A stretch of DNA of 64,000 nucleotides from positions 1,736,001 to 1,800,000 of the forward strand of contig CP102611.1 in NCBI GenBank assembly GCA_041874755.1, written 5' to 3'. The number at the start of each line of letters is the position of its first letter. Positions within the stretch are counted from its first letter, which is position 1. The translations under genes and the position numbers were made by a program. The notes below the pieces were generated by a model. It did no database searches and was not told the DNA's origin. It saw only the letters and a list, made by a program, of their open reading frames with translations. Positions 1 through 64,000 of the stretch are shown in pieces. Source of the DNA: Chitinibacter sp. SCUT-21. Lineage in GTDB: Bacteria > Pseudomonadota > Gammaproteobacteria > Burkholderiales > Chitinibacteraceae.

Positions 1-2
1 CG

Positions 3-353
3 ATTAAACAGTTGATCATGGACAATCACATTGTCGTAGGCGTCGGCAATATCTATGCTTCCGAATCACTATTTCGCGCCAAGATCAATCCCAGCACCGC
101 GGGGTGCGAACTGACAAGGCCGCAAATTAGTGTTTTATGCGAACACATCAAAGCCACATTAACCGAAGCCATTGCCGCTGGCGGTAGTACTTTGCGCGAT
201 TATGTCGATAGCGACGGCAAAGAAGGCTATTTTATGATCAATAGCTATGTTTACGGTCGAACTGGCAAACCTTGCCGCCTCTGCGGCACGCCGATTCTGT
301 CAATTCGACAAGGACAGCGTGCAACTTTCTACTGTCCAAGCTGCCAAGATTGA
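3..353 (+). CDS. mutM: Formamidopyrimidine-DNA glycosylase, C-terminal part (5' end outside window)
   Basis: Base-excision repair glycosylase that removes oxidised purines such as 8-oxoguanine and nicks the abasic site. Only about the last 116 codons are present. The reading frame is open from the window edge, so the start lies upstream. Visible hallmarks are the LIMDNHIVVGVGNIYASE segment of the helix-two-turn-helix domain and a C-terminal zinc finger of CxxC-x16-CxxC type (CRLC...CPSC) ending in CQD, as in Fpg. The next gene starts 87 bp downstream on the same strand. Confidence 0.95.
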   Translation: MKQLIMDNHIVVGVGNIYASESLFRAKINPSTAGCELTRPQISVLCEHIKATLTEAIAAGGSTLRDYVDSDGKEGYFMINSYVYGRTGKPCRLCGTPILSIRQGQRATFYCPSCQD

Positions 354-440
354 CAACTACATTAGCAAACGGCATAAATCATTATATGAAGACGGCTTAC
401 CCAGAGCCATGCCAATGACGCCAAGCGAACAGGGGACAAG

Positions 441-2435
441 ATGAGTACCGAATACCTGCATCAACAAGAAGTCGCCGCCAATGACCATTTAGTGGCCAAT
501 TTTCAAGCCTATAGCGCTTGGCGTGGCAACCTAACGCACTCGATTGCCCAGTTATCGCGCTGGCTATCAGACCAAGATCTGAATGACTCGCAAACCACAA
601 TGCGCATTCAGAGCATGATCGAACGGCTAAAAGAAGACAAACTCAATATCGCTTTCGTTGCTGAATTCTCGCGCGGCAAGTCTGAACTCATCAACGCGAT
701 ATTTTTTGCTCACTACGGCAAACGGATTCTGCCTTCAAGCGCAGGCCGGACAACTATGTGCCCAACCGAGCTGCTATACGATGGGAGCAAAGCACCTTGC
801 TTACAATTGCTACCGATCGAAACGCGTGCAGACAATGTAACCACGGTTGAATATCGCCGCTACCAAGACGAATGGCACACCATTCCCTTGGATATCGATG
901 ATGCCGATTCAATGCAAGACACATTTAAAGAAATCGGTCGCACCCAGCGCGTCAATGTCGAAACCGCGAAGAAATTCGGTCTGTTTGATGAAACCGACCC
1001 AGATCAAGTCATCGCACTCGATGCCAATGGCCAGGTTGAAATCCCTTGCTGGCGTCATGCCATCATCAACTTCCCGCACCCATTGCTTGAACAAGGCTTG
1101 GTGATTCTCGATACCCCAGGTTTAAACGCCATCGGTACTGAGCCTGAGTTGACGCTAAATTTGCTGCCGAACGCGCACGCGATTTTGTTTATTTTGGCCG
1201 CCGACACGGGCGTGACTAAATCGGACATTGAAGTATGGCGTAACCATATTGTTCGCAATCAAAGCGGCAAGCGTGGCCGCCTCGTGGTCCTCAATAAAAT
1301 CGACGGTTTGTGGGATGACCTTAAATCGAGCGACGAAATCGAAGCAGAAATCGTCAAGCAAGTAAAAACAACCGCTGATTTGTTGGCGATGCCCACATCG
1401 CAGGTTTACCCTGTTTCTGCACAAAAAGCGCTCGTTGCTAAAGTACAAAACGACGACAGCCTGCTGACCAAATCTCGTTTGCTAACACTTGAAAAAGCGC
1501 TATCGGATGACTTGCTACCTGGCAAACAAGATATCGTTCGCGATGCAACGCAAAGTGAAGTCGAGGACGTCGTCACCGCCGTGCGCGCAATTTTACAGGC
1601 ACGCCAAGATGGCGTTGTAGAACAGCTCAACGAACTGACCGGCTTGCGCGGTAAAAACCAAGACGTTATCGCGCAGATGATGGAAAAAGTGCAGCAAGAC
1701 AAGAAGCAATTTGAACAAGGCTTGGTGCGCTTTCAGGCGTTGCGCTCGGTCTTTACCCAGCAAACGAACAAGCTATTCTCACTGCTCGGCAAAGACGCGC
1801 TAAAAGCCGAGATCGATCGCATTCGTGATCAAATGGAGCGCAGTCTGTTCTCGTTTGGTGATGGCGGTCTATCTGCAACGATGGATAAATTCTTTGTTGA
1901 CGTCAACGCTTCGATCACCAAATCAGCCGAGCAAGTGGCTGAAATCCAAGCGATGATGGCGGCGATGTATAAAAAATTCAGCGAAGAGCATGGCCTAGGC
2001 ACCGCAACGCCACCGCCATTCTCCACCTTGAAATACCACAAAGAATTGGCGCGTTTGGAAAAATCATTCCGCGAGCATTTCAATACCGTTGGCAATTTGC
2101 TCACTACCAGCCGCGGTCGCCTAACGCATAAATTCTTTGAAACCGTCGCCAGCCGAGTGGTTTACGTGTTTGAAGTGGCCAATCGTGACGTGGAAAACTG
2201 GCTTAAAGCCGTCATGGCACCGATGGAAACGCAAGTGCGCGAACATCAATTGCAATTACGCCGCCGTCTTGAATCAATCAAACGCATCCACAAAGCGACC
2301 GATACCTTGGAAGATCGCATCCAAGAATTGGAAGAAATGCAGCGTCAGTTGGCCGAACAAATTGGCGAACTCAACGCGCAATTGCGTGGGGTGTACGGCG
2401 CCTTGCACGCAGATATGCAGCAAAAAGCCGCTTAA
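441..2435 (+). CDS. Dynamin-family large GTPase
   Basis: A 664-residue protein with an N-terminal dynamin-type GTPase domain and a long helical C-terminal part, expected to act in membrane remodelling or stress protection. The P-loop is AEFSRGKS (residues 74-81), where the usual first glycine of GxxxxGKS is alanine. A TTMCPTE switch-I region (104-110), DTPG (224-227) and NKID (285-288) complete the GTPase motifs. The C-terminal 90 residues are rich in Glu, Gln and Leu and look coiled-coil. AGGGGACAAG directly precedes the ATG. A strong hairpin follows the stop, so it is probably the last gene of its transcript. The cellular role is not shown by the context. Confidence 0.85.
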   Translation: MSTEYLHQQEVAANDHLVANFQAYSAWRGNLTHSIAQLSRWLSDQDLNDSQTTMRIQSMIERLKEDKLNIAFVAEFSRGKSELINAIFFAHYGKRILPSSAGRTTMCPTELLYDGSKAPCLQLLPIETRADNVTTVEYRRYQDEWHTIPLDIDDADSMQDTFKEIGRTQRVNVETAKKFGLFDETDPDQVIALDANGQVEIPCWRHAIINFPHPLLEQGLVILDTPGLNAIGTEPELTLNLLPNAHAILFILAADTGVTKSDIEVWRNHIVRNQSGKRGRLVVLNKIDGLWDDLKSSDEIEAEIVKQVKTTADLLAMPTSQVYPVSAQKALVAKVQNDDSLLTKSRLLTLEKALSDDLLPGKQDIVRDATQSEVEDVVTAVRAILQARQDGVVEQLNELTGLRGKNQDVIAQMMEKVQQDKKQFEQGLVRFQALRSVFTQQTNKLFSLLGKDALKAEIDRIRDQMERSLFSFGDGGLSATMDKFFVDVNASITKSAEQVAEIQAMMAAMYKKFSEEHGLGTATPPPFSTLKYHKELARLEKSFREHFNTVGNLLTTSRGRLTHKFFETVASRVVYVFEVANRDVENWLKAVMAPMETQVREHQLQLRRRLESIKRIHKATDTLEDRIQELEEMQRQLAEQIGELNAQLRGVYGALHADMQQKAA

Positions 2436-2450
2436 GCTTTTACATTCAGC

Positions 2451-2494
2451 AAAAAATCGCCGCCCACGATCTCATCGTCGGCGGCGATTTTTAT
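2451..2494 (+). terminator. Rho-independent terminator after the dynamin-like gene
   Basis: Inverted repeat AAATCGCCGCC / GGCGGCGATTT around a 14-nt loop, followed by a T-run, 15 bp after the stop codon. Confidence 0.85.
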
Positions 2495-2578
2495 TCACGC
2501 CAATCAAACCCCATCCTCGCTTGCCCTGCCCTGCCTTGCGCAGCCATAATCAAACTTTCTTGCCCTCGGTTGTCCGCC

Positions 2579-3334
2579 ATGAACGATGATATTGTCTTAG
2601 AGATTTGCGCCGGTTCAGTCACGTCTTGCCTAGCCGCACAGGAAGGCGGCGCACAGCGCGTTGAATTTTGCGACAATCTGCTAGAGGGCGGCACCACCCC
2701 GTCGTTTGGCCAACTGGCCGCTGCCCGTGATCGGCTGTGGATCACGCTCAACGCCATCATTCGCCCACGTGGCGGCGACTTTTTGTATTCCGACCTAGAG
2801 TTTGAAGTGATGGAGCGCGATGTACTGGCGTGCAAGAAGATAGGGGTAGATGGTATTGTCATCGGACTATTGAATCACGATGGTTCCATCGACATACCCC
2901 GAACTCGTCGTTTGGTTGAGTTAGCTGGCCCCATGCCCGTCACCTTCCACCGTGCTTTTGACGTTGCACGTGACCCGCAACAAGCGCTGGAAGACATCAT
3001 TAGCACCGGTTGCACGCGACTTCTATCGAGCGGCCAAGCTGCGACGGCGCTAGAGGGTGCATCCTTACTCAAGCAACTGCAAGAACAAGCTGGCAATCGT
3101 CTGATCGTTATGCCGGGAGCCGGCGTGCGTGAGCACAATATCGCCGAGCTGGTCGAAAAAACGGCATGTCGCGAGTTTCATAGCTCGGGTCGCGCCGCAT
3201 TTAGCAGCGCAATGACTTACCACAACCCAAACGTCAAAATGGGCGCACCAGGTCAGGACGAGTATCGTTTGATCGAAACGGATGCTAACTTGGTCCGCGC
3301 TTTACTCAAAAATGCGCGAGGATGTGCAACTTAA
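2579..3334 (+). CDS. cutC: CutC family protein
   Basis: A 251-residue TIM-barrel protein of the CutC family, historically linked to copper homeostasis although its biochemical role is unclear. Conserved blocks are LEICAGSVTSCLAAQEGGA near the N-terminus, IIRPRGGDFLYSD, FHRAFD, LLSSGQ, MPGAGV and EFHSSGR. The ATG at 2579 is chosen over an in-frame TTG three codons upstream; neither has a clear ribosome-binding site. The length fits the family (about 245-250). No copper gene is adjacent, so a copper role is not supported by context. Confidence 0.93.
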   Translation: MNDDIVLEICAGSVTSCLAAQEGGAQRVEFCDNLLEGGTTPSFGQLAAARDRLWITLNAIIRPRGGDFLYSDLEFEVMERDVLACKKIGVDGIVIGLLNHDGSIDIPRTRRLVELAGPMPVTFHRAFDVARDPQQALEDIISTGCTRLLSSGQAATALEGASLLKQLQEQAGNRLIVMPGAGVREHNIAELVEKTACREFHSSGRAAFSSAMTYHNPNVKMGAPGQDEYRLIETDANLVRALLKNARGCAT

Positions 3335-3426
3335 TTACACGCAACCATCCATCACTTACACAAAAACAATGTTTTGATTTACATTAGTAGTTTCATTCAA
3401 ATGCCACGCGGCAGGAAAGAAACACC

Positions 3427-4212
3427 ATGTCACTTCAAAACAAAGTTGCTTTGATCACCGGCTCCACCAGTGGTATCGGCTTGGGTATTGCCCGCGCGTT
3501 GGCGAAAGAAGGCGCCACAATCGTCCTCAATGGTTTGGGCGACCCGACGCAGATTGAGCAAACTCGCGCCACACTGGCTGCGGAGTTTGGCGTGACGGTG
3601 CACTTCATCGGCGCCGACCTCACCCAAGCCAGCGCGGTTGAAGCCATGATTCGAGAAGTAGAGAGCCGCTGTGGTCAGCTGGATATTTTGGTGAACAATG
3701 CGGGCATGCAGCACGTAAGCCCGATTGAAGACTTCCCGCCAGAAAAATACGATCTCATTATTGCGCTCAATCTCTCGGCTGCTTTCCATGCCATTCGTTT
3801 AGCGGTACCCGGCATGAAAACCCGTGGCTGGGGTCGAATTATCAATATTGCCTCGGCCCATGCCTTGGTGGCCTCCCCCTTCAAATCGGCTTATGTGGCA
3901 TCAAAACACGCCATTTTAGGCTTAACCAAAACCGTTGCGCTCGAAGTGGCGGAACACGGGGTCACAGTCAACGCGATTTGCCCAGGCTACGTAATGACTC
4001 CGCTGGTAGAAAAACAAATCCCAGACACCGCCAAAGCACGTGGCATCAGTGAAGAAGAAGTAATTCGTGATGTATTGCTCTATGCCCAATCAACGAAAAA
4101 ATTTGTTGAAGTCGAAGAGCTTGGCAGTCTTGCCGCTTTTTTATGCTCCGACGGCGCACGCTCAATGACCGGGATCGCACTCCCTGTCGATGGCGGCTGG
4201 ACTGCACACTAA
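3427..4212 (+). CDS. bdhA: D-3-hydroxybutyrate dehydrogenase (SDR family)
   Basis: NAD-dependent short-chain dehydrogenase of 261 residues interconverting 3-hydroxybutyrate and acetoacetate, a step of polyhydroxybutyrate turnover. The cofactor motif is TGSTSGIG (11-18). NNAG is at 90-93, and the catalytic set N115, S143, Y156, K160 is present. The sequences NAGMQHVSPIEDFP and AICPGYVMTPLVEKQIPD are typical of 3-hydroxybutyrate dehydrogenases rather than generic SDRs. GGCAGGAAAG lies upstream of the ATG. The patatin gene follows after 66 bp on the same strand, suggesting one transcript. Confidence 0.92.
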   Translation: MSLQNKVALITGSTSGIGLGIARALAKEGATIVLNGLGDPTQIEQTRATLAAEFGVTVHFIGADLTQASAVEAMIREVESRCGQLDILVNNAGMQHVSPIEDFPPEKYDLIIALNLSAAFHAIRLAVPGMKTRGWGRIINIASAHALVASPFKSAYVASKHAILGLTKTVALEVAEHGVTVNAICPGYVMTPLVEKQIPDTAKARGISEEEVIRDVLLYAQSTKKFVEVEELGSLAAFLCSDGARSMTGIALPVDGGWTAH

Positions 4213-4278
4213 CCACACAGGCAGGTTTTAATCAGCAGCCTCACGCATGAGCGCGCTTTTAAAGGAAGAAATCCATCC

Positions 4279-5379
4279 ATGGCCAAACAAAAACGTAAGA
4301 TCGCGATTGCCTGCCAGGGCGGCGGGAGCCAAACCGCTTTTACTGCAGGCGCACTCAAAGCACTCTTTGAGGCGGGCTTTAGTGAACACTATCAATTAGT
4401 CAGTATTACCGGCACTTCAGGCGGGGCTTTATGCGCCACTTTAATGTGGTATGCGATTGCCAAAAATGACCCATATCTGCCGAAGCGCATGCTTGATTTT
4501 TGGGCGGACAACACGGCGCAATCTGCGGCTGAATCACAATTCAATCATTATGTTGTTGAGTCGATTCGTGCAGTAAATCGTGGCCAAATGCCACAATATA
4601 ACTTAAGCCCGTACTCACCAATCATGCAAATCATGGCAAGCATGAGTACATCCAATTTACGCAAAAACTTCACCGATTTTCGTGGTCTACTCGAACAGCA
4701 CATCGACTTTGCCGAACTGCAACGATTGGGACCTCAACCTCAATTACCTGCATTAATTCTGGGCGCCGCCGAAGTGCTTACCGGTACCTTAGCGAAGTTT
4801 AATTCACGCACCGAAGCCATTCGTGTCGAGCATATTTTGGCCTCATGTGCAGTACCCAATATTTTTGAAGCGGTTGAATTTGACGGCAAAGCCTATTGGG
4901 ATGGCCTCTTTTCCGACAACCCACCGGTCGATGAAGTCATCAAGCCTGAGATGGTGGGCTTAGAAAACCTGCCCGAAGAAGTTTGGGTCATTAAGATCAA
5001 CCCGAATGGTTGCAGCGAAGTACCTAAATCACCGGAAGCGATTTCAGACCGCCGCAATGAATTAATCGGGAATATGTCTTTATTCCAACAGCTCACCAGC
5101 ATTCGCACCTTGAACGAGCTATTACTGAAAGACGCATTTAAACCCGAGTTTTTAGCTTCGCGTGGCATTCAAAAGCCGATTTTGCTACCCAAATGCCTCA
5201 GCAGCGATGAAGTTCGACCGTATCACATTCCATTTATTGAAATGTCAGAAGAGATCCAAAAAACGCTCGACTATGAAAGCAAGCTCGATCGCAGTAAAGA
5301 AAATATCGAGCGTTTAATGGCGGATGGGGAAAAACAGGCTCAGGCCTTTATTGTGGAACGGATCGCTGCACTAAAGTAA
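4279..5379 (+). CDS. Patatin-like phospholipase
   Basis: A 366-residue acyl hydrolase with a Ser-Asp dyad: glycine-rich oxyanion loop QGGGS (13-17), nucleophile elbow GTSGG (45-49, Ser47) and DG at 208-209. There is no signal peptide or membrane span, so it is probably cytoplasmic. It lies just downstream of the 3-hydroxybutyrate dehydrogenase, an arrangement I associate with PHB-producing proteobacteria, so granule or membrane-lipid turnover is plausible. The C-terminal 60 residues are helical and charged. AAAGGAAG precedes the ATG. Confidence 0.88.
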   Translation: MAKQKRKIAIACQGGGSQTAFTAGALKALFEAGFSEHYQLVSITGTSGGALCATLMWYAIAKNDPYLPKRMLDFWADNTAQSAAESQFNHYVVESIRAVNRGQMPQYNLSPYSPIMQIMASMSTSNLRKNFTDFRGLLEQHIDFAELQRLGPQPQLPALILGAAEVLTGTLAKFNSRTEAIRVEHILASCAVPNIFEAVEFDGKAYWDGLFSDNPPVDEVIKPEMVGLENLPEEVWVIKINPNGCSEVPKSPEAISDRRNELIGNMSLFQQLTSIRTLNELLLKDAFKPEFLASRGIQKPILLPKCLSSDEVRPYHIPFIEMSEEIQKTLDYESKLDRSKENIERLMADGEKQAQAFIVERIAALK

Positions 5380-5412
5380 CACTCAGCAGTATACGCTCCT
5401 AAAACCGACAAA

Positions 5413-5440
5413 TAGAGGGGTAGAAAGCAATACCCCTCTA
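5413..5440. terminator. Bidirectional hairpin between convergent genes
   Basis: Perfect 10-bp inverted repeat TAGAGGGGTA / TACCCCTCTA with an 8-nt loop, between the patatin gene (+) and the oxidoreductase (-). Its right arm belongs to the GCAATACCC motif family described in the findings. Confidence 0.7.
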
Positions 5441-5455
5441 ACTTAAATTATCGAT

Positions 5456-6502
5456 TTAAATTACAGCGATTCGTCTACCTTCTGCCGCACTTTGCCGCGC
5501 CAAATCCAGCAACCACATCACATCACGCGCTTCGCGGGCCGGAACCGGGTTGGGGGCCCTGCCGAGCATTGCATCGCGAATTGCCGCATAGTAGGCTGCG
5601 TAATCACCTTGCGGCAAGGGCAGCGATTCGCTCGAAATTTGCTCATTATTTGAACGGTATAGCTGTGCACTGCGCGTCTCTTGGCCCCACTCAGCAAGAT
5701 CGGGACGCAAACCCGCTTTAAGCCAGCCTTCTTGCATATCCAAACCATCCACTTGATAAGCCGCATCAGTTCCTTGCACCAAAAAACGTGGCGTTCCGCC
5801 GTGAACTAATGTACTCGCCGACAACACTGCACGCATGGTTTTGTAGTGCAGAACCACATGAAAATCATCAACCGCCTGCGCTCCATCGCGACGCAATGCC
5901 AAATCTGCACTCACACTATCTGGCAAGCCAAACAATCGTAACGCTTGATCAACTAAATGTGGCCCAAGGTCGTACCACAGCCCAGCCCCCGGCACATTTG
6001 CTTCGCGCCAACGCTGGCGCACTTGCGGGCGAAAGCGATCAAAATGCGAATTAAACTGGGTCACACGCCCCAAGGTCTTTTGCGCTAACAGCGATTGCAA
6101 TTGCAAAAAGTCGCTATCCCAACGGCGGTTATGAAAGACCGATAGTATTTTGCCCGCCTCATCCGCTCGTTGCACTAAGTCATCGGCCTCATGCAAATCA
6201 AGGGTAAACGGTTTATCGATCACCACATGCTTGCCTGCGGCCAGAGCCGCACGGGCCAATGGATAATGGGTGTCATTCGGCGTGGCAATCACGACCAAAT
6301 CCAAACCTGGATGGGTAATTAAACGGTCCGGCTCAGTTTTAACCACCATTTCAGGCCAATCAGCCAGCACGTCCGCAGGGCGTGAAGTGGCAATTGCCGT
6401 GAGTTTTAAACCCGGTGTTGCATCAATTAATGGGGCATGAAAAGTTTTAGCGGCATAGCCATACGCAATCAGCCCAACACGTAAAAGATTATTTGCCGTC
6501 AA
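5456..6502 (-). CDS. Gfo/Idh/MocA family NAD(P)-dependent oxidoreductase (YdgJ/YhhX-like)
   Basis: A 348-residue two-domain oxidoreductase. The N-terminal Rossmann fold has GLIAYGYAAKTFHAP (10-24) and the EKP-type motif appears as DKPF (96-99), with the lysine expected to act in catalysis. The middle contains HNRRWDSDF and WYDLGPHLVDQAL, conserved in the YdgJ/YhhX subgroup. The substrate is probably a sugar or polyol but cannot be read from sequence. Single gene, convergent with the patatin gene. Confidence 0.9.
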   Translation of the reverse strand: MTANNLLRVGLIAYGYAAKTFHAPLIDATPGLKLTAIATSRPADVLADWPEMVVKTEPDRLITHPGLDLVVIATPNDTHYPLARAALAAGKHVVIDKPFTLDLHEADDLVQRADEAGKILSVFHNRRWDSDFLQLQSLLAQKTLGRVTQFNSHFDRFRPQVRQRWREANVPGAGLWYDLGPHLVDQALRLFGLPDSVSADLALRRDGAQAVDDFHVVLHYKTMRAVLSASTLVHGGTPRFLVQGTDAAYQVDGLDMQEGWLKAGLRPDLAEWGQETRSAQLYRSNNEQISSESLPLPQGDYAAYYAAIRDAMLGRAPNPVPAREARDVMWLLDLARQSAAEGRRIAVI

Positions 6503-6633
6503 AACAAAGCCCCCATTTTTTCTTCAGTTTCTATTTATATCGGATCGACGACATTTTGTCTGTAAGGCTTTTACTTACAAGATCGACGGCATGGGCGAGC
6601 AAAGAGCGGCAAGCGCATCAACCCGTTACTCCA

Positions 6634-6993
6634 TCAAACTAACACTTGTCGGACTTCTACAAAGAAACGCTGCATCAGCCGTTCAATTCGTGGGTCGAGC
6701 AGCGTCTCTGGTCTTCGCCCATGTGGACACGGCAAACTCGTAGTGGTTCCAAACACGCGACAAATTAAGGGACGTTCGGCATAAACAGTGCAGCCGTTTT
6801 CCCCCAAATGCGGGCAGTTATATTCCGCCAGCGCGGCTTCACGCTGGGCGGCCGATTTAGGCGGCAAGCGAGCGATTTCAACGCTCGACGTCGTCACGGG
6901 ACCACAACAATCGTGGCAGCCATCGATACAGCGAAAACTGGGAATTTGTGCGCGCAAATAACGAACTTGCTCGGCTTGCTCAAACGCGTCCAT
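6634..6993 (-). CDS. YkgJ family cysteine cluster protein
   Basis: A 119-residue protein with the Cys arrangement of the YkgJ/CxxCxxCC family (C..GCHDCCGP, then CPHLGENGCTVYAERPLICRVFG), which probably binds zinc or an iron-sulphur centre. The start is the ATG at 6993, which overlaps the stop of the upstream acetyltransferase gene by one base (TGATG), so the two are probably translationally coupled. The function is unknown. Confidence 0.85.
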   Translation of the reverse strand: MDAFEQAEQVRYLRAQIPSFRCIDGCHDCCGPVTTSSVEIARLPPKSAAQREAALAEYNCPHLGENGCTVYAERPLICRVFGTTTSLPCPHGRRPETLLDPRIERLMQRFFVEVRQVLV

Positions 6994-7445
6994 CAAGGTG
7001 CGGCTCGCAACATATCAACGTGCGCGATGCCATCTTCGTCATATTCGTCGCTAATCGTGACAAAGCCATGACGCGCATAAAAAGATTGTAAATGGGCTTG
7101 CGCACCAATGCGGTTAGCTTGCTTGGGGTATTGCTCTGCAGCGCCTAATAGACCTTGCTCAATCAGCACATGCCCCAAACCAGTACCTCGCGTGCTTGCA
7201 GCAGTAATAACGCGCCCCAAGGAAGGCTCGGCAAATTTCAGACCTGGCGGCACCAAGCGCAAGCAGGCCACAATCTCATCGCCCTGCCACGCCAGCAAAT
7301 GCGTTGATACCAAGTCCAGCTCGTCAATATCGGGATAGGCGCAGTTTTGCTCGACCACAAAGACGTGTTGCCGTAAACGCAAATACTTAAACAAGGTCAA
7401 CGTATCCAATTCATCGAATCGATACCAACGCCAAACTAAATCCAT
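6993..7445 (-). CDS. elaA: ElaA-like GNAT acetyltransferase
   Basis: A 150-residue GNAT protein resembling ElaA: LWRWYRFDEL-like N-terminus, LRQHVFVVEQNCAYPDIDELD, and an acetyl-CoA loop region RVITAASTRGTGLG. The longer in-frame extension upstream is rejected because GGGGGA lies 6 nt before the ATG at 7445 and the extension runs through the argH terminator hairpin. Coupled to the YkgJ-like gene by a TGATG overlap. The substrate is unknown. Confidence 0.85.
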   Translation of the reverse strand: MDLVWRWYRFDELDTLTLFKYLRLRQHVFVVEQNCAYPDIDELDLVSTHLLAWQGDEIVACLRLVPPGLKFAEPSLGRVITAASTRGTGLGHVLIEQGLLGAAEQYPKQANRIGAQAHLQSFYARHGFVTISDEYDEDGIAHVDMLRAAP

Positions 7446-7455
7446 GAGTTTCCCC

Positions 7456-7494
7456 CAAAAAAATAAAAGCCCAACCGAAGTTAGGCTTTTATTT
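7456..7494 (-). terminator. Terminator of argH
   Basis: AAATAAAAGCC / GGCTTTTATTT stem with an 11-12 nt loop and a T-rich tail on the minus strand, 18 bp after the argH stop and just upstream of the elaA-like start. Confidence 0.8.
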
Positions 7495-7511
7495 CGCAAC
7501 GTTCCTAGCGC

Positions 7512-8900
7512 TTAACCGCCGATACGCTCACGCCATTTCGCCACTTGCACCAGTACTTGGAATGGCGCAGTGCCACCCACGTGATTACGCGCGTCGAGCG
7601 AGCCTTGCAAGGTCAGCACTTGCTGTACGTCGTCTTCGATCAATGGCGAGAATGATTTGAGTTCAACCAGCGTCAGATCCGCCAAATCTTTTTTCTTTTC
7701 TTCGGCGTAACGCACCGCCAGCGCCACGGCTTCGTGTGCGTCACGGAATGGCAGGCCGCGTTTCACCAGATAATCAGCCAAGTCGGTCGCAGTCGCAAAG
7801 CCTTGCTTGGCTGCGCGTTCCATCGCTTCTGGTTTCACGGTAATGCCGCGCATCATATCGGCGTAAATACGCAATGTGTCGGTCAGCGTGTCGACGGTGT
7901 CAAATAGGCCTTCTTTGTCTTCTTGGTTGTCTTTGTTGTACGCCAGTGGTTGACCTTTCATCAGCGTGAGCAAGGCCACCAAATGACCATTTACACGACC
8001 GGTTTTACCGCGCACCAACTCTGGCACGTCAGGGTTTTTCTTTTGCGGCATGATCGAAGAGCCGGTACAGAAACGGTCAGCGATATCGATAAAGCCGTAA
8101 CGTGGACTCATCCACAAAATCAATTCTTCTGACAGGCGCGACAAGTGCGTCATGATCAGTGCGCCAGCGGCAGTAAATTCAATCGCGAAATCGCGATCTG
8201 ACACCGCGTCGAGCGAGTTTTCGCAAATGCCTTCAAAGCCGAGCAATTTAGCGGTAATCGTACGATCGATTGGGAAAGTCGTACCCGCCAACGCCGCCGA
8301 GCCCAAAGGCATGCGGTTGACGCGTTTACGCGCGTCAGCCAGACGCTCAGCGTCGCGACCGAGCATTTCAACGTAGGCGAGCATATGGTGGCCAAACGTC
8401 ACTGGCTGCGCCACTTGCAAATGGGTAAAGCCGGGCATCACGGTGCTGGCGTTTTTTTCGGCCAATTCGACCAGCGAGCGCTGCAAGTCGCGCACCAAAC
8501 CGAGCAGCACGTCGATCGCACCGCGCAGATACAGGCGGATGTCGGTCGCCACTTGGTCGTTACGCGAACGGCCAGTGTGCAGGCGTTTACCAGCGTCGCC
8601 GATTTTATCGGTCAGGCGGCGCTCGATATTCATGTGAACGTCTTCTAAATCCAAGCTCCACTCAAAACGACCGGCGCGGATATCGTCGAGAATATCGGCC
8701 ATGCCGCCTTGGATCGCGCGCAAATCTTCGTCTGACAATACGCCTACTTGATTGAGCATACCGGCATGCGCCAATGAGCCCTGAATGTCGACTTCTGCCA
8801 TGCGGTTATCGAAAAAGACCGAAGCGGTGTAGCGTTTAACCAGCTCAGAAACAGGCTCGTTAAAACGGCCAGACCAGGTTTTATTGGCGGAATCAGACAT
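7512..8900 (-). CDS. argH: Argininosuccinate lyase
   Basis: Last enzyme of arginine biosynthesis, splitting argininosuccinate into arginine and fumarate. The protein has 462 residues, the usual length. It carries the fumarase/aspartase superfamily signature [12 protein letters not shown] (280-291) with the mobile-loop serine, [13 protein letters not shown] (108-120) and [11 protein letters not shown] (156-166, catalytic His160). The ATG is at 8900. No other arg genes are adjacent, and a terminator follows. Confidence 0.98.
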
Positions 8901-8997
8901 TGCGGGGGTTCCGGAAAGAGGATAAGAAAACAGCGCCGATTATACGGGAAAACTGCTGGGCAGCGCAGAGTATGTCGCTCTGCGGAAGGGGACAATA

Positions 8998-9029
8998 GGC
9001 GGCAACATCCTCAAAGAGGATACACCGCC
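8998..9029. repeat. Hairpin between rsuA and argH
   Basis: Imperfect stem GGCGG-N4-ATCCTC / GAGGAT-N3-CCGCC with a 3-nt loop, in the 188-bp gap downstream of rsuA and upstream of argH on the minus strand. It may terminate rsuA transcripts although no strong T-run follows. Confidence 0.4.
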
Positions 9030-9088
9030 GGAGTATTACCCCCTGAATTAATATCAAAAAGAATCAGCGAGCAATACCCAATAGTTTC

Positions 9089-9802
9089 TTAGCGATTAAG
9101 GATCTGTAATTCGGCTTCAGTCAAAAAGCGCCACTCGCCCAATTCCAAATTCAAATCAGCCAATTGCAAATCGCCAATCGCCACCCGCGTTAAAGCGGCG
9201 CAATGATTGCCGGCGGCAGCGAGCATGCGTTTCACTTGGTGGTATTTACCCTGTTCGAGCACGATTTCGATTTGATTGTCGCCGCGTTTAATCGCCGACA
9301 CCGCTGCAATTGGCGCGTCCTCGTCGATGAGTTGCACGCCGGCCAATAGTTCGGCCACCAGCTTGTCGGTGACTGGCTCAGCCGTCGTCGCTACATATGT
9401 TTTTGGTTGATGACGCTTCGGTGAGCTTTGCGCATGAATAAACGCGCCGTCGTCCGACAGCAGCAACATACCCGTCGTATCGTGATCGAGACGCCCCACC
9501 GGCTGCACATCGCGCCATTCCATATTTTCTGGCAGCAAGGTCAGCACCGCAGGGTGATGCGTGGGCTTGCGCGAGCACTCGTAACCGCTGGGTTTATTCA
9601 GTACCAAATACACTTTTTCGCGGTATTGCCACTCTTCGTCAAACACCGTGAACTGCAAACCTTCGGGGTCGAACTCGGTTTTCCATTTGGTCACCAGCTC
9701 GCCATTGACTTTCACCTCGCCCTCTTCAATCAGATCGCGACAGCCTTTGCGCGAGCCAAATCCCTGACTTTGTAAAATACGATCTAAAGAGGTTTTTTTC
9801 AT
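9089..9802 (-). CDS. rsuA: 16S rRNA pseudouridine(516) synthase
   Basis: A 237-residue pseudouridine synthase of the RsuA family. An N-terminal S4 RNA-binding domain (about residues 3-55, LDRILQSQGFGSRKG) precedes the catalytic domain with GRLDHDTTGMLLLSDDG (103-119; catalytic Asp106) and KYHQVKRMLAAAGN near the C-terminus. The substrate assignment to U516 of 16S rRNA follows from similarity to RsuA rather than RluB/E. Confidence 0.9.
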   Translation of the reverse strand: MKKTSLDRILQSQGFGSRKGCRDLIEEGEVKVNGELVTKWKTEFDPEGLQFTVFDEEWQYREKVYLVLNKPSGYECSRKPTHHPAVLTLLPENMEWRDVQPVGRLDHDTTGMLLLSDDGAFIHAQSSPKRHQPKTYVATTAEPVTDKLVAELLAGVQLIDEDAPIAAVSAIKRGDNQIEIVLEQGKYHQVKRMLAAAGNHCAALTRVAIGDLQLADLNLELGEWRFLTEAELQILNR

Positions 9803-10009
9803 TTTTCAGCCTTTAACAACAAACAGTTCACCGCAAGGACGCCATTGTAATTCTTGCTCGAGCGCCGTGCTGTTTTTTTGCAATCAAACGCAAAAAGCCG
9901 GAGAATGCGCAGCTTCAGGAGAGATTTAAGCGTTTGAAATTTAAGCGCTATATTAGAACAATGTCATTCTCGCTGTAAGCGCCCTGCGCAGCGAACAAAA
10001 GGGACGAGC

Positions 10010-11020
10010 GTGCGATTGCACAGCCTATTGAGTTTTATCTGCCTAAGCCTGCTGGCTTTGAGCGCAAATGCCGCCCAGGTTTTGCGGGTTCTATCATGGC
10101 CTGGCTATGCCGAGCCCGAACAAGTACGCCAATTTGAAGCAAAGTATGATGCGAAGCTTGAAATCACCATTGTGGGCGGCGATGACGAGCTGTGGCTGAA
10201 AGCCAGCAAAAATAAAGGCCAAAATTACGATGTGATCGCGCTGAACACTGCAATTTTACAAACCTTTATCGACCAAGGTTTAGTGCAGGCCATCAATCCC
10301 AAGCAGATTCCTAATCTTAAATATCAACTGCCGCGCTTTCGGCAAATTGCCAGCTTATCGCGTAATAAGCAGCAATATGCGGTGCCCTACACCTACTCAG
10401 AAATGGGCCTAATTTATAACCGCAAGCTAGTGAAATCTCCGCCACAATCGATTAGCGAATTATGGAATCCCACCTATCGGGATCAAGTCCTGATATTCAA
10501 TGGCAGCGCGCACAACTTTAGCTTGGCCGCGATGCAACTGGGCTACTCAAATCCGTTTCAGCTCAGCGACAAACAAATCGCCAATAGCACGAAAAAACTA
10601 GTCGATCTGCGGCAAAATGTATTTAAGTTCTACAATACGCCAGAGGAAGCGACTCGCTTATTCACCAATAATCAGATCGCTTTAATTCACGCTAATTTTG
10701 GCCATCAACAAGTGATGTCCTTACGAAAAGCTGGCGCGGATATTGCCTACATCATCCCAAAGGAAGGCGCGCTAGCTTGGCTCGACTGTTGGGCGATTCT
10801 GGCAGGAGCCAAAAATATGGAGCTCGCGCATCAATGGATTAATTTCACGCTCAACAAAGAAATGAGCCAGCAATTAATCAACAAGCAAGGCTTGAATAAC
10901 ACCCGCCAAGAATCGCAGCACAATGTCGATCACCGCAAACTCATCTGGCTGGAGCCGGTGGAAAATGCAACCGAGCGCTCTAATTTATGGTCGCGGGTTG
11001 TAAGCGGACATAAAAAATAA
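10010..11020 (+). CDS. Periplasmic extracellular solute-binding protein, PotD/PotF-like
   Basis: A 336-residue protein with a Sec signal peptide ending at LSANA (about residue 21), then a spermidine/putrescine-binding-like fold: VLRVLSWPGYAEPEQVRQFEAKY, YDVIALNTAILQTFIDQGL, AVPYTYSEMGLIYNRK. It starts at GTG with AAAAGGGACGA just upstream. No permease or ATPase gene is near, so it is an orphan binding protein. A polyamine or amino-acid-type ligand is inferred only from the family. Upstream 9803-10009 shows no other gene. Confidence 0.82.
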   Translation: MRLHSLLSFICLSLLALSANAAQVLRVLSWPGYAEPEQVRQFEAKYDAKLEITIVGGDDELWLKASKNKGQNYDVIALNTAILQTFIDQGLVQAINPKQIPNLKYQLPRFRQIASLSRNKQQYAVPYTYSEMGLIYNRKLVKSPPQSISELWNPTYRDQVLIFNGSAHNFSLAAMQLGYSNPFQLSDKQIANSTKKLVDLRQNVFKFYNTPEEATRLFTNNQIALIHANFGHQQVMSLRKAGADIAYIIPKEGALAWLDCWAILAGAKNMELAHQWINFTLNKEMSQQLINKQGLNNTRQESQHNVDHRKLIWLEPVENATERSNLWSRVVSGHKK

Positions 11021-11045
11021 TTCGTCTGATGGTAACTAAACCTTT

Positions 11046-11567
11046 ATGCCATTGATCCAATGTAATTATGAGCAGCACGCCGCAGCGATGCTGGCCATGT
11101 TCAATGATGCCATTCGTACCTCAACCGCGCTATACGAGTACCAAGAACGTAGCATGACGGATATGGCCAATTGGTTTGCTAACAAACATGCTGGACAATA
11201 CCCTATTTTGGGCATCGAAAATGATCAGGGTGTATTGATGGGGTTTGCCAGTTACGGCCCATTTCGTGCTTTCCCTGCATTTAAATATACGGTTGAGCAT
11301 GCGATTTATGTCGCGGCAGATTGTCGCGGTCAAGGCCTAGGCGAGCAACTGCTCAGCCAACTCATCCTCACGGCCGAGCAAGATGGCCGACATACGATGA
11401 TTGGCGCAATCGACACCAATAACCATGGCAGTATTGCATTACACAAGAAGCTGGGATTTAGCTGCAACGGCATACTCCCTCAAGTGGGATTTAAATTCGG
11501 GCGCTGGCTTGATTTAGCCCTGTACCAAAAAACCTTGGCAACCCCCGACTTACCCGTCGATGGCTAA
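11046..11567 (+). CDS. PAT-type GNAT N-acetyltransferase
   Basis: A 173-residue acetyltransferase resembling phosphinothricin or methionine-sulfone acetyltransferases: IRTSTALYEYQERSM near the N-terminus, YVAADCRGQGLGEQLLSQL (acetyl-CoA pyrophosphate loop), IGAIDTNNHGSIALHKKLGF and a GRWLDLALYQ C-terminus. It follows the solute-binding protein by 25 bp on the same strand. The natural substrate is unknown. Confidence 0.87.
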   Translation: MPLIQCNYEQHAAAMLAMFNDAIRTSTALYEYQERSMTDMANWFANKHAGQYPILGIENDQGVLMGFASYGPFRAFPAFKYTVEHAIYVAADCRGQGLGEQLLSQLILTAEQDGRHTMIGAIDTNNHGSIALHKKLGFSCNGILPQVGFKFGRWLDLALYQKTLATPDLPVDG

Positions 11568-11582
11568 GATAGAGATCTTGTG

Positions 11583-11816
11583 ATGACCCATCCTCACCGC
11601 AGCTGGCACCCGAAAAAACTCGCCAATACCAAATGGACGGCCGTCGAGCCGCGGCAGCGGGAAAAGCACTTTATCGTCGTAAAGGTCACGTACAACGCCG
11701 ACGATGCGCAAAAAGTCGAGCAAGTTACGCTCGAAGCGGTGCTCAGCAAACGCCATTTCACTTTGCATTGGAGCGAGCTGGCCGATGAAACCCAATGGTG
11801 CAGCGGCTGGCTGTAA
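11583..11816 (+). CDS. TIGR02450-type Trp-rich small protein
   Basis: A 77-residue protein with the pattern HPKKLANTKWTAV...KHFIVVKV...VTLEAVLSKRHFTLHWSEL...WCSGW, matching a conserved short tryptophan-rich family of unknown function. The ATG at 11583 is preferred to the overlapping GTG one codon earlier. It sits 15 bp after the acetyltransferase stop, in a run of same-strand small genes. Confidence 0.8.
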   Translation: MTHPHRSWHPKKLANTKWTAVEPRQREKHFIVVKVTYNADDAQKVEQVTLEAVLSKRHFTLHWSELADETQWCSGWL

Positions 11817-11893
11817 ACGAGGCGGCATTATTACCGGCAGCTCTAGCGGCTAGCTCAGGCAAAATGGCGTTTTGATTTGCTGGCGAACGAGCG

Positions 11894-12676
11894 ATGCTGC
11901 GATTGATCACGCTATTATTTTGTTTTCTGGCCACCACGGCTCATGCCGTTGAGCTAGAAACCTCCCCCGCGATGGCCAAGGCATTTGGCGAGCATACCGG
12001 CACTTTTGTGCTGTACGACCTAAGCCAACAACGCTGGGTCGCTCATAATCCAGAGCGCGCGGCGCAACGTTTTTCACCGGCATCCACCTTTAAAATCCCC
12101 AATAGCTTGATTGGCCTAGCCAGCGGCGCGGTCAGCAGTGTCGACGAGGTGTTTTATCGCCACGACGGCCAGCCGAAATATCTAAAAAGTTGGGAACACG
12201 ATATGGGGCTGCGCGAGGCGATTAAAATATCTAATCTGCCCGCCTATCAACAGCTAGCGCGCAAAGTGGGCCTCGGCCAAATGCAGCGCCATATTAGCCG
12301 CTTAAATTATGGCAACACCGAAATCGGCACGCAGGTCGACGAATTTTGGATTAACGACACACTAAAAATCAGCGCAATTGAGCAAAGCCAATTTTTAGCC
12401 CGCTTGGCGCAAGGTCAGTTACCTTATCCAGCCGTGCAGCAGGCAGCAGTGCGTGACATTAGCGAACTTGAGCGTGGTAAAGATTGGGTGCTGTACGGCA
12501 AAACGGGTTGGAGCGGCAGCAAACAACCTTCAATTGGGTGGTTTGTAGGCTGGGTTGAGCAAGGCGGGAAGGTCTATAGCTTTGCGCTGAATATGGATGC
12601 GCCCGATGCGAAGGCTTTGCCACTTAGGTTAGAGATTGCCAAAGCGAATTTGCGGCTATACGGCCTACTCAAATAA
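11894..12676 (+). CDS. Class D (OXA-type) beta-lactamase
   Basis: A 260-residue serine beta-lactamase with a signal peptide ending ATTAHA (residue 18), so periplasmic. Active-site motifs in order are STFK (64-67; Ser64, Lys67), SNL at 113-115 where most OXA enzymes have SxV, YGN (139-141), the FW...LKIS segment (151-160) that supports the carbamylated lysine, and KTG (203-205). No mobile element flanks it and its neighbours are housekeeping genes, so it looks like an intrinsic chromosomal gene. The hydrolysis spectrum cannot be read from sequence. Confidence 0.92.
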   Translation: MLRLITLLFCFLATTAHAVELETSPAMAKAFGEHTGTFVLYDLSQQRWVAHNPERAAQRFSPASTFKIPNSLIGLASGAVSSVDEVFYRHDGQPKYLKSWEHDMGLREAIKISNLPAYQQLARKVGLGQMQRHISRLNYGNTEIGTQVDEFWINDTLKISAIEQSQFLARLAQGQLPYPAVQQAAVRDISELERGKDWVLYGKTGWSGSKQPSIGWFVGWVEQGGKVYSFALNMDAPDAKALPLRLEIAKANLRLYGLLK

Positions 12677-12679
12677 AAA

Positions 12680-12728
12680 GGGTATTTCTTTTTAGGCTAG
12701 ATTCAAACAAGCCCAGAATGAAATACCC
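12680..12728 (+). terminator. Hairpin after the beta-lactamase gene
   Basis: GGGTATTTC (12680-12688) pairs with GAAATACCC (12720-12728), four bases after the stop, in the gap before the convergent ppiC-like gene. A member of the GGGTATT/AATACCC 3'-end family. Confidence 0.5.
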
Positions 12729-12755
12729 CATGGATCGGCAATTTGCAGCGATCAA

Positions 12756-13034
12756 TTAGCCGCGGCTAGTTACGACCAGCAAATGGTAGCCAAATTGCGT
12801 TTTCACTGGGCCTTGCACTTCATTCAATGGCGCGCTGAAAACGACTTTATCAAATTCTGGCACCATCATGCCTGGGCCGAATGAACCCAAAGCGCCACCT
12901 TGTGCAGCAGATGGGCAGCTAGAATGTTCTGCGGCAACCGCAGCAAAATCAGCACCAGCAAGGATTTGCTCTTTCAGGGCATTGCATTGTGCTTCGGTAC
13001 TTACGAGCAAGTGGCTGGCAGTGGCTTGAACCAT
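12756..13034 (-). CDS. ppiC: Parvulin-type peptidyl-prolyl isomerase
   Basis: A 92-residue single-domain parvulin without a signal peptide, so cytoplasmic like E. coli PpiC. Typical elements are ASHLLVSTEAQCNALK, FAAVAAEHSSCPSAAQGGALGSFGPGMMVPEFDKVVF and VKTQFGYHLLVV. Catalyses cis-trans isomerisation of X-Pro bonds. It converges with the beta-lactamase gene. Confidence 0.93.
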   Translation of the reverse strand: MVQATASHLLVSTEAQCNALKEQILAGADFAAVAAEHSSCPSAAQGGALGSFGPGMMVPEFDKVVFSAPLNEVQGPVKTQFGYHLLVVTSRG

Positions 13035-13097
13035 GGGAAAACTCCAAAATGACGCGTTATGCGTGAAAATGGCTAGATGCAGGCAGTTCGCGTTTTT

Positions 13098-14450
13098 TCA
13101 AGCTACGTCATGATCCTTCGCCCGCTTGGCGGGCGCATCGTCCACTTCCCCAAGTTTTAACTGCGCCAAAGCACGCTCAGCCAACTCATGGTACAGATTG
13201 GCATTAAAGCGCCGCGCCACCGTCGAGGCGATCATCGTGGCGACCATAATTGAAATCACCATCGAATGGCCATCGGTCATTTCCATCAGAATAATCGCGG
13301 CCGTAATCGGCGCGCGGGTCACCGCGGCCAGCATCGCCGCCATACCGATCGCCATCAATTTCACCGTGACATTGGCGGCAAAAAATGGCGCAAACCAGCT
13401 GCCAACGCCTGCGCCCATCGCCAGCGATGGCGCAAAAATCCCGCCGGGTAGGCCAGTTAAAAATGTAGCTAATAAGCCAAGCAATTTCAGCGGCAGAAAA
13501 TACCACGGCAACGATTGATGATTTTCAATGGCGGCCCGCGTGACTTCGGCGCCGCTGCCATGAATCGGCGCTATCATGCCCAAGACAGCAATAAAAAACC
13601 CGCACGCGGCAACAAAAGCGTACGGGCGTTTCTTTTGCCAGATTTGCACTGGGATAGGCAGCCACACCTTGATATTGAGACACAGCCAAGCAAAAGCACC
13701 GCCCATTAAGCCGCATAACACACTAATCAATACAACGGGAATCAGCTCGCTGCTAGCAAACACAAACGCCGGAGCATGGATACGACCGAAATAGATGTAG
13801 TCACCCTCAATCGCTAAGGACACTAAACCGGCCAAGATTACCGCGCCGAGTAATTTGCCCGACGTTTTCTCCTCAACCGAGCGCGCCATTTCTTCAAAGG
13901 CAAACACGATTCCCGCCAAGGGCGTATTAAAGGCCGCGGCAATACCCGCCGCGCCACCGACGAGAATGAGCTGTCGGCGCATTTCGGCGCTATCGTGCGG
14001 CAACAGTTGGCGCAGCGAATACATAATACTGGCGCCAATTTGAACGGTAGGCCCCTCTCGTCCCAGTACAAAGCCGCTAAACAAGCCCAAAATAATGCCC
14101 AGCGCCTTCATCGCGGCAATGCGTAAAGACAGTAAATGCCGTGTGACCAAAGGATGATTTGACGCCTGCAGCGCCGCTTTCGCTTGCGGAATTCCACTGC
14201 CATTCGCGCCCGGGCCGCAGCGATGCATGATCCAAGTGATCAATACGCCACCCGCAGGCACCAATAGCAAGGGCGCCCACCACCAGCGCCGTTGTATCCA
14301 ATGAAACCCATTTGCCGCCCAATCGGCCGCCGCAGCCAAAGTAACGGCAGCAATGCCCACTAGTGCAGCGCCCAACCAGAACAGCAAGGTGGTTTTGGTT
14401 TTTTGCGGAATATCGAGCAACTTGGCGCTTATTTCGTGTAGCCGAATCAT
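13098..14450 (-). CDS. ClC family chloride channel/transporter
   Basis: A 450-residue multi-span membrane protein. The selectivity-filter motifs GSGIP (84-88), GREGP (130-134, with the gating glutamate E132) and GIFAP place it in the ClC family. It lacks C-terminal CBS domains. The glutamate in GREGP argues for a chloride/proton antiporter type rather than a fluoride-specific ClC. The C-terminus is short and charged. Confidence 0.93.
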   Translation of the reverse strand: MIRLHEISAKLLDIPQKTKTTLLFWLGAALVGIAAVTLAAAADWAANGFHWIQRRWWWAPLLLVPAGGVLITWIMHRCGPGANGSGIPQAKAALQASNHPLVTRHLLSLRIAAMKALGIILGLFSGFVLGREGPTVQIGASIMYSLRQLLPHDSAEMRRQLILVGGAAGIAAAFNTPLAGIVFAFEEMARSVEEKTSGKLLGAVILAGLVSLAIEGDYIYFGRIHAPAFVFASSELIPVVLISVLCGLMGGAFAWLCLNIKVWLPIPVQIWQKKRPYAFVAACGFFIAVLGMIAPIHGSGAEVTRAAIENHQSLPWYFLPLKLLGLLATFLTGLPGGIFAPSLAMGAGVGSWFAPFFAANVTVKLMAIGMAAMLAAVTRAPITAAIILMEMTDGHSMVISIMVATMIASTVARRFNANLYHELAERALAQLKLGEVDDAPAKRAKDHDVA

Positions 14451-14527
14451 TTGCCATTAGCCTTTTAGGGCCATCGTTAATGGAGAAACTTGTCACCCCT
14501 GAGGTGGAGTGTTGCGCTGAGCATGAG

Positions 14528-15262
14528 TTATGCAGCCTGCATTAGATGGGCAATTTCTTTACGCATTAGCTCATCGAAGCGATAAAAGCCCGGAGTTTGT
14601 TTTTCCATCAGCGTTAAAGCATAGGCTGCGCCAGTGCCAAAAGCTTCCCGACTGATTGAATCATGAATAAATCGTACCGTTTGATATGGAAAGCCAAACA
14701 CCACTTGATGATGACCGACCACGCCGCCCAAGCGCAATGAAGTGACGTCACTGACATTGAGCTCATGCGCCAGCCGCTTAGCGGTCCCCGAGACATCGGG
14801 CTTTTCTTTGAAATGCTCTTCCAACACAGCGATATCCACATTAGGAGCAATTTGATGCAAAGCTTTGGCCACAATCATCAAAAAATTAATTCCCACCGTG
14901 ATGTTTGGGCTGCACATCACCACGATTTTATCGGCCAATTGCCGGGCAAAGTCGAGTTGCTCTTCGGTATGATTTGAATTGGCAGATAGAATATTGATAC
15001 CAAGCGCTGCGGCAATGGTGCCATAGTCGAGCATGCTATCTGGACTAGAGAAATCGACGATGTAATCAACGGGATGATTTTGAAAGAGGATTTCATAATC
15101 TTGTGCCGAGCGAATATTCAACACAGGGAACGCCTCGGCAAATTGGCGTTGGTGATGGTTACGGTGCGCAACCCATTTCAAATCTAGCCTTGGATCCGCG
15201 TTCAAAATTGATGCAACGGCACGCCCCGCACGCCCAAAACCAACTAAGCCAACTCTCATCAT
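14528..15262 (-). CDS. DapB-like (4-hydroxy-tetrahydrodipicolinate reductase-like) protein
   Basis: A 244-residue protein with a dinucleotide-binding N-terminus (GLVGFGRAGRAV, 6-17), VDFSSPDSMLDY, SPNITVGINFLMIVAKAL and EEHFKEKPDVSGTAKRLA, which line up with DapB. The His-His pair of the catalytic motif is His-Phe here, and the GTTG loop appears to be replaced by SANS. It may therefore be a paralog with another substrate. AAGGTG lies 6 nt before the first of two ATGs. It follows the Nudix gene by 16 bp, so they are probably co-transcribed. Confidence 0.75.
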   Translation of the reverse strand: MMRVGLVGFGRAGRAVASILNADPRLDLKWVAHRNHHQRQFAEAFPVLNIRSAQDYEILFQNHPVDYIVDFSSPDSMLDYGTIAAALGINILSANSNHTEEQLDFARQLADKIVVMCSPNITVGINFLMIVAKALHQIAPNVDIAVLEEHFKEKPDVSGTAKRLAHELNVSDVTSLRLGGVVGHHQVVFGFPYQTVRFIHDSISREAFGTGAAYALTLMEKQTPGFYRFDELMRKEIAHLMQAA

Positions 15263-15278
15263 ACATTCACCTTTTGAG

Positions 15279-15794
15279 TTAAATCGTTGCCTGTATATAT
15301 TTCAGCAACCACGTCTCCCTTTGGATAGAAATACCGAGCTTGTCGCTCGAACTTATAATCATTTTTTCATTGTGCGCAATCGCTTGCGCAAGATCGATCC
15401 AAACTGCTTGCAAGCCATTTGCGATCTCGCGTGGATTTAGCTGTGCAGCGCTTAAATCCGCTTTGATATGACACTGGTAACAATAAGAGCGCAAAAACAT
15501 CACATCAAATTTTGCACGTGGGCTAGGTCGATACTCATCAACATAACCGAGGTATTGCTCGACATGGACCTCATAAGCACCAGTTTCTTCCAGCAACTCT
15601 CGCCTGAGCGCCGCGATTAAATCCTCACCACGCTCGACGGTTCCCCCTGGCAAACTGTAATCATTATGCCTTGCCGAATACATCAATAAGATTTGTCCGC
15701 CTTGCATAATCACGGCACGGACCGAACGCCGGTTTAGTATTCGGCGGTCAATATTGTGGATAGATGAATGAACAATCGTCGTTAGTAATTTCAT
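15279..15794 (-). CDS. Nudix hydrolase
   Basis: A 171-residue Nudix protein with a complete Nudix box beginning GGTVERGEDLIAALRRELL (50-68) and ending EETGA. Hydrolyses a nucleoside-diphosphate-linked compound; the substrate is unknown. The N-terminus (SIHNIDRRILNRRSVRAVIM) and the C-terminal WIDLAQAI segment resemble putative 8-oxo-dGTP-type pyrophosphatases. First gene of a probable pair with the DapB-like gene. Confidence 0.88.
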   Translation of the reverse strand: MKLLTTIVHSSIHNIDRRILNRRSVRAVIMQGGQILLMYSARHNDYSLPGGTVERGEDLIAALRRELLEETGAYEVHVEQYLGYVDEYRPSPRAKFDVMFLRSYCYQCHIKADLSAAQLNPREIANGLQAVWIDLAQAIAHNEKMIISSSDKLGISIQRETWLLKYIQATI

Positions 15795-15995
15795 GCGATA
15801 AGCGCAATTTGGTCTACCTCAACGACTCAAATCAGGTCTGAGCAAGCGCAATCGACGTCGACGCTGGCCACATGATGAAAACCATGAGGAGCTTGGATAA
15901 GTAAAGCTCCAATATCAGAGCCAAGCCACAAAGCAGCTCATAATGAGACACTGCGTGCCCTCAATGATGCCGTCATTAGCAACCCTAGCCCACAA

Positions 15996-16015
15996 AAACA
16001 TTTGTACAAATGTTT
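15996..16015. promoter_or_regulatory. 20-bp perfect palindrome, candidate MarR operator
   Basis: AAACATTTGTACAAATGTTT is a perfect 20-bp palindrome located 35 bp past the marR stop, within the 255-bp gap upstream of the Nudix gene. A related site, ACATTTGCACAAA, sits just upstream of the marR start. The two sites suggest one regulator binding both places. The rest of 15795-16049 shows no gene. Confidence 0.5.
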
Positions 16016-16049
16016 ATTTGTGCAATTTTGCAACAACACGGCGCACCGT

Positions 16050-16538
16050 CTAGCTATCAGACAGCGGCGTTTTTTCGCCCGCATCCAATTCCAGCGAGCT
16101 CATATTTTCCAGCAATAAGGCAAGGTTTTGGTGTAAATCACGCAGCGTTGCATACGGCAAGCGGGCAAGTGCATCGGGCAACAAGCCCTTAACCGGACCC
16201 GGAGCCCCATCGAGTTTGGCAAGGCCACTAGTGGTGGGATACAAACGGATTGAGCGCGCGTCTTCCAATGATTTTTTGCGCTCGATTAACGACAAGGAGA
16301 CCAGTTTTTCGACCAGATTACTGGTGGTTGATTGATGTAGGGCCATCGCTTTTGCCAAGCCAGATACGGTAATGCCTGGCGAACTAACAACCTCATGCAA
16401 TGCCCAAAGTTGCGCGCCACTGATCTCTAACTCGTCCTCGATCGCTTGAAAGTGCTTGCGAACCGATTTAAACACCACGCGAAATTGCTTTAAGACTTCA
16501 ACATCGAGTTCGAGTGCCGATAGCGCTTTGTTTGTCAT
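16050..16538 (-). CDS. MarR family transcriptional regulator
   Basis: A 162-residue winged-helix regulator: QLWALHEVVSSPGITVSGLAKAMALHQSTTSNLVEKLVSLSLIERKKS is the DNA-binding core, followed by DARSIRLYPTTSG, the typical MarR wing. A dimeric repressor responding to a small ligand is expected. Palindromic candidate operators lie at both ends of the gene (15996-16015 and 16557-16569). The likely targets are itself and the downstream Nudix/DapB-like pair, which is inference. Confidence 0.9.
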   Translation of the reverse strand: MTNKALSALELDVEVLKQFRVVFKSVRKHFQAIEDELEISGAQLWALHEVVSSPGITVSGLAKAMALHQSTTSNLVEKLVSLSLIERKKSLEDARSIRLYPTTSGLAKLDGAPGPVKGLLPDALARLPYATLRDLHQNLALLLENMSSLELDAGEKTPLSDS

Positions 16539-16556
16539 GCTTTGCCCACATCAAAT

Positions 16557-16569
16557 ACATTTGCACAAA
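16557..16569. promoter_or_regulatory. Second candidate MarR site in the marR promoter
   Basis: ACATTTGCACAAA, 18 bp upstream of the marR start codon, matches the core of the 15996-16015 palindrome except for one central base. The position fits autorepression. Confidence 0.4.
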
Positions 16570-16595
16570 AATAATTACCAGCCCAACTCACCCAC

Positions 16596-16940
16596 TCAAT
16601 CGATCTCGTCGACCTCGGTTGCAGGGTCAAAGTGATGCAGCACAAAGCAATCTTCCCAACCATCATCGCCTTGCGCGATAGTCATTGTGGCGCGTTGCAA
16701 TTGGAATGCGAGCAATGAGTTTTGGTAAATCCGCTCTTGGCACTCATGCCATAAAGCCGGCAGATCGTTGGTTTTATATTCAAAATTAATATACGCGCCA
16801 TTTTCCTCACCTTCGGTGACGCGATGGGCAATCACCAAAGGCTGATCGGCAAAGGCTTGCAGTGCCGCACGTGCCTTGGCTTCATCCATCGTGGGCACTA
16901 AGTGCGGTTGTAGCTGAATCAATAAAATGCGCGTAGTCAT
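16596..16940 (-). CDS. Conserved-looking hypothetical protein
   Basis: Predicted 114 residues from the ATG at 16940 (MTTRILLIQLQPHLVPTMDE...). A 22-codon upstream extension is possible but lacks support. It is acidic at the C-terminus (FDPATEVDEID), soluble, with no membrane span or known motif that I recognise. It lies 57 bp upstream of marR on the same strand. Confidence 0.6.
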   Translation of the reverse strand: MTTRILLIQLQPHLVPTMDEAKARAALQAFADQPLVIAHRVTEGEENGAYINFEYKTNDLPALWHECQERIYQNSLLAFQLQRATMTIAQGDDGWEDCFVLHHFDPATEVDEID

Positions 16941-17096
16941 CCCGTTTTGCCTGTAAAAGTAATCTAAAGCCGATGGCGGCATTTTACGCCGATTTTGAAC
17001 CAACACGGGCGAATCAAGTTAATGGTTAATTCATAGCAAGGCATGGCGAGAAGTGTCACAATGCCCATTCGCATTTAGGCAATGGGATGAGACAAA

Positions 17097-17858
17097 ATGG
17101 CGCAATTTCAGGTGTTTATCATTGGTGACGAAATCCTGAGCGGGCGGCGACAAGACCAGCACTTCGCCGTGGCGCTCAAAACATTGCAACAGCATGGCCA
17201 TCAACTGACGGGGGTGTGCTATTTACCCGATGAACCAGCCGTATTGGTGAAGGCCTTTCGCGACACGCTGAGTAGCAACAGCAATGTCATTTCATTTGGC
17301 GGCATTGGTGCCACGCCGGACGACCATACTCGGCTTGCTTTAGCCGAGGCGGCTGGTGTTGAACTACAGCGCCACCCCGATGCCGCGACTTTGATAGAGG
17401 AAAAATACGGCGAGCAAGCTTTTCCGCATCGCATTCAGATGGCCGATTTTGCCGCAGGAAGTAGCTTAATTCCCAACCCGATCAACCAAGTGGCGGGCGC
17501 ATTTTTTCGCCAGCATGCACTGCTGCCAGGCTTTCCCAATATGGCGTGGCCAATGATGGAATGGGTCTTGCAAACCCATTTCACCGACGGCCAAGCACAG
17601 CACGTCTGCAGCATTATTGTTCCCGACGCGCGCGAAGGTGAATTGGTTGGGCTAATGCAGGACTTGGTGGCGGCTCATCCAACAGTTGGCTTTAGCAGCC
17701 TGCCCAGCTTTGGCAACGCCAGATACGCCACACCGCATATTGAATTTAGCACTAGCGGCGAACCAGATGCCGCGCAAGCGGCGATGCAGTACCTCTGCGC
17801 ACAATTGGATGCAGCGGGCTTAACATGGTTTACCAGTAGCCCACAGACCGCGGCTTGA
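17097..17858 (+). CDS. CinA N-terminal/molybdopterin-binding-domain protein
   Basis: A 253-residue protein with the MoCF-binding fold of CinA/MoaB: VFIIGDEILSGRRQDQHF at the N-terminus and ISFGGIGATPDDHTRLALAEAAG (the GGxG-TPDD loop). It lacks the nicotinamide-nucleotide amidase domain of full CinA, so it corresponds to the CinA N-terminal half (ADP-ribose pyrophosphatase-like in known cases). The ATG is preceded by GATGAGACAAA, a weak site. Confidence 0.85.
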   Translation: MAQFQVFIIGDEILSGRRQDQHFAVALKTLQQHGHQLTGVCYLPDEPAVLVKAFRDTLSSNSNVISFGGIGATPDDHTRLALAEAAGVELQRHPDAATLIEEKYGEQAFPHRIQMADFAAGSSLIPNPINQVAGAFFRQHALLPGFPNMAWPMMEWVLQTHFTDGQAQHVCSIIVPDAREGELVGLMQDLVAAHPTVGFSSLPSFGNARYATPHIEFSTSGEPDAAQAAMQYLCAQLDAAGLTWFTSSPQTAA

Positions 17859-18167
17859 CCCCATCAGCCGAGGAGATTCGCTGGGCGCTTTTGATTGGTC
17901 GCAGCGCGAACTTAAGCGGGTATATCAACTAGTTCATCAAACTGCATCACATTGCGCGCCACAAAATTGGCTTAGCTAATTAGCCGCAGATACATACCCA
18001 GCGTATAGCGCTAAAGATCAATTAATCATTGGTCCAGATGCGAATACACCCAAGAGCACCCTTTCTTACTAAAACTTTCGTTTAAGCAGCTAAAACTAAA
18101 ATTGTTTTCGTGCATTTCTTTGAATATAAATAAGGAACCACTAATTCCTCGTATCAACTCGTGAGCA
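17859..18167. other. Gene-free interval upstream of the diguanylate cyclase
   Basis: About 309 bp with no convincing ORF, tRNA or strong hairpin. The last 110 bp are AT-rich and presumably hold the promoter of the globin-coupled cyclase. Confidence 0.4.
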
Positions 18168-19280
18168 ATGAAACAAACTGACCAAACTTTACTCGAGCAA
18201 ATGAGGATCTCTGATTTCGATATTGATCATCGAAAAACATTATTTGGCCTCAATCGAGCTGATATCGAAATCTTGGTGCAGTTTCACAGCACGGTCGAAT
18301 TGCAAATTGATCACGTCGTTAATCAATTTTACGAGTCACAAACCAGTGTTTCTGAGATCGCTCTGTTGATCGGTGATGCAGACACACTGAATCGACTTCG
18401 CTCGGCACAACGCCGCTACGTGCTTGATTTATTTAGCGGGGTTTACGACCTTGAGTATGTTAATAATCGGCTACGAATTGGGCTTGTCCACAAACGGATT
18501 GGCGTTGAACCTAAACTCTATCTCGCGGCAATACACACGCTAAAAGAGTTACTCACGCAACTTATCAGTGATTCAATTCAAGACGATATGCGGCGCAAAC
18601 AAACCCTACAAGCCCTAGAAAAACTGATGATGTTCGACATTGCGCTGGTATTTGAAACCTATATTCGCAGCTTGGTCTCTGAAATTGAGTCATCCAAAAA
18701 CAAATCAGAGCAATATGCTCGTGCTCTCGAAGAAAAGGTACGGGAACGCACCAAACAGCTTGAAGAGGTATCTCGTACCGACCCCCTCACTGGCTTATTA
18801 AATGTGCGTCAACTCTCGGAAACGCTCACCAAAGCGCTGCGACAAGCTGATCGTCGACACGAACCACTTGCGCTAGCGTACATCGACATCAATGATTTCA
18901 AACTCATTAATGACACACACGGCCATCAGCGTGGCGATGAAATCTTACGCTTTGTTGCCGATGCCATTGAGCAAGTTTCCCGCGAAGAAGACACCTGCTT
19001 TCGCTATGGGGGTGACGAATTCTGCGTCTTGCTACCCAACTGCAGTCGTGAACAGGCCGAGGAAATCTTTATGCGCCGGCTTTATGAAGAAATGTTAAAG
19101 CGAGAGGAATGCATTTCACTCAGCATCGGCTGCGCCTCAACCATCCCCGGACAAGCCATGACCCCTGAAGCCTTATTACGTGCAGCCGATGCCAATATGT
19201 ACATCATGAAAAATGCGTTTAAATCACGTCACCACAGTGCCGAGGGTGACACTCATGACACATCACCAACTAGCGCTTAA
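18168..19280 (+). CDS. Globin-coupled diguanylate cyclase
   Basis: A 370-residue cytoplasmic protein. An N-terminal globin-sensor domain (about 15-165) carries a likely proximal haem histidine H108 in RIGLVHKRIGVEPKLYLAA. A coiled-coil linker (175-203) leads to a GGDEF domain starting DPLTGLLN. The active site GGDEF is at 281-285 and the inhibitory site RxxD at 272-275, with the standard five-residue spacing, so product-inhibited c-di-GMP synthesis controlled by oxygen or another haem ligand is expected. It resembles DosC/BpeGReg. Its stop overlaps that of the convergent MFS gene. Confidence 0.92.
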   Translation: MKQTDQTLLEQMRISDFDIDHRKTLFGLNRADIEILVQFHSTVELQIDHVVNQFYESQTSVSEIALLIGDADTLNRLRSAQRRYVLDLFSGVYDLEYVNNRLRIGLVHKRIGVEPKLYLAAIHTLKELLTQLISDSIQDDMRRKQTLQALEKLMMFDIALVFETYIRSLVSEIESSKNKSEQYARALEEKVRERTKQLEEVSRTDPLTGLLNVRQLSETLTKALRQADRRHEPLALAYIDINDFKLINDTHGHQRGDEILRFVADAIEQVSREEDTCFRYGGDEFCVLLPNCSREQAEEIFMRRLYEEMLKREECISLSIGCASTIPGQAMTPEALLRAADANMYIMKNAFKSRHHSAEGDTHDTSPTSA

Positions 19281-20473
19281 GAGATCGCTTGAATTTTTTT
19301 CGCCACGACAATCGCCAGTAAACCTGCGAAACAGCTCAGCAACCCTACCCAAGCATAATTAGCCAAACGACCGTCAGCTCCTTGCGTCAGAATTAGTCCT
19401 GCTGCCAATGAGGCCGCGCCTGAAGCAAAATTTTGTATCGCGGAATTAAACGCCATCAATCGCCCACGTAAATGCGGATAGCTTGCCGCAGTGACCATGG
19501 CCGTCGCCGGAATAAAGCGCCCACTCACAAAGACAAAAAACAAAATCGAGAACAACAAATGCCATGGCAAAGCCAAAGGCAAGCTTTGCGTGACTAACAC
19601 AATCGGAATAAAACTCAATAAAATTAGACCACTAACAACTTTCACCTTGGGGTAGCGATCGCTCAAGCACCCAATGATCGGCCGACTCACAATCGTAGCC
19701 GCCCCACCCACCAAATAGACATACATCAGGTCATGCGGCGAAATACCCACATTGGCCACCATTGTCGGGGCAATAAAGGGAATCACCAAAAACCCAGAAA
19801 CCATCAGCATCGCAGTAAGCCCCACCGCCCACCAATGATTCTGTTCTGATAATAATTCGCGATAACTCTCAACGAACGTAGCGTGCCGATTCAAAGAGGC
19901 TAAATGCGCCCGTACTGCTGGCACCCACAACACGATGGCAATCGCGATAGCGACACAAATAAGACTTAAAGCAATAAACGGCACTCGCCAACCATAATGG
20001 GCCGCGATCCACAAGCCAATTGGTACTCCTGCTACCGCAGACAGCGAAAACCCCAGCATCACCCAGCTCATAGCCTGGCCACGGCGCTCGGGCGGAATAA
20101 TATCGCCGACAATCGCGAGACAAATCGAGCCAATCACTCCGCCAAAAATGCCCGCCAAAACCCGTGCGAGTAACAAGCTCACATAGCTCCCAGCCAAACC
20201 ACACGCTAAGGTAGCGAGTGTTAAACCAGCGAAACAAAATAACAGCGAATGGCGACGATCGAAGCGATCGGCGATCGAAGACGCCAATAACGAGGAGGCG
20301 CCCGCCGCCAAGGAATAGGCAGAGACCAGTAGACTAAACTGGGCGGTGTTGATGTGCATTTCAGACATCAAATAAGAGGCCAGTGGCATCATGATCATGA
20401 AATCACAAATAGTGATAAACATCACCAACATCAGCGTGATCAGCATAGCCAGTTCATTACGAGCGAGAGACAT
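19277..20473 (-). CDS. MFS transporter
   Basis: A 398-residue major facilitator protein with about 12 membrane spans. The loop 2-3 signature region ASSIADRFDRRHSLLF and the RARVLAGIFGG-like fourth helix (LLARVLAGIFGGVIGS) fit drug/arabinose-efflux type transporters. The ATG at 20473 is preferred (GTGGA 6 nt upstream) to one four codons earlier. The substrate is unknown. The stop codons of this and the convergent cyclase gene share the palindrome TTAA. Confidence 0.88.
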   Translation of the reverse strand: MSLARNELAMLITLMLVMFITICDFMIMMPLASYLMSEMHINTAQFSLLVSAYSLAAGASSLLASSIADRFDRRHSLLFCFAGLTLATLACGLAGSYVSLLLARVLAGIFGGVIGSICLAIVGDIIPPERRGQAMSWVMLGFSLSAVAGVPIGLWIAAHYGWRVPFIALSLICVAIAIAIVLWVPAVRAHLASLNRHATFVESYRELLSEQNHWWAVGLTAMLMVSGFLVIPFIAPTMVANVGISPHDLMYVYLVGGAATIVSRPIIGCLSDRYPKVKVVSGLILLSFIPIVLVTQSLPLALPWHLLFSILFFVFVSGRFIPATAMVTAASYPHLRGRLMAFNSAIQNFASGAASLAAGLILTQGADGRLANYAWVGLLSCFAGLLAIVVAKKIQAIS

Positions 20474-20584
20474 GATTATCCACAATCGGCTTGATTACAT
20501 CGAAAAGTCGCGGGGTATATTATGCAAAATAAATACCATTAAAGTCTGCGCACCAATACACATCTGGCGTATATCCAGACTAAT

Positions 20585-21892
20585 TTAGTTAGGCGAAACA
20601 CCATCAGCCAAGCAGCGGGTCACCAACAATTGGTCAATTTTATAGTGATCAATATCGACCACCTCAAATTTAAAGCCCGCATGCACAACAAAATCAGTCC
20701 GTTTGGGCACTTTGCGCAGCATATACATCATAAAGCCCGCGATGGTTTCGTATTGATCGTCATCGGGAAAAGATTCAATCCCAAACACACGCTCCAAATC
20801 ACCAATCGCCGTCATACCATCCACCAGCCATGAGTTGGCATCACGCTGTACAATCTGCTCTTCTTCCAAGGCCAGTCCCTGATTGCCCACCAAGGCGCCG
20901 GTAATGTCGTTCATCGTGATCAGACCAACGACCAAAGCATATTCATTAATAATCAAGGCAAAATCTTCACGCGCCGCTTTAAATTGCCCCAATATTTCGG
21001 CCAGAGATAAGGTTTCGGGCAAGATTAACGCATTACGCAATAAACCATCACCACGCAGTGAAATACTCTCACCGCGCAAAACATGATTCAAAATATCTTG
21101 CGAATCAACATAACCAATCACCTGATCGATATGACCAGTGCAGACCGGAAATTTGGCGTGTGGATTAGCGAGGATCTTGGTTTTGATGCTCTCTTCAGAC
21201 TCAAGGCGATCGATCCAAATAATACTCTCGCGCACCGTCATGCTGGACGGCGCGGTTCTTTCCTCCAGCTCGAACACGTTTTCAATTAATTGCTGCTCTT
21301 GTTTGGCCACCACGCCACTTAAAGCGCCTGCATTGGCCAGCGCCAAAATATCGTCGGTGGTGATGTCATTAACTCGAACTTCGGGTAGGCCAAACAGCTT
21401 CATCACTTGATTCGCCAAACCATTAAAAAACCAGATAAAGGGCCGGAGTAATTTCACGCATAACAGAATCGGCCGCACAATCCGCACTGCAACAGGTTCA
21501 GAGAGCACCATGCCGATCCGTTTTGGTATTAAATCCGCCATTAAAATAAATGCCCCTGTAACCAGCAAAAATGCCGCCGCCGAACCCAAGGTGAGCGCTG
21601 TTTCAGGTGAAAAAACATAGCTAAATAGCCCAGTGAAGGCCTGTGAATACACGCTTTCCCCGACAACACCGGCCAAAATAGCCACTGCATTCACACCAAT
21701 CTGCACGGCAGTAAAAAAATGCCCCGGTTGAGCTAATAGCTCAAGGACTAAGCCAGCTCGCTCATCCCCCTCATCACGCATTTGCGCTAATTTCAATTTA
21801 CGACTTGCCGCCAGAGAGATCTCGGAAATGGAGAAAAACGCACTGATCAGAATCAGCACCCCGATGAAAACTGAACTCGTCAAAACACCCAT
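20585..21892 (-). CDS. CNNM/CorC-type hemolysin-family transporter (YtfL-like)
   Basis: A 435-residue inner-membrane protein: DUF21 transmembrane domain (about 1-200, FFSISEISLAASRKLKLAQ), a CBS pair (about 205-340), and a C-terminal CorC_HlyC domain (DANSWLVDGMTAIGDLERVFG...DDDQYETIAGFMMYML). The length and order match E. coli YtfL/PaeA, implicated in cation or polyamine efflux. Single gene; the 212-bp gap upstream shows nothing further. Confidence 0.9.
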   Translation of the reverse strand: MGVLTSSVFIGVLILISAFFSISEISLAASRKLKLAQMRDEGDERAGLVLELLAQPGHFFTAVQIGVNAVAILAGVVGESVYSQAFTGLFSYVFSPETALTLGSAAAFLLVTGAFILMADLIPKRIGMVLSEPVAVRIVRPILLCVKLLRPFIWFFNGLANQVMKLFGLPEVRVNDITTDDILALANAGALSGVVAKQEQQLIENVFELEERTAPSSMTVRESIIWIDRLESEESIKTKILANPHAKFPVCTGHIDQVIGYVDSQDILNHVLRGESISLRGDGLLRNALILPETLSLAEILGQFKAAREDFALIINEYALVVGLITMNDITGALVGNQGLALEEEQIVQRDANSWLVDGMTAIGDLERVFGIESFPDDDQYETIAGFMMYMLRKVPKRTDFVVHAGFKFEVVDIDHYKIDQLLVTRCLADGVSPN

Positions 21893-22104
21893 ATTTAATC
21901 AGCTCCGCGAAAGCTTTTCTTACCCATAGCATAACGAGTAATCGCCGCTTCCAATAGCGATTCCTTGTTAAGCTCTAATTAAATCCGCGCAGCAAAGAAA
22001 AACATGTCGTTTTACCGGAAAAAATTTGGGCTTTGTCGCGCCAACTGCTAAACCAAAAGTAGAGCGAAGCGTATGAACTTCGCGCTCACAGCATGGAGGG
22101 CATC

Positions 22105-22485
22105 ATGGGCAATAGCAGAACCAAAGGCCGTATTACAGTTTCATCCCGCATTGATTTTGTTCGACTTGCATCCGAGCAAATGAACGATGCCATCTTGGTC
22201 CTGATTTACGATGCCGCAGACGAGCGCACCACAAAATCTAGAACCACCTTGGTGAATTACCTGAACGACATTGGCATGATGACCTTGGCGCAGGCCATTG
22301 AGGCGCACAAATCGATTGTCATGTTTGAAAACGCCGACGATGCGATTCAAGCTTGGCAACAAGTCAGCGATCATAGCCATGCACTAGGCGCTCATTTATT
22401 CTGGCGCGGTCTACAAGATGATGCAGTTCATCATGCGGTAATGCAGGCAAGACCGAAAGAAATCAGTCCTCTTGTTCATCATTAA
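22105..22485 (+). CDS. Hypothetical protein
   Basis: Predicted 126 residues. An upstream ATG at 22093 is in frame, but GGAGGG lies at 22095-22100 and positions translation at the ATG 22105. The protein is soluble, with VSSRIDFVRLASEQMNDAILVLIYDAADERTTKSRTTL-like content; I recognise no domain. A hairpin follows the gene. Confidence 0.65.
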   Translation: MGNSRTKGRITVSSRIDFVRLASEQMNDAILVLIYDAADERTTKSRTTLVNYLNDIGMMTLAQAIEAHKSIVMFENADDAIQAWQQVSDHSHALGAHLFWRGLQDDAVHHAVMQARPKEISPLVHH

Positions 22486-22506
22486 GAGCAACCAACAGCC
22501 TATAAC

Positions 22507-22527
22507 AAGAGCGCCAAGGGCGCTCTT
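22507..22527 (+). terminator. Hairpin after the 22105 gene
   Basis: Perfect 9-bp stem AAGAGCGCC / GGCGCTCTT with a 3-nt loop, 21 bp past the stop. The T-run is weak. Confidence 0.6.
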
Positions 22528-22676
22528 AGCATTTGTATAAGCCGTTTATTTGTTTTTTCTAGCTTCTGCGCAAATTTACATTACATTTCACGCCACAAGT
22601 CGCATCCTGCCGTTACAATTTACCCGATTCTTAAAAATGACAAATAGATTGTTTTAGCATTGCGTCAGGGAGGGGT

Positions 22677-24047
22677 ATGCAAACGTCACATCCAGGTGGA
22701 TTGTATCTATTGTTTGCCACAGAAATGTGGGAGCGTTTCTCGTATTATGGTAATCGTGCATTACTTGCCCTCTTTATGTTGTCAGCGCTGTCATTCGACA
22801 AACAATTCACCGCTGCGCTGTATGGACAATACACTGGGCTAGTCTTTCTAACGCCATTAATTGGCGGCTATATCGCCGATCGCTTCTGGGGTAATCGTCG
22901 CTCAATTATGGTCGGCGGCGGACTTATGGCCGCTGGGCAATATTGCCTCTTTGCTTCAGGGTCGTTTTATACACAACTGGATATTGCTATTCCCTTTTTC
23001 TATCTAGGCTTAGGGCTGATTATTCTAGGAAATGGCTTATTTAAACCCAATATCTCTACGCTCGTTGGTCAGTTGTATGCCCCGCAGGATAAACGTAAAG
23101 ATGCCGCCTACACGATTTTTTATATGGGCATTAACCTCGGCTCCTTCTTTGCTCCGCTCATCTGTGGCACGTTAGGTGACACAGGAGACCCAGCCGACTT
23201 TCGCTGGGGTTTCTTCACCGCAGGTACGGGGATGCTGATTGCGATGCTGGTGTTTGGCTATTTCCAGAAAAAATACTTGGTCGATCCATTGGGCAACCAG
23301 ATTGGGATGGCACCAGAGGCAAGAACGAAAGCTCAAACTCAGCGCCGTAATGCCCCTCTCACTCGAGTTGACTATGATCGGATGCTGGTCATCGGTGTGA
23401 TCTCATTTTTTGTAATATTCTTTTGGGCTGCCTTTGAACAGGCAGGGGTTTCACTCACTTTTTTTGCAAATGAAAACCTAGATCGCGAACTATTTGGCTG
23501 GACCGTTCCAACCTCATGGTTTCAAGCACTCAACCCAATTTTTGTCTTAGTTTTTGCACCGATTTTTGCGCAATTTTGGGTGAAGCTAGCCAAAAAAGAC
23601 CTAGAACCCGCTTCACCTACCAAGATGGGGCTTGGTCTATTGTTACTTTCTGCGGGTTTTTTGATTATTGCACTAGGGGTCAAACAAGTTGCTCCGGGTA
23701 TTAAATTATCCATGATGTGGCTGATCGCTATGTACTGGCTGCATTCGATGGGCGAGCTGTGCCTGTCGCCGATCGGCTTATCATTGGTCAATAAACTATC
23801 GCCAGCAAAATTTGCCTCTTTGCTGATGGGGGTTTGGTTTTTATCCACCGCCGCCGCCAATTGGTTTGCCGGAATTCTGGCAGGCTTCTACCCCGAGACT
23901 GGAAAGCCAACACCAAATTTCCTAGGCTGGCCAATCGCAACATTGAACGATTTCTTTATGTTGTTCGTAATAATGTCTTTTGTGGCTGGCGCACTGCTAT
24001 TGCTGAGTACCAAACTACTGCAACAACGCATGCATGGTGTGAACTAG
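22677..24047 (+). CDS. POT family oligopeptide:H+ symporter
   Basis: A 456-residue proton-coupled peptide transporter with about 14 spans. The first helix bears the ExxERFSYY motif (EMWERFSYYGNRALL), then LIGGYIADRFWGNRRSI and the FYMGINLGSFFAPLICGTLGD signature of the PTR2/POT family. The ATG is 3-7 nt after AGGGAGGGGT, a strong ribosome-binding site. Imports di- and tripeptides. Confidence 0.94.
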   Translation: MQTSHPGGLYLLFATEMWERFSYYGNRALLALFMLSALSFDKQFTAALYGQYTGLVFLTPLIGGYIADRFWGNRRSIMVGGGLMAAGQYCLFASGSFYTQLDIAIPFFYLGLGLIILGNGLFKPNISTLVGQLYAPQDKRKDAAYTIFYMGINLGSFFAPLICGTLGDTGDPADFRWGFFTAGTGMLIAMLVFGYFQKKYLVDPLGNQIGMAPEARTKAQTQRRNAPLTRVDYDRMLVIGVISFFVIFFWAAFEQAGVSLTFFANENLDRELFGWTVPTSWFQALNPIFVLVFAPIFAQFWVKLAKKDLEPASPTKMGLGLLLLSAGFLIIALGVKQVAPGIKLSMMWLIAMYWLHSMGELCLSPIGLSLVNKLSPAKFASLLMGVWFLSTAAANWFAGILAGFYPETGKPTPNFLGWPIATLNDFFMLFVIMSFVAGALLLLSTKLLQQRMHGVN

Positions 24048-24266
24048 TAGAACTCCACTCGCAAGAATGGCGCCATGTAAGCCGCAGTTGGCTCTAGATT
24101 GGAAATGCCTCTGTTTAAATTGGTAATTTTACTTCAAGGTATTGAGAAATACGTCCAAGCATCTTGAGTGTACGTCCACGATAATTTGCGTTTTCAATTC
24201 ACTTTTAATGAACTTAGCCCTCAGCGGATTTGAACACTGCAGAGCGGTAAATGCATTGAATAGCTT

Positions 24267-24851
24267 ATGTCGACTTGGAAGCAAATATACATTGGATGCT
24301 TGGCCCTATTTTCCGCGAGTGAAATCATTCCTGCAGCAGAAACTAGCCTTCGCTCTAAACCGGTTTTGGCCAGTAAAATAGCTGGCGAATATCAAAATGT
24401 GTCACAAAAGAGCAAAGTTTCGAAAAAAAAGGCCAAATTAGAGACTCGCCTGAGTGACAGCGAACGCAACATATTGATTCTGAATGCCTTTAACGAGGCC
24501 AGGGGTGAAAGCACGCATGGCATCAAAGCAGTTCTTGGCGTCACCATGGCCCGAGTCGCTTCAAGCTGCTATCCCGATTCGGTGCAAGCTGTGGTATATC
24601 AGCGTAAACAATTTTCTTGGACACATCAGAAAGGTTCAGCACGCAATCTGACGAACGCGGCGCGCATGGATGCAAAAGCACTCCATCAAGTGAAATCAAT
24701 CGTCGATCAATATATTGCTGACGGTGCAAAACCCAGCAAAGCGCTGCTCTACCATGCCACGCATGTAAAACCTAAATGGACCAAATCACCTGGAGTGACT
24801 CGAGTTAAGCGCGTAGGAAGCCATCTGTTTTATGATCTCAAGAATTGCTAA
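24267..24851 (+). CDS. SleB-type cell-wall hydrolase (Hydrolase_2 domain)
   Basis: A 194-residue protein. A hydrophobic N-terminus (about 7-24) may be a signal peptide or anchor, then a lysine-rich linker (45-60), then a SleB-like lytic transglycosylase domain: ILNAFNEARGESTHGIKAV (71-89, probable catalytic Glu77), RKQFSWTH and LLYHATHVKPKW. Expected to cut peptidoglycan. Its last 20 nt overlap the start of a small secreted protein gene. Confidence 0.82.
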   Translation: MSTWKQIYIGCLALFSASEIIPAAETSLRSKPVLASKIAGEYQNVSQKSKVSKKKAKLETRLSDSERNILILNAFNEARGESTHGIKAVLGVTMARVASSCYPDSVQAVVYQRKQFSWTHQKGSARNLTNAARMDAKALHQVKSIVDQYIADGAKPSKALLYHATHVKPKWTKSPGVTRVKRVGSHLFYDLKNC

Positions 24852-25080
24852 ACCCACCTTGCTTGCCCTCATCATTCTTGCTAGCTCTGTTAGCTACGCG
24901 GACTGTGATGGGCTCAAGAGTAAGAAAATTCGCCTCTCTAATGGCTCAACCTTACTCCATAGCGGTGGAGATTTATTTCGTGCAGAAGGATTAGAATCTG
25001 ACACATATAGCCTGCAATTAAATCAGCGCAAATATGTGTTGATGCGCGTTAATTACGAGCACTTCAAATGCTTTGATTAG
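24832..25080 (+). CDS. Small secreted protein, unknown function
   Basis: An 82-residue protein with a clear signal peptide cut after SVSYA (residue 23). The mature part of about 59 residues has two cysteines, one near each end (DCDG and KCFD), suggesting a disulphide. It overlaps the upstream hydrolase gene by 20 nt in another frame, so translational coupling and a functional link (substrate guidance or inhibition of the hydrolase) are possible. The 3' end overlaps the convergent CWC gene by 17 bp. Confidence 0.6.
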   Translation: MISRIAKPTLLALIILASSVSYADCDGLKSKKIRLSNGSTLLHSGGDLFRAEGLESDTYSLQLNQRKYVLMRVNYEHFKCFD

Positions 25081-25276
25081 TTTTGCTCAACTGGTGTTGA
25101 ACACGTTGAGCCAAACAACGCGGACACAAACAATCGCTGAATTGATTTTGATCCGGCACCGCCAATACCGCAGGCAGATGCATACACCAGCAGATCTCAT
25201 TCTCGACCAAGGCCATACAGCTAAAAGCTGCCCCGCATTGTTGGCAGATCTTGTCAGATGGCGTGTTGCAGGACAT
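25064..25276 (-). CDS. Cysteine-rich CWC family protein
   Basis: A 70-residue protein with the CxxC...C...CWC...LP...CLCPRCL layout of the Cys_rich_CWC family, probably zinc-binding, function unknown. The ATG at 25276 is used; an in-frame TTG two codons upstream is less likely. It overlaps the end of the upstream nucleosidase gene by 23 bp and is probably co-translated with it. Confidence 0.8.
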   Translation of the reverse strand: MSCNTPSDKICQQCGAAFSCMALVENEICWCMHLPAVLAVPDQNQFSDCLCPRCLAQRVQHQLSKTNQSI

Positions 25277-25856
25277 GATCAATTAGTCGATGTAACTCAA
25301 CAGTTAGTGCTCGAATTGAGCCCTCAAAATCCCATTCTTCATCACTAACCTGAACTGTATTAGAAATGGCACGCACTTGTAAGAATCGTTGCTGCTCGGC
25401 CAAACAAACCTGAAAAAACGCTGCGCCTTCCATATTTTCAATATCGATACCCTGCTCCGATGCAAATGGCGCCATCGCCACATTCAAAGAATTGCTATGC
25501 GCATGCGGCAATGGCAAGTGTTCGCGCAGGTAGGGACAATCCCAAGAGCGCGTTACATTTAAATCCATTGCCAGATCTAAATCCGCCAAATGTGTAAATC
25601 CTTGTGGAGTGAAAAAGCCTAAGTCAGCCTCACGCTCACTACGGACTAACACCACATCCCCCACTTGAAATTGAGAGCTTGGATAAACGCCCGCAATACC
25701 GGCCATAATGAGTAAATCAGCCTGGTGACGAGCAATAATTTTACTCGTTTGATACGCACTTGAGCTTAAGCCAACACCGCAAAACTCAATCTCGACATCC
25801 TCGCGGTTAAAAAATTGGGCCTCGGTGCGAGTGGGAAACACAACGACGATTTTCAT
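25254..25856 (-). CDS. Nucleoside phosphorylase-family protein (possible futalosine hydrolase)
   Basis: A 200-residue protein of the PNP/MTAN fold: MKIVVVFPTRTEAQFF, LLIMAGIAGVYPSSQFQVGDVVLV, and ENMEGAAFFQVCLAEQ with RAISNTV downstream. The IENMEGAAF and Asn-containing RAISN segments match futalosine hydrolase (MqnB) as well as MTA/SAH nucleosidases. No menaquinone genes are in the window, so the substrate stays open. Confidence 0.75.
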   Translation of the reverse strand: MKIVVVFPTRTEAQFFNREDVEIEFCGVGLSSSAYQTSKIIARHQADLLIMAGIAGVYPSSQFQVGDVVLVRSEREADLGFFTPQGFTHLADLDLAMDLNVTRSWDCPYLREHLPLPHAHSNSLNVAMAPFASEQGIDIENMEGAAFFQVCLAEQQRFLQVRAISNTVQVSDEEWDFEGSIRALTVELHRLIDHVLQHAI

Positions 25857-26067
25857 TAGTCTGCTAGCAAGATAGGAGTATTCAAGAATAGCATTCTAAC
25901 CGCCTTCCCTTCTTCCATCTTGGATTTAAAATTACGCCACACCAACACAAACCATTGGAAAATTCTGCAACATAATTTCATTGTTTGTTAATATTACTAG
26001 CCAAAATTAGCAACTACCCTACAATAAAAATCAAATCAGAATAACTTGATGCGCAGGGATAATCGCA

Positions 26068-26562
26068 ATGGATCGTCAAGCAGCCCTCACGGAATTTTTC
26101 GAACAATTTTCGCTCGCATATTCATCTTTGAATGTCGATGCCGTGACATCGACATTTAGCATGCCATTTATGACTAATGTGAATGGTGATATCACCCATT
26201 GGAGTGAATTCGACCCGCTCTATCAAACCACCAAAACCTTGTTTGACTGGTATTACCAGCAAGGCTTTCGTAGTGCCCACTATGAGATTGTGGATCAGGT
26301 TTTTGTCGGCAGCGACCATGCCACAGTTGAGCTACGCTGGCATGTTGCACGCGAAGATCAGCATTATTGGATTCATTACACAGGCTACCAACTGCGTTGG
26401 ATAGAGGAGCAATGGAGAATATGCGGCATTATGCAAATAAGCACGCCTGAGAAATCATCATTCATGCCGATCAATGAGAGTGAGGAAGCTTGGTCTCCAC
26501 TTGCTTTGGCAGAAGCGGCACTAGGCGATGAAATTCAACGACCACAAAAAGCCCCCGTTTAA
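26068..26562 (+). CDS. NTF2/SnoaL-like protein
   Basis: A 164-residue protein with an NTF2-like cone-fold pattern: FFEQFSLAYSSLNVDAVTSTFSMPFMTN, then aromatic-rich strands (ATVELRWHVAREDQHYWIHYTGYQLRWIEEQWRICGI). No catalytic residues can be named. Single gene between divergent and convergent neighbours; function unknown. Confidence 0.7.
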   Translation: MDRQAALTEFFEQFSLAYSSLNVDAVTSTFSMPFMTNVNGDITHWSEFDPLYQTTKTLFDWYYQQGFRSAHYEIVDQVFVGSDHATVELRWHVAREDQHYWIHYTGYQLRWIEEQWRICGIMQISTPEKSSFMPINESEEAWSPLALAEAALGDEIQRPQKAPV

Positions 26563-26570
26563 ATACCCCA

Positions 26571-26609
26571 CTAACAAAAAACCCAGCGTGATGCTGGGTT
26601 TTTTGTTAG
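26571..26609. terminator. Bidirectional terminator
   Basis: Perfect 17-bp inverted repeat (26571-26587 with 26593-26609; core AAACCCAGC / GCTGGGTTT) with a 5-nt loop and A/T-runs on both sides, between the NTF2-like gene and the carbonic anhydrase gene. Confidence 0.92.
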
Positions 26610-26620
26610 CGGCAGGCCAA

Positions 26621-27358
26621 TTACTTCAACCAATCCACTTTACCGGTCGATACATCCAACATTGCGCCAACAATTTTGATTTGACCTTTGTCTTCCATTT
26701 CTTTCAACACTGGGCTCATCTTACGGATTTTTTCAACCGTGAATTTCACGTTTTCAACCGTTACATCGTGAACAAACTTATAGTTTTTCGAGTTGCGTTC
26801 GCCGTCGGTTTTAGTGGCATTCACAGCTGGCATGAATTTTTCCAGCAAACCAGTCAAGTTGCCCATTTTCACGTTATCACACGCGCCTTTGATCGCACCG
26901 CAAGACGTATGGCCCAATACAACGATAGAGCGTGAGCCGGCTACTTTAGCCGCGAATTCCAAGCTGCCCAAGATATCTTCGTTTACCGTGTTACCCGCTA
27001 CGCGGGCATCAAAAATTTCGCCCACGCCAGTGTTGAAAACTTGCTCTGGTGCCGAACGTGAGTCAATGCACGCCACGATACTTGCCAATGGATACTGACC
27101 CAAACCAGTTTGTTTTACTTGTGCTTTGTAATCGTATTGATATGACTTACCACTCACAAAGCGCTCGTTACCCGCTTTCAGAATTTCGATTGATTGCGCA
27201 GGCGTTACGCTAGCTTGAACAGCTTTAGTGATGGTTTTGCCCAGTGCATACGGCTCAGGCTTTACAGGTGCAGCAGCCTTGTCATCAGCAGCGTGAACTG
27301 CGCTCATCGCAAAAACAGCAGAAAACGCTAAAGCTTGGAATAGTTTGGTTTGTTTCAT
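26621..27358 (-). CDS. Periplasmic beta-class carbonic anhydrase
   Basis: A 245-residue zinc enzyme hydrating CO2. A signal peptide ends at AVHA (residue 23), unlike cytoplasmic Can. Zinc and catalytic residues are C97-x-D99-x-R101 in ACIDSR and H150-x2-C153 in GHTSCGA. AAGGA lies 8 nt before the ATG at 27358; an ATG three codons upstream abuts this site and is rejected. Confidence 0.93.
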   Translation of the reverse strand: MKQTKLFQALAFSAVFAMSAVHAADDKAAAPVKPEPYALGKTITKAVQASVTPAQSIEILKAGNERFVSGKSYQYDYKAQVKQTGLGQYPLASIVACIDSRSAPEQVFNTGVGEIFDARVAGNTVNEDILGSLEFAAKVAGSRSIVVLGHTSCGAIKGACDNVKMGNLTGLLEKFMPAVNATKTDGERNSKNYKFVHDVTVENVKFTVEKIRKMSPVLKEMEDKGQIKIVGAMLDVSTGKVDWLK

Positions 27359-27529
27359 TGATCGCATCCTTTTTTATAAGTCATCGAATTGCGTGAAAAT
27401 TAAATTCACCCACACTTTGTAAGGGTATGACTTACAAAGTTCACTGCTCAACCAAAAAAAGTTCCCTTACTGACAAACGGTAATATTACACACTCCGCGC
27501 CGTCTATTTATGCAAACCGAAAAGCAGGG

Positions 27530-27808
27530 TTATTTTCCGAGTGCCGACAGGATGGTTTCCGGGGTTTCATTCGCCACCATCACCTCGCGCACGCGATTAA
27601 AAGCAGCGGCGGCTTCTTCCGGGTACTTACCGAACGAGGTGAGATTGCTGTGCTTCCAGCCAGCCGCATGCATCACCTGATTACGAAATTTGGGGCCATC
27701 GAGCTTGCCTTCTGCCATTTGCAGCAAGGCTCGTTCGATTAACACGTGGGGAAATGGGTCGCGCGAAATGGTACTAAAATGTAGGGGTAAAACTTCATTA
27801 AATTGCAT
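27530..27808 (-). CDS. Hypothetical protein
   Basis: A 92-residue soluble protein (MQFNEVLPLHFSTISRDPFP...). Contains GPKFRNQVMHAAGWKHSNL and a C-terminal helix; no domain recognised. Isolated on the minus strand between rlmF and the carbonic anhydrase gene. Confidence 0.55.
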   Translation of the reverse strand: MQFNEVLPLHFSTISRDPFPHVLIERALLQMAEGKLDGPKFRNQVMHAAGWKHSNLTSFGKYPEEAAAAFNRVREVMVANETPETILSALGK

Positions 27809-27889
27809 GATGACACCCAGATGCTTGAGATGAAGTACCTCTATCTAAGGTCATATTTGCCGATATTGCCAGCGCAAAATACGCCTTAC

Positions 27890-28834
27890 TCAATCAAAGC
27901 GCCATGCAACAATCCGGCTGACTTTTTGTCCCTGCGCCATCTCTAGCGTTTGCACCTCGGCCGCGCCCACGCGTTTTAGTGCGCGATAAATTTGTGGCAG
28001 ATTATCGCTTTTCGAGACCAAGCTGGTAAACCAACCCACTTGGCGGGCAAATTGCGCGCTCTCGGCGATCATTTGCCCAATAAAACGCGCTTCGCCCCCT
28101 TCGCACCACAATTCATTACTTTGCCCGGCGAAATTGAGCTTCGGTTGCAGCTGCGCTTTATTGGCTAAACCCAGATTGCGTAATTTACGATTGCTGCCCG
28201 CCGCCGCATCAGCCGCCGAGGCGTGAAATGGCGGGTTGCACAGCGTGAAATCAAAATAATCGTCGGGCCCAATAATGCCGCTAAAAATGTGCTTGGGCGT
28301 GGTTTGCAAGCGCGTTTCCAAGCCGTCTTTCAGCACAGCATTGCTCGCAAAAATCTGCGCGGCGTTTTGCAGCGATACCGCGTCAATGTCCGAGCCAACA
28401 AAACGCCAGCCGTAACTTGCTCGCCCCAGCATCGGGTAAATTGCATTCGCGCCCACGCCAATATCCAGCCCGCAAATTGCGTCACCGCGTGGGATGTCGC
28501 CCGTTTTGCTCGCCAATAAATCAGCGAGGGTATGTATATAGTCGGCACGGCCTGGAATAGGCGGGCACAAATACCCCTCTGGCGTATCCCACTCGCGTAT
28601 ACCATAAAAATGCGCGAGCAATGCCCGATTTAAGGCCTTCACTGCCTTTGGGTCAGCAAAATCAATGCTGTCGTCGCCATAGGTATTTTTCGCCACAAAT
28701 GCAGCCAGCTCAGGGCTGGCCGCAATCAGCGCGGCAAAGTCATAGCGACCTTGGTGCGGATTGCGCGGATGCAGCTTGGCGGCTGGCGCTGATGTTGATC
28801 GAGTGGGCTTTTTCTTTGGATTTGGGCGGTTCAT
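27890..28834 (-). CDS. rlmF: 23S rRNA (adenine(1618)-N6)-methyltransferase
   Basis: A 314-residue SAM-dependent methyltransferase. Blocks typical of RlmF are [17 protein letters not shown] near the N-terminus, [16 protein letters not shown] (SAM motif I), CNPPFHAS (NPPF catalytic motif) and [14 protein letters not shown]. The ATG at 28834 follows family length; a 29-codon extension upstream looks non-coding. Divergent from trpS with 145 bp between. Confidence 0.93.
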
Positions 28835-28979
28835 GGCAAATTCAGGCGCAAAACAAGCTGTCAGCCTAACAGAAAAACAGCAGAAAGCACGCGCTTCTTG
28901 CGCCAAAACACACACAGCCACGCGGGCTGCTGCTAGACTTGTCGGCTATTTTGTTTTGCGCTTCGTGAAGGGTAGAAAG

Positions 28980-30275
28980 ATGAGCAGTACGCGTGTTTTA
29001 ACTGGGATTACGACGACGGGCACTCCGCATTTGGGCAATTATGTTGGCGCGATCCGCCCTGCTATTGTGGCCAGCCAATCAGCCGACACCGATTGCTTCT
29101 TTTTCATGGCCGACTACCACGCGCTAATTAAGTGCGACGACCCTGCGCGTATCGAGCGCTCGCGCCTGGAAATCGCTGCGACTTGGCTGGCCGCCGGGCT
29201 TGATCCAGAACGCGTGACTTTCTATCGCCAATCCGACGTGCCTGAAGTGACTGAACTCAACTGGCTGCTGACCTGTGTGACCGCCAAAGGCCAGATGAAC
29301 CGCGCACACGCGTACAAGGCCAGCACCGACATTAACGAAGCCGCCGGTGAAGATCCGGATGCCGGCATCACGATGGGCTTATTCTGCTACCCGATTTTGA
29401 TGGCGGCGGATATTTTGCTGTTTAACCCGCATAAAGTGCCGGTGGGTCGCGATCAGATTCAGCACATCGAAATGGCGCGCGATGTGGCGGCGCGCTTTAA
29501 TCACCTGTTTGGCGCCGGTAAAGAGCTGTTTGTGCTGCCCGAAGCGCATATCGAAGAACACGTTGCGACCTTGCCCGGCTTAGACGGCCGCAAAATGAGC
29601 AAATCGTACGACAACACGATTCCGCTGTTTGAAGGCGGCAGCAAGGCGCTGAAAGACGCGATTGCGCGCATCGTTACCAACAGCTTGTTGCCGGGCGAGC
29701 CGAAAGACCCAGATTGCCACTTGGTCACGATTTACGAAGCATTTGCCACGCCAGAACAAGCCGCGAAATTCCGCGCTGACTTGGTCGCAGGTTTGGGCTG
29801 GGGCGATGCGAAAAAACAATTGCTCGAGCTGATCGAAAGCCACGTCGGCCCAATGCGCGAAAAATATCAGGCATTGATGGCGCACCCAGAGCAGATCGAA
29901 GAATTACTGCAAATCGGCGCAGCTAAAGCGCGTGCGATTGCCGCCCCGCTGTTGAAAGAAGTGCGCGAAGCCGTGGGCCTGCGCCGCATGAACGCGTTGC
30001 CAGCCGTCAAAGAAAAAGCCGTTAAAGTGGCGCTGCCGGTGTTTAAGCAATTCCGCCTCGCCGATGGCCAATTCTATTTCAACTTTAGCGATGCGCACGG
30101 CAAACTGCTGCTCGACAGCGCCGGTTTTGCTTCGGGCAAGGACGCGGGCCAATGGGTTGGCAAGTTGAAAAAAGAGGGCGTTGCCGCGCTGGGCAGCGAC
30201 GCGCCAGTGAAATTAGCCGACGGCATTAGCCTTGATGACGTTGCCGCCGCGCTGACGGCACTGACCGCCGAATAA
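28980..30275 (+). CDS. trpS: Tryptophanyl-tRNA synthetase
   Basis: A 431-residue class Ic aminoacyl-tRNA synthetase charging tRNA-Trp. The HIGH-type motif is TPHLGNY and the KMSKS motif is intact in [10 protein letters not shown]. The start is taken at the ATG 28980, just after GGGTAGAAAG. The in-frame extension upstream reaches into rlmF and is not credible. The C-terminal 80 residues extend beyond the core enzyme, as in long betaproteobacterial TrpS forms. Confidence 0.96.
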
Positions 30276-30287
30276 ACCCTCCTGATG

Positions 30288-30330
30288 TATTGCCCTGTAG
30301 CCGAATACCAAATTTAGCTACAGAGCAATA
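30288..30330. terminator. Hairpin between trpS and umuC
   Basis: TATTGCCCTGTAGC pairs with GCTACAGAGCAATA with one mismatch, between the convergent stops. The right arm runs into the umuC stop codon (minus strand TAGGGTATTGC). Confidence 0.65.
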
Positions 30331-30332
30331 CC

Positions 30333-31604
30333 CTAGCTAGCCTTGGCAATCGGAATATCACTCCAGCGCGTGGTCCAATATTTCGACAAGTTGTTCTGCC
30401 GCATCCCCCACGTTGGCGCGACACCAGCGCTGGCCAGTTGAATTGCGCCGCGCCCCCAGCGTTGGTTGATTTGATCGAGCGTGGCGTTCAGCTGCGCGCG
30501 CTTCAGTGGATCGGCGCTTTGCAAAAATAAATGCCCCTGAATCGCATGATTGGGCTGTAAATCGCCGAGCATCACGCCAGCTTTGGCGTAGGCAAACCCC
30601 GGTCGATAAATCCGCGCCAGCATCCACAAGGCTACCTGCGTAAGTTTCAGCGTGTCATTGCTCGGCTGCGCCAGCGGCAACACCACATGGCGGCGATATT
30701 GTGCTTCGCCGTCGCGAAACGGGCTGGTGCGGATAAATAAGCCAACGCTCCCCGCCACCGAATGCTGGCTACGCGCCTTTTCGGCAGCGCGTGCGATATA
30801 GGTGCTCACCGCCTCGGCGAGCTGTTGTTCGATTTCAATACTGCGGCCAAACGAGCGCGAGCATAAAATCTGCTGCTTATCGGGTTTGACCTCTTCCAGC
30901 TCTAAACAGCTCTGGCCGTTCAGCTCGGCAATCGTGCGTTGCACGACCACGCCATAACGCGCGCGCATTGTTTCCGCACAACTTGCCGCCAAATCGGCCA
31001 CCGTATGTATGCCATCCTGCGCTAGTCTCTTAGAGAACTGGCGACCAATACCCCACACTTCTTCGCTAGGATATTCGCTCATCAACTGGTTTTGCGTCGC
31101 GGCATCGAAGCGAGTCCAATCGCACACGCCATCCAGCTCGCTGCGTTTTTTGGCCAGATGGTTGGCAAACTTGGCCAAGGTTTTGCTCGGCGCGATGCCG
31201 ACACACACTGGCAAACCAGTCCACTGCAACACGGTACGGCGAATGTCTTGCCCCAGCGCGGTATAGTCGCCCGCGATGCCCGCCAGCCCCAAAAAGCACT
31301 CGTCGATCGAATAGACCTCTTGCTGTGGGCTAAACTGCGCCAGCACTTGCATCACGCGCTCGCTCATATCGGCGTACAGCGCGTAATTGCTGCTAAAAGC
31401 GTGCACGCTCTGCCTTAGGGCAAGTGCCTTGACCTGATGCCAAGCGGTTCCCATCGGAATGCCCAGCGCCTTGGCTTCGAGCGAGCGAGAGATAATGCAG
31501 CCATCGTTATTGGACAATACGACAACCGGCTTGCCATTCAGGCGTGGCTCAAACACACGCTGGCAACTCACGTAAAAATTATTCACATCGACCAGCGCGA
31601 TCAT
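30333..31604 (-). CDS. umuC: DNA polymerase V subunit UmuC
   Basis: A 423-residue Y-family translesion polymerase. Motifs are [18 protein letters not shown], the active-site YSIDECFL and [14 protein letters not shown]. The length equals that of E. coli UmuC. The start overlaps the umuD stop by 4 bp (ATGA), so the pair is coupled. Lesion bypass during SOS. Confidence 0.96.
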
Positions 31605-32047
31605 CGCGATTCAACCACCCACGCGCGCACCACGCCCCAGATCGCCAGCTCTTGCTCGTCGCCCAGCACAATCGGCGTGTAGGCTGGGTTTTCGGCCAGT
31701 AGCGCCAGCTTTGCGCCACGGCGGTACAAGCGCTTCACGGTAAAATCGCCGTCCAGCACCGCCACCACCACATCATTGTGCTGCGCGGCAAGCGCACGAT
31801 CGACAATCAGCAAAGCGCCGTCGGGAATACTGCGCTCGGCGTGCGCGCTCACCATGCTATCGCCCGCCACGGTAAAGTAAAAAGTCGCCTCGGGGTGCGT
31901 AATAAAGCGCCGATTTAGATCGACCCTATCCTCAACCCAATCGGCGGCGGGCGATGGAAATCCCGCCGGCACCGCCACGCCAATCAGTGGCAAGGCGCAT
32001 GGCGCGGCGTTGGGCTGCGCTGGGTAAGGGCCAAATAATAAGCTCAT
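31601..32047 (-). CDS. umuD: UmuD, S24-family autoprotease
   Basis: A 148-residue RecA-stimulated autoprotease whose cleaved form joins UmuC. There is no helix-turn-helix, so it is UmuD rather than LexA. The probable cleavage site is Ala28-Gly29 (VPAG), nucleophile Ser64 (GDSM), and the general-base Lys lies in DFTVKRL. The ATG at 32047 is preferred over one five codons upstream. A 24-bp palindrome lies 33 bp upstream. Confidence 0.93.
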
Positions 32048-32079
32048 GATTGCATTCCTCATGCCATATCAAGAGCTTT

Positions 32080-32103
32080 ATTATAGAACGATCGTTCTAT
32101 AAT
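32080..32103 (-). promoter_or_regulatory. 24-bp palindrome, candidate SOS operator of umuDC
   Basis: Perfect palindrome centred on AGAACGATCGTTCT with TATAAT in each outer arm. On the minus strand the TATAAT arm is well placed as a -10 box for umuD, so a bound dimer would block transcription. The GAAC-N4-GTTC core resembles Gram-positive LexA boxes rather than the CTGT-N8-ACAG type. Confidence 0.6.
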
Positions 32104-32126
32104 TTCAGTTTTTAATCTGCCGTTTG

Positions 32127-33773
32127 TCACTCATACGCCATACTCAGTCGAGCTGACGATTCATGGAGCGAGGATTTTTGCAGCAGTTGGATGAATTCAG
32201 CCAATGGTTGCGGGCGGCCAAAGTAATAGCCTTGGCCAAATTGCACCCCAAGTTGCTTGAGGCGTTCGGCTTGGCTGGCGTTTTCAATCCCTTCGGCAAT
32301 CAGTTGCGCCCCGACCGCATCGGCAATCGCGATAATTTCTGGAATCAGGCTAGAGCGCAAAGAGGCGTCCTCCATATCCCACACAAAGGAACGATCAATT
32401 TTCAGATAATCTGGCGACAAACGTTTCACCGTGCCTAGGTTGGAATAGCCGGTACCAAAATCATCGACCGAAATCACATAGCCATCGCGACGCAAAGCTT
32501 CTACATCGGCAAATAGCTCATCACTCATGCCATATTCGGTGACTTCTACATTGAGCAAGAAACGCTCATCGTGCAGCTCGTTCAGCAACGGCGCCAAGCG
32601 AGGGTAACGTATGTTTTCAGGAAAGAAATTGAGCGCCACTTTGAATGGCTGTACGGCATGAGTCGGCAGATGTTGCTGCAGCTCATACACCGCCTTGCGT
32701 GCTACGGCAGCATCGAGCTGCCACGCTAAATTGGCCTCGCGAATCAGCGGAATCACTTGATCGGGAAAGAGGACATTCTCGCCATCTTGCAAGCGCATCA
32801 AGACCTCACAACCGATGATTTTTTGCGTGCGTAAATCAACAATCGGCTGGTACATGCAAATTACATTTTCGGCATGACACAGCTGGGCGATGCGATTGGG
32901 CAGCAAATTGGCTTTATCGAGCTTAATTTTCACAAAACTCGCCAATAGCAGCGCCAAACCAGCAGCCAAAACCAAGACCAGCGCCAGTAATGTGCGATGC
33001 TTTAACAATAATGAGCGCCACTCCAGATAACTTTGCACAAAATAACCGGTTTGCGGCACATTACTGCCCAGCACAAAGCGCTGCATAGGCCAATCGACTC
33101 GCCACCAGAAACTCCCCTGCTCGGATTGCCGCAATTCGGGCAATAAGGGTGGTAACAGCTGGTCTTGCAAACGCGGCGCAGACCAAATGATCTGGGCCTG
33201 CCCAGCAGTTTGCGAAGGATGATCGAGCCAAATAGCGTCGACATGATGAAGTTGCAAAATCTGCTCAGAGAGCTGGCGATCAAGCAAGGCGACAAAATGG
33301 CCATTGCTAACCATATTCATCAGCAGCAAAGGCGCGTGGGGGTGGGTGTAGACCTTAAAATTATGCCAACTTTGATAAGCACCCAATTGAAAATCGGCTG
33401 CGGGCAAGCTACGTGGCGGCGTGAATATGCCTTCACTACTGAGGCAAGCGAGCTGTCCGCGCTCATTTAAAAAGCCTAAGGCACGGATATGCAGACGCGT
33501 GAGCAGGTGCTGGCGCATCAGCTGCAAATTAAGCTTGGAACAATCGTGCATGCCATGGCTTTGCATAAATTGCAGCGATTGCGCGATTTCTTGATTACTC
33601 CGCGCCAAACCTTCGCTGGCCAATTGGTGATCGTGCTTCGCCTCGGCAAATAAGCCGTTGAGCAGCAACACCATTGAAATCAATACAGTGAGCGCAAAAC
33701 CCAGCAGCGCCACGATACCGCTGCAGAGATAGGGATATTGCTGCGCATAGCGAAACCAGGCGGGCTGTGACAT
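32127..33773 (-). CDS. CSS-motif EAL-domain c-di-GMP phosphodiesterase
   Basis: A 548-residue membrane protein. TM1 (about 17-42) and TM2 (about 260-285) enclose a periplasmic CSS-motif sensor region (DCSKLNLQLMRQHLLTRL), whose redox-active cysteines normally depend on DsbA. The cytoplasmic EAL domain has EVLMR in place of EALMR, VALNFF, VEVTE, DDFGTGYSN, LKIDRSF and AEGIE. The metal and catalytic residues appear intact, so c-di-GMP hydrolysis is expected. The ATG at 33773 is chosen over an upstream TTG. Confidence 0.88.
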   Translation of the reverse strand: MSQPAWFRYAQQYPYLCSGIVALLGFALTVLISMVLLLNGLFAEAKHDHQLASEGLARSNQEIAQSLQFMQSHGMHDCSKLNLQLMRQHLLTRLHIRALGFLNERGQLACLSSEGIFTPPRSLPAADFQLGAYQSWHNFKVYTHPHAPLLLMNMVSNGHFVALLDRQLSEQILQLHHVDAIWLDHPSQTAGQAQIIWSAPRLQDQLLPPLLPELRQSEQGSFWWRVDWPMQRFVLGSNVPQTGYFVQSYLEWRSLLLKHRTLLALVLVLAAGLALLLASFVKIKLDKANLLPNRIAQLCHAENVICMYQPIVDLRTQKIIGCEVLMRLQDGENVLFPDQVIPLIREANLAWQLDAAVARKAVYELQQHLPTHAVQPFKVALNFFPENIRYPRLAPLLNELHDERFLLNVEVTEYGMSDELFADVEALRRDGYVISVDDFGTGYSNLGTVKRLSPDYLKIDRSFVWDMEDASLRSSLIPEIIAIADAVGAQLIAEGIENASQAERLKQLGVQFGQGYYFGRPQPLAEFIQLLQKSSLHESSARLSMAYE

Positions 33774-33852
33774 GCGGGCAAACCTGAAGGAAATAAGCCC
33801 ATTATCCTGCAAGCATAAAAAAATGAAAATGTAATTTCACAGAAATAATTGG

Positions 33853-35082
33853 TCAGATTTTTACTAGGCTAGCATGCCGTGGCAAAGCGATCGAAATGAT
33901 TGCGGCCAAGGCGATAAAGCCGACTGAGATCCACAAACACGCAGCCAAGCCGGCGGCTTGGTAAACCCCGCCCGACAGCACCGTGCCGATCAGCCGCCCC
34001 ATCGCGTTGGCCATATAGTAAAAACCAACGTCGAGCGAAGCGCCGTCTTCTTTGGCGTAGCTCACGATCAAATAGCTGTGCAGCGACGAATTAATCGCAA
34101 ACAACACGCCAAAGGCGAGCAGTCCACCAACCAGTATTAGCTGTAAATCCAGATTGGAATTAACCCCCAGAGCAATACCGACGGTGAGTATCATCAGCGG
34201 CAAAGCCCACAATACCGCCGCGCGGCCATCGGGCACTTTGCCCGCCTTTTTGCCGGTTAAATACGGTGCCAGCGTTTGCACGATGCCGTAGCCAATCACC
34301 CAGCTGGCAAAAAATGCCCCAACCGCCCAATCTGCCCAACCCAAAGTCGTCGCCATAAACACCGGCAGCGCCACGACAAACCACACATCGCGCGCGCCAA
34401 ACAAAAACAGCCGCGCTGCGGACAAAATATTCACCGCACAGCTGCTAGAAAAAATCTCGCCAAATTTGGGCTTATTTTTCGCCTTGCCCAAATCCGCCTT
34501 TAAACTCAATAAACTCGCGACCCACACCAACAGCAGCACCAGCGCCATCGCCCACATGGCGCCAGCAAAGCCCAAGCTCGCCAGCAACACGCCACCAAGG
34601 AAAAAGCCAACGCCTTTCAGCGCGTTTTTCGAGCCAGTCAGCAGGGCCACCCATTGATACAGCTTGCCTTCCGCCGCCGCGCTGCCGGCTGGAATTAGCG
34701 CTTTCACACTACTTTTCGCGCTCATTTTATTCAGATCTTTCGCAATCCCCGACAAAGCCTGCGCAGCCATCACCCACGGCACGGTCAGCAGCGCCGTTGG
34801 CACGGTTAGCGCCAGCAGCGCAATCACCTGCAGGCCAAGGCCGATATTCATCGTTTTATTCAAGCCAATCCGCGCGCCCAGCCAGCCACCAACCAGATTA
34901 GTCACCACGCCAAACAACTCGTAAAACAAAAACAGCAGCGCGATATTGAGCGGACTAAACCCAAGCTGATGAAAATGCAGCACCACCAACATCCGCAAAG
35001 CGCCATCGGTCAGCGTGAAGGCCCAATAGTTGCCGGTGATGATTAGGTATTGGCGGATGGCGGGGGAGAGGGTGGATAGCAT
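33853..35082 (-). CDS. arsJ: Organoarsenical efflux permease ArsJ (MFS)
   Basis: A 409-residue MFS permease of about 12 spans. GNYWAFTLTDGALRMLVVLHFHQLGF, SGIAKDLNKMSAKSSVK and the YYMANAMGRLIGTVLSGG segment match ArsJ. With the partner GAPDH it exports 1-arseno-3-phosphoglycerate, giving arsenate resistance. Usually arsJ directly follows its gapdh gene. Here about 1.4 kb of unrelated DNA separates them, so co-transcription is doubtful. Confidence 0.93.
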   Translation of the reverse strand: MLSTLSPAIRQYLIITGNYWAFTLTDGALRMLVVLHFHQLGFSPLNIALLFLFYELFGVVTNLVGGWLGARIGLNKTMNIGLGLQVIALLALTVPTALLTVPWVMAAQALSGIAKDLNKMSAKSSVKALIPAGSAAAEGKLYQWVALLTGSKNALKGVGFFLGGVLLASLGFAGAMWAMALVLLLVWVASLLSLKADLGKAKNKPKFGEIFSSSCAVNILSAARLFLFGARDVWFVVALPVFMATTLGWADWAVGAFFASWVIGYGIVQTLAPYLTGKKAGKVPDGRAAVLWALPLMILTVGIALGVNSNLDLQLILVGGLLAFGVLFAINSSLHSYLIVSYAKEDGASLDVGFYYMANAMGRLIGTVLSGGVYQAAGLAACLWISVGFIALAAIISIALPRHASLVKI

Positions 35083-35147
35083 ATTTAAATATTGCTCTGA
35101 ATGCGCGTTGATGATTGTTATTTAGTGCCTTCGGCACAATGATTTAC

Positions 35148-35345
35148 AGTCGCAATCCGCGACAAGGACTTACTTCTCTTGCTTCGCCAAGAGAAGTAAG
35201 CAAGAGAAGGCGACCCGGGCGAAAAGCGCTCCGCGCTGCCCTTGCTTCGTCGTGAGCCAAACAAAAGGCCGTTTGTCTCTCTCCTCGCCGCGGTTTTCGC
35301 TACACGGGAATTTCAACCCCAGACCTACCATCGTGCTCTGAATTA
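35148..35345. repeat. Dispersed intergenic repeat (false-ORF type)
   Basis: Contains the inverted repeat ACTTCTCTTG / CAAGAGAAGT and the stretch GGCGACCCGGGCGAAAAGCG followed by CTTCGTCGTGAGCCAAAC. I recognise this as a type of intergenic repeat common in proteobacterial genomes that is often mistranslated as a short protein. The minus-strand ORF across it is not a gene. Confidence 0.55.
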
Positions 35346-35501
35346 ACACTATGTTGCGCAAGCACACCTAACCATAAAACTGAAGCCTACTCTTAGACCT
35401 CGTAGCCCCGCTTAGCCCAGCGTAATCTGAGGCTTCGCGCACATTCCCCGAACGGACGCTAATCGTCCCTACCGCTCTAAAAGTGGCATTTAACTAACTA
35501 G
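35346..35501. other. Gene-free, repeat-like stretch
   Basis: No ORF that I can support. Includes GAACGGACGCTAATCGTCCC, which looks like a fragment of a dispersed intergenic sequence. With 35148-35345 it makes up a non-coding block on the arsJ side of the AT-rich insert. Confidence 0.35.
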
Positions 35502-35732
35502 TTAGAGCGGGTAAAACTTTGGAATGATTGTGTTGTGACTATTTGCGGATTCAGAAATATTTTGCAAAAGAGTTACGTAAGAATTTTTATTTTTAATACT
35601 AGAAAATTCAGACTGCATTGAAATATAATTATGCTCACCAATATGTGGTCTTATAATGGAAAGACATTGCTCAATGTGCATTATTGCATTTGAAACATAA
35701 ACTGACCGTGCGTAATTAAAACTCAAGAACAA
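35502..35732 (-). pseudogene. C-terminal fragment of a frameshifted membrane protein
   Basis: 76 codons open from a TTG at 35732, without a plausible start of its own. The frame is open further upstream, reading IFNIAFLFLSFNYARSVYV, which completes a membrane helix begun in the other frame by the upstream ORF. A single-base change in the A6 run at 35731-35736 would join the two into a protein of about 220 residues. The soluble tail has no recognised domain. AT-rich compared with all neighbours. Confidence 0.55.
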
Positions 35733-36163
35733 AAAAGCAATATTGAAAATATCATGTATGCTGTTGCGAGTTTTTCCTCACTTTCTTTGATGGAGGCTTC
35801 TAGTGTTTTTATCTCACTTTTTAGAGCAATAATATCTTTGTTTTTATTCTCTTGTACGGTATTTTTTGTTATAGAATTTACCCTGTTATAATATTCCGAT
35901 GTAGCCCCCGTAAGCCCAGACGACAAAATAACTAATAAGAACATCAATGTCATTATTGGCTTGTGCGTGTTTCTTCTGGCGACATCCTTATAAATTGAAT
36001 CAATTGAAGCAGTAAGCCCAAGTGTGCCAATCTTTAATATGACCTTCGTTGTGCCGGATATAAATGACTTTACGAGATTTTCCCATAAAAAATTTGTCAT
36101 GATACCGACGAGAAGTGGTATCAAAATTAGAAGTATTAGGTCTTGTTGAGTTAACTGGGTCAT
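35723..36163 (-). CDS. AT-rich membrane protein of unknown function (probably truncated by frameshift)
   Basis: A 146-residue ORF with two or three membrane spans (about 9-26, 70-90 and the C-terminal end) and a coiled-coil segment (DIIALKSEIKTLEASIKESE, 111-130) before the last. It ends abruptly inside a hydrophobic helix at a T6 homopolymer, and the next ORF continues the helix in another frame. Low GC and position between gapdh and arsJ suggest horizontal insertion. I recognise no family. Confidence 0.6.
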   Translation of the reverse strand: MTQLTQQDLILLILIPLLVGIMTNFLWENLVKSFISGTTKVILKIGTLGLTASIDSIYKDVARRNTHKPIMTLMFLLVILSSGLTGATSEYYNRVNSITKNTVQENKNKDIIALKSEIKTLEASIKESEEKLATAYMIFSILLFCS

Positions 36164-36468
36164 CTTTATGCTACTTAGATTGGAGAGTAAAAATCAATAG
36201 ATTAATTTAAATATGGCCAAGCAATTCAATTTGTTTTTACAAAATGTTGATTGCCCATTAATCTACAAAGATATTTTCTAATTAAATAGAACTTTATTTG
36301 CCAAGCGCGTGGTAGGATGAAGGGGCGTAATCCAATAAATACATTGCATATACAATCCGAAGGGGCGATTACGCTATGCTAGTCGCCCGTACAAAATTAC
36401 CCACCGCACACGAAAGAGTATATCCAATGGAAATTCTTTATAAAAAGCTCCCCCAGCATATCCCATGA
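36164..36468. other. Gene-free interval upstream of the AT-rich membrane gene
   Basis: About 305 bp. The first 130 bp are very AT-rich and may hold the promoter of the membrane gene. 36301-36400 contains GGGGCGTAATCC and GGGGCGATTACGC, resembling a dispersed intergenic repeat. No ORF or RNA recognised. Confidence 0.4.
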
Positions 36469-37476
36469 CTATTGATCTGCCAATCCCACCTGCTTCATCA
36501 ACTCCGCCGTGCGATTCACATAACCCCATTCATTGTCGTACCACGCGTACAGCTTCAATTGCGTGCCGTTGATGACCATCGTCGATAGCGCGTCGATGAT
36601 GCTGGAGCGTGCATCGCCACGATAGTCGATCGACACCAATGGGCGTTCTTCATAGCCCAAGATGTCTTTCAAATAGGTTTCGGATGCGGCTTTCAGTAGG
36701 CCGTTGACTTCGTCGACGGTCGTGGCGCGTTCTAGCTCGAATACACAATCGGTCAGCGAGGCGTTGGTCAGCGGTACGCGCACGGCGTGGCCGTTCAGGC
36801 GGCCTTTCAGTTCGGGGAAAATCTCGGTGATTGCGGTGGCTGATCCGGTTGAAGTCGGGATCAAACTGGTGCCGCACGAGCGCGCACGGCGCAGGTCTTT
36901 GTGCGGGGCGTCGATGATGGTTTGCGTGTTGGTTAGATCATGAATCGTCGTCATGCTGCCGTGGCGGATGCCGAGCTGCTCGTGGATCACTTTGACGACC
37001 GGCGCGAGGCAGTTGGTGGTGCAGCTGGCGGCAGTGACGATGCGGTGGATGCTCGGGTTGAACAAATGATGGTTCACACCAACCACCACATTCAAAACGC
37101 CCGGCTCTTTGACTGGCGCGGTGACGACGACGCGTTTAACGCCTTGATCGAGGTAGGCTTGCAGCAGCGCGGTGGTGCGCATTTTGCCTGAGGCTTCGAT
37201 CACCACGTCGCAGCCGGACCAATCGGTGTCGCCAATCGCGGTATTGCGCGTGGTTTTGATGTGAGAGGTGCCAATCAGAATATCGTCGCCTTCGGTCGTG
37301 GCTTCGTGCGCAAAGCGGCCATGGATCGAGTCGAAATTGAGCAAATGCGCCAAAGTCGCCGCGTCGCCCGCCGGATCGTTGATCTGTACAAATTCAATTT
37401 CCGGCCAGCCCCACGCTGCGCGCAGTGTTAAACGTCCCATACGGCCAAAGCCGTTGATGCCTACTTTAATCGTCAT
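36469..37476 (-). CDS. ArsJ-associated glyceraldehyde-3-phosphate dehydrogenase
   Basis: A 335-residue GAPDH: NAD site [12 protein letters not shown] (5-16), catalytic Cys152 in AASCTTNC, and [10 protein letters not shown] where glycolytic enzymes usually have THSYTGDQ. In ars clusters this paralog makes 1-arseno-3-phosphoglycerate from glyceraldehyde-3-phosphate and arsenate for export by ArsJ. The ATG at 37476 is chosen because GGAA lies upstream and the protein then begins MTIKVGING. Lies between arsC and arsJ on the same strand. Confidence 0.92.
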
Positions 37477-37520
37477 TTTTTTATTCCATATTGCTGATTG
37501 ATTCTGCACATTGCAGTCTT

Positions 37521-37590
37521 AACCCCGTTCGGCCTGAGTCTGTCGAAGGACTTGAATTCATTCATGGTTCAACAAGCTCACCACGAACAA
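37521..37590 (+). repeat. Dispersed REP-like intergenic repeat, copy 1
   Basis: A 70-bp element starting AACCCCGTTCGGCCTGAGTC and ending CTCACCACGAACA, with internal inverted halves. A second copy, in opposite orientation and about 90% identical by eye, lies at 50083-50152. It sits between arsC and gapdh. Confidence 0.8.
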
Positions 37591-37611
37591 ATCAAATATC
37601 TGAGGGCAGAA

Positions 37612-38100
37612 TCAAGAGTTAAGGTCGGCCACGTGCTGCTTAAGCGCGAGGTGATCGAGTTTTTCAAATGGCAGAGCGACGAGAAAATCTAGGCGGTGCC
37701 GGATCGTCGCCAGCGTGTGGTTAAAGCTGTGTTGTTGCGCGTCTGCGTCGCCCTCTAGCCCCGGATGCGGGATATCCCAGTGCGAAATCATCGGCACTCC
37801 GGGCCACGCGGGGCATGCTTCGCCAGCGGTGCGATCACACAGCGTAAACACCAAATCCATTTCAGGCGCTCCCGCTTGGGTAAACTCATGCCAGCTTTTG
37901 CTGCGCAAATCAGCGCTTGGAATGTGCGCGTGCTCTAGCGCCTTGAGCGCCATCGGGTGAATGTGGCCGCTTGGCTGGCTGCCAGCGCTATACGCTTTAA
38001 AGCGCCCACGCCCGATGTGATTGAGCAGGGCTTCAGCCATTTGGCTACGTGCGGCGTTTTCGGTGCAGATAAATAGCACGGTGTAAAAATCTTTCATCAT
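37612..38100 (-). CDS. arsC: Arsenate reductase, LMW-phosphatase (thioredoxin-coupled) type
   Basis: A 162-residue reductase of arsenate to arsenite. The phosphatase-like loop is C12TENAARS (C-x5-R, Arg18), and C88 and C96 in TLCDRTAGEACP complete the three-cysteine relay seen in thioredoxin-linked ArsC. The start is the first of two adjacent ATGs after AAAAAGGCTC; a longer upstream frame runs into the arsR promoter. Transcribed divergently from arsR. Confidence 0.92.
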   Translation of the reverse strand: MMKDFYTVLFICTENAARSQMAEALLNHIGRGRFKAYSAGSQPSGHIHPMALKALEHAHIPSADLRSKSWHEFTQAGAPEMDLVFTLCDRTAGEACPAWPGVPMISHWDIPHPGLEGDADAQQHSFNHTLATIRHRLDFLVALPFEKLDHLALKQHVADLNS

Positions 38101-38137
38101 GAGCCTTTTTGTTTTTTTAGGATGGTAATCATAGTAG

Positions 38138-38165
38138 TTCAATATTTCAATAATTGTTGTATAGT
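38138..38165 (+). promoter_or_regulatory. Candidate arsR promoter in the divergent arsC-arsR gap
   Basis: TTCAAT (38138-38143) and TATAGT (38160-38165) with a 16-bp spacer, 6 bp before the arsR start. Repeated TTCAAT/ATTG elements inside suggest an ArsR operator serving both divergent arms in this 71-bp gap. Confidence 0.4.
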
Positions 38166-38171
38166 TGAGAA

Positions 38172-38543
38172 ATGGAAAAAACTGCTGCTATCGCCATGTT
38201 TGAAAGTTTGTCGTCTGGCGTGCGACTGGATGTGTATCGGCTATTGGTGCGCCAAGGCAAAACGGGGCTGGTCGCCGGCGAAATTGCGAGCGAGCTTAAT
38301 CTGCCGGCGAGCAATTTATCGTTTCACCTGAAAGCCATGGTGCATGCTGGTGTACTGACCGTAGCGCAAGAAGGTCGCTATATGCGCTATCGCGCCGATT
38401 TGGCGCAGATGCTCGATTTGATCGCCTATCTAACTGAAGAGTGCTGCGAGGGGAATCCCGAGCAATGTCTGCCGCTCCCGTCCTCTTTGTCTTGCTCGCC
38501 CAGTGAATCAGCCTGTTGCCCCAAACCGGAAGAACCTCGATGA
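38172..38543 (+). CDS. arsR: ArsR family arsenite-responsive repressor
   Basis: A 123-residue winged-helix repressor: [20 protein letters not shown], then recognition helix [19 protein letters not shown] and wing [12 protein letters not shown]. The arsenite-binding cysteines are probably C91, C92 and C99 ([11 protein letters not shown]) at the C-terminus, as in the Acidithiobacillus-type ArsR, not in the recognition helix as in plasmid R773 ArsR. More cysteines follow (SLSCS, ACCP). It overlaps acr3 by ATGA. Confidence 0.93.
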
Positions 38544-39601
38544 ATAGCCAAGCCTGCGTCGATGAATCCACGTCGCATAAAATGAGTTTTTTGGATCGCA
38601 ATCTAACCGTATGGATTTTCCTCGCAATGGCGCTGGGTGTGGGCATCGGCGTAGTGTTTCCACAGGTGGCGCAGCTCAATGAGGCGATGTCGCTTGGTAC
38701 GACCAATATCCCGCTCGCCATCGGCCTGATTCTGATGATGTATCCGCCGCTGGCCAAAGTGAATTACAGCCTGCTGGGAGCGGTGACACGCGATAAACGT
38801 GCGATTACGCTGTCGTTGATCATGAACTGGATCGTTGGCCCAATTTTGATGTTTGTGCTGGCGATTACTTTTTTGCGCGATCAGCCCGGCTATATGGTCG
38901 GGCTGATTTTGATTGGGCTGGCGCGCTGTATTGCGATGGTACTGGTGTGGAACGACATTAGCGGCGGCAGCAAGGAATATGGTGCGGCCTTGGTCGCGCT
39001 CAATAGCGTGTTTCAGATCGTGACCTACAGCGTGATGGCTTGGCTGTTTATCACCGTTTTACCGCCGATCTTTGGGCTGCAAGGCTTTGTGCTTGATATT
39101 ACGATTCTGGATATTGCCAAAAGTGTACTGATTTACTTGGGTATTCCATTTCTAGCGGGATTTTTAAGCCGTAAATACTTGGTCGCAGCCAAGGGCGAGA
39201 CTTGGTATAACACGGTGTTTATCCCGCGCATTTCTCCGATCACGCTAATTGCCTTGCTCGCGACCATCGTGCTGATGTTCAGTTTAAAAGGTGAAATGAT
39301 TGTTGAGCTGCCAATGGATGTGCTGCAAATTGCGATTCCGCTTGTTATCTATTTTATCGTGATGTTTTTCGTGAGTTTTTTCATCGGCAAGAAAATGGGG
39401 CTGCCCTACGATCATAACGCGTCGATTGCGTTTACATCCACCGGCAATAATTTTGAGCTGGCAATTGCGGTGTCGATCGCCGTATTTGGGCTTAATTCCG
39501 ATCAGGCTTTTGCGGGCGTGATTGGCCCGCTGGTTGAAGTGCCAGTCTTGATCGCATTGGTGAATGTTGCGCTCAGGATGAAAAGGAAATACACCGCATG
39601 A
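38540..39601 (+). CDS. acr3: ACR3 arsenite efflux permease
   Basis: A 353-residue inner-membrane protein with about 10 spans. Starts at the ATG overlapping the arsR stop (ATGA). After a soluble N-terminus it has [20 protein letters not shown], the essential cysteine C130 in [13 protein letters not shown], and [18 protein letters not shown] near the end, all diagnostic of ACR3. Exports As(III) produced by ArsC. The stop overlaps the next gene by 4 bp. Confidence 0.96.
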
Positions 39602-40899
39602 GCACCGACGCAAAATTGATTGAGCCTTGCAGCGCAGAGTGGCTGAATAGTCAATGCGCTTGCCAGTTTTTAGATCAAGCCTTGCTCAAGGCCGAGCTGG
39701 AAGCCAGTGCTGATTTGCTTGGGCTGGCCGACGAAATCGCGCAAACCCGCCCGCATCTTTTTTCGGCGACGATGGTGTTTATTACACCCGAGCAGCGCGA
39801 CCAGATGCAGGCAATCATTCGCGCGATCAGCGATCTGGTCGCGATGCCGGCTTGGCAGGATCAAGTTTTAGCGAGCGCACCCACGGCCGCGCAAATCGAT
39901 TTTGGCCAAGACAGCGTGTTTTTTGGCTATGACTTCCATTTGGGCGAGCAAGGCCCGCAGCTGATTGAAATCAATACCAATGCCGGTGGTGCCATGCTCA
40001 ATTTGGCCTTGGCTCGCGCGCAAACGGCATGCTGCACCGCCTGCCCGCCGTTGACCGCGGCCCCGACGACGCTGGATGAGCTGGAAAAAATCTGGTTGGC
40101 GATGTTCGAGCAAGAATGGCAAGCGCAGCGCAATACCCCACGCCCGCGCAGCATCGCCATTATTGATGAAGCGCCGCAGCAGCAATACCTTTATCCCGAA
40201 TTCTTACTGTTTCAACGCATGTTTGCAGCGGCCGATATTGAATGCCTGATTGCAGACCCCGCCGATTTGCGCTGGCACGATCAGCAATTGTGGCTAGGCG
40301 ATACCGCGATTGATATGGTTTACAACCGCTTAACCGATTTTTATTTTGAGCAAGCCAATAGCCAAGCATTGCGGCAGGCTTTTGCCGCTGGTGATGTCGT
40401 CGTGACACCCACACCGCGCGCGCATGCGCTGTACGCCGATAAGCGGCATCTGGCACAGATGAGCTCGGCGCAGCAATTGGCGACTTATCAGCTACCAGAA
40501 TCGAGCATAGCAATTTTGCAGGCGGGTATTCCGCGCACGTATCAAGTCTCGCCAGACAATGCAGCTGAATTGTGGGCGCAGCGGCGGCAACTTTTTTTCA
40601 AGCCGGCGACAGGCTACGGCAGCAAAGCCACGTATCGCGGTGACAAACTCACCAAACGGGTGTGGAGCGAGATTTTGGCGGGCGACTATGTGGCGCAAAC
40701 CTTTGCGCCGCCAAGCGAGCGCTATGTTGCGATTGAAGCCAATCAAACCAGCGATTTGAAATTCGATATTCGCGCCTACGTTTATCGTGGCGAAATCCAG
40801 CTTTTTGCCGCGCGTTTATACAGCGGGCAAACGACCAATTTTAGAACGCAGGGCGGCGGTTTTGCGCCTGTTTACATTGCCGAAAATGCAGGAGAATGA
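39598..40899 (+). CDS. ATP-grasp-like protein of the ars operon (function unknown)
   Basis: A 433-residue soluble protein. [12 protein letters not shown] (122-133) resembles the E-x-N metal-binding strand of ATP-grasp ligases. [17 protein letters not shown] (270-286) and the lysine plus glycine loop [16 protein letters not shown] (333-348) are ATP-site-like, and [19 protein letters not shown] (390-408) follows. The E-x-N block precedes the glycine loop, so the fold may be circularly permuted, as in glutathionylspermidine-synthase-like ligases. Nine cysteines, including a CCTAC cluster (145-149). ATGA overlaps on both sides tie it to acr3 and the phosphatase. Ligation of a thiol or of an arsenic-bearing acid is speculation. 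Confidence 0.6.
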
Positions 40900-41393
40900 C
40901 TTTGACTCATCCGTTTGACATCATGCCTTTAGCTGAAGGCGGCAGCCTGATTTTTACCCCATGCCCAGGTACGAAAGACGTCGATCTACGCAACGCCTTG
41001 CATGAACTAAAAACGGCGGGCACTAGCGCGGTGATTACGATGATGCCGCGGCATGAATTGGCCGAGCACGGCGTGGCCGATATTGAGGCTGCGTGTACTG
41101 AATTAGGCTTGCAGTGGTTTCATTTTCCCGTGGAGGACGACGCTGCACCTGAGCATGCATTTCACACCCAATGGGCTCAGCAAAGCGCAACAATCTTGAA
41201 TTTACTATCTACAGGAAACACGATCGCTGTGCATTGCAAAGGCGGCTCAGGCAGAACCGGTTTGATGGTTGCGCTCTTGCTACGCGCACGCGGTGAAACA
41301 CTAGAAAATGCCACTCAGTCCGTGCAGGCCATACGGCCAAAATCACTACAATTGACAGCTCATCGCGACTTTTTGGCGAGTTTTCCGCTCTAA
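40896..41393 (+). CDS. Dual-specificity/tyrosine phosphatase (CDKN3-like) of the ars operon
   Basis: A 165-residue phosphatase with the signature HCKGGSGRTG (113-122; Cys114, Arg120) and a probable general acid in FPVEDD (77-82). This matches bacterial members of the CDKN3/DSP family. It starts inside the stop of the ATP-grasp-like gene (ATGA) and is the last gene of the arsR operon. Its substrate is unknown. The Cys-x5-Arg chemistry also occurs in LMW ArsC, so an oxyanion or phospho-ester role linked to arsenic is possible, but this is inference. Confidence 0.8.
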   Translation: MTLTHPFDIMPLAEGGSLIFTPCPGTKDVDLRNALHELKTAGTSAVITMMPRHELAEHGVADIEAACTELGLQWFHFPVEDDAAPEHAFHTQWAQQSATILNLLSTGNTIAVHCKGGSGRTGLMVALLLRARGETLENATQSVQAIRPKSLQLTAHRDFLASFPL

Positions 41394-41426
41394 TTTAGCA
41401 GCCAGTCGTGTTACAGCGCGGCCGGC

Positions 41427-42359
41427 TTAGACTTCGCGGTAGAGTTTTTTATCGGCCGATTTCATTTTTTCAAATTCGCTGCGCAAGATACACACGAGCT
41501 CACCGTCGCCGATACCGCGCACCGACACTTCACGCGTGATAATGCGATCGGTAAAAAACGGCGTGGTTCTATCGTCTTCCAGATCAAAGCCGCGGCGGTT
41601 AAAGGCGAAACTGATACCGGGCAGTTTTTGCAAGCGCGATGCCATATTAACGCATGAGCCGACGTAATCATTACCCTCGCCGACCGAATATACGGTGCCA
41701 CGCGCTAAGCCAACCCGCAAACGGCTTGGCGGCTCGGCCACCTTTGATTTCAGTGACGGAAGAAAATCATGCTGATATTTTTTGCAAATACTCCACGTGC
41801 TGGCGATCACATTGCGCATCGCCGCTTGCGAAAGCCCTTTGCTTGACCAGATCACCAATAAACCGTCGCCCATAAATTTGGTAAAGAACGGCAATGGGCA
41901 CCACAGTGCGACGCCTTCCTCTTCATCCTTTTGCTTCATTTCATTGCGCAGCTCTGCCATCAGCCAGCTTAAAAATGGGTGCAAAAAACTTGGTACGGAT
42001 AAATGCGGGTCAATTTGATTGCAAAACTGGGTAAAACCTTCCAAATCGAAAACGGCGGCGATTGCATCAGTTGGCTTGGATTCGCGTGTTAAATCGCCCA
42101 AGCCCAGCATCGAGGCGTTGAATTGATCGAAGGCGCGGCGGCGCAGCAGCTTTCGACTTTGTCCATCAATCTCAACACGAATATAATCGGCACTGCGAGG
42201 CTTAAAGGTTGGCATACCATGGCTTGGGTGAACGATTTCAGCAGAAATAATAAGCTTTAGCGCATCAGACTGAAAGCTTTTGGCAAAAATGCCAACATAG
42301 CTGCGCAATTTGGCGCAACTCGCCGCCACTTCTCTGACAAAACTATAGGTATCTGCCAA
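41427..42359 (-). CDS. Class III adenylate/guanylate cyclase-like protein
   Basis: A 310-residue protein with cyclase homology domain features: AAVFDLEGFTQFC (metal Asp105), KFMGDGLLVIW (second Asp165), LRVGLARGTVYSVG and DYVGSCVNMASRLQ. These match the metal and transition-state-stabilising positions of class III cyclases, although substrate-specifying residues are unclear. The N-terminal 95 residues are of unknown type. The frame opens at a TTG; no good ATG lies near, so the start is uncertain. Convergent with the ars phosphatase gene. Confidence 0.72.
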   Translation of the reverse strand: MADTYSFVREVAASCAKLRSYVGIFAKSFQSDALKLIISAEIVHPSHGMPTFKPRSADYIRVEIDGQSRKLLRRRAFDQFNASMLGLGDLTRESKPTDAIAAVFDLEGFTQFCNQIDPHLSVPSFLHPFLSWLMAELRNEMKQKDEEEGVALWCPLPFFTKFMGDGLLVIWSSKGLSQAAMRNVIASTWSICKKYQHDFLPSLKSKVAEPPSRLRVGLARGTVYSVGEGNDYVGSCVNMASRLQKLPGISFAFNRRGFDLEDDRTTPFFTDRIITREVSVRGIGDGELVCILRSEFEKMKSADKKLYREV

Positions 42360-42397
42360 GAGGGCTAGTAATAAAAGCCCCCCATGGCGATACCTGC

Positions 42398-44746
42398 TTA
42401 CCTATTTTCCAAACGATTATAATCAAGCAAACCATAATCGATGCCTTGTCGCAAACGCAGGGTGTGATGCACTTCGTCGCTCAACGGCCAAAATTGTGCG
42501 CTGGTTCGGCGTACACCAAATTGATCCATCAATACGGTGTAGTCCGACTCTTGTTTCAGCGCACCAATTTGCTGCGTTAAGCTGGCCAACTGCGCTTCCG
42601 GCACCACCCAATAGGCATTCGGGTAGGCTCCGATGAACCCATTAAGCAGCGTTAAACGGTCTTCGGCGGGGAGGCGCCGTTTTTCTTCAAAGAAAATCTG
42701 CGCCACATTTTTATATGCGCTGTCGTTTAACAAAGTCAGCCAAATAGCTTGACCTTGTTTGGGCAGCACTTTGATTAACACGCTTTGCGGCAACCACTGC
42801 AAACTCTCACCACTAACCGCGCCAAGATTGTGCAAGGCTTGACGCAGCTTGCTAGATTGAATCTGGCTTAAATCAAATTGCCGATTCAAAATGGGCGCGG
42901 TGCGTTGTTTAAATCGTGCTAGCAGCCGATCAAACGCTAGCTCTGGCGACATTTGCGCCAAATCAGCCGAGACATTTGGCCCAAATGGTAAATGGCTGGC
43001 CTGAACGTACTTCAAGGTTTTTTCGGGTGCATCGCGATACCATTGCTGCTCTATGGCTTGATGCGCGGCATCGGGCAATAAAGACAGAAGATTTTGCTCG
43101 CCTTCAATGCGCAGAAAATCCATATACAAACGGCTCTTTAATTGATGTCCCACATTGCCATAGACATCAAAGCCCGCGACTAGCAAATAGTGAAAGCGCT
43201 CAAGCAAGGCATAATCAATCACCCAAGCTGTTTGTGGCCGCTCGCCCAGCAAACCTTGCTCAACGGATGCGCTATCAAAATGACGAAATACCGTCAGTGC
43301 AGCATTGGGATTGTGCTGATCGCCACTCCAAATGATTTTTGGCGCATCCACCTTGCCATCGCCGACCAAGGTTTGTACGAATTGGGATCTAGCTTGCAAA
43401 TAGCGCAGTTGTGATTGCGCATAGCTGCTCCAATCGGCCAAAATCGGAGCCGAACTGCCTAAGGCATCGGGCAAGGCTAGCGCATCTTGATTCTCTTTTA
43501 GAAAGCGTGCGCTATCGTGGTTCTCAATCACATTCGGATCAACAAAAAACACCCAAAACCGATCATTGATAACATTTAATGCCTGATTTCCTCGACAAAC
43601 AGGGCCTTTGATAAAGCCCATTACCGTGAACTTTGCCTCGTCGAGCAACATGCGATAACGCGAATTGACGGGAATTTGATCAAAGACGATAAACGGGTTC
43701 GATGCCGTTTGAAGATCGTAAGCCGGCAACTGCGTCACTTGATACGGCGCATCAATAAACCAGCGTTGCCAGTTTTTCATCCGCGCGGCATCCAGCCGAT
43801 ACGGCATATGCGTTTTGCTTAAGATCGTTTCCTGCACCGGCACAAGGCGGTAATAGGGACGAGCCACGCCCGGATCATCGTACGGGCGCGCCGTAGCGAT
43901 CAGATCAACGGCTTGTGGCGCTTTGGTGCGAGAACGCACCAGCTTAAAAAAGGTTTTATCATCGCCAAAGTGCAGATGGGCGAGAAATAAATGCTCATAC
44001 AAATAGCGCGCCGCCAATTGTGATTTGAGGCTATCTCCGTTAAGCCATTGCTCCCACAGGGCAATTTGTTTTGTTAGCACCGCAGGCAAAGAAGGACGAG
44101 CCTCGCGCTTGGCGCCTTGCGCAATCCAGGTTAGTAATAGCTCATGCTCGGCCGGCGGCAAACCTTGCAAACCAAACGGCATGCCAAAGAGCGGGTTTTG
44201 ATGCGCGTATTGGGTAAAATTCTCGATCGTCGTGCATTGCTCACTACGGCTGAGCGAAAAATCAAATTCTTTGGGTAAGACGGACACATCGGGTAGTGGG
44301 TTTTGCTGTTTCAGCAGCAACATTTGCGCCAGAACACTGCCCTCGATGTCGTTGATCGCAGGTCTTTCATTCAAAACCGAGTGAAACCCGCGCTCACGCC
44401 AGCTAGAGGATTTGAATGCATCTTCAAATAGACGCGTAGGGGGAACAGCCTTGAGCCGCGCACCATCATAAACGGGTTGCGGATTGGCACCACGTGCAAT
44501 CCCCTCCCAGGCGGTGAGTTTCAATTGGCAGGGCGCATCGTAGCAGCCGTGACAAACCGCGCAGCGCGATTCTAAAATCGGCTGTACATCTCGGTAATAC
44601 ACTTCGCCAGACTTTGGTGGCACTGGCACATCAAAGCGCTGTATCTGCGCATCGCCATAGTGCTTATCCCACTTCGCTTCCTTGATTGAGCTACAGGCGG
44701 CTAGCCATACCACAAGGATCAAGACACAAGCATGCTTTAGTTTCAT
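42398..44746 (-). CDS. cti: Fatty acid cis/trans isomerase
   Basis: A 782-residue periplasmic haem protein converting cis- to trans-unsaturated fatty acids in phospholipids under solvent or heat stress. Starts at ATG 44746 with a lipoprotein-type signal (LAAC, Cys18) and has a c-type haem site C62-AV-C65-H66. YYRDVQPILESRC and the long C-terminal domain match Cti. An upstream frame extension crosses a terminator hairpin and is rejected. Confidence 0.95.
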   Translation of the reverse strand: MKLKHACVLILVVWLAACSSIKEAKWDKHYGDAQIQRFDVPVPPKSGEVYYRDVQPILESRCAVCHGCYDAPCQLKLTAWEGIARGANPQPVYDGARLKAVPPTRLFEDAFKSSSWRERGFHSVLNERPAINDIEGSVLAQMLLLKQQNPLPDVSVLPKEFDFSLSRSEQCTTIENFTQYAHQNPLFGMPFGLQGLPPAEHELLLTWIAQGAKREARPSLPAVLTKQIALWEQWLNGDSLKSQLAARYLYEHLFLAHLHFGDDKTFFKLVRSRTKAPQAVDLIATARPYDDPGVARPYYRLVPVQETILSKTHMPYRLDAARMKNWQRWFIDAPYQVTQLPAYDLQTASNPFIVFDQIPVNSRYRMLLDEAKFTVMGFIKGPVCRGNQALNVINDRFWVFFVDPNVIENHDSARFLKENQDALALPDALGSSAPILADWSSYAQSQLRYLQARSQFVQTLVGDGKVDAPKIIWSGDQHNPNAALTVFRHFDSASVEQGLLGERPQTAWVIDYALLERFHYLLVAGFDVYGNVGHQLKSRLYMDFLRIEGEQNLLSLLPDAAHQAIEQQWYRDAPEKTLKYVQASHLPFGPNVSADLAQMSPELAFDRLLARFKQRTAPILNRQFDLSQIQSSKLRQALHNLGAVSGESLQWLPQSVLIKVLPKQGQAIWLTLLNDSAYKNVAQIFFEEKRRLPAEDRLTLLNGFIGAYPNAYWVVPEAQLASLTQQIGALKQESDYTVLMDQFGVRRTSAQFWPLSDEVHHTLRLRQGIDYGLLDYNRLENR

Positions 44747-44830
44747 AGCAACCCCATTTCTTATTTTGCATTGAGTGTATGCCTGTGACGCTATACCTGC
44801 ATCTGGTTTTCGCAATGAATCAGCTTCATG

Positions 44831-44868
44831 CAATAAAAAACCACTGCACTGGCAGTGGTTTTTTATTG
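44831..44868 (-). terminator. Terminator after the 44886 small gene
   Basis: Perfect 17-bp inverted repeat (core AACCACTGC / GCAGTGGTT) with a 4-nt loop and A/T-runs either side, between the small gene and cti. Confidence 0.9.
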
Positions 44869-44885
44869 GTCATCGTTGTTAGGGC

Positions 44886-45113
44886 TTATTGAAAGCGCAC
44901 ATCTTCGTCGATTGGAACTAGATCGCTCACATATTCTTCAGTTTTAACGCCTTTTGGCCAGCAAACCCGAGCGCGGTTACCTTCAATTTTTAGCACGCGA
45001 CCATCGTAACGCTCGCCACCAAATTGGTTCACTACATTAACCCTTGCATTCACTGGCAAAGCATTTTGGACACCAGAGAAGCGTTCCATCAGTGATGAAA
45101 TCAACATTAACAT
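44886..45113 (-). CDS. Small hypothetical protein
   Basis: 75 residues, with a beta-rich KOW/Tudor-like look (VNVVNQFGGERYDGRVLKIEGNRARVCWPKG), acidic C-terminus. AAGGAG lies 7 nt before the ATG at 45113 and a strong terminator follows, so it is a monocistronic gene. No family recognised. Confidence 0.75.
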   Translation of the reverse strand: MLMLISSLMERFSGVQNALPVNARVNVVNQFGGERYDGRVLKIEGNRARVCWPKGVKTEEYVSDLVPIDEDVRFQ

Positions 45114-45273
45114 GATTCACTCCTTTAGTAATTTGTGTAGTTTATGACTGTATATTACGCGCATTTACTACGTAGTCAAATTACATTTTGTGTGAATATG
45201 TACAAGTCATACGTCAAGTGCGGATTCGTTCACCGCCGCACAACACATCGCCCACCACCGATATTGATTGGCC

Positions 45274-46419
45274 TTAATTAGGCTCTTCGAGCGAGACTTT
45301 CAGGGTGTGCACCACTTCGGTTAATTTATCTTGTAACGCCGCTTCATCGGTATACGTGGCGGCGATCTTTTCCCAGCCAGAGCGCACAATATTAAGCAGA
45401 TTCTCTTCTTGGGAATCGCTCAAACCAAAAGCCGACAGTGAGCTTTCCAATTGCATCATCACATCGCCAAATAGCACAGCGCGCTCGCTTTTACCGATCC
45501 GCTGCTGCTGATCGATTTCGGTTAGCGTGGTGGTGAGTGATTGAATCGAATTCATAATTGCCAGTTGATTTTGCGTGGCCGCCAATGTGGCTTTCACTTT
45601 AATCGCATCCAGCCGCGATTCTGCCGCCTCGATCAAAATGGCCAAATGATCGCGTAAACGCCCGCAGCGCTCTTCGTCTTCAATCGGCATATTGTTCACG
45701 ATGAGATGCACATTGGGATAATGTACCGAAAGCCGCTTACGAAACTGCACAATCCGATCCATATTGGCCATCTGCTGTAATACGGCCCGCTCAACGCCCG
45801 TCGCCACACCCGAGCTATTGAGTGCGATAACCTCTTTGTCTGTCGTTAATTGCAATACGCCTTCAAGCTGAAATTGCTGCAGCGCCGACATCACTTGTTT
45901 GGCCAAACCCATTGGGGTATTGCTACCGTTGAAGTGTTTTAGCGTTTCCATCAGCAATCCCGTTTCACTCATGCTGCTCATTGCGGTGAACGCAGTCGTC
46001 GTCGCGAAATGGATTTGGGATTTGAGCTGCTCGCGATCAGCGCAGACTTGCAGCATATGGTGAATACGGCTGAGTAATACTTTGGGATTGAGTGGTTTGG
46101 TAATAAAGCCTTCGCCGCCCACGTCGTAGACTTTTAGTAATTCGTCGGTATTTTCGGCCGCCGACATCAGCATCACCGGAATATCGCTGATCTCGAAATC
46201 ATCTTTGATCGCTTTACACAGCGCAAAGCCATCCATTTTTGGCATTTGCACATCGGCAATCACCGCTGCGGGCGAGATCTCACGCGCTTTTTGCAGCCCA
46301 TCTTCGCCATCGACCGCCTCCAGTACGGTAAATTCATCCGCTAGTACCCGCTCGATCACCTTGCGAATAATGGCATCATCGTCGACCACCAAAATCGTGG
46401 GCTTGCTCGCTGACGTCAT
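45274..46419 (-). CDS. Response regulator with unclassified output region
   Basis: A 381-residue protein: N-terminal receiver domain (about 7-125) with acidic pocket DDD13-15, phospho-acceptor Asp56 (IADVQMP) and Lys108 (FITKPL). The remaining 250 residues contain ATTTAFTAMSSMSETGLLMETLKHF and helical segments but no DNA-binding, GGDEF or HD motif that I can see. GGGAGAGGG precedes the ATG at 46419. No histidine kinase is adjacent. Confidence 0.85.
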   Translation of the reverse strand: MTSASKPTILVVDDDAIIRKVIERVLADEFTVLEAVDGEDGLQKAREISPAAVIADVQMPKMDGFALCKAIKDDFEISDIPVMLMSAAENTDELLKVYDVGGEGFITKPLNPKVLLSRIHHMLQVCADREQLKSQIHFATTTAFTAMSSMSETGLLMETLKHFNGSNTPMGLAKQVMSALQQFQLEGVLQLTTDKEVIALNSSGVATGVERAVLQQMANMDRIVQFRKRLSVHYPNVHLIVNNMPIEDEERCGRLRDHLAILIEAAESRLDAIKVKATLAATQNQLAIMNSIQSLTTTLTEIDQQQRIGKSERAVLFGDVMMQLESSLSAFGLSDSQEENLLNIVRSGWEKIAATYTDEAALQDKLTEVVHTLKVSLEEPN

Positions 46420-46475
46420 AACCCTCTCCCTCACTCAGACTGTACTTATTGAGTGTAGGAAAGTTTTGGCGAAAA

Positions 46476-46709
46476 TCAGCTCGATTTACGCCGCATTTTG
46501 GCGTCCAGCTCTTCGACCTTGGCGCGCGCCCACGGCGTGCGGCGCAGGAATTTCAAGCTGGATTTGATCGACGGCTCGTTAAAAAAGCATTGCAGCGGAA
46601 TCTGCTTGTGCAGCCCTTTCCAGCCAAAATAGTCGACCAAATCAGTCAACATTTGCTCCAAAGTCACACCATGCTGCGGGTTATTTTTTTGCGTTGAATT
46701 CTTATCCAT
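46476..46709 (-). CDS. VF530 family DNA-binding protein
   Basis: A 77-residue protein with HGVTLEQMLTDLVDYFGWKGLHKQIPLQCFFNEPSIKSSLKFLRRTPWARAKVE-type sequence, typical of the VF530/DUF2132 family. It folds as a small helical domain and has been suggested to bind DNA. The ATG at 46709 gives the family length. Confidence 0.88.
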   Translation of the reverse strand: MDKNSTQKNNPQHGVTLEQMLTDLVDYFGWKGLHKQIPLQCFFNEPSIKSSLKFLRRTPWARAKVEELDAKMRRKSS

Positions 46710-46827
46710 ACCCACCACCGTATACAGCCAAAGGCTAATTTCAAAAAGTGCCACAACAACATACCCACTCTATCGGCAAACCCCTGCACGCAAGGCGCTA
46801 CACCTCTGCGTGCTGACTTTTGCGGTC

Positions 46828-48735
46828 TTAGCGCTGCTGCAATGCCCGGGCAATAAACTGGCGATTCACCGTTGGGCGCGGCACTTTGCAGTCAAACCAC
46901 GCGCGCACGTCTTCATCAACGCCAATGCCGTGCATAAAGTTATACAGCGCTTTGTTCAGCCCTTGGCCCATTAAATCGTGGTCGATTGGCGTTTTATCGA
47001 TAAAGCCGACGTCGTTTTTGCCGAACGACACCGGCGGTAGGGGGATCAGCTCAACGCCGTATTCTTCCGGATTTTTGCCGACTGGCGAGTGCACGGTGCA
47101 GGCAAAGCGGTGGAAAAAGCCTGATTGAATACAACCGTGTTCAAACAATTGGCGCACGTATTCCAGCGCGTCGACGGTGTCTTGCACCGTTTGCGTTGGA
47201 AAGCCGTACATCAAATACGCGTGCACCAAAATACCGGCCTCGGCAAAACCATACGTGACGCGCGCGACCTGATCGACCGACACGCCTTTTTTCATTAATT
47301 TGAGCAAGCGATCCGACGCGACTTCCAGCCCGCCCGAAATCGCAATACAGCCGCTATCGGCGAGCAATTGGCACAGTTCAGGCGTAAATGATTTTTCAAA
47401 GCGGATATTGCCCCACCACGAAATCGACACTTTGCGGCGGATTAGCTCCTCGGCCAACGCGCGCAGCATTTTCGGCGGCGCGGCTTCGTCGACAAAATGG
47501 AAACCTGTTTGACCTGTTTCTTCGATAATCGCCTCGATGCGATCGACCAGCATCTCGGCGGTCGTCGTTTCATAGCGCGAAATATAGTCGAGCGTCACAT
47601 CGCAAAAACTGCATTTTTTCCAATAGCAGCCGTGCGCAATCGTTAGCTTATTCCAGCGCCCGTCGCTCCACAGCCGATGCATTGGGTTCAGCATATCGAG
47701 CAGCGACAGGTAGCGATCGAGCGGCAAGCCGTCCCACGTCGGGGTGCCAACGTCGGAGAACGGCACGTCGCTTTCCATTAGGTTAATGTACTTGACCTTG
47801 TCGTTCTCGCGCACGAAGGTGCGCACCAAACGCTGCTGCGAGCGCTTGCCCTGCAGGTGTTCAATCAGCGCCAGCAGCGGCTTTTCGCCATCGTCGAGCG
47901 TAATAAAATCAAAGAAATCAAACACGCGCGGCTCGGTCAGCTCGCGCAACTCGGTGTTGACAAAACCGCCGCCGAGCGCAATTTTAATCTCTGGGAATTG
48001 CTGCCGAATGCTTTGTGCAATTCGGAAAGCGGCATATACCGCCCCAGGGAATGGCACAGAAACCAAGACCAAATTCGGTTGATGCTTATTGATGGTCGCC
48101 AGCGTCAGTTCGTGCAGCGTTGCATCGACCAAGGTATGCGGCGCGGCCAGCGCGGCGGCCAGCGGATCGAACGTCGGTTGCGACATCGCCAGCGATTCGG
48201 CGTAGCGTACGAATTCAAAGCGCGGGTCGATCGCGTCGCGAATCACATCGGCCAGATCATTCAGATACATCGTCGCCAAATGGCGCGCGCGGTCTTGCGT
48301 GCCGAGCGCACCAAAGGCCCACGCCATCGTGTCTTCGTTATCATCAATCGTGTACGCGTCAATCGGCGCAAAGCGCGCGCCTTCGGGCAGGAAAGCACGC
48401 GAAACAATCCGGTGACTCACCGTGCTATCGCGCCCTTGCAAAAAGGCAATCGTCGGCGTGATTGTCGCGTCGTAATGATCGTACAAAGCCAGAAAATTTT
48501 GCACTTGATGGCTTTGTTTGCGCGGCGGGATTTTGCTCGCCGCATCGCGAATCTGCGCCAAACCTTTGCGCGAAAACAGTTTCAACACCAGCGCGAGCGC
48601 CAAATCTTCCTGCACCGCATCCATGCTACCGCCCGCAGGCGAGCGCAAAAAGCCCGTGATATACGCCGTCGACGGGTACGGCGTATTCAATTGTGTCATT
48701 GGAGGGATTAGGGATAAAACACGAAAAGCAGTCAT
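46828..48735 (-). CDS. B12-binding-domain radical SAM protein
   Basis: A 635-residue enzyme. The N-terminal half includes a cobalamin-binding-like region (QPNLVLVSVPFPGAVYAAFRIAQ, KIALGGGFVNTEL). The radical SAM core has the cluster motif C370-x4-C375-x2-C378 (HGCYWKKCSFCD), then FHFVDEAAPP and ISGGLEVASDRLLKLMKKG. The reaction is unknown. An ATG at 48735 is preferred to a GTG three codons upstream. Confidence 0.88.
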   Translation of the reverse strand: MTAFRVLSLIPPMTQLNTPYPSTAYITGFLRSPAGGSMDAVQEDLALALVLKLFSRKGLAQIRDAASKIPPRKQSHQVQNFLALYDHYDATITPTIAFLQGRDSTVSHRIVSRAFLPEGARFAPIDAYTIDDNEDTMAWAFGALGTQDRARHLATMYLNDLADVIRDAIDPRFEFVRYAESLAMSQPTFDPLAAALAAPHTLVDATLHELTLATINKHQPNLVLVSVPFPGAVYAAFRIAQSIRQQFPEIKIALGGGFVNTELRELTEPRVFDFFDFITLDDGEKPLLALIEHLQGKRSQQRLVRTFVRENDKVKYINLMESDVPFSDVGTPTWDGLPLDRYLSLLDMLNPMHRLWSDGRWNKLTIAHGCYWKKCSFCDVTLDYISRYETTTAEMLVDRIEAIIEETGQTGFHFVDEAAPPKMLRALAEELIRRKVSISWWGNIRFEKSFTPELCQLLADSGCIAISGGLEVASDRLLKLMKKGVSVDQVARVTYGFAEAGILVHAYLMYGFPTQTVQDTVDALEYVRQLFEHGCIQSGFFHRFACTVHSPVGKNPEEYGVELIPLPPVSFGKNDVGFIDKTPIDHDLMGQGLNKALYNFMHGIGVDEDVRAWFDCKVPRPTVNRQFIARALQQR

Positions 48736-48746
48736 AGCGCTCACAC

Positions 48747-48780
48747 AAAAAACCCGCGTACCAAATGGCAGCGCGGGCTT
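48747..48780 (-). terminator. Hairpin between the 48892 gene and the radical SAM gene
   Basis: CCCGCG / CGCGGG stem with a 13-nt loop and a T-run on the minus strand, about 110 bp after the hypothetical gene and just before the radical SAM start. Confidence 0.6.
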
Positions 48781-48891
48781 ATTTTACACGCTTACTGCGC
48801 AATGCCGGTTTTTGTGGTGATGGGTGGAAATGATCAGAGTTGTTATTTTTAGCTCTACACAGGGCTTTAGCCCTTAAGCTTGAAAAGGCAA

Positions 48892-49503
48892 TCAACTAGA
48901 AATGTGTGGATATCCGATCTCATTTGCATCGGCCAATACCATATTTAAATCGGCATCCGGATTGAGTGCTAACACTAAAGATTCGTCTAGTGGTTGATGA
49001 GAAAACAGCGCCTCAACGGCATCAAGTGACACAGATAATTCGTAATAATCTTCCGCCCATGTCTTATAGCCCATCGGCCCCGACACGATCAGTTCAAGCA
49101 TCTCTGTACCATCTTCACTTAACGTGCTTTTGACCTTGGTCCAAGCTGTGTCAGTCGATTTTCTCCAGTAGCAAAACGTGGCATTTTGCATTGAGAATGC
49201 GGGTTCATTAAGAAAGGAGGCAAAATCTGGAGGCACTTGAGCCTGAATATTTTGGGCAAGCGCTGGATCATCGTTTAATTCGTGAGCAAACCCTTTAATT
49301 GCTGCGCCCGCTGAATCAAATAACAAGAACCAATCATCACCAGAACCATTCCGCATGGATGCCATCTCCTCCCCTGGGCCCCACTGACTATTAAAGCTGT
49401 AGTAGCGGTACTCCCATTCTGGGCAAATAATGGCATCAAGCATTGCTAGTGATTGCGTAATACGACGCAATGCAGAAATTGGCGGCAGGATCTCTGGTGA
49501 CAT
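48892..49503 (-). CDS. Hypothetical protein
   Basis: Predicted 203 residues starting MSPEILPPISALRR at ATG 49503, with AGAGGC just upstream; an ATG five codons earlier is less well placed. Trp/Tyr-rich and acidic (CPEWEYRYYSFNSQWGPGEEMASMRNGSGDDWFLLF), soluble. The style recalls small conserved immunity-like or SMI1-like proteins, but I cannot assign a family. Confidence 0.65.
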   Translation of the reverse strand: MSPEILPPISALRRITQSLAMLDAIICPEWEYRYYSFNSQWGPGEEMASMRNGSGDDWFLLFDSAGAAIKGFAHELNDDPALAQNIQAQVPPDFASFLNEPAFSMQNATFCYWRKSTDTAWTKVKSTLSEDGTEMLELIVSGPMGYKTWAEDYYELSVSLDAVEALFSHQPLDESLVLALNPDADLNMVLADANEIGYPHISS

Positions 49504-49628
49504 AGTTGCCTCTAGCATGAAGGTAAACCCACAAATTTGATTGTGGGGGCTTACGCATAAGAAAGATAAATTTAGCGTCTTTTTGTTTTAATTACCAATA
49601 TGTAAAGCGGTACCACTCGAATTGAGCT

Positions 49629-49967
49629 TTAAGCCTTCTTCACAAACTCTGTTTTCAACTGCATCGCGCCGATGCCGTCGATTTTGCAGTCGATATCGTG
49701 ATCGCCGTCGATCAGGCGGATGTTTTTCACTTTGGTGCCCACTTTCACGACCAAGGATGAGCCTTTCACTTTCAGGTCTTTAATCACCGTCACCGAGTCG
49801 CCATCTTGCAGCACATTGCCGTTGGCGTCTTTCCAGACTTTGGCCGCTTCTTCAGGCGCTGCCTCGCTTGGATTCCATTCATGCGCGCACTCGGGGCAAA
49901 TCAGCAGCGCGCCGTCTTCGTAAACAAAGGTAGACGCGCATACTGGACAGGCTGGCAAAGTTGACAT
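49629..49967 (-). CDS. yjdM: PhnA/YjdM family zinc-ribbon protein
   Basis: A 112-residue protein with an N-terminal zinc ribbon (CPVC...CPEC, residues 8-27) and a C-terminal KOW-like domain ([28 protein letters not shown]). This is the PhnA/YjdM family, once linked to phosphonate use, though the role remains unclear. No phn genes are nearby. Confidence 0.95.
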
Positions 49968-50082
49968 GATGGGGTTTCCACATTAATTGATTGAAGGCTG
50001 GATTATACGCCGCTCGCGCAGGCAAAGCGCGGCACTTTGTCGCAAGGCTGGATTGATTGACTCGGCCTTCTGATCTTTGAAT

Positions 50083-50152
50083 TCGTTCGTGGTGAGCTTG
50101 TCGAACCATAAATGAATTCAAGGCCTTCGCCAGGTTCAGGCCGAACGGGGTT
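50083..50152 (-). repeat. Dispersed REP-like intergenic repeat, copy 2
   Basis: Reverse-oriented copy of the 37521-37590 element, from ACGAACGAATTC-side bases to AACGGGGTT; both keep CTCACCACGAAC and GGCCGAACGGGG. Lies in the 265-bp gap between yjdM and a small coiled-coil gene. Confidence 0.8.
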
Positions 50153-50232
50153 AAAAATTCAATGGGCCGAATCAATAGCAAACCCAGCGCAGGGTGTATG
50201 CTGGAAAGGTGTGCATGCTTTTCGAGGTTGAG

Positions 50233-50445
50233 ATGGGAATCAATCAAGCCAAACAAGACGCCAAAGCCCTCAAACGCGCGATGCAAGAGGCGGGGCATAT
50301 TGAAGATGATTTAATCAATCAAGAACGCCGCAAGGCGCTGAACGACGCGCTGCAAAACCGCAAACAGGCAGGGCGCGAGGCGGCGGCGCAGCGTTATTTA
50401 GACAAACAAGAAATTGAACAACTGAAGCGCAAAAAGAAAACCTAG
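50233..50445 (+). CDS. Small charged coiled-coil protein
   Basis: 70 residues from ATG 50233 (MGINQAKQDAKALKRAMQEAG...), almost entirely helical and rich in Lys, Arg, Glu and Gln, ending KRKKKT. GAGG lies upstream. An in-frame extension of 13 codons is possible. The stop TAG is fused to GGGGTATT, the 3'-end motif seen elsewhere in the window. Function unknown. Confidence 0.55.
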   Translation: MGINQAKQDAKALKRAMQEAGHIEDDLINQERRKALNDALQNRKQAGREAAAQRYLDKQEIEQLKRKKKT

Positions 50446-50504
50446 GGGTATTTAACCGTAAATCTTGTTTGTATTTAAATGCGAGGCAATACCTTGGCAT
50501 GTAT

Positions 50505-51164
50505 CTACGGCGTATCCATCGGCCATTCTTGGATTGCGGCCGCCAGCGTTTCAGCGTCGACCATCCCACCCATCATCCGTGCACCGACCAACATCGTTGG
50601 CGTAGCAAAAACACGCAATTGCTCACCAAGCTGCACACTATTTTGCAAGGTTTGCGGCAGTGCTTCGTCTTTGGGCAGTAAATGATACGTGGCGGTGCTG
50701 CGCGCAATATTGCGAATATCGTATTCACTCAGGGGCTGTGGCGCTTGCATCAAGGCATTGTGCACATCGAGGTATTTGGAGCGGCGATGCCGCCAAACTT
50801 GCAGGGCGTAATGTGCGGCGTACGCACTAGTATCGCCCATCATCGTCTGCCATTTCAGCACAAAACGCACCTCAGGCCCGGCCAATTGCTGCAAAACTGA
50901 ATCAAGCGAGCGGCAATACGGGCAATTAAAATCGGTAAAGACCAAGACCGTTTTATTGGCGCGCGCCGGCCCTAAGACAATATCGAGCGAGTTTTGAAAC
51001 ACCTCGGCGGGCTGCTTACTGGCCAAATCGCGCAGTTGCGCCAAGTAGGCCTGTTTGCGCCGCTCGGCTTCTTGCGCCAATTGCTCAAAGGTTTCTGCAC
51101 GACTTAGCGTTGCAAAGCTCAAGGGTAAAACGGCTAAACACGCTAGAAAAGTTCGCCTATGCAT
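50505..51164 (-). CDS. DsbA-family thiol oxidoreductase
   Basis: A 219-residue periplasmic protein: signal peptide ending SRA (about residue 23), helical region, then a thioredoxin fold with active site C81-PY-C84 (FTDFNCPYCRS) and cis-proline loop FATPTML. CPYC and DsbA_2-like spacing suggest disulphide exchange similar to DsbA/DsbG or ScsC types. TTGGAT lies before the ATG at 51164. Confidence 0.87.
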   Translation of the reverse strand: MHRRTFLACLAVLPLSFATLSRAETFEQLAQEAERRKQAYLAQLRDLASKQPAEVFQNSLDIVLGPARANKTVLVFTDFNCPYCRSLDSVLQQLAGPEVRFVLKWQTMMGDTSAYAAHYALQVWRHRRSKYLDVHNALMQAPQPLSEYDIRNIARSTATYHLLPKDEALPQTLQNSVQLGEQLRVFATPTMLVGARMMGGMVDAETLAAAIQEWPMDTP

Positions 51165-51237
51165 AGTCCGATCCAAAATGAGACCAAACCATTGTTACTA
51201 AGATTTAGCGCAGTGTCATGGTAAATACTGACGTAAA

Positions 51238-51265
51238 AAAAGCGCGGTACAAGCGCCGCGCTTTT
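51238..51265 (-). terminator. Terminator of hsp20
   Basis: AAAAGCGCGG / CCGCGCTTTT stem with an 8-nt loop and a T-run on the minus strand, 23 bp after the hsp20 stop. Confidence 0.88.
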
Positions 51266-51288
51266 CAAATTGGACAAGGTCATTGCCC

Positions 51289-51714
51289 TTAATCGATTCT
51301 CAACCTTTGTTTGCCTTCTGGATTCGGCCGTTTTTTTGGCAACACCAAATTTAGCACGCCGTTATCGTATTTGGCCCGCGCTTGCGCTTCATCGATATCC
51401 ACCGGCAGCTGAATACTGCGTGATACCGCGCCGTAATAGCGCTCTGAACGCAGCACACGCTCATCCTCTAGTCTATCGTGCTGTTTCACTTCGGCGCTGA
51501 CAGTCACCAAACCCGAATCAATCGTAACGTGGATATCATCTTTGGCCACGCCAGCTAATTCGGCGATCACGGTGTAATTATCTGGAGATTCTTTTACATC
51601 GATTTTAATCTGCGCCGGCAATGGATCACCGTGCAGCGGCTTGAAGTAATAACCGGGGCTTAAATCACGGAAAAAATCATCAAAGACATGATGACGACTG
51701 GGTAGATTGCTCAT
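51289..51714 (-). CDS. Small heat-shock protein Hsp20
   Basis: A 141-residue chaperone with an alpha-crystallin domain (about 37-130): IKIDVKESPDNYTVIAELAGVAKDDIHVTI and AKYDNGVLNLVLPKK, followed by a short tail without an obvious IxI motif. A holdase preventing aggregation of denatured proteins. The leader contains a strong Shine-Dalgarno GGAGGTG that can pair with CGCCT upstream, suggesting temperature control. Confidence 0.93.
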   Translation of the reverse strand: MSNLPSRHHVFDDFFRDLSPGYYFKPLHGDPLPAQIKIDVKESPDNYTVIAELAGVAKDDIHVTIDSGLVTVSAEVKQHDRLEDERVLRSERYYGAVSRSIQLPVDIDEAQARAKYDNGVLNLVLPKKRPNPEGKQRLRID

Positions 51715-51721
51715 TTTTGTT

Positions 51722-51778
51722 CACCTCCTAGCACACAAGGCGAGGCAGGTTATGCTACTGAATCTATCCTCACCTGCC
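51722..51778 (-). promoter_or_regulatory. hsp20 leader with two hairpins, candidate RNA thermometer
   Basis: On the minus strand GGCAGGT pairs with ACCTGCC around a 21-nt loop. Downstream, CGCCT can pair with AGGTG of the Shine-Dalgarno across an 11-nt loop. This is a weak stem of the kind that melts on heating, reminiscent of ROSE-type elements. Confidence 0.35.
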
Positions 51779-51870
51779 CGCTGTTCACTTCAAAATTAGC
51801 CATAAACAGCGCACATTTCAAACAAGGGCAGATTAATGGTTGAGCACGTCAAAAAACAAAATACACACCC

Positions 51871-51921
51871 AGGGTATAATCATAAAAATCTTATTTGAAA
51901 ATACCCATCGAACAATACCCT
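51871..51921 (-). terminator. Hairpin at the end of the inositol monophosphatase-family gene
   Basis: AGGGTAT (51871-51877) pairs with ATACCCT (51915-51921); the right arm overlaps the TAG stop of the 51920 gene. Member of the GGGTATT/AATACCC family. Confidence 0.4.
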
Positions 51922-52723
51922 ACTTATTTTTCTGCACCCATTCCATCCAGCTCAGATACAGGCTTGGCGTGCGCGCGGCCACTGCGCTGCGGTGCCATGG
52001 GTTTTCATCCCAATAGTTGTCATGAAACAACGCGCCAACTTGGCCACCAGATTCGAGCAAAATCAACACACCGGCGGCGTAATCCCACAGCTTTTGCGCG
52101 CCGTGTAGCATGACATCGGTGCGCCCTGCGGCCAGCCAGCACCAATCGATGGTCGAGGCGCCAAAATTGCGGTGGCTGTGATACGGATTCACCGTAACAA
52201 CGCGGGTCGCCAAGTGGCCCGACAGCCATTTGGTTTCAATCGACGCCATCGCGTGTTTAAGCTGTTTATCGTCCTTCAGCAGCGGCAAACGCTCGTGATT
52301 CAGCCACGCGCCCTGTCCGGCTTCGGCAGCAAAACACTCGTCGAGCACCGGAATATACACCACACCCAAGACGGGGCGATGTTCGCGGTACAGCGCAATC
52401 GAGACGGCAAAATACGGCAGGCCATGCGCGAAATTGCTGGTGCCATCAATCGGATCGACAATCCACAAACCGGCAGGATGCTCGCTCCACAGCTGTTCTT
52501 GCTCGGCTTGACTCATCTCTTCGCCCAGCACTGGGCAATCGACCAGTTGCGGCAACAGGCGCTGCAGTGCAGTTTGCGCAGCCAGATCGGCCTCGGTGAA
52601 TAAGCTACCGTCGTGTTTGACCTCGGCCACCACTTTTTGATAGCGCGGCATGACCTCGCTCGCGGCTACATCTCGGGCGATTTGGATCAGGGCGGTTAAA
52701 GCGGGGCTGGGTACTTTGTTCAC
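51920..52723 (-). CDS. Inositol monophosphatase family protein
   Basis: A 267-residue Mg-dependent phosphatase: LGEEM (66-70), DPIDGTSNF (90-98) and KLWDYAAGVLILLESGG near residue 212 supply the metal-binding residues. The substrate could be inositol phosphate, 3'-phosphoadenosine phosphate or another sugar phosphate. The start is a GTG (GTGAACAAAGTACCC), with GAGA upstream. Confidence 0.9.
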   Translation of the reverse strand: MNKVPSPALTALIQIARDVAASEVMPRYQKVVAEVKHDGSLFTEADLAAQTALQRLLPQLVDCPVLGEEMSQAEQEQLWSEHPAGLWIVDPIDGTSNFAHGLPYFAVSIALYREHRPVLGVVYIPVLDECFAAEAGQGAWLNHERLPLLKDDKQLKHAMASIETKWLSGHLATRVVTVNPYHSHRNFGASTIDWCWLAAGRTDVMLHGAQKLWDYAAGVLILLESGGQVGALFHDNYWDENPWHRSAVAARTPSLYLSWMEWVQKNK

Positions 52724-52821
52724 AAATAATCTCTTTCTCTGGGCTCAACGGTACTGAGTCGCTGCGCAGTGAGGGATTGAAGCCGGTTGCAGCGATTAAC
52801 AGCCTAGATTGTATGCCAAAA

Positions 52822-52853
52822 AAAACCCGCGCTGAGTATTCAACGCGGGTTTT
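52822..52853 (-). terminator. Terminator of the phosphoketolase gene
   Basis: AAAACCCGCG / CGCGGGTTTT stem with a 12-nt loop followed by a T8 run on the minus strand, 39 bp after the stop. Confidence 0.9.
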
Positions 52854-52891
52854 GTCTTCTAGCGTGCGGGCCTTAGCCCACAACGGCTAGA

Positions 52892-55291
52892 TTAGTAAGG
52901 CCATTTCCAGTTTTTAACTTCTGGCAAGTCATCGCCAACCACCGCGATGTATTGCGCGTGTTCAACCAATTTGTCTGCCAATTTCTGACGAACATGGGCA
53001 CCAATTTTTTGCAGTTTAGGTACACGGTCGATCACGTCGATTGCCAAGTTAAAGCGGTCAAGCTGGTTAACCACAACCATGTCGAACGGAGTCGAAGTAG
53101 AACCTTCTTCGATGTAACCACGTGCATGGATGTTCGCGTGGCCGTTACGACGGTAAGTCAGACGGTGGATCAACCATGGGTAGCCGTGGAAGGCGAACAT
53201 CACTGGTTTGTCAGTTGTGAAGATCGCGTCAAATTCGCGGTCTGACAAGCCGTGTGGGTGCTCTTCTTTTGGCTGCAAGGTCATCAAGTCACACACGTTC
53301 ACAAAGCGGATCTTCAGATCTGGGAAGTGTTGGCGCAGCAAGTCAGTTGCAGCCAAAGCTTCCATCGTTGGGATCTCACCGGCACACGCCATCACTACGT
53401 CTGGCTCGCCACCGTCGTCGTTTGATGCCCAATCCCAGATACCCAAGCCTTTAGTCGCGTGTTTGATCGCTTGGTCCATGTTCAGGTATTGCAGCGCTGG
53501 TTGTTTACCCGCTACCACCACGTTCACATAGTGACGTGAGCGCAATACATGATCAGTTACCGACAACAAGGTGTTCGCATCAGCTGGCAAGTAAACGCGG
53601 ATCACTTCAGCTTTTTTGTTCACCACGTGATCGATAAAGCCTGGATCTTGGTGAGAGAAGCCGTTGTGGTCTTGACGCCATACGTGTGAAGTCAACAAGT
53701 AGTTGAGTGATGGAATCGGTTTACGCCAGTTAATGTGACGAGTTGTTTTCAGCCATTTCGCGTGCTGGTTAAACATCGAATCGATCACGTGGATGAACGC
53801 TTCGTAGCAGCTAAAGAAACCGTGACGACCAGTCAAGTTGTACGCTTCGAGCCAACCTTGGCAAGTGTGCTCAGACAAGATTTCCATTACGCGGCCATCT
53901 TGCTGCAAGAAGTCGTTGGTTTTGTCTTCTTCGAAGTAGTTCGCCAACCAAGTTTTACCTGATACGTCGAATACGTCGTTCCAACGGTTAGATGCAGTTT
54001 CGTCTGGGCCGAAGATACGGAAGTTTTTCTCAGCTTCGTTTTCTTTCATGATATCGCGCAGGAATTTACCCATTACGCGAGTCATTTCCGCATTTTCAGT
54101 ACCTGGTTTTTCAAACTTCACTTCGTAGTTACGGAAGTCTGGCATTTTCAGGTCTTTAGACACTTGGCCGTGTACGACTGGGTTAGAGCCGATACGTTTT
54201 TGGCCTTTTGGTGCCAATGACACGATGTCTTCTTTTACTGAACCGTCGTCGTTAAACAATGATTTAACGTCGTAAGAAGCCAACCATTTTTCCAAGTTCA
54301 ACACATTCTCGCCGTCGATATCAGAGAATGGCACTTGGTGGCTACGCCAGTAGTCTTCTACTTTTTTGCCTTTAATTTCTTTCGGGCCAGTCCAGCCTTT
54401 TGGTGTGCGCATTACAATCATTGGCCAACGTGGGCGAACGATAGGTTGACCTGCGTCACGCTCTGCAATCGCTTTAGCGCGAATTGCAGCAAATTTATCC
54501 ATACACAAGTCCATTGCCGCAGCCATGTCTTGGTGGATTTGGACGAATGTTTCTGGTTTGTCGTTGAAGGTTTCTTGTTTCAATTCAACGAAGATAGGCT
54601 CGTAACCATAACCTTCGAACAATTTAGTTACTTCTTCTTTGTCCATACGGGCAAGAAGCGTTGGGTTAGCAATCTTGTAGCCGTTCAAGTGCAAGATTGG
54701 CAATACAAAACCGTCATTGATCGGGTGGATGTATTTAGTAGAGTGCCATGAAGCTGCCAATGGGCCAGTTTCTGCTTCACCGTCACCGACTACCGCGATA
54801 ACAACTTGGTCTGGATTGTCCAAAGCCGCGCCATAAGCGTGTGATACTGAGTAACCCAATTCGCCGCCTTCGTGCATAGAACCTGGAGTTTCAGGTGCTA
54901 CGTGCGATGGGATGCCGCGTGGGAAAGAGAATTGTTTGAACAGGCGTTGCATACCTGCTTCAGTGCGGTCGATGTTCGGGAAGAATTCTTCGTATGAACC
55001 TTCGATCCAAGTATTTGCTACAAAACCAGGGCCGCCGTGACCAGGGCCAGTGATGTAGATCATGTTCACTTCACGCTCAGTGATGATGCGGTTTGCGTGA
55101 GCGAAGATGAAGTTCAAACCCGGTGTAGTACCCCAGTGACCCAACAAACGTGGCTTGATGTGCTCGCGTTTCAGCGGCAGTTTCAGCATTGGATTGTCGA
55201 GCAAGTAAATTTGACCAACAGACAAATAGTTTGCCGCTTGGAAGTAGCGGTGCATTCTATCTAAGACGCTTGGAGATAACGGTTGAGCCAC
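52892..55291 (-). CDS. xfp: Phosphoketolase (xylulose-5-phosphate/fructose-6-phosphate)
   Basis: A 799-residue thiamine-diphosphate enzyme splitting xylulose-5-P or fructose-6-P with phosphate to acetyl phosphate plus an aldose phosphate. The N-terminus [28 protein letters not shown], and the ThDP motif [16 protein letters not shown] identify the family; the length is standard (about 790-800). It starts at GTG with AGAGGTG 4 nt upstream. No acetate kinase gene is adjacent. Confidence 0.97.
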
Positions 55292-55732
55292 GGTAACACC
55301 TCTTATATGGGTTGTGTTTGTGATTGTTGGTAAAAGGTTTGTCTTTCCTTCTTCCGATGAAGCCAGTATACGGAGTACTGACTAGCCGCTACTGATGCAA
55401 ATCAAATCCTGCGTTGGCATTGGCTGCTTCTTGGGGCATTTACTTGATACAGCGCAAATTTCCTGCTTTGCATGTAACTTTATTACCGATTCAAGCGCCA
55501 TTTTCTGTACTTACTACAACAATTCATCCCGCACAGACCTGTAACGAGTAGGCAACAGCAAGACCTATTCGCATTTGCAAGCGTCATATCATACAAGAGC
55601 AAGATGGGAATTCAAGCAAATAATTACACAATACAAACCAATACCTGACTAGATTTCTATAAATTAACCATGCAAAAACGAAAGGCGTAAAAAAACCCGC
55701 CACTAGGGCGGGTTTACTGAATTGCCTACGGC
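55292..55732. other. Gene-free interval upstream of xfp
   Basis: About 440 bp presumably holding the xfp promoter. No ORF or structured RNA recognised except the antiporter terminator at 55693-55715. CCAATACC near 55640 resembles the recurrent 3'-end motif. Confidence 0.4.
55693..55715 (-). terminator. Terminator of the Na+/H+ antiporter gene
   Basis: AAACCCGCC / GGCGGGTTT with a 5-nt loop and a T7 run on the minus strand, 17 bp past the stop. Confidence 0.92.
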
Positions 55733-57136
55733 TTAATAATGGAAGAACACCAAAGTCATTACCACACACACTGGCAACAACAAGCAGATTGACCATGCCA
55801 TATAGCCAAAGAAGCTTGGCATTTTAATGCCGCGATCTTCAGCCACTGCCTTGACCATAAAGTTAGGCGCATTACCGATATAACTCATCGCACCCATAAA
55901 CACGGCACCACAAGAAATGGCCAATAGCGTTGATGCATATGGGCCCATCATGTGCGCAGCATCGCCGTGCGCTAGATTGAAGAACACCAGATACGTTGGG
56001 GCATTATCGAGGAAGGCCGACAAAATACCCGTCATCCAGAAATACATCGCGTCGTGCGGTGTGCCGTCTGGGTTGCTTACTAGAGCCACTAGACCGCCCA
56101 TCGCGCCATCGGTACCCGCACGCAAAATCGCAATCGCTGGTGCCATCGCGATGAAGATACCGGCGAACAATTTGGCGACTTCCAAAATTGGGCCCCAATT
56201 GAAATCATTACCCGCGCGTACTTGCGCCGGCGTGATTTTCAATGAGATCAAACCAATCACCAACAAACCAAAATCGCGAACCAGGTTTTGCAACTGTAAG
56301 TGCGAACCCAACACCTCAAAGCTCACGCCCGGCTTCCAAATCCCCGACATCACGACCAAAGCGATAATCGCGCCGAGCAAGAAGAAATTGCGTTTGCCGT
56401 AGATTTTCAATTCACTATCTGGCGTTTTGTCTTTCGGCAATACGCCTTCTTTGTTGAAATAGTAGCTATCAATCGCGTAGAACATCGCCAACAGCAAGGC
56501 GCTCATCAACAAAACGGGGCCAGCCATGTGTTCCACCGTCCACATAAAGTCGACGCCCTTCAAGAAGCCGAGGAATAGCGGCGGATCGCCCAGCGGCGTT
56601 AGACCACCGCCAACGTTGGCAACAAGGAAAATAAAGAACACCACGACGTGCACATTATGCGCACGATTGTCGTTGGCCTTTAAAATCGGGCGAATCAACA
56701 GCATCGCTGCACCGGTCGTTCCCATTAAGGACGCTAGCACCGTTCCGAGCGCCAAAATACCGGTATTGAGCTTGGGCGAACCGTGCAAATTTCCCCACAC
56801 CAAAATCCCGCCCGACACGGTATACAGCGCGAATAAGATCAGAATAAACGGGATGTATTCTTCCAAAATCGCATGCGCAATCACGCCAGTCGTTGCACCC
56901 AAGCCGGCATACATGGCGAATGGCAGCACGAACAAAGCCCCCCAAAATGCCGCCACCTTACCAAAGTTACCGTGCCAAAAATGCGGCGCAAAAATCGGGA
57001 ATAGCGCAATCGACAACAGCAAACCCGCAAACGGAATCACCCAATTGAGCGACATACTGGCGCCATCCAAGCCTGCCGCCATGGCCATGCCTGGCAACAC
57101 GCTGAGCGCAGCCAAGCCTAGTTTTAAAATATTCAA
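55733..57136 (-). CDS. Na+/H+ antiporter (NhaD/CitMHS-like ion transporter)
   Basis: A membrane protein of about 467 residues with 11-12 spans: LFALYTVSGGILVWGNLHGSP, LGTVLASLMGTTGAAMLLIRPIL, GGGLTPLGDPPLFLGFLKG and FLDNAPTYLVFFNLAHG, patterns of sodium:proton antiporters of the ion-transporter superfamily. The frame opens at 57148, but GGAGG lies inside it and points to a TTG start at 57136, giving MNILKLGLAALSVLPGMAMA, a signal-like N-terminus. Confidence 0.85.
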   Translation of the reverse strand: MNILKLGLAALSVLPGMAMAAGLDGASMSLNWVIPFAGLLLSIALFPIFAPHFWHGNFGKVAAFWGALFVLPFAMYAGLGATTGVIAHAILEEYIPFILILFALYTVSGGILVWGNLHGSPKLNTGILALGTVLASLMGTTGAAMLLIRPILKANDNRAHNVHVVVFFIFLVANVGGGLTPLGDPPLFLGFLKGVDFMWTVEHMAGPVLLMSALLLAMFYAIDSYYFNKEGVLPKDKTPDSELKIYGKRNFFLLGAIIALVVMSGIWKPGVSFEVLGSHLQLQNLVRDFGLLVIGLISLKITPAQVRAGNDFNWGPILEVAKLFAGIFIAMAPAIAILRAGTDGAMGGLVALVSNPDGTPHDAMYFWMTGILSAFLDNAPTYLVFFNLAHGDAAHMMGPYASTLLAISCGAVFMGAMSYIGNAPNFMVKAVAEDRGIKMPSFFGYMAWSICLLLPVCVVMTLVFFHY

Positions 57137-57209
57137 AATATCCTCCAAATACTTATCTACAGTATGCGATCAAAGCTTTTACTAAAAATCGCATACAAGA
57201 ACATACCCA

Positions 57210-57590
57210 TTAGGGCTGGATAAACTCAATCTTATAACCATCAGGATCTTCGACAAAAGCAATCACGGTAGTTCCATGCTTCATCGGACCAGGCTCGCGC
57301 ACTACTTTACCACCCTTGGCGCGTACCGCTTCACAGGTCGCGACAATATCGTCCGTTTCCAGAGCAATATGGCCGTAGGCATTGCCCAAATCGTAGCTCG
57401 GCGTATCCCAGTTATGAGTCAGCTCCAATACCGAGTGATGCGCTTCGTCGCCATAGCCGACAAATGCCAAGGTAAAACGACCTTCAGGGTAATCTTTGCG
57501 CCGTAACAGCTGCATACCCAAAACTTCAGTATAAAAAGCGATGGATCTTTCCAAATCACCGACGCGTAACATCGTATGCAAAAGACGCAT
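57210..57590 (-). CDS. gloA: Lactoylglutathione lyase (glyoxalase I)
   Basis: A 126-residue metalloenzyme converting the methylglyoxal-glutathione adduct to S-lactoylglutathione. The metal ligands H5, E56, H74 and E122 match the E. coli GloA positions exactly ([27 protein letters not shown]). AAAAGGAAAAATT precedes the ATG. Confidence 0.97.
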
Positions 57591-57692
57591 AATTTTTCCT
57601 TTTTTGCTGTGGTGGCAACAGTTTACCGCGCTATGCCATTTAAGTCGCGCGGCATAATGCCAAAGTTTTTTGCAAAAAATGAAAATTAGTCG

Positions 57693-57720
57693 TTGACTTA
57701 TGCTGAAATAACCTTATAAT
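57693..57720 (+). promoter_or_regulatory. Sigma-70 promoter of the tRNA-Lys pair
   Basis: TTGACT (57693-57698), 16-bp spacer, TATAAT (57715-57720), followed by a GC-rich GCGC discriminator typical of stable-RNA promoters. It lies 24 bp before the first tRNA. Confidence 0.8.
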
Positions 57721-57744
57721 GCGCATCTCTGTGTGTGACGACGC

Positions 57745-57817
57745 GGGTCGGTAGCTCAGTCGGTAGAGCAGCGGACTTTTAATCCGTTGGTCGTGGGTTC
57801 GAATCCCACCCGACCCA
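57745..57817 (+). tRNA. tRNA-Lys (anticodon UUU), copy 1
   Basis: 73 nt without encoded CCA. The acceptor stem GGGTCGG pairs with CCGACCC, discriminator A. Anticodon loop CTTTTAA gives UUU, T-loop GTTCGAATC. Confidence 0.97.
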
Positions 57818-57840
57818 TCATCGCCAAACACAAGACCTCT

Positions 57841-57913
57841 GGGTCGGTAGCTCAGTCGGTAGAGCAGCGGACTTTTAATCCGTTGGTCGTGGGTTCGAAT
57901 CCCACCCGACCCA
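57841..57913 (+). tRNA. tRNA-Lys (anticodon UUU), copy 2
   Basis: Identical to copy 1 over 73 nt, 23 bp downstream of it. Its 3' 45 nt plus the following terminator are duplicated at 61516-61607. Confidence 0.97.
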
Positions 57914-57960
57914 CACGAATTAAGCAAAAAGCCTCAACTTCGGTTGGGGCTTTTTGTTTT
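57869..57960 (+). repeat. Left copy of 92-bp direct repeat (att-like, tRNA-Lys 3' end plus terminator)
   Basis: Runs from GGACTTTTAATCCG in the anticodon arm to GGCTTTTTGTTTT of the terminator. Identical by eye to 61516-61607 at an offset of 3647 bp. Overlaps an attachment position commonly used by tRNA-targeting integrases. Confidence 0.85.
57924..57956 (+). terminator. Terminator of the tRNA-Lys operon
   Basis: AAAAAGCC-TCAAC-TTCG-GTTGG-GGCTTTTT hairpin with a stable TTCG tetraloop, 10 bp after the second tRNA. Confidence 0.93.
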
Positions 57961-58151
57961 CTGGTGCTTCAGCCCTAAGCCGAGCAGTACTCCTCCCAGC
58001 CTTCTCCAAACATGGTGTTTTGTTCATCAATCACTTTGCCACTGATGAAACTGCCAACTGTCAATCCGTAATAAATCTCATTTCACGCAAATACAAATAT
58101 CATTCTCCTGACCTCAATGCGAACTGGGACTTTTCATTTCAGGAGAAACCA

Positions 58152-58217
58152 ATGAAACAGCGAACCAAATATTGGGCGAATAAAGCAGTCCGTGTTGCCC
58201 GTCTGATTCCAGTCTAG
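58152..58217 (+). CDS. Candidate 21-residue small protein or leader peptide
   Basis: MKQRTKYWANKAVRVARLIPV, a short basic amphipathic peptide. AGGAGAAACC immediately precedes the ATG, an unusually good ribosome-binding site for such a short frame. It lies 132 bp upstream of the RTX gene, inside the islet. A longer overlapping frame (from 57954) has no good start and is not supported. Confidence 0.35.
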   Translation: MKQRTKYWANKAVRVARLIPV

Positions 58218-58293
58218 GAAACCCAGGGCGATTCACTATGACACTTTTTATCGTCAATGACCAAACCTTCCATCGGAAGAAGTCAATCTTAAT

Positions 58294-58316
58294 TTTCACT
58301 TAATTCTATTGTGAAA
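58294..58316. promoter_or_regulatory. Short inverted repeat upstream of the RTX gene
   Basis: TTTCAC (58294-58299) and GTGAAA (58311-58316) separated by 11 bp, 33 bp before the RTX start; a possible regulator site. Confidence 0.25.
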
Positions 58317-58349
58317 CAATAAGTTGCCAATCAAGGTCAGGAGACGATC

Positions 58350-61277
58350 ATGGGAACCATCACAGTATCAAATGCAGACTGGGAATCATTAGAAGCCCTT
58401 CCTAGTACTGCGATAACAGTTAGTAGCATCACAAACTCACAGATAACTATTAGCGCGGATTTGGGTTCCGGCCGAACCGCTCTGTTCTCTTTAGTTGGAG
58501 TTTATTCGGGTGGGGCTGGCAATGATCTGGGCTCCGTTAGTGGCACCGTCAATAGCATTGTTATGAGTATTGATGGCATCGAGCAATTCAATGCAACTGG
58601 TTTGACTGTTGATGTTAGTGAAGTAACGACAGAAGTTTTTGCCGAAGTAACTGTATTGTTTGAGATCGCACTAGAGGGCGGAGGAGATGTTATTGGGTCT
58701 AACAATGATGATTCATTGAGTGGCTCAATTGGCGATGATGATATTTCCGGTGACTTGGGGGATGACGACTTATTTGGCGGAGATGGCAATGATAGTTTGT
58801 CAGGAGGAGATGGGCAGGACAGTCTTTCTGGGGAAATTGGCGACGATCGCCTAGATGGCGGTATTGGCAATGACACATTACAGGGAGGCCTTGGGAATGA
58901 CAATCTAATCGGAGGCGATGGTAACGACAGCATCGTCGGGGGCTCCGGCACAGACACCTTGAGTGGCGGCGCAGGTAACGACATCTATGTGGTGGACTCT
59001 TCCGCCGATGTCATCACCGAAAGCAGTACCGGTGGGATTGATACCGAATATGCAAGCTTCAACGATACATTGGACGCGTATTTGGAAAACCTAGTGTTAA
59101 CCGGCACGGCGGTTACAGGCACAGGAAATGCCTTGGCTAATCGACTAACAGGCAATGCCTCCGCCAATACCCTGAACGGAGGGATTGGAGATGATTCACT
59201 CAGTGGTGGCGATGGCAATGACAATCTAATCGGAGGCGATGGTAACGACAGCATCGTCGGGGGCTCCGGCACAGACACCTTGAGTGGCGGCGCAGGTAAC
59301 GACATCTATGTGGTGGACTCTTCCGCCGATGTCATCACTGAAAGCAGTACCGGTGGGATTGATACCGAATATGCAAGCTTCAACGATACATTGGACGCGT
59401 ATTTGGAAAACCTAGTGTTAACCGGCACGGCGGTTACAGGCACAGGAAATGCCTTGGCTAATCGACTAACAGGCAATGCCTCCGCCAATACCCTGAACGG
59501 AGGGATTGGAGATGATTCACTCAGTGGTGGCGATGGCAATGACAATCTAATCGGAGGCGATGGTAACGACAGCATCGTCGGGGGCTCCGGCACAGACACC
59601 TTGAGTGGCGGCGCAGGTAACGACATCTATGTGGTGGACTCTTCCGCCGATGTCATCACTGAAAGCAGTACCGGTGGGATTGATACCGAATATGCAAGCT
59701 TCAACGATACATTGGACGCGTATTTGGAAAACCTAGTGTTAACCGGCACGGCGGTTACAGGCACAGGAAATGCCTTGGCTAATCGACTAACAGGCAATGC
59801 CTCCGCCAATACCCTGAACGGAGGGATTGGAGATGATTCACTCAGTGGTGGCGATGGCAATGACAATCTAATCGGAGGCGATGGTAACGACAGCATCGTC
59901 GGGGGCTCCGGCACAGACACCTTGAGTGGCGGCGCAGGTAACGACATCTATGTGGTGGACTCTTCCGCCGATGTCATCACTGAAAGCAGTACCGGTGGGA
60001 TTGATACCGAATATGCAAGCTTCAACGATACATTGGACGCGTATTTGGAAAACCTAGTGTTAACCGGCACGGCGGTTACAGGCACAGGAAATGCCTTGGC
60101 TAATCGACTAACAGGCAATGCCTCCGCCAATACCCTGAACGGAGGGATTGGAGATGATTCACTCAGTGGTGGCGATGGCAATGACAATCTAATCGGAGGC
60201 GATGGTAACGACAGCATCGTCGGGGGCTCCGGCACAGACACCTTGAGTGGCGGCGCAGGTAACGACATCTATGTGGTGGACTCTTCCGCCGATGTCATCA
60301 CTGAAAGCAGTACCGGTGGGATTGATACCGAATATGCAAGCTTCAACGATACATTGGACGCGTATTTGGAAAACCTAGTGTTAACCGGCACGGCGGTTAC
60401 AGGCACAGGAAATGCCTTGGCTAATCGACTAACAGGCAATGCCTCCGCCAATACCCTGAACGGAGGGATTGGAGATGATTCACTCAGTGGTGGCGATGGC
60501 AATGACAATCTAATCGGAGGCGATGGTAACGACAGCATCGTCGGGGGCTCCGGCACAGACACCTTGAGTGGCGGCGCAGGTAACGACATCTATGTGGTGG
60601 ACTCTTCCGCCGATGTCATCACTGAAAGCAGTACCGGTGGGATTGATACCGAATATGCAAGCTTCAACGATACATTGGACGCGTATTTGGAAAACCTAGT
60701 GTTAACCGGCACGGCGGTTACAGGCACAGGAAATGCCTTGGCTAATCGACTAACAGGCAATGCCTCCGCCAACACCCTGAATGGAGGGGGTGGTAATGAC
60801 TCGCTCAGTGGCGGCGCAGGCAATGACCAATTGACCGGAGGAGCAGGCGCTGATCACTTTGTATACGACAGTAAGGTCGGACTAGATTCGATTACCGATT
60901 TTGTATCGGGTAGCGACAAGATTGTCTTTGATAATTCAGCATTAGGCCTATTGGGTGATAAAGACTCCATTCTCGAAGGTGCTGTATTGCGCTCTGCTGC
61001 AGGTGGCTTTGCTACGACTGCTGAATTGGTCATTTTCAACAGCAATATTGTGGGTGGCATTACTTCAACGACTGCTGCAGCTAAGATTGGCAGTGCAAGC
61101 AGTGCTTACGCAGTCGGTGATCAACGTCTGTTCGTGGTGGATAACGGTACACAATCAGGTGTGTTCTTGTTCAAAGCGGTAGATGCTGATGCTGCGGTTG
61201 AATCCAATGAATTGCAATTGATTGGTATGTTAAATACGGCGACCACAGTAGCGACCGACTACATGTTCCAAGCCTAA
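58350..61277 (+). CDS. RTX-type Ca2+-binding repeat protein, probable type I secretion substrate
   Basis: 975 residues. The N-terminal region (1-115) is beta-rich with no signal peptide. RTX nonapeptides of GGxGxDxL type start near residue 118. From residue 184, a 107-residue unit is repeated six times (184 to about 825), each unit combining GGDGND-type RTX turns with [20 protein letters not shown] and [23 protein letters not shown] final RTX block and [19 protein letters not shown] lead into a C-terminal secretion domain (about 860-975). AGGAGA precedes the ATG by 5 nt. No ABC exporter genes are in the window. A cell-surface adhesive or matrix role is plausible but unproven. Confidence 0.9.
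58899..60824 (+). repeat. 321-bp tandem repeat array, six copies
   Basis: Copies start at 58899, 59220, 59541, 59862, 60183 and 60504. Copies 2-6 read the same by eye. Copy 1 has ATCACCGAA where the others have ATCACTGAA, and copy 6 diverges after about 60770. The period of exactly 321 bp (107 codons) keeps the frame. Confidence 0.97.
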
Positions 61278-61293
61278 GCTTTGATGATATATT

Positions 61294-61325
61294 GAAGAAA
61301 ATGCCTCTACAAAGGCATTTTCTTC
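61294..61325 (+). terminator. Terminator of the RTX gene
   Basis: Perfect 12-bp stem GAAGAAAATGCC / GGCATTTTCTTC with an 8-nt loop, 16 bp after the stop. Confidence 0.88.
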
Positions 61326-61378
61326 TTTCAATTCTAATCAAAAATACTCCGGTCTATTTCTGGAGAGTAAAATGCCGC

Positions 61379-61411
61379 CTGGGGCAGTTCTGGGGCAGTT
61401 CTGGGACGGTT
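61379..61411 (+). repeat. Three 11-bp tandem repeats near the right islet end
   Basis: CTGGGGCAGTT, CTGGGGCAGTT, CTGGGACGGTT in direct succession, 105 bp inside the right boundary repeat. They resemble integrase arm-type binding sites. The surrounding 61326-61515 shows no gene. Confidence 0.6.
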
Positions 61412-61515
61412 TTCAGCTCCAAAGTCGCCGATGTTGGACTGGACATGGGTTGACTACCCCTTGCCACACTTGAGTTTGACCGATCTTGTCGTGTCACAGA
61501 CCAACCCAGTGAATT

Positions 61516-61607
61516 GGACTTTTAATCCGTTGGTCGTGGGTTCGAATCCCACCCGACCCACACGAATTAAGCAAAAAGCCTCAACTTCGGTTGGGGCTTT
61601 TTGTTTT
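61516..61607 (+). repeat. Right copy of the 92-bp direct repeat (tRNA-Lys 3' remnant plus terminator)
   Basis: Holds the last 45 nt of tRNA-Lys (from the anticodon stem to the discriminator), the CACGAATTAAGC spacer and the same TTCG terminator (61571-61603). The 5' half of a tRNA is absent, so this is not a functional tRNA gene. Confidence 0.9.
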
Positions 61608-61665
61608 TCTCCGCGTCAAACCGGCTCGAGCAATAGGCCGAGCCGTGCAATTAGCCGCGCATCAA

Positions 61666-63207
61666 TTAATCAAAATACTCAAACAAATCATAACTCGCAG
61701 AGTGCTCGACCAAACGGCTGGCACGAATCGCAGCGCTCGCGTTCAGTTGATGCAGTGTTAATTCGCGCATAGGCCCAAAACTCGCACGTGGTGCGATCAA
61801 CATCCGGGCAGAGCCTTTCGCTTTCCATTCGGGCAACGCCAAGGCATGCAGATAGCTTGCGTGGTAATTCTGTGTGGGTTTGATTAACGCGGCTTCAGGG
61901 GCTATCGAGATAATTTCGATCCCGATCTCAGTGCTGCCAGCACTTAAATCGATGGTTTGCCAGCGCACGGCAGCCAACATCCAACGTGGCCGACTAAATT
62001 CGCGCGCCAATAATAAATCCCCCACTCGACATGGCAAATGCTGCTCGCCCAAATCCAAACGCAACGCATAACCACCGGGGCTGACATTACTAATTTCCCA
62101 CTCTTGCGGCAAAGGAAAATCGCGCCCAACGATGGCTTGCGACAATACCTCCCCCTCCTCGGTCGGCGGTACAAGTGGCCGTTGTTGATTTAAATAAAAG
62201 CAGGCAGAGCGCAAGCCATACACGATTTCAATATGACCACTATCGTGCTTACGCTCAAAACTACGCGAAGCCTCGCTATCAAAACGACGTGCAGCTCGGC
62301 GCCACACAGCCAGTGGCACATCTGGTTTTAAGCCATGGCGCAATGAATCTTGGTGGATACGCTCAATCAAACGATTGAGCTGGTTAAACAGCGCACCGGT
62401 CTCTAGCCACAACACTACCCCACTCTCGGGGCCAAGCACTTGGTTGGATACGGTCGGCGGTAAGTCTTGATCGAGCAAGAGCAAGAAACCATTCCGCTGT
62501 GAAGTGACCTCCTGGATCTTTTTCAAACTAACGGCGGCCAAATTATTTTGAATAATGCATCGCACTTGGTTTTGCTCGACAGCGCTGAAAGCCTGCGGAT
62601 CGACCAAAGCCAATAACAACGCTTCTTGGTATAAAGGCCAAATACGCTGATCTGCCGCAGCCTGCTGCTGAGCAAAATCGACAATACCCTTACTGACCGC
62701 AAATTTGAATAGCGCATGCAATTGCAGCCACGTGGATTCTGGGAATGCCGCATACGCGCGGTAGCAAGTCCACATCAAGGCCAGATACGCGCTCATTAAA
62801 TCGTGCAAGAGCGCGACATACGGCCGACGGCCTAGAACAAAGCGCGCCGTGTCAAAATCACACAGACATAATTTCAATCCATTGAGCAATTCCAAATGCA
62901 AAGCCTGCAAAAAGCCGATTTCACGCTTGCTCGTGGCTAGGTCTTTTTTATCGGCTTGCTGCTCAGGCTGAATCACGCGCGCCAGCTCACCTATCACGCG
63001 TTGATAGTGCTGCAGCAAAGCATAGCGATTTTTAGGGTCTAGCTCACTCGCATTGAGCTGCGTTAAGTGATCGAGCACTTGGGCCGCACTACTTTGAATA
63101 TTCAAGAGTGGCAAGCTCGCCAACCAATCCCCCAAGGTATTGGCATCACGATGGCGCGGATTGGTATTTTTTTGCTGTGTTTTTGGCAGGCTTAAGGCAC
63201 TGAGCAT
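61666..63207 (-). CDS. PilZ-domain protein, candidate c-di-GMP effector
   Basis: 513 residues. A long helical N-terminal region (1-320) of unknown family is followed by a C-terminal PilZ-like segment with NVSPGG (374-379), matching the (D/N)xSxxG motif; an arginine-rich stretch WRRAARR (302-308) lies well before it. Expected to bind c-di-GMP produced by cyclases such as the one at 18168. The start is taken at ATG 63207 because the GTG at 63246 lacks a Shine-Dalgarno. Follows the 63253 gene by 45 bp. Confidence 0.7.
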   Translation of the reverse strand: MLSALSLPKTQQKNTNPRHRDANTLGDWLASLPLLNIQSSAAQVLDHLTQLNASELDPKNRYALLQHYQRVIGELARVIQPEQQADKKDLATSKREIGFLQALHLELLNGLKLCLCDFDTARFVLGRRPYVALLHDLMSAYLALMWTCYRAYAAFPESTWLQLHALFKFAVSKGIVDFAQQQAAADQRIWPLYQEALLLALVDPQAFSAVEQNQVRCIIQNNLAAVSLKKIQEVTSQRNGFLLLLDQDLPPTVSNQVLGPESGVVLWLETGALFNQLNRLIERIHQDSLRHGLKPDVPLAVWRRAARRFDSEASRSFERKHDSGHIEIVYGLRSACFYLNQQRPLVPPTEEGEVLSQAIVGRDFPLPQEWEISNVSPGGYALRLDLGEQHLPCRVGDLLLAREFSRPRWMLAAVRWQTIDLSAGSTEIGIEIISIAPEAALIKPTQNYHASYLHALALPEWKAKGSARMLIAPRASFGPMRELTLHQLNASAAIRASRLVEHSASYDLFEYFD

Positions 63208-63252
63208 ATTCAATTCCGGTCTTAGGGCAAGAGCTCGATCTTGCACTGAGTG

Positions 63253-63630
63253 TTATTTTTGCGAATCAATATCAGCGAGCGACTCTTCGCCTTTACTGGT
63301 AATAAAATGCCCTACTTCGCCTTCGCGCGTTTCAAGATGCCCTTTGCGCAATAAAAAGGCCAACGCTTCACCATTCACCCGCGCCACCGGGTCGGAGCGC
63401 AACAGGCGTAGCGCGTCAATGCACACCGCCATAAACAACGTTTGCTTGCCCAGCTCGGTAATTTGCAAAATACCCGTTTTACGCTCGTACGCCGCTAATT
63501 TCTGACCAGTCAGCACTTTCACATTTTTAAACAATTTATGGCTCATACGCGGGCTTTTCAGGCCTCGCGCCACTTCTTTTAGCGAGTCCATTTCATCTTT
63601 GCTTAATTTGCCACTCATAACGTCGTTCAT
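63253..63630 (-). CDS. Hypothetical protein
   Basis: Predicted 125 residues from ATG 63630 (MNDVMSGKLSKDEMDSLKEVARGL...), preceded by GGAAAAAGGG. Basic, helical, with TELGKQTLFMAVCIDALRLLRS and a C-terminal segment (LLRKGHLETREGEVGHFITSKGEESL) that reads like a winged-helix wing. No family assigned. Probably co-transcribed with the PilZ gene. Confidence 0.65.
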   Translation of the reverse strand: MNDVMSGKLSKDEMDSLKEVARGLKSPRMSHKLFKNVKVLTGQKLAAYERKTGILQITELGKQTLFMAVCIDALRLLRSDPVARVNGEALAFLLRKGHLETREGEVGHFITSKGEESLADIDSQK

Positions 63631-63817
63631 CCCTTTTTCCAATATGCCGCTATGGTACGCGCCCTTGCGCCGCTTGGGAAAATTAGTGGGTGCAGCCACG
63701 CAAAGCACGATTGATTTGCTTTAAAGCAAATCCGATCAAATGATAACAGCTATCAATTGCATTAAAAATCAAATCAGGCTAAATTGGATAGCAACTATTG
63801 AAGTCGAGGGCCTGAAG

Positions 63818-64000
63818 ATGGGGAATTCTTCGTTGTGGGCGGGCGCTTTAAGCCTTGTCTTGATTCATGCAGAAACAGGCTGTCAGCATGCAGCACAGCA
63901 GGCGGCCAATTTATTAGATCATCTGGCCGATGATGAGACGACGGAGCAAGAAACCCGTGCTTTGTGTGAGCGAGCAAGCGATAGATTACGCCTGTCGATA
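63818..64000 (+). CDS. 5' part of an unidentified ORF (runs off the window)
   Basis: 61 codons open to the window end, starting MGNSSLWAGALSLVLIHAET with GAGGG about 7 nt upstream. Encodes an acidic, Ala/Glu-rich segment with two cysteines. Divergent from the 63253 gene. Too short to assign. Confidence 0.5.
   Translation, partial: MGNSSLWAGALSLVLIHAETGCQHAAQQAANLLDHLADDETTEQETRALCERASDRLRLSI

Follow-up and report, generated by a model that had tools for sequence, protein, structure and literature searches.

A divergent ars island in Chitinibacter sp. SCUT-21 carries a putative VarH-like phosphatase and a predicted glutathione-synthetase-fold ligase whose family is linked to soft-metal resistance

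The window, a 64,000-nucleotide stretch of contig CP102611.1 from Chitinibacter sp. SCUT-21, contains a divergent ars island with the layout arsJ-gapdh-arsC(LMW) < > arsR-acr3-ligase-phosphatase. A preliminary description of this DNA covered only the four genes of the rightward arm; the island extends past those coordinates to an arsC-like gene, a GAPDH gene and arsJ, all on the opposite strand. Its features are as follows.

33853..35082, minus strand: arsJ, MFS efflux permease of the arsenate arm (NF033734, 600.9 bits, cut-off 400)
36469..37509, minus strand: ArsJ-associated GAPDH (NF033735, 569.9 bits, cut-off 450)
37612..38097, minus strand: ArsC-like protein of the low-molecular-weight (LMW) phosphatase fold (PF01451, 68.5 bits, over the cut-off)
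38098..38171, no strand: divergent intergenic region between two gene starts
38172..38543, plus strand: arsR, regulator (PF12840, 47.9 bits, and PF01022, 24.7 bits, both over their cut-offs)
38540..39601, plus strand: acr3, arsenite efflux pump (TIGR00832, 451.7 bits, cut-off 282.8)
39598..40899, plus strand: 433-residue ligase predicted by its model to have the glutathione-synthetase (circularly permuted ATP-grasp) fold, with the four-cysteine signature C20, C22, C145 and C146
40896..41393, plus strand: putative VarH-like phosphatase of the dual-specificity type, with C114 and R120 (PF22785, PF22784 and PF05706, over cut-off)

The four frames of the arsR arm are all present as first described, and inspection of the junction sequences confirms the 4-bp ATGA overlaps at 38540, 39598 and 40896. 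Overlaps of this kind are common in bacterial operons, however, and on their own are therefore weak evidence. In Chitinibacter sp. GC72 the gene order is the same, with the first two overlaps kept and the third absent. ArsR contains a cysteine cluster (C91, C92 and C99, read from the sequence) and scores 48.1 against NCBIfam NF033788, under the cut-off of 55. The ArsC-like gene reaches 57 bits against TIGR02691, far under the cut-off of 174.3; its start is given here as an inner ATG, and a longer frame from a TTG extends to 38142. From its position, the intergenic region, which is mostly identical in GC72, likely holds ArsR-controlled promoters. The promoter scan returned no consensus sigma-70 match on its plus strand, and the promoter/terminator scan and inverted-repeat search of this region gave nothing informative.

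When the island is compared with known acr3 and arsJ-gapdh islands, arsR, acr3, the LMW arsC-like gene, gapdh and arsJ are common to both, and the ligase is the extra component in Chitinibacter. The ligase is the new part of the island; the phosphatase has a published counterpart. A word search of one survey of ars genes (PMC6205960) turned up neither ATP-grasp nor phosphatase.

The phosphatase possesses a single C-x5-R motif, formed by the predicted catalytic pair C114 and R120. Of 28 chromosomal loci with a homologue, 24 have it next to gapdh and arsJ, and in the window all three genes share one island. All eight plasmid regions examined, chosen by hand from 67 records, are also ars operons, from Shewanella, Pseudomonas, Citrobacter, Klebsiella, Enterobacter, Pseudoalteromonas and Methylophaga. 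According to PMC9601151, VarH from the var operon of Vibrio cholerae is an active phosphatase required for arsenate resistance, is likewise of the dual-specificity type (catalytic pair C113 and R119), and is encoded in an operon that also contains gapdh and arsJ. The paper proposes that VarH splits 1-arseno-3-phosphoglycerate, a reaction that it does not confirm in vitro, and describes the protein as "rather exclusive to the Vibrionaceae". The gapdh-phosphatase-arsJ order of the VarH operon recurs in ten sampled homologue loci of one genus. VarH itself sits after gapdh, whereas the window phosphatase comes last on the divergent arm, behind acr3 and the ligase. By motif and gene order, the latter is regarded as VarH-like.

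The alternative that this protein is an ordinary protein-tyrosine phosphatase with no arsenic role finds some footing in its best PDB sequence match, a tyrosine phosphatase from Sulfolobus, and in the four chromosomal homologues that have no nearby ars marker (L178, L189, L195 and L206), one of which comes from a genome of the host's own family. Set against the gapdh and arsJ neighborhoods and the uniform ars context of the plasmid loci, this alternative is very unlikely. The initial remark that the phosphatase is not a standard ars gene consequently fails, because of these neighborhoods and the published VarH work (PMC9601151), and the same two lines of evidence strongly support the accompanying guess that its substrate is an arsenic-bearing phospho-metabolite linked to the gapdh/arsJ arm. 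Arsenate would then have two routes through the island. It could be reduced and leave as arsenite via Acr3, or it could be captured by GAPDH as 1-arseno-3-phosphoglycerate, which, by analogy with VarH, the phosphatase would hydrolyze so that arsenate exits through ArsJ and 3-phosphoglycerate is recovered. The phosphatase result carries a function said to be almost confined to the Vibrionaceae over to the ars operons of many genera, some of them plasmid-borne.

For the 433-residue protein, an AlphaFold2 model was obtained with a pLDDT of 92.5. Structure comparison matches this model to glutathione, glutathionylspermidine and trypanothione synthetases and to YgiC, all of which are circularly permuted ATP-grasp ligases. 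The protein is accordingly predicted to possess the circularly permuted ATP-grasp fold of glutathione and glutathionylspermidine synthetases, and the original suggestion of ATP-grasp-like blocks was right at the level of the modeled fold, while the family libraries make no call. Indeed, there is no Pfam or NCBIfam match; sequence and profile searches of the PDB gave nothing significant (the sole profile row being 2f1r, E 1.4); PHROGs returned one match, at E 0.29; and profile comparison with YgiC and GspS was not significant. The window ligase does not match CP_ATPgrasp_2 (PF14403), the name that UniRef gives to some of its relatives; one relative, P0083, aligns over residues 207-405 with 28.7 bits and E 8.5e-07, under the cut-off of 32. 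Identity to eukaryotic-type glutathione synthetase, glutathionylspermidine synthetase, trypanothione synthetase and YgiC/YjfC is 9-16%, and unlike these enzymes the ligase has the four-cysteine signature and frequent metal-resistance neighbors. It also fails to match the GshB profile TIGR01380, to which the host genome has one match, an ordinary glutathione synthetase encoded by another gene outside the window; the ligase gene is therefore dispensable for glutathione itself.

Seven candidate catalytic residues, D112, E124, N126, R244, K335, D390 and R392, are identical in all 93 aligned proteins, the distant branch included. In a non-significant hhalign alignment, D112, E124 and N126 pair with GspS positions 318, 330 and 332, which we take to be its Mg ligands. 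The 433-residue protein would depend on ATP and Mg for its ligase activity. Its relatives number at least 7,999.

The genomic surroundings of these relatives were compared with control regions at hand-picked round-number positions on long contigs of ligase-bearing genomes. The 59 close loci comprise 40 of 68 match rows (the top ones and chosen weaker ones), 16 further rows and L002-L004; L005 (a second Denitrificimonas caeni record), L006 (the same plasmid as L088) and the window itself were left out, and some loci stop near a contig end. Within about 8 kb, and with histidine kinases not counted, ars markers are present at 10 of 59 close loci, copper markers at 18 and mercury markers at 2; among the 40 control regions the corresponding counts are 0, 3 and 1. 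The difference is significant for ars markers (Fisher p 0.005) and for ars, copper or mercury together (27/59 versus 4/40, p 0.00015). The histidine-kinase reference was removed after it also scored in the controls; with it, copper rises to 24/59 versus 6/40 and any marker to 32/59 versus 7/40. As the marker references were partly drawn from tested loci (L004, L042 and L082), the counts without these three are also given (any marker, 24/56 versus 4/40), as are those without L082 and L002 (ars, 8/57 versus 0/40). One ars label, that of L105, comes from an ArsR at 35% identity only, and its ligase lacks the four cysteines.

The ligase family is therefore linked to soft-metal resistance generally, and is not arsenic-specific. 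Homologues lie largely away from ars genes, a distribution that the preliminary description had named as one that would count against its proposal: the ars genes searched for are missing from 49 of 59 close loci, from all 11 plasmid loci counted (12 were hand-chosen from 32 records) and from all 24 distant loci. Where the association does occur, it takes several forms. Of 43 hand-chosen ligase-bearing genomes, 7 have Acr3 no more than 5 kb away from the ligase, in varied gene orders, and in other bacterial families the ligase is found inside arsR-arsC-acr3 runs whose order changes. On the ligase tree, from which the fragments L055 and L056 were excluded, the ars label requires eight changes, at least five of them forced by well-supported branches; the gene appears to have repeatedly entered, or been lost from, ars operons.

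This pattern bears on whether the ligase, rather than being a resistance enzyme, might serve general stress or be mere cargo, carried along with metal-resistance genes on plasmids and genomic islands. No marker was found at 32 of 59 close loci (27 when the histidine kinase is counted), and at one plasmid locus transaldolase, phosphoglucomutase and phosphoketolase genes adjoin the ligase. Conversely, the 4-bp overlap of ligase and acr3 in two Chitinibacter genomes, the placement within arsR-arsC-acr3 runs and the higher frequency of markers than in the control regions all speak against mere co-travel, which we consider unlikely. A similarly small chance is given to a role in modifying a protein or peptide, for instance by attaching a polyamine or an amino acid to a protein that handles metals, in the manner of peptide ligases of related fold. 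The full-length structural matches are small-molecule ligases, with much higher Z scores, and among close-branch loci no recurrent partner stood out beyond metal-resistance genes, in a search of frames of at least 60 residues that a short substrate peptide would escape. For one small frame following the ligase, in L007, the acetate-kinase match was weak and under the cut-off.

The four cysteines C20, C22, C145 and C146 occur together in 10 of 11 ars-linked, 23 of 27 metal-linked, 19 of 33 other and 0 of 24 distant proteins, and C22 and C145 are concordant in 67 of 69 proteins (the same two fragments again excluded). Taken together, 33 of the 38 proteins linked to metal or ars genes carry the signature, as do 19 that have no nearby metal marker; its association with metal context is not significant when kinship is allowed for by independent pairs, which were few. 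The largely concordant cysteines and their frequency in metal context would also suit a protein that senses or stores metal by binding it at the cysteines and whose ATP-grasp site is vestigial. Yet D112, E124, N126, K335, D390 and R392 are invariant in all 93 sequences and therefore favor catalysis, making a vestigial site highly improbable.

The best reading is instead that the ligase produces a small molecule of the thiol type for handling soft metal(loid)s, and the thiol or peptide ligand first suggested as its product is plausible. The enzyme would most likely couple an amine or amino acid with a gamma-glutamyl-thiol, either glutathione or gamma-Glu-Cys, yielding a small thiol that could bind As(III), while the four cysteines would probably form one metal(loid)-binding or -sensing site. 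The same fold is also shared by ligases that use no thiol, among them Cp1B from the E-64 biosynthetic pathway. A thiol product would explain why the family serves copper and mercury islands too, since Cu(I) and Hg(II), like As(III), are soft and seek thiols. What Acr3 exports is arsenite and not a thiol complex, so the ligand would require another route or role. For the overall reading of a two-arm island with a VarH-like phosphatase and a ligase making an As(III)-binding thiol, in which the modeled fold, the invariant candidate catalytic residues and the gene linkage are observed and the substrate, product, metal site and regulation are inferred, the chances appear about even. More tentatively, and with rather less confidence, the family may supply a thiol whose dedicated role is chelation, perhaps a trypanothione-like dithiol or an amide of glutathione, that has been repeatedly recruited to arsenic, copper and mercury operons and is activated by metal at the four-cysteine site.

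Should the product of the ligase prove to be a thiol ligand, it would mean that bacteria can chelate arsenic, copper and mercury by an inducible pathway encoded in operons, one that parallels phytochelatins and trypanothione and has been overlooked because Pfam and NCBIfam give no match to the ligase. A thiol-chelator family would add a small-molecule arm to the pumps, reductases and metallothioneins of bacterial metal resistance. As metal genes are often found near this large group in the part sampled, a single biochemical assay could be enough to annotate it.

In some genomes of the distant ligase branch, the ligase has as neighbors an MTAP-like gene and two genes resembling glycosyltransferases, all identified by eye. 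Such genes can occur near arsenosugar genes; an arsenosugar link for this branch was considered and dropped, with an ars marker in none of the 24 distant loci.

Among the open-licence papers searched, none was found to report ars operons with an ATP-grasp ligase. An algal link between ATP-grasp and arsenic was rejected, the ATP-grasp protein in PMC7826186 belonging to a sunscreen cluster, and in PMC6016940 the term occurs solely as a table entry. In PMC10092412, an unspecified ATP-grasp protein from Nitratiruptor is up-regulated by Cd and Cu and is listed separately from the ars genes.

Family-profile searches of the window place the four-gene run in a divergent island, of which it makes up the right-hand arm; the genome comprises a single contig of 3.45 Mb. 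The frames and junctions were re-read in the sequence, and the four frames, their coordinates and the three ATGA overlaps reported in the preliminary description were all found to be correct. The left-hand arm carries, in order, an arsC-like gene of the LMW phosphatase fold, an ArsJ-associated GAPDH gene and arsJ:

33853-35082, minus strand, arsJ
36469-37509, minus strand, ArsJ-associated GAPDH
37612-38097, minus strand, arsC-like
38172-38543, plus strand, arsR
38540-39601, plus strand, acr3
39598-40899, plus strand, ATP-grasp-like protein of 433 residues (the ligase)
40896-41393, plus strand, phosphatase

The order of all seven genes is identical in Chitinibacter sp. GC72 (locus L002, whose contig is also that of sampled genome G598). 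Identity between the two islands ranges from 66% for the phosphatase, through 81% for ArsR, 83% for ArsC and 84% for the ligase, to 93% for Acr3, 96% for GAPDH and 97% for ArsJ, and the intergenic region between the divergent arms is largely identical. Two of the three overlaps are retained in GC72, including the 4 bp shared by acr3 and the ligase gene in both Chitinibacter genomes, while the third, between ligase and phosphatase, becomes a short gap. A protein database search also placed the ligase at 85% identity to a protein from a named Chitinibacter, on which basis the host is assigned to this genus. The ArsR sequence contains Cys91, Cys92 and Cys99, which likely form its As(III) site, in addition to Cys108 and a Cys115-Cys116 pair.

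Between arsJ and gapdh, the window holds a 146-residue open frame (35723-36163) and GC72 a different one of 297 residues (L002, 3915-4808), the former lacking a Pfam match; this difference suggests that insertions may be tolerated at this point of the arsenate arm. Also present in the window are a umuDC-type pair on the minus strand (30333-32062), in which a peptidase S24 gene (31601-32062) and a Y-family polymerase gene (30333-31604) overlap by 4 bp, and, beyond the island, a fatty acid cis/trans isomerase gene (42398-44833; PF06934, 831 bits) that adjoins a 310-residue frame with no Pfam match.

The phosphatase is of the dual-specificity type by Pfam, and possesses both Cys114 and Arg120. 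Its closest published parallel in kind is VarH from the var operon, described in 2022: a cysteine-based phosphatase that belongs to the dual-specificity superfamily and is active on pNPP, whose Cys113 and Arg119 are required for arsenate resistance, and whose loss raises the level of 1-arseno-3-phosphoglycerate (PMC9601151). Its authors proposed that VarH converts this ester to 3-phosphoglycerate and arsenate, a reaction that, by their account, they did not manage to confirm in vitro, and they described the protein as "rather exclusive" to Vibrionaceae (PMC9601151). Phosphatase genes in two further ars clusters are given no role in the descriptions of those clusters: one in ICEpMERPH (PMC6947025), and one in Pseudomonas pseudoalcaligenes that is entered as a tyrosine phosphatase and sits between arsH and gapdh (PMC10138600).

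At a threshold of E 1e-25 or better, phosphatase homologues were found in 26 of 397 genomes sampled from the phylum, at 28 places in total. The 28 loci examined were the 27 places outside the host together with a locus of genome G343, which belongs to the host's family. ArsJ and ArsJ-type GAPDH both lie within the fetched flank (6-8 kb) at 24 of these 28; the exceptions are L178, L189, L195 and L206, of which L178 is the locus of the host-family relative (56% identical). The order gapdh-phosphatase-arsJ occurs in ten of the 28, all from one genus. In the order-level sample, matches at 1e-8 were obtained in 21 of 300 genomes, those other than the host and G343 being weak (76 bits or less). Homologues were further present in 67 plasmid records, and all eight of the plasmid loci inspected are ars operons; gene orders include acr3-phosphatase-gapdh-arsJ (Pseudoalteromonas), arsH-phosphatase-gapdh-arsJ (Methylophaga) and arsRDA-transporter-arsC-phosphatase (Citrobacter). 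For the wider family, these plasmid loci contradict the exclusivity claimed for VarH (PMC9601151). Judging by family, motif and gene order, the best reading of the window phosphatase is an arsenic-ester phosphatase of the VarH type, a kind already known.

The new part of the finding, and one that is testable, is the presence of the ligase family in ars operons. The protein is predicted to adopt an ATP-grasp ligase fold, and alignment reveals an invariant core of candidate catalytic residues. At least 7,999 relatives were scored in a protein search, and relatives occur in 84 of 299 genomes of the phylum (E 1e-20) and 65 of 399 genomes of the order (1e-60). They comprise a close branch, at about 42-85% identity to the window ligase, and a distant branch, at about 29-39%, that forms its own clade in the tree (6 rows, 100/100). 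Among 43 chosen genomes with a close-branch ligase, Acr3 (TIGR00832) is encoded in 29 and, by coordinates, is no more than 5 kb from the ligase in seven (the host, GC72, G536, G591, G416, G019 and G367); ArsJ (NF033734) is encoded in eight, three of which (the host, GC72 and G019) have it close to the ligase. The gene orders of the ars-linked loci vary from one to the next:

window: arsR-acr3-ligase-phosphatase
L081: ligase-arsR-arsC-acr3
L082: arsR-arsC-arsC-acr3-ligase
L083: arsR-arsC-acr3-ligase
L111: arsR-arsC-ligase-acr3 fragment, at contig end
L041: ligase-gapdh-arsJ-arsR-arsC-acr3
L098: ligase divergent from arsR-arsC-arsC

On a tree of 75 proteins, the ars label requires eight changes, at least five of them on well-supported branches, which implies that the linkage was gained more than once, or repeatedly gained and lost. 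At another locus (L053, genome G231), a small ArsR-like helix-turn-helix gene (7633-7959; PF12840, 26.8 bits, just below the cut-off of 27) shares 4 bp with the beginning of the gene for a ligase relative, forming a two-gene regulator-ligase unit.

The family is repeatedly linked to soft-metal resistance.

Ligase loci with ars, copper and mercury markers (single marker set and E-value rule, histidine-kinase marker excluded)
59 fetched close-branch loci: ars 10, copper 18, mercury 2, any 27
40 control regions from ligase-bearing genomes: ars 0, copper 3, mercury 1, any 4
11 plasmid loci: ars 0, copper 9, mercury 1, any 10 (unchanged with the kinase)
24 distant-branch loci: ars 0, copper 1, mercury 0 (copper 3 with the kinase)

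By annotation, the ligase neighbours include a copper oxidase, CopB, CopC and CopD on pHAL1, copper oxidases and a heavy-metal sensor pair in Methylophaga, mer genes on pMR68 and in Stutzerimonas, a heavy-metal P-type ATPase in Polaromonas and RND efflux in Acidovorax. The Sphingobium locus, which has a cation diffusion facilitator, matched none of the markers used, and in Sulfuricella pSCD the ligase is preceded, within 7 kb, by an RND permease and followed by an ATP synthase operon. One Methylophaga thalassica plasmid (NZ_CP143310.1) carries both families at separate places (L166, L169), the phosphatase within an ars operon that also has gapdh and arsJ, and the ligase within a copper island. 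A conserved block with genes for RND efflux, FAD oxidoreductase, YeeE/DUF6691, a hypothetical protein and phospholipase D precedes the ligase on an 86.6-kb plasmid (L006/L088) and at L090; on that plasmid, an ATP synthase operon lies downstream.

Of the ligase cysteines, two pairs alone, Cys20-x-Cys22 and Cys145-Cys146, are conserved in the close branch (each residue in 54-61 of 69 proteins), as opposed to Cys11, Cys149 and Cys216 (2-4 of 69). The full set of four is carried by 10 of the 11 proteins with an ars link, 23 of the 27 with a metal link, 19 of the 33 others and none of the 24 distant ones. Cys22 and Cys145 agree in 67 of 69, and the four are mostly retained or lost jointly, as expected of a single putative binding site, although related proteins have the pattern in common. 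Their association with metal context gives p 0.023 when kinship is disregarded; in the small number of independent pairs it does not reach significance.

The ligase belongs to an unnamed, soft-metal-linked family with the predicted glutathione-synthetase fold, members of which occur in the ars operons of several lineages. We infer that the enzyme would couple an amine or amino acid to a gamma-glutamyl thiol, that the product would bind As(III), Cu(I) or Hg(II) as a ligand, and that metal at the cysteine site would exert control. A parallel for such a product is trypanothione, the kinetoplastid glutathione-spermidine conjugate, which is reportedly connected with resistance to metalloid drugs. 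The fold alone does not dictate the substrate, since Cp1B from E-64 biosynthesis, an amide-forming ATP-grasp ligase, has the same one. Among the proteins of Nitratiruptor sp. SB155-2, one with an ATP-grasp domain (NIS_RS04835) is listed as up-regulated by Cd and by Cu (PMC10092412). Within the distant branch, the ligase adjoins two genes named by eye as glycosyltransferase-like (L071, L072, L075 and L077) or, for example at L057 and L060, an SMC-like ATPase and a phosphate-binding-like gene, likewise named by eye.
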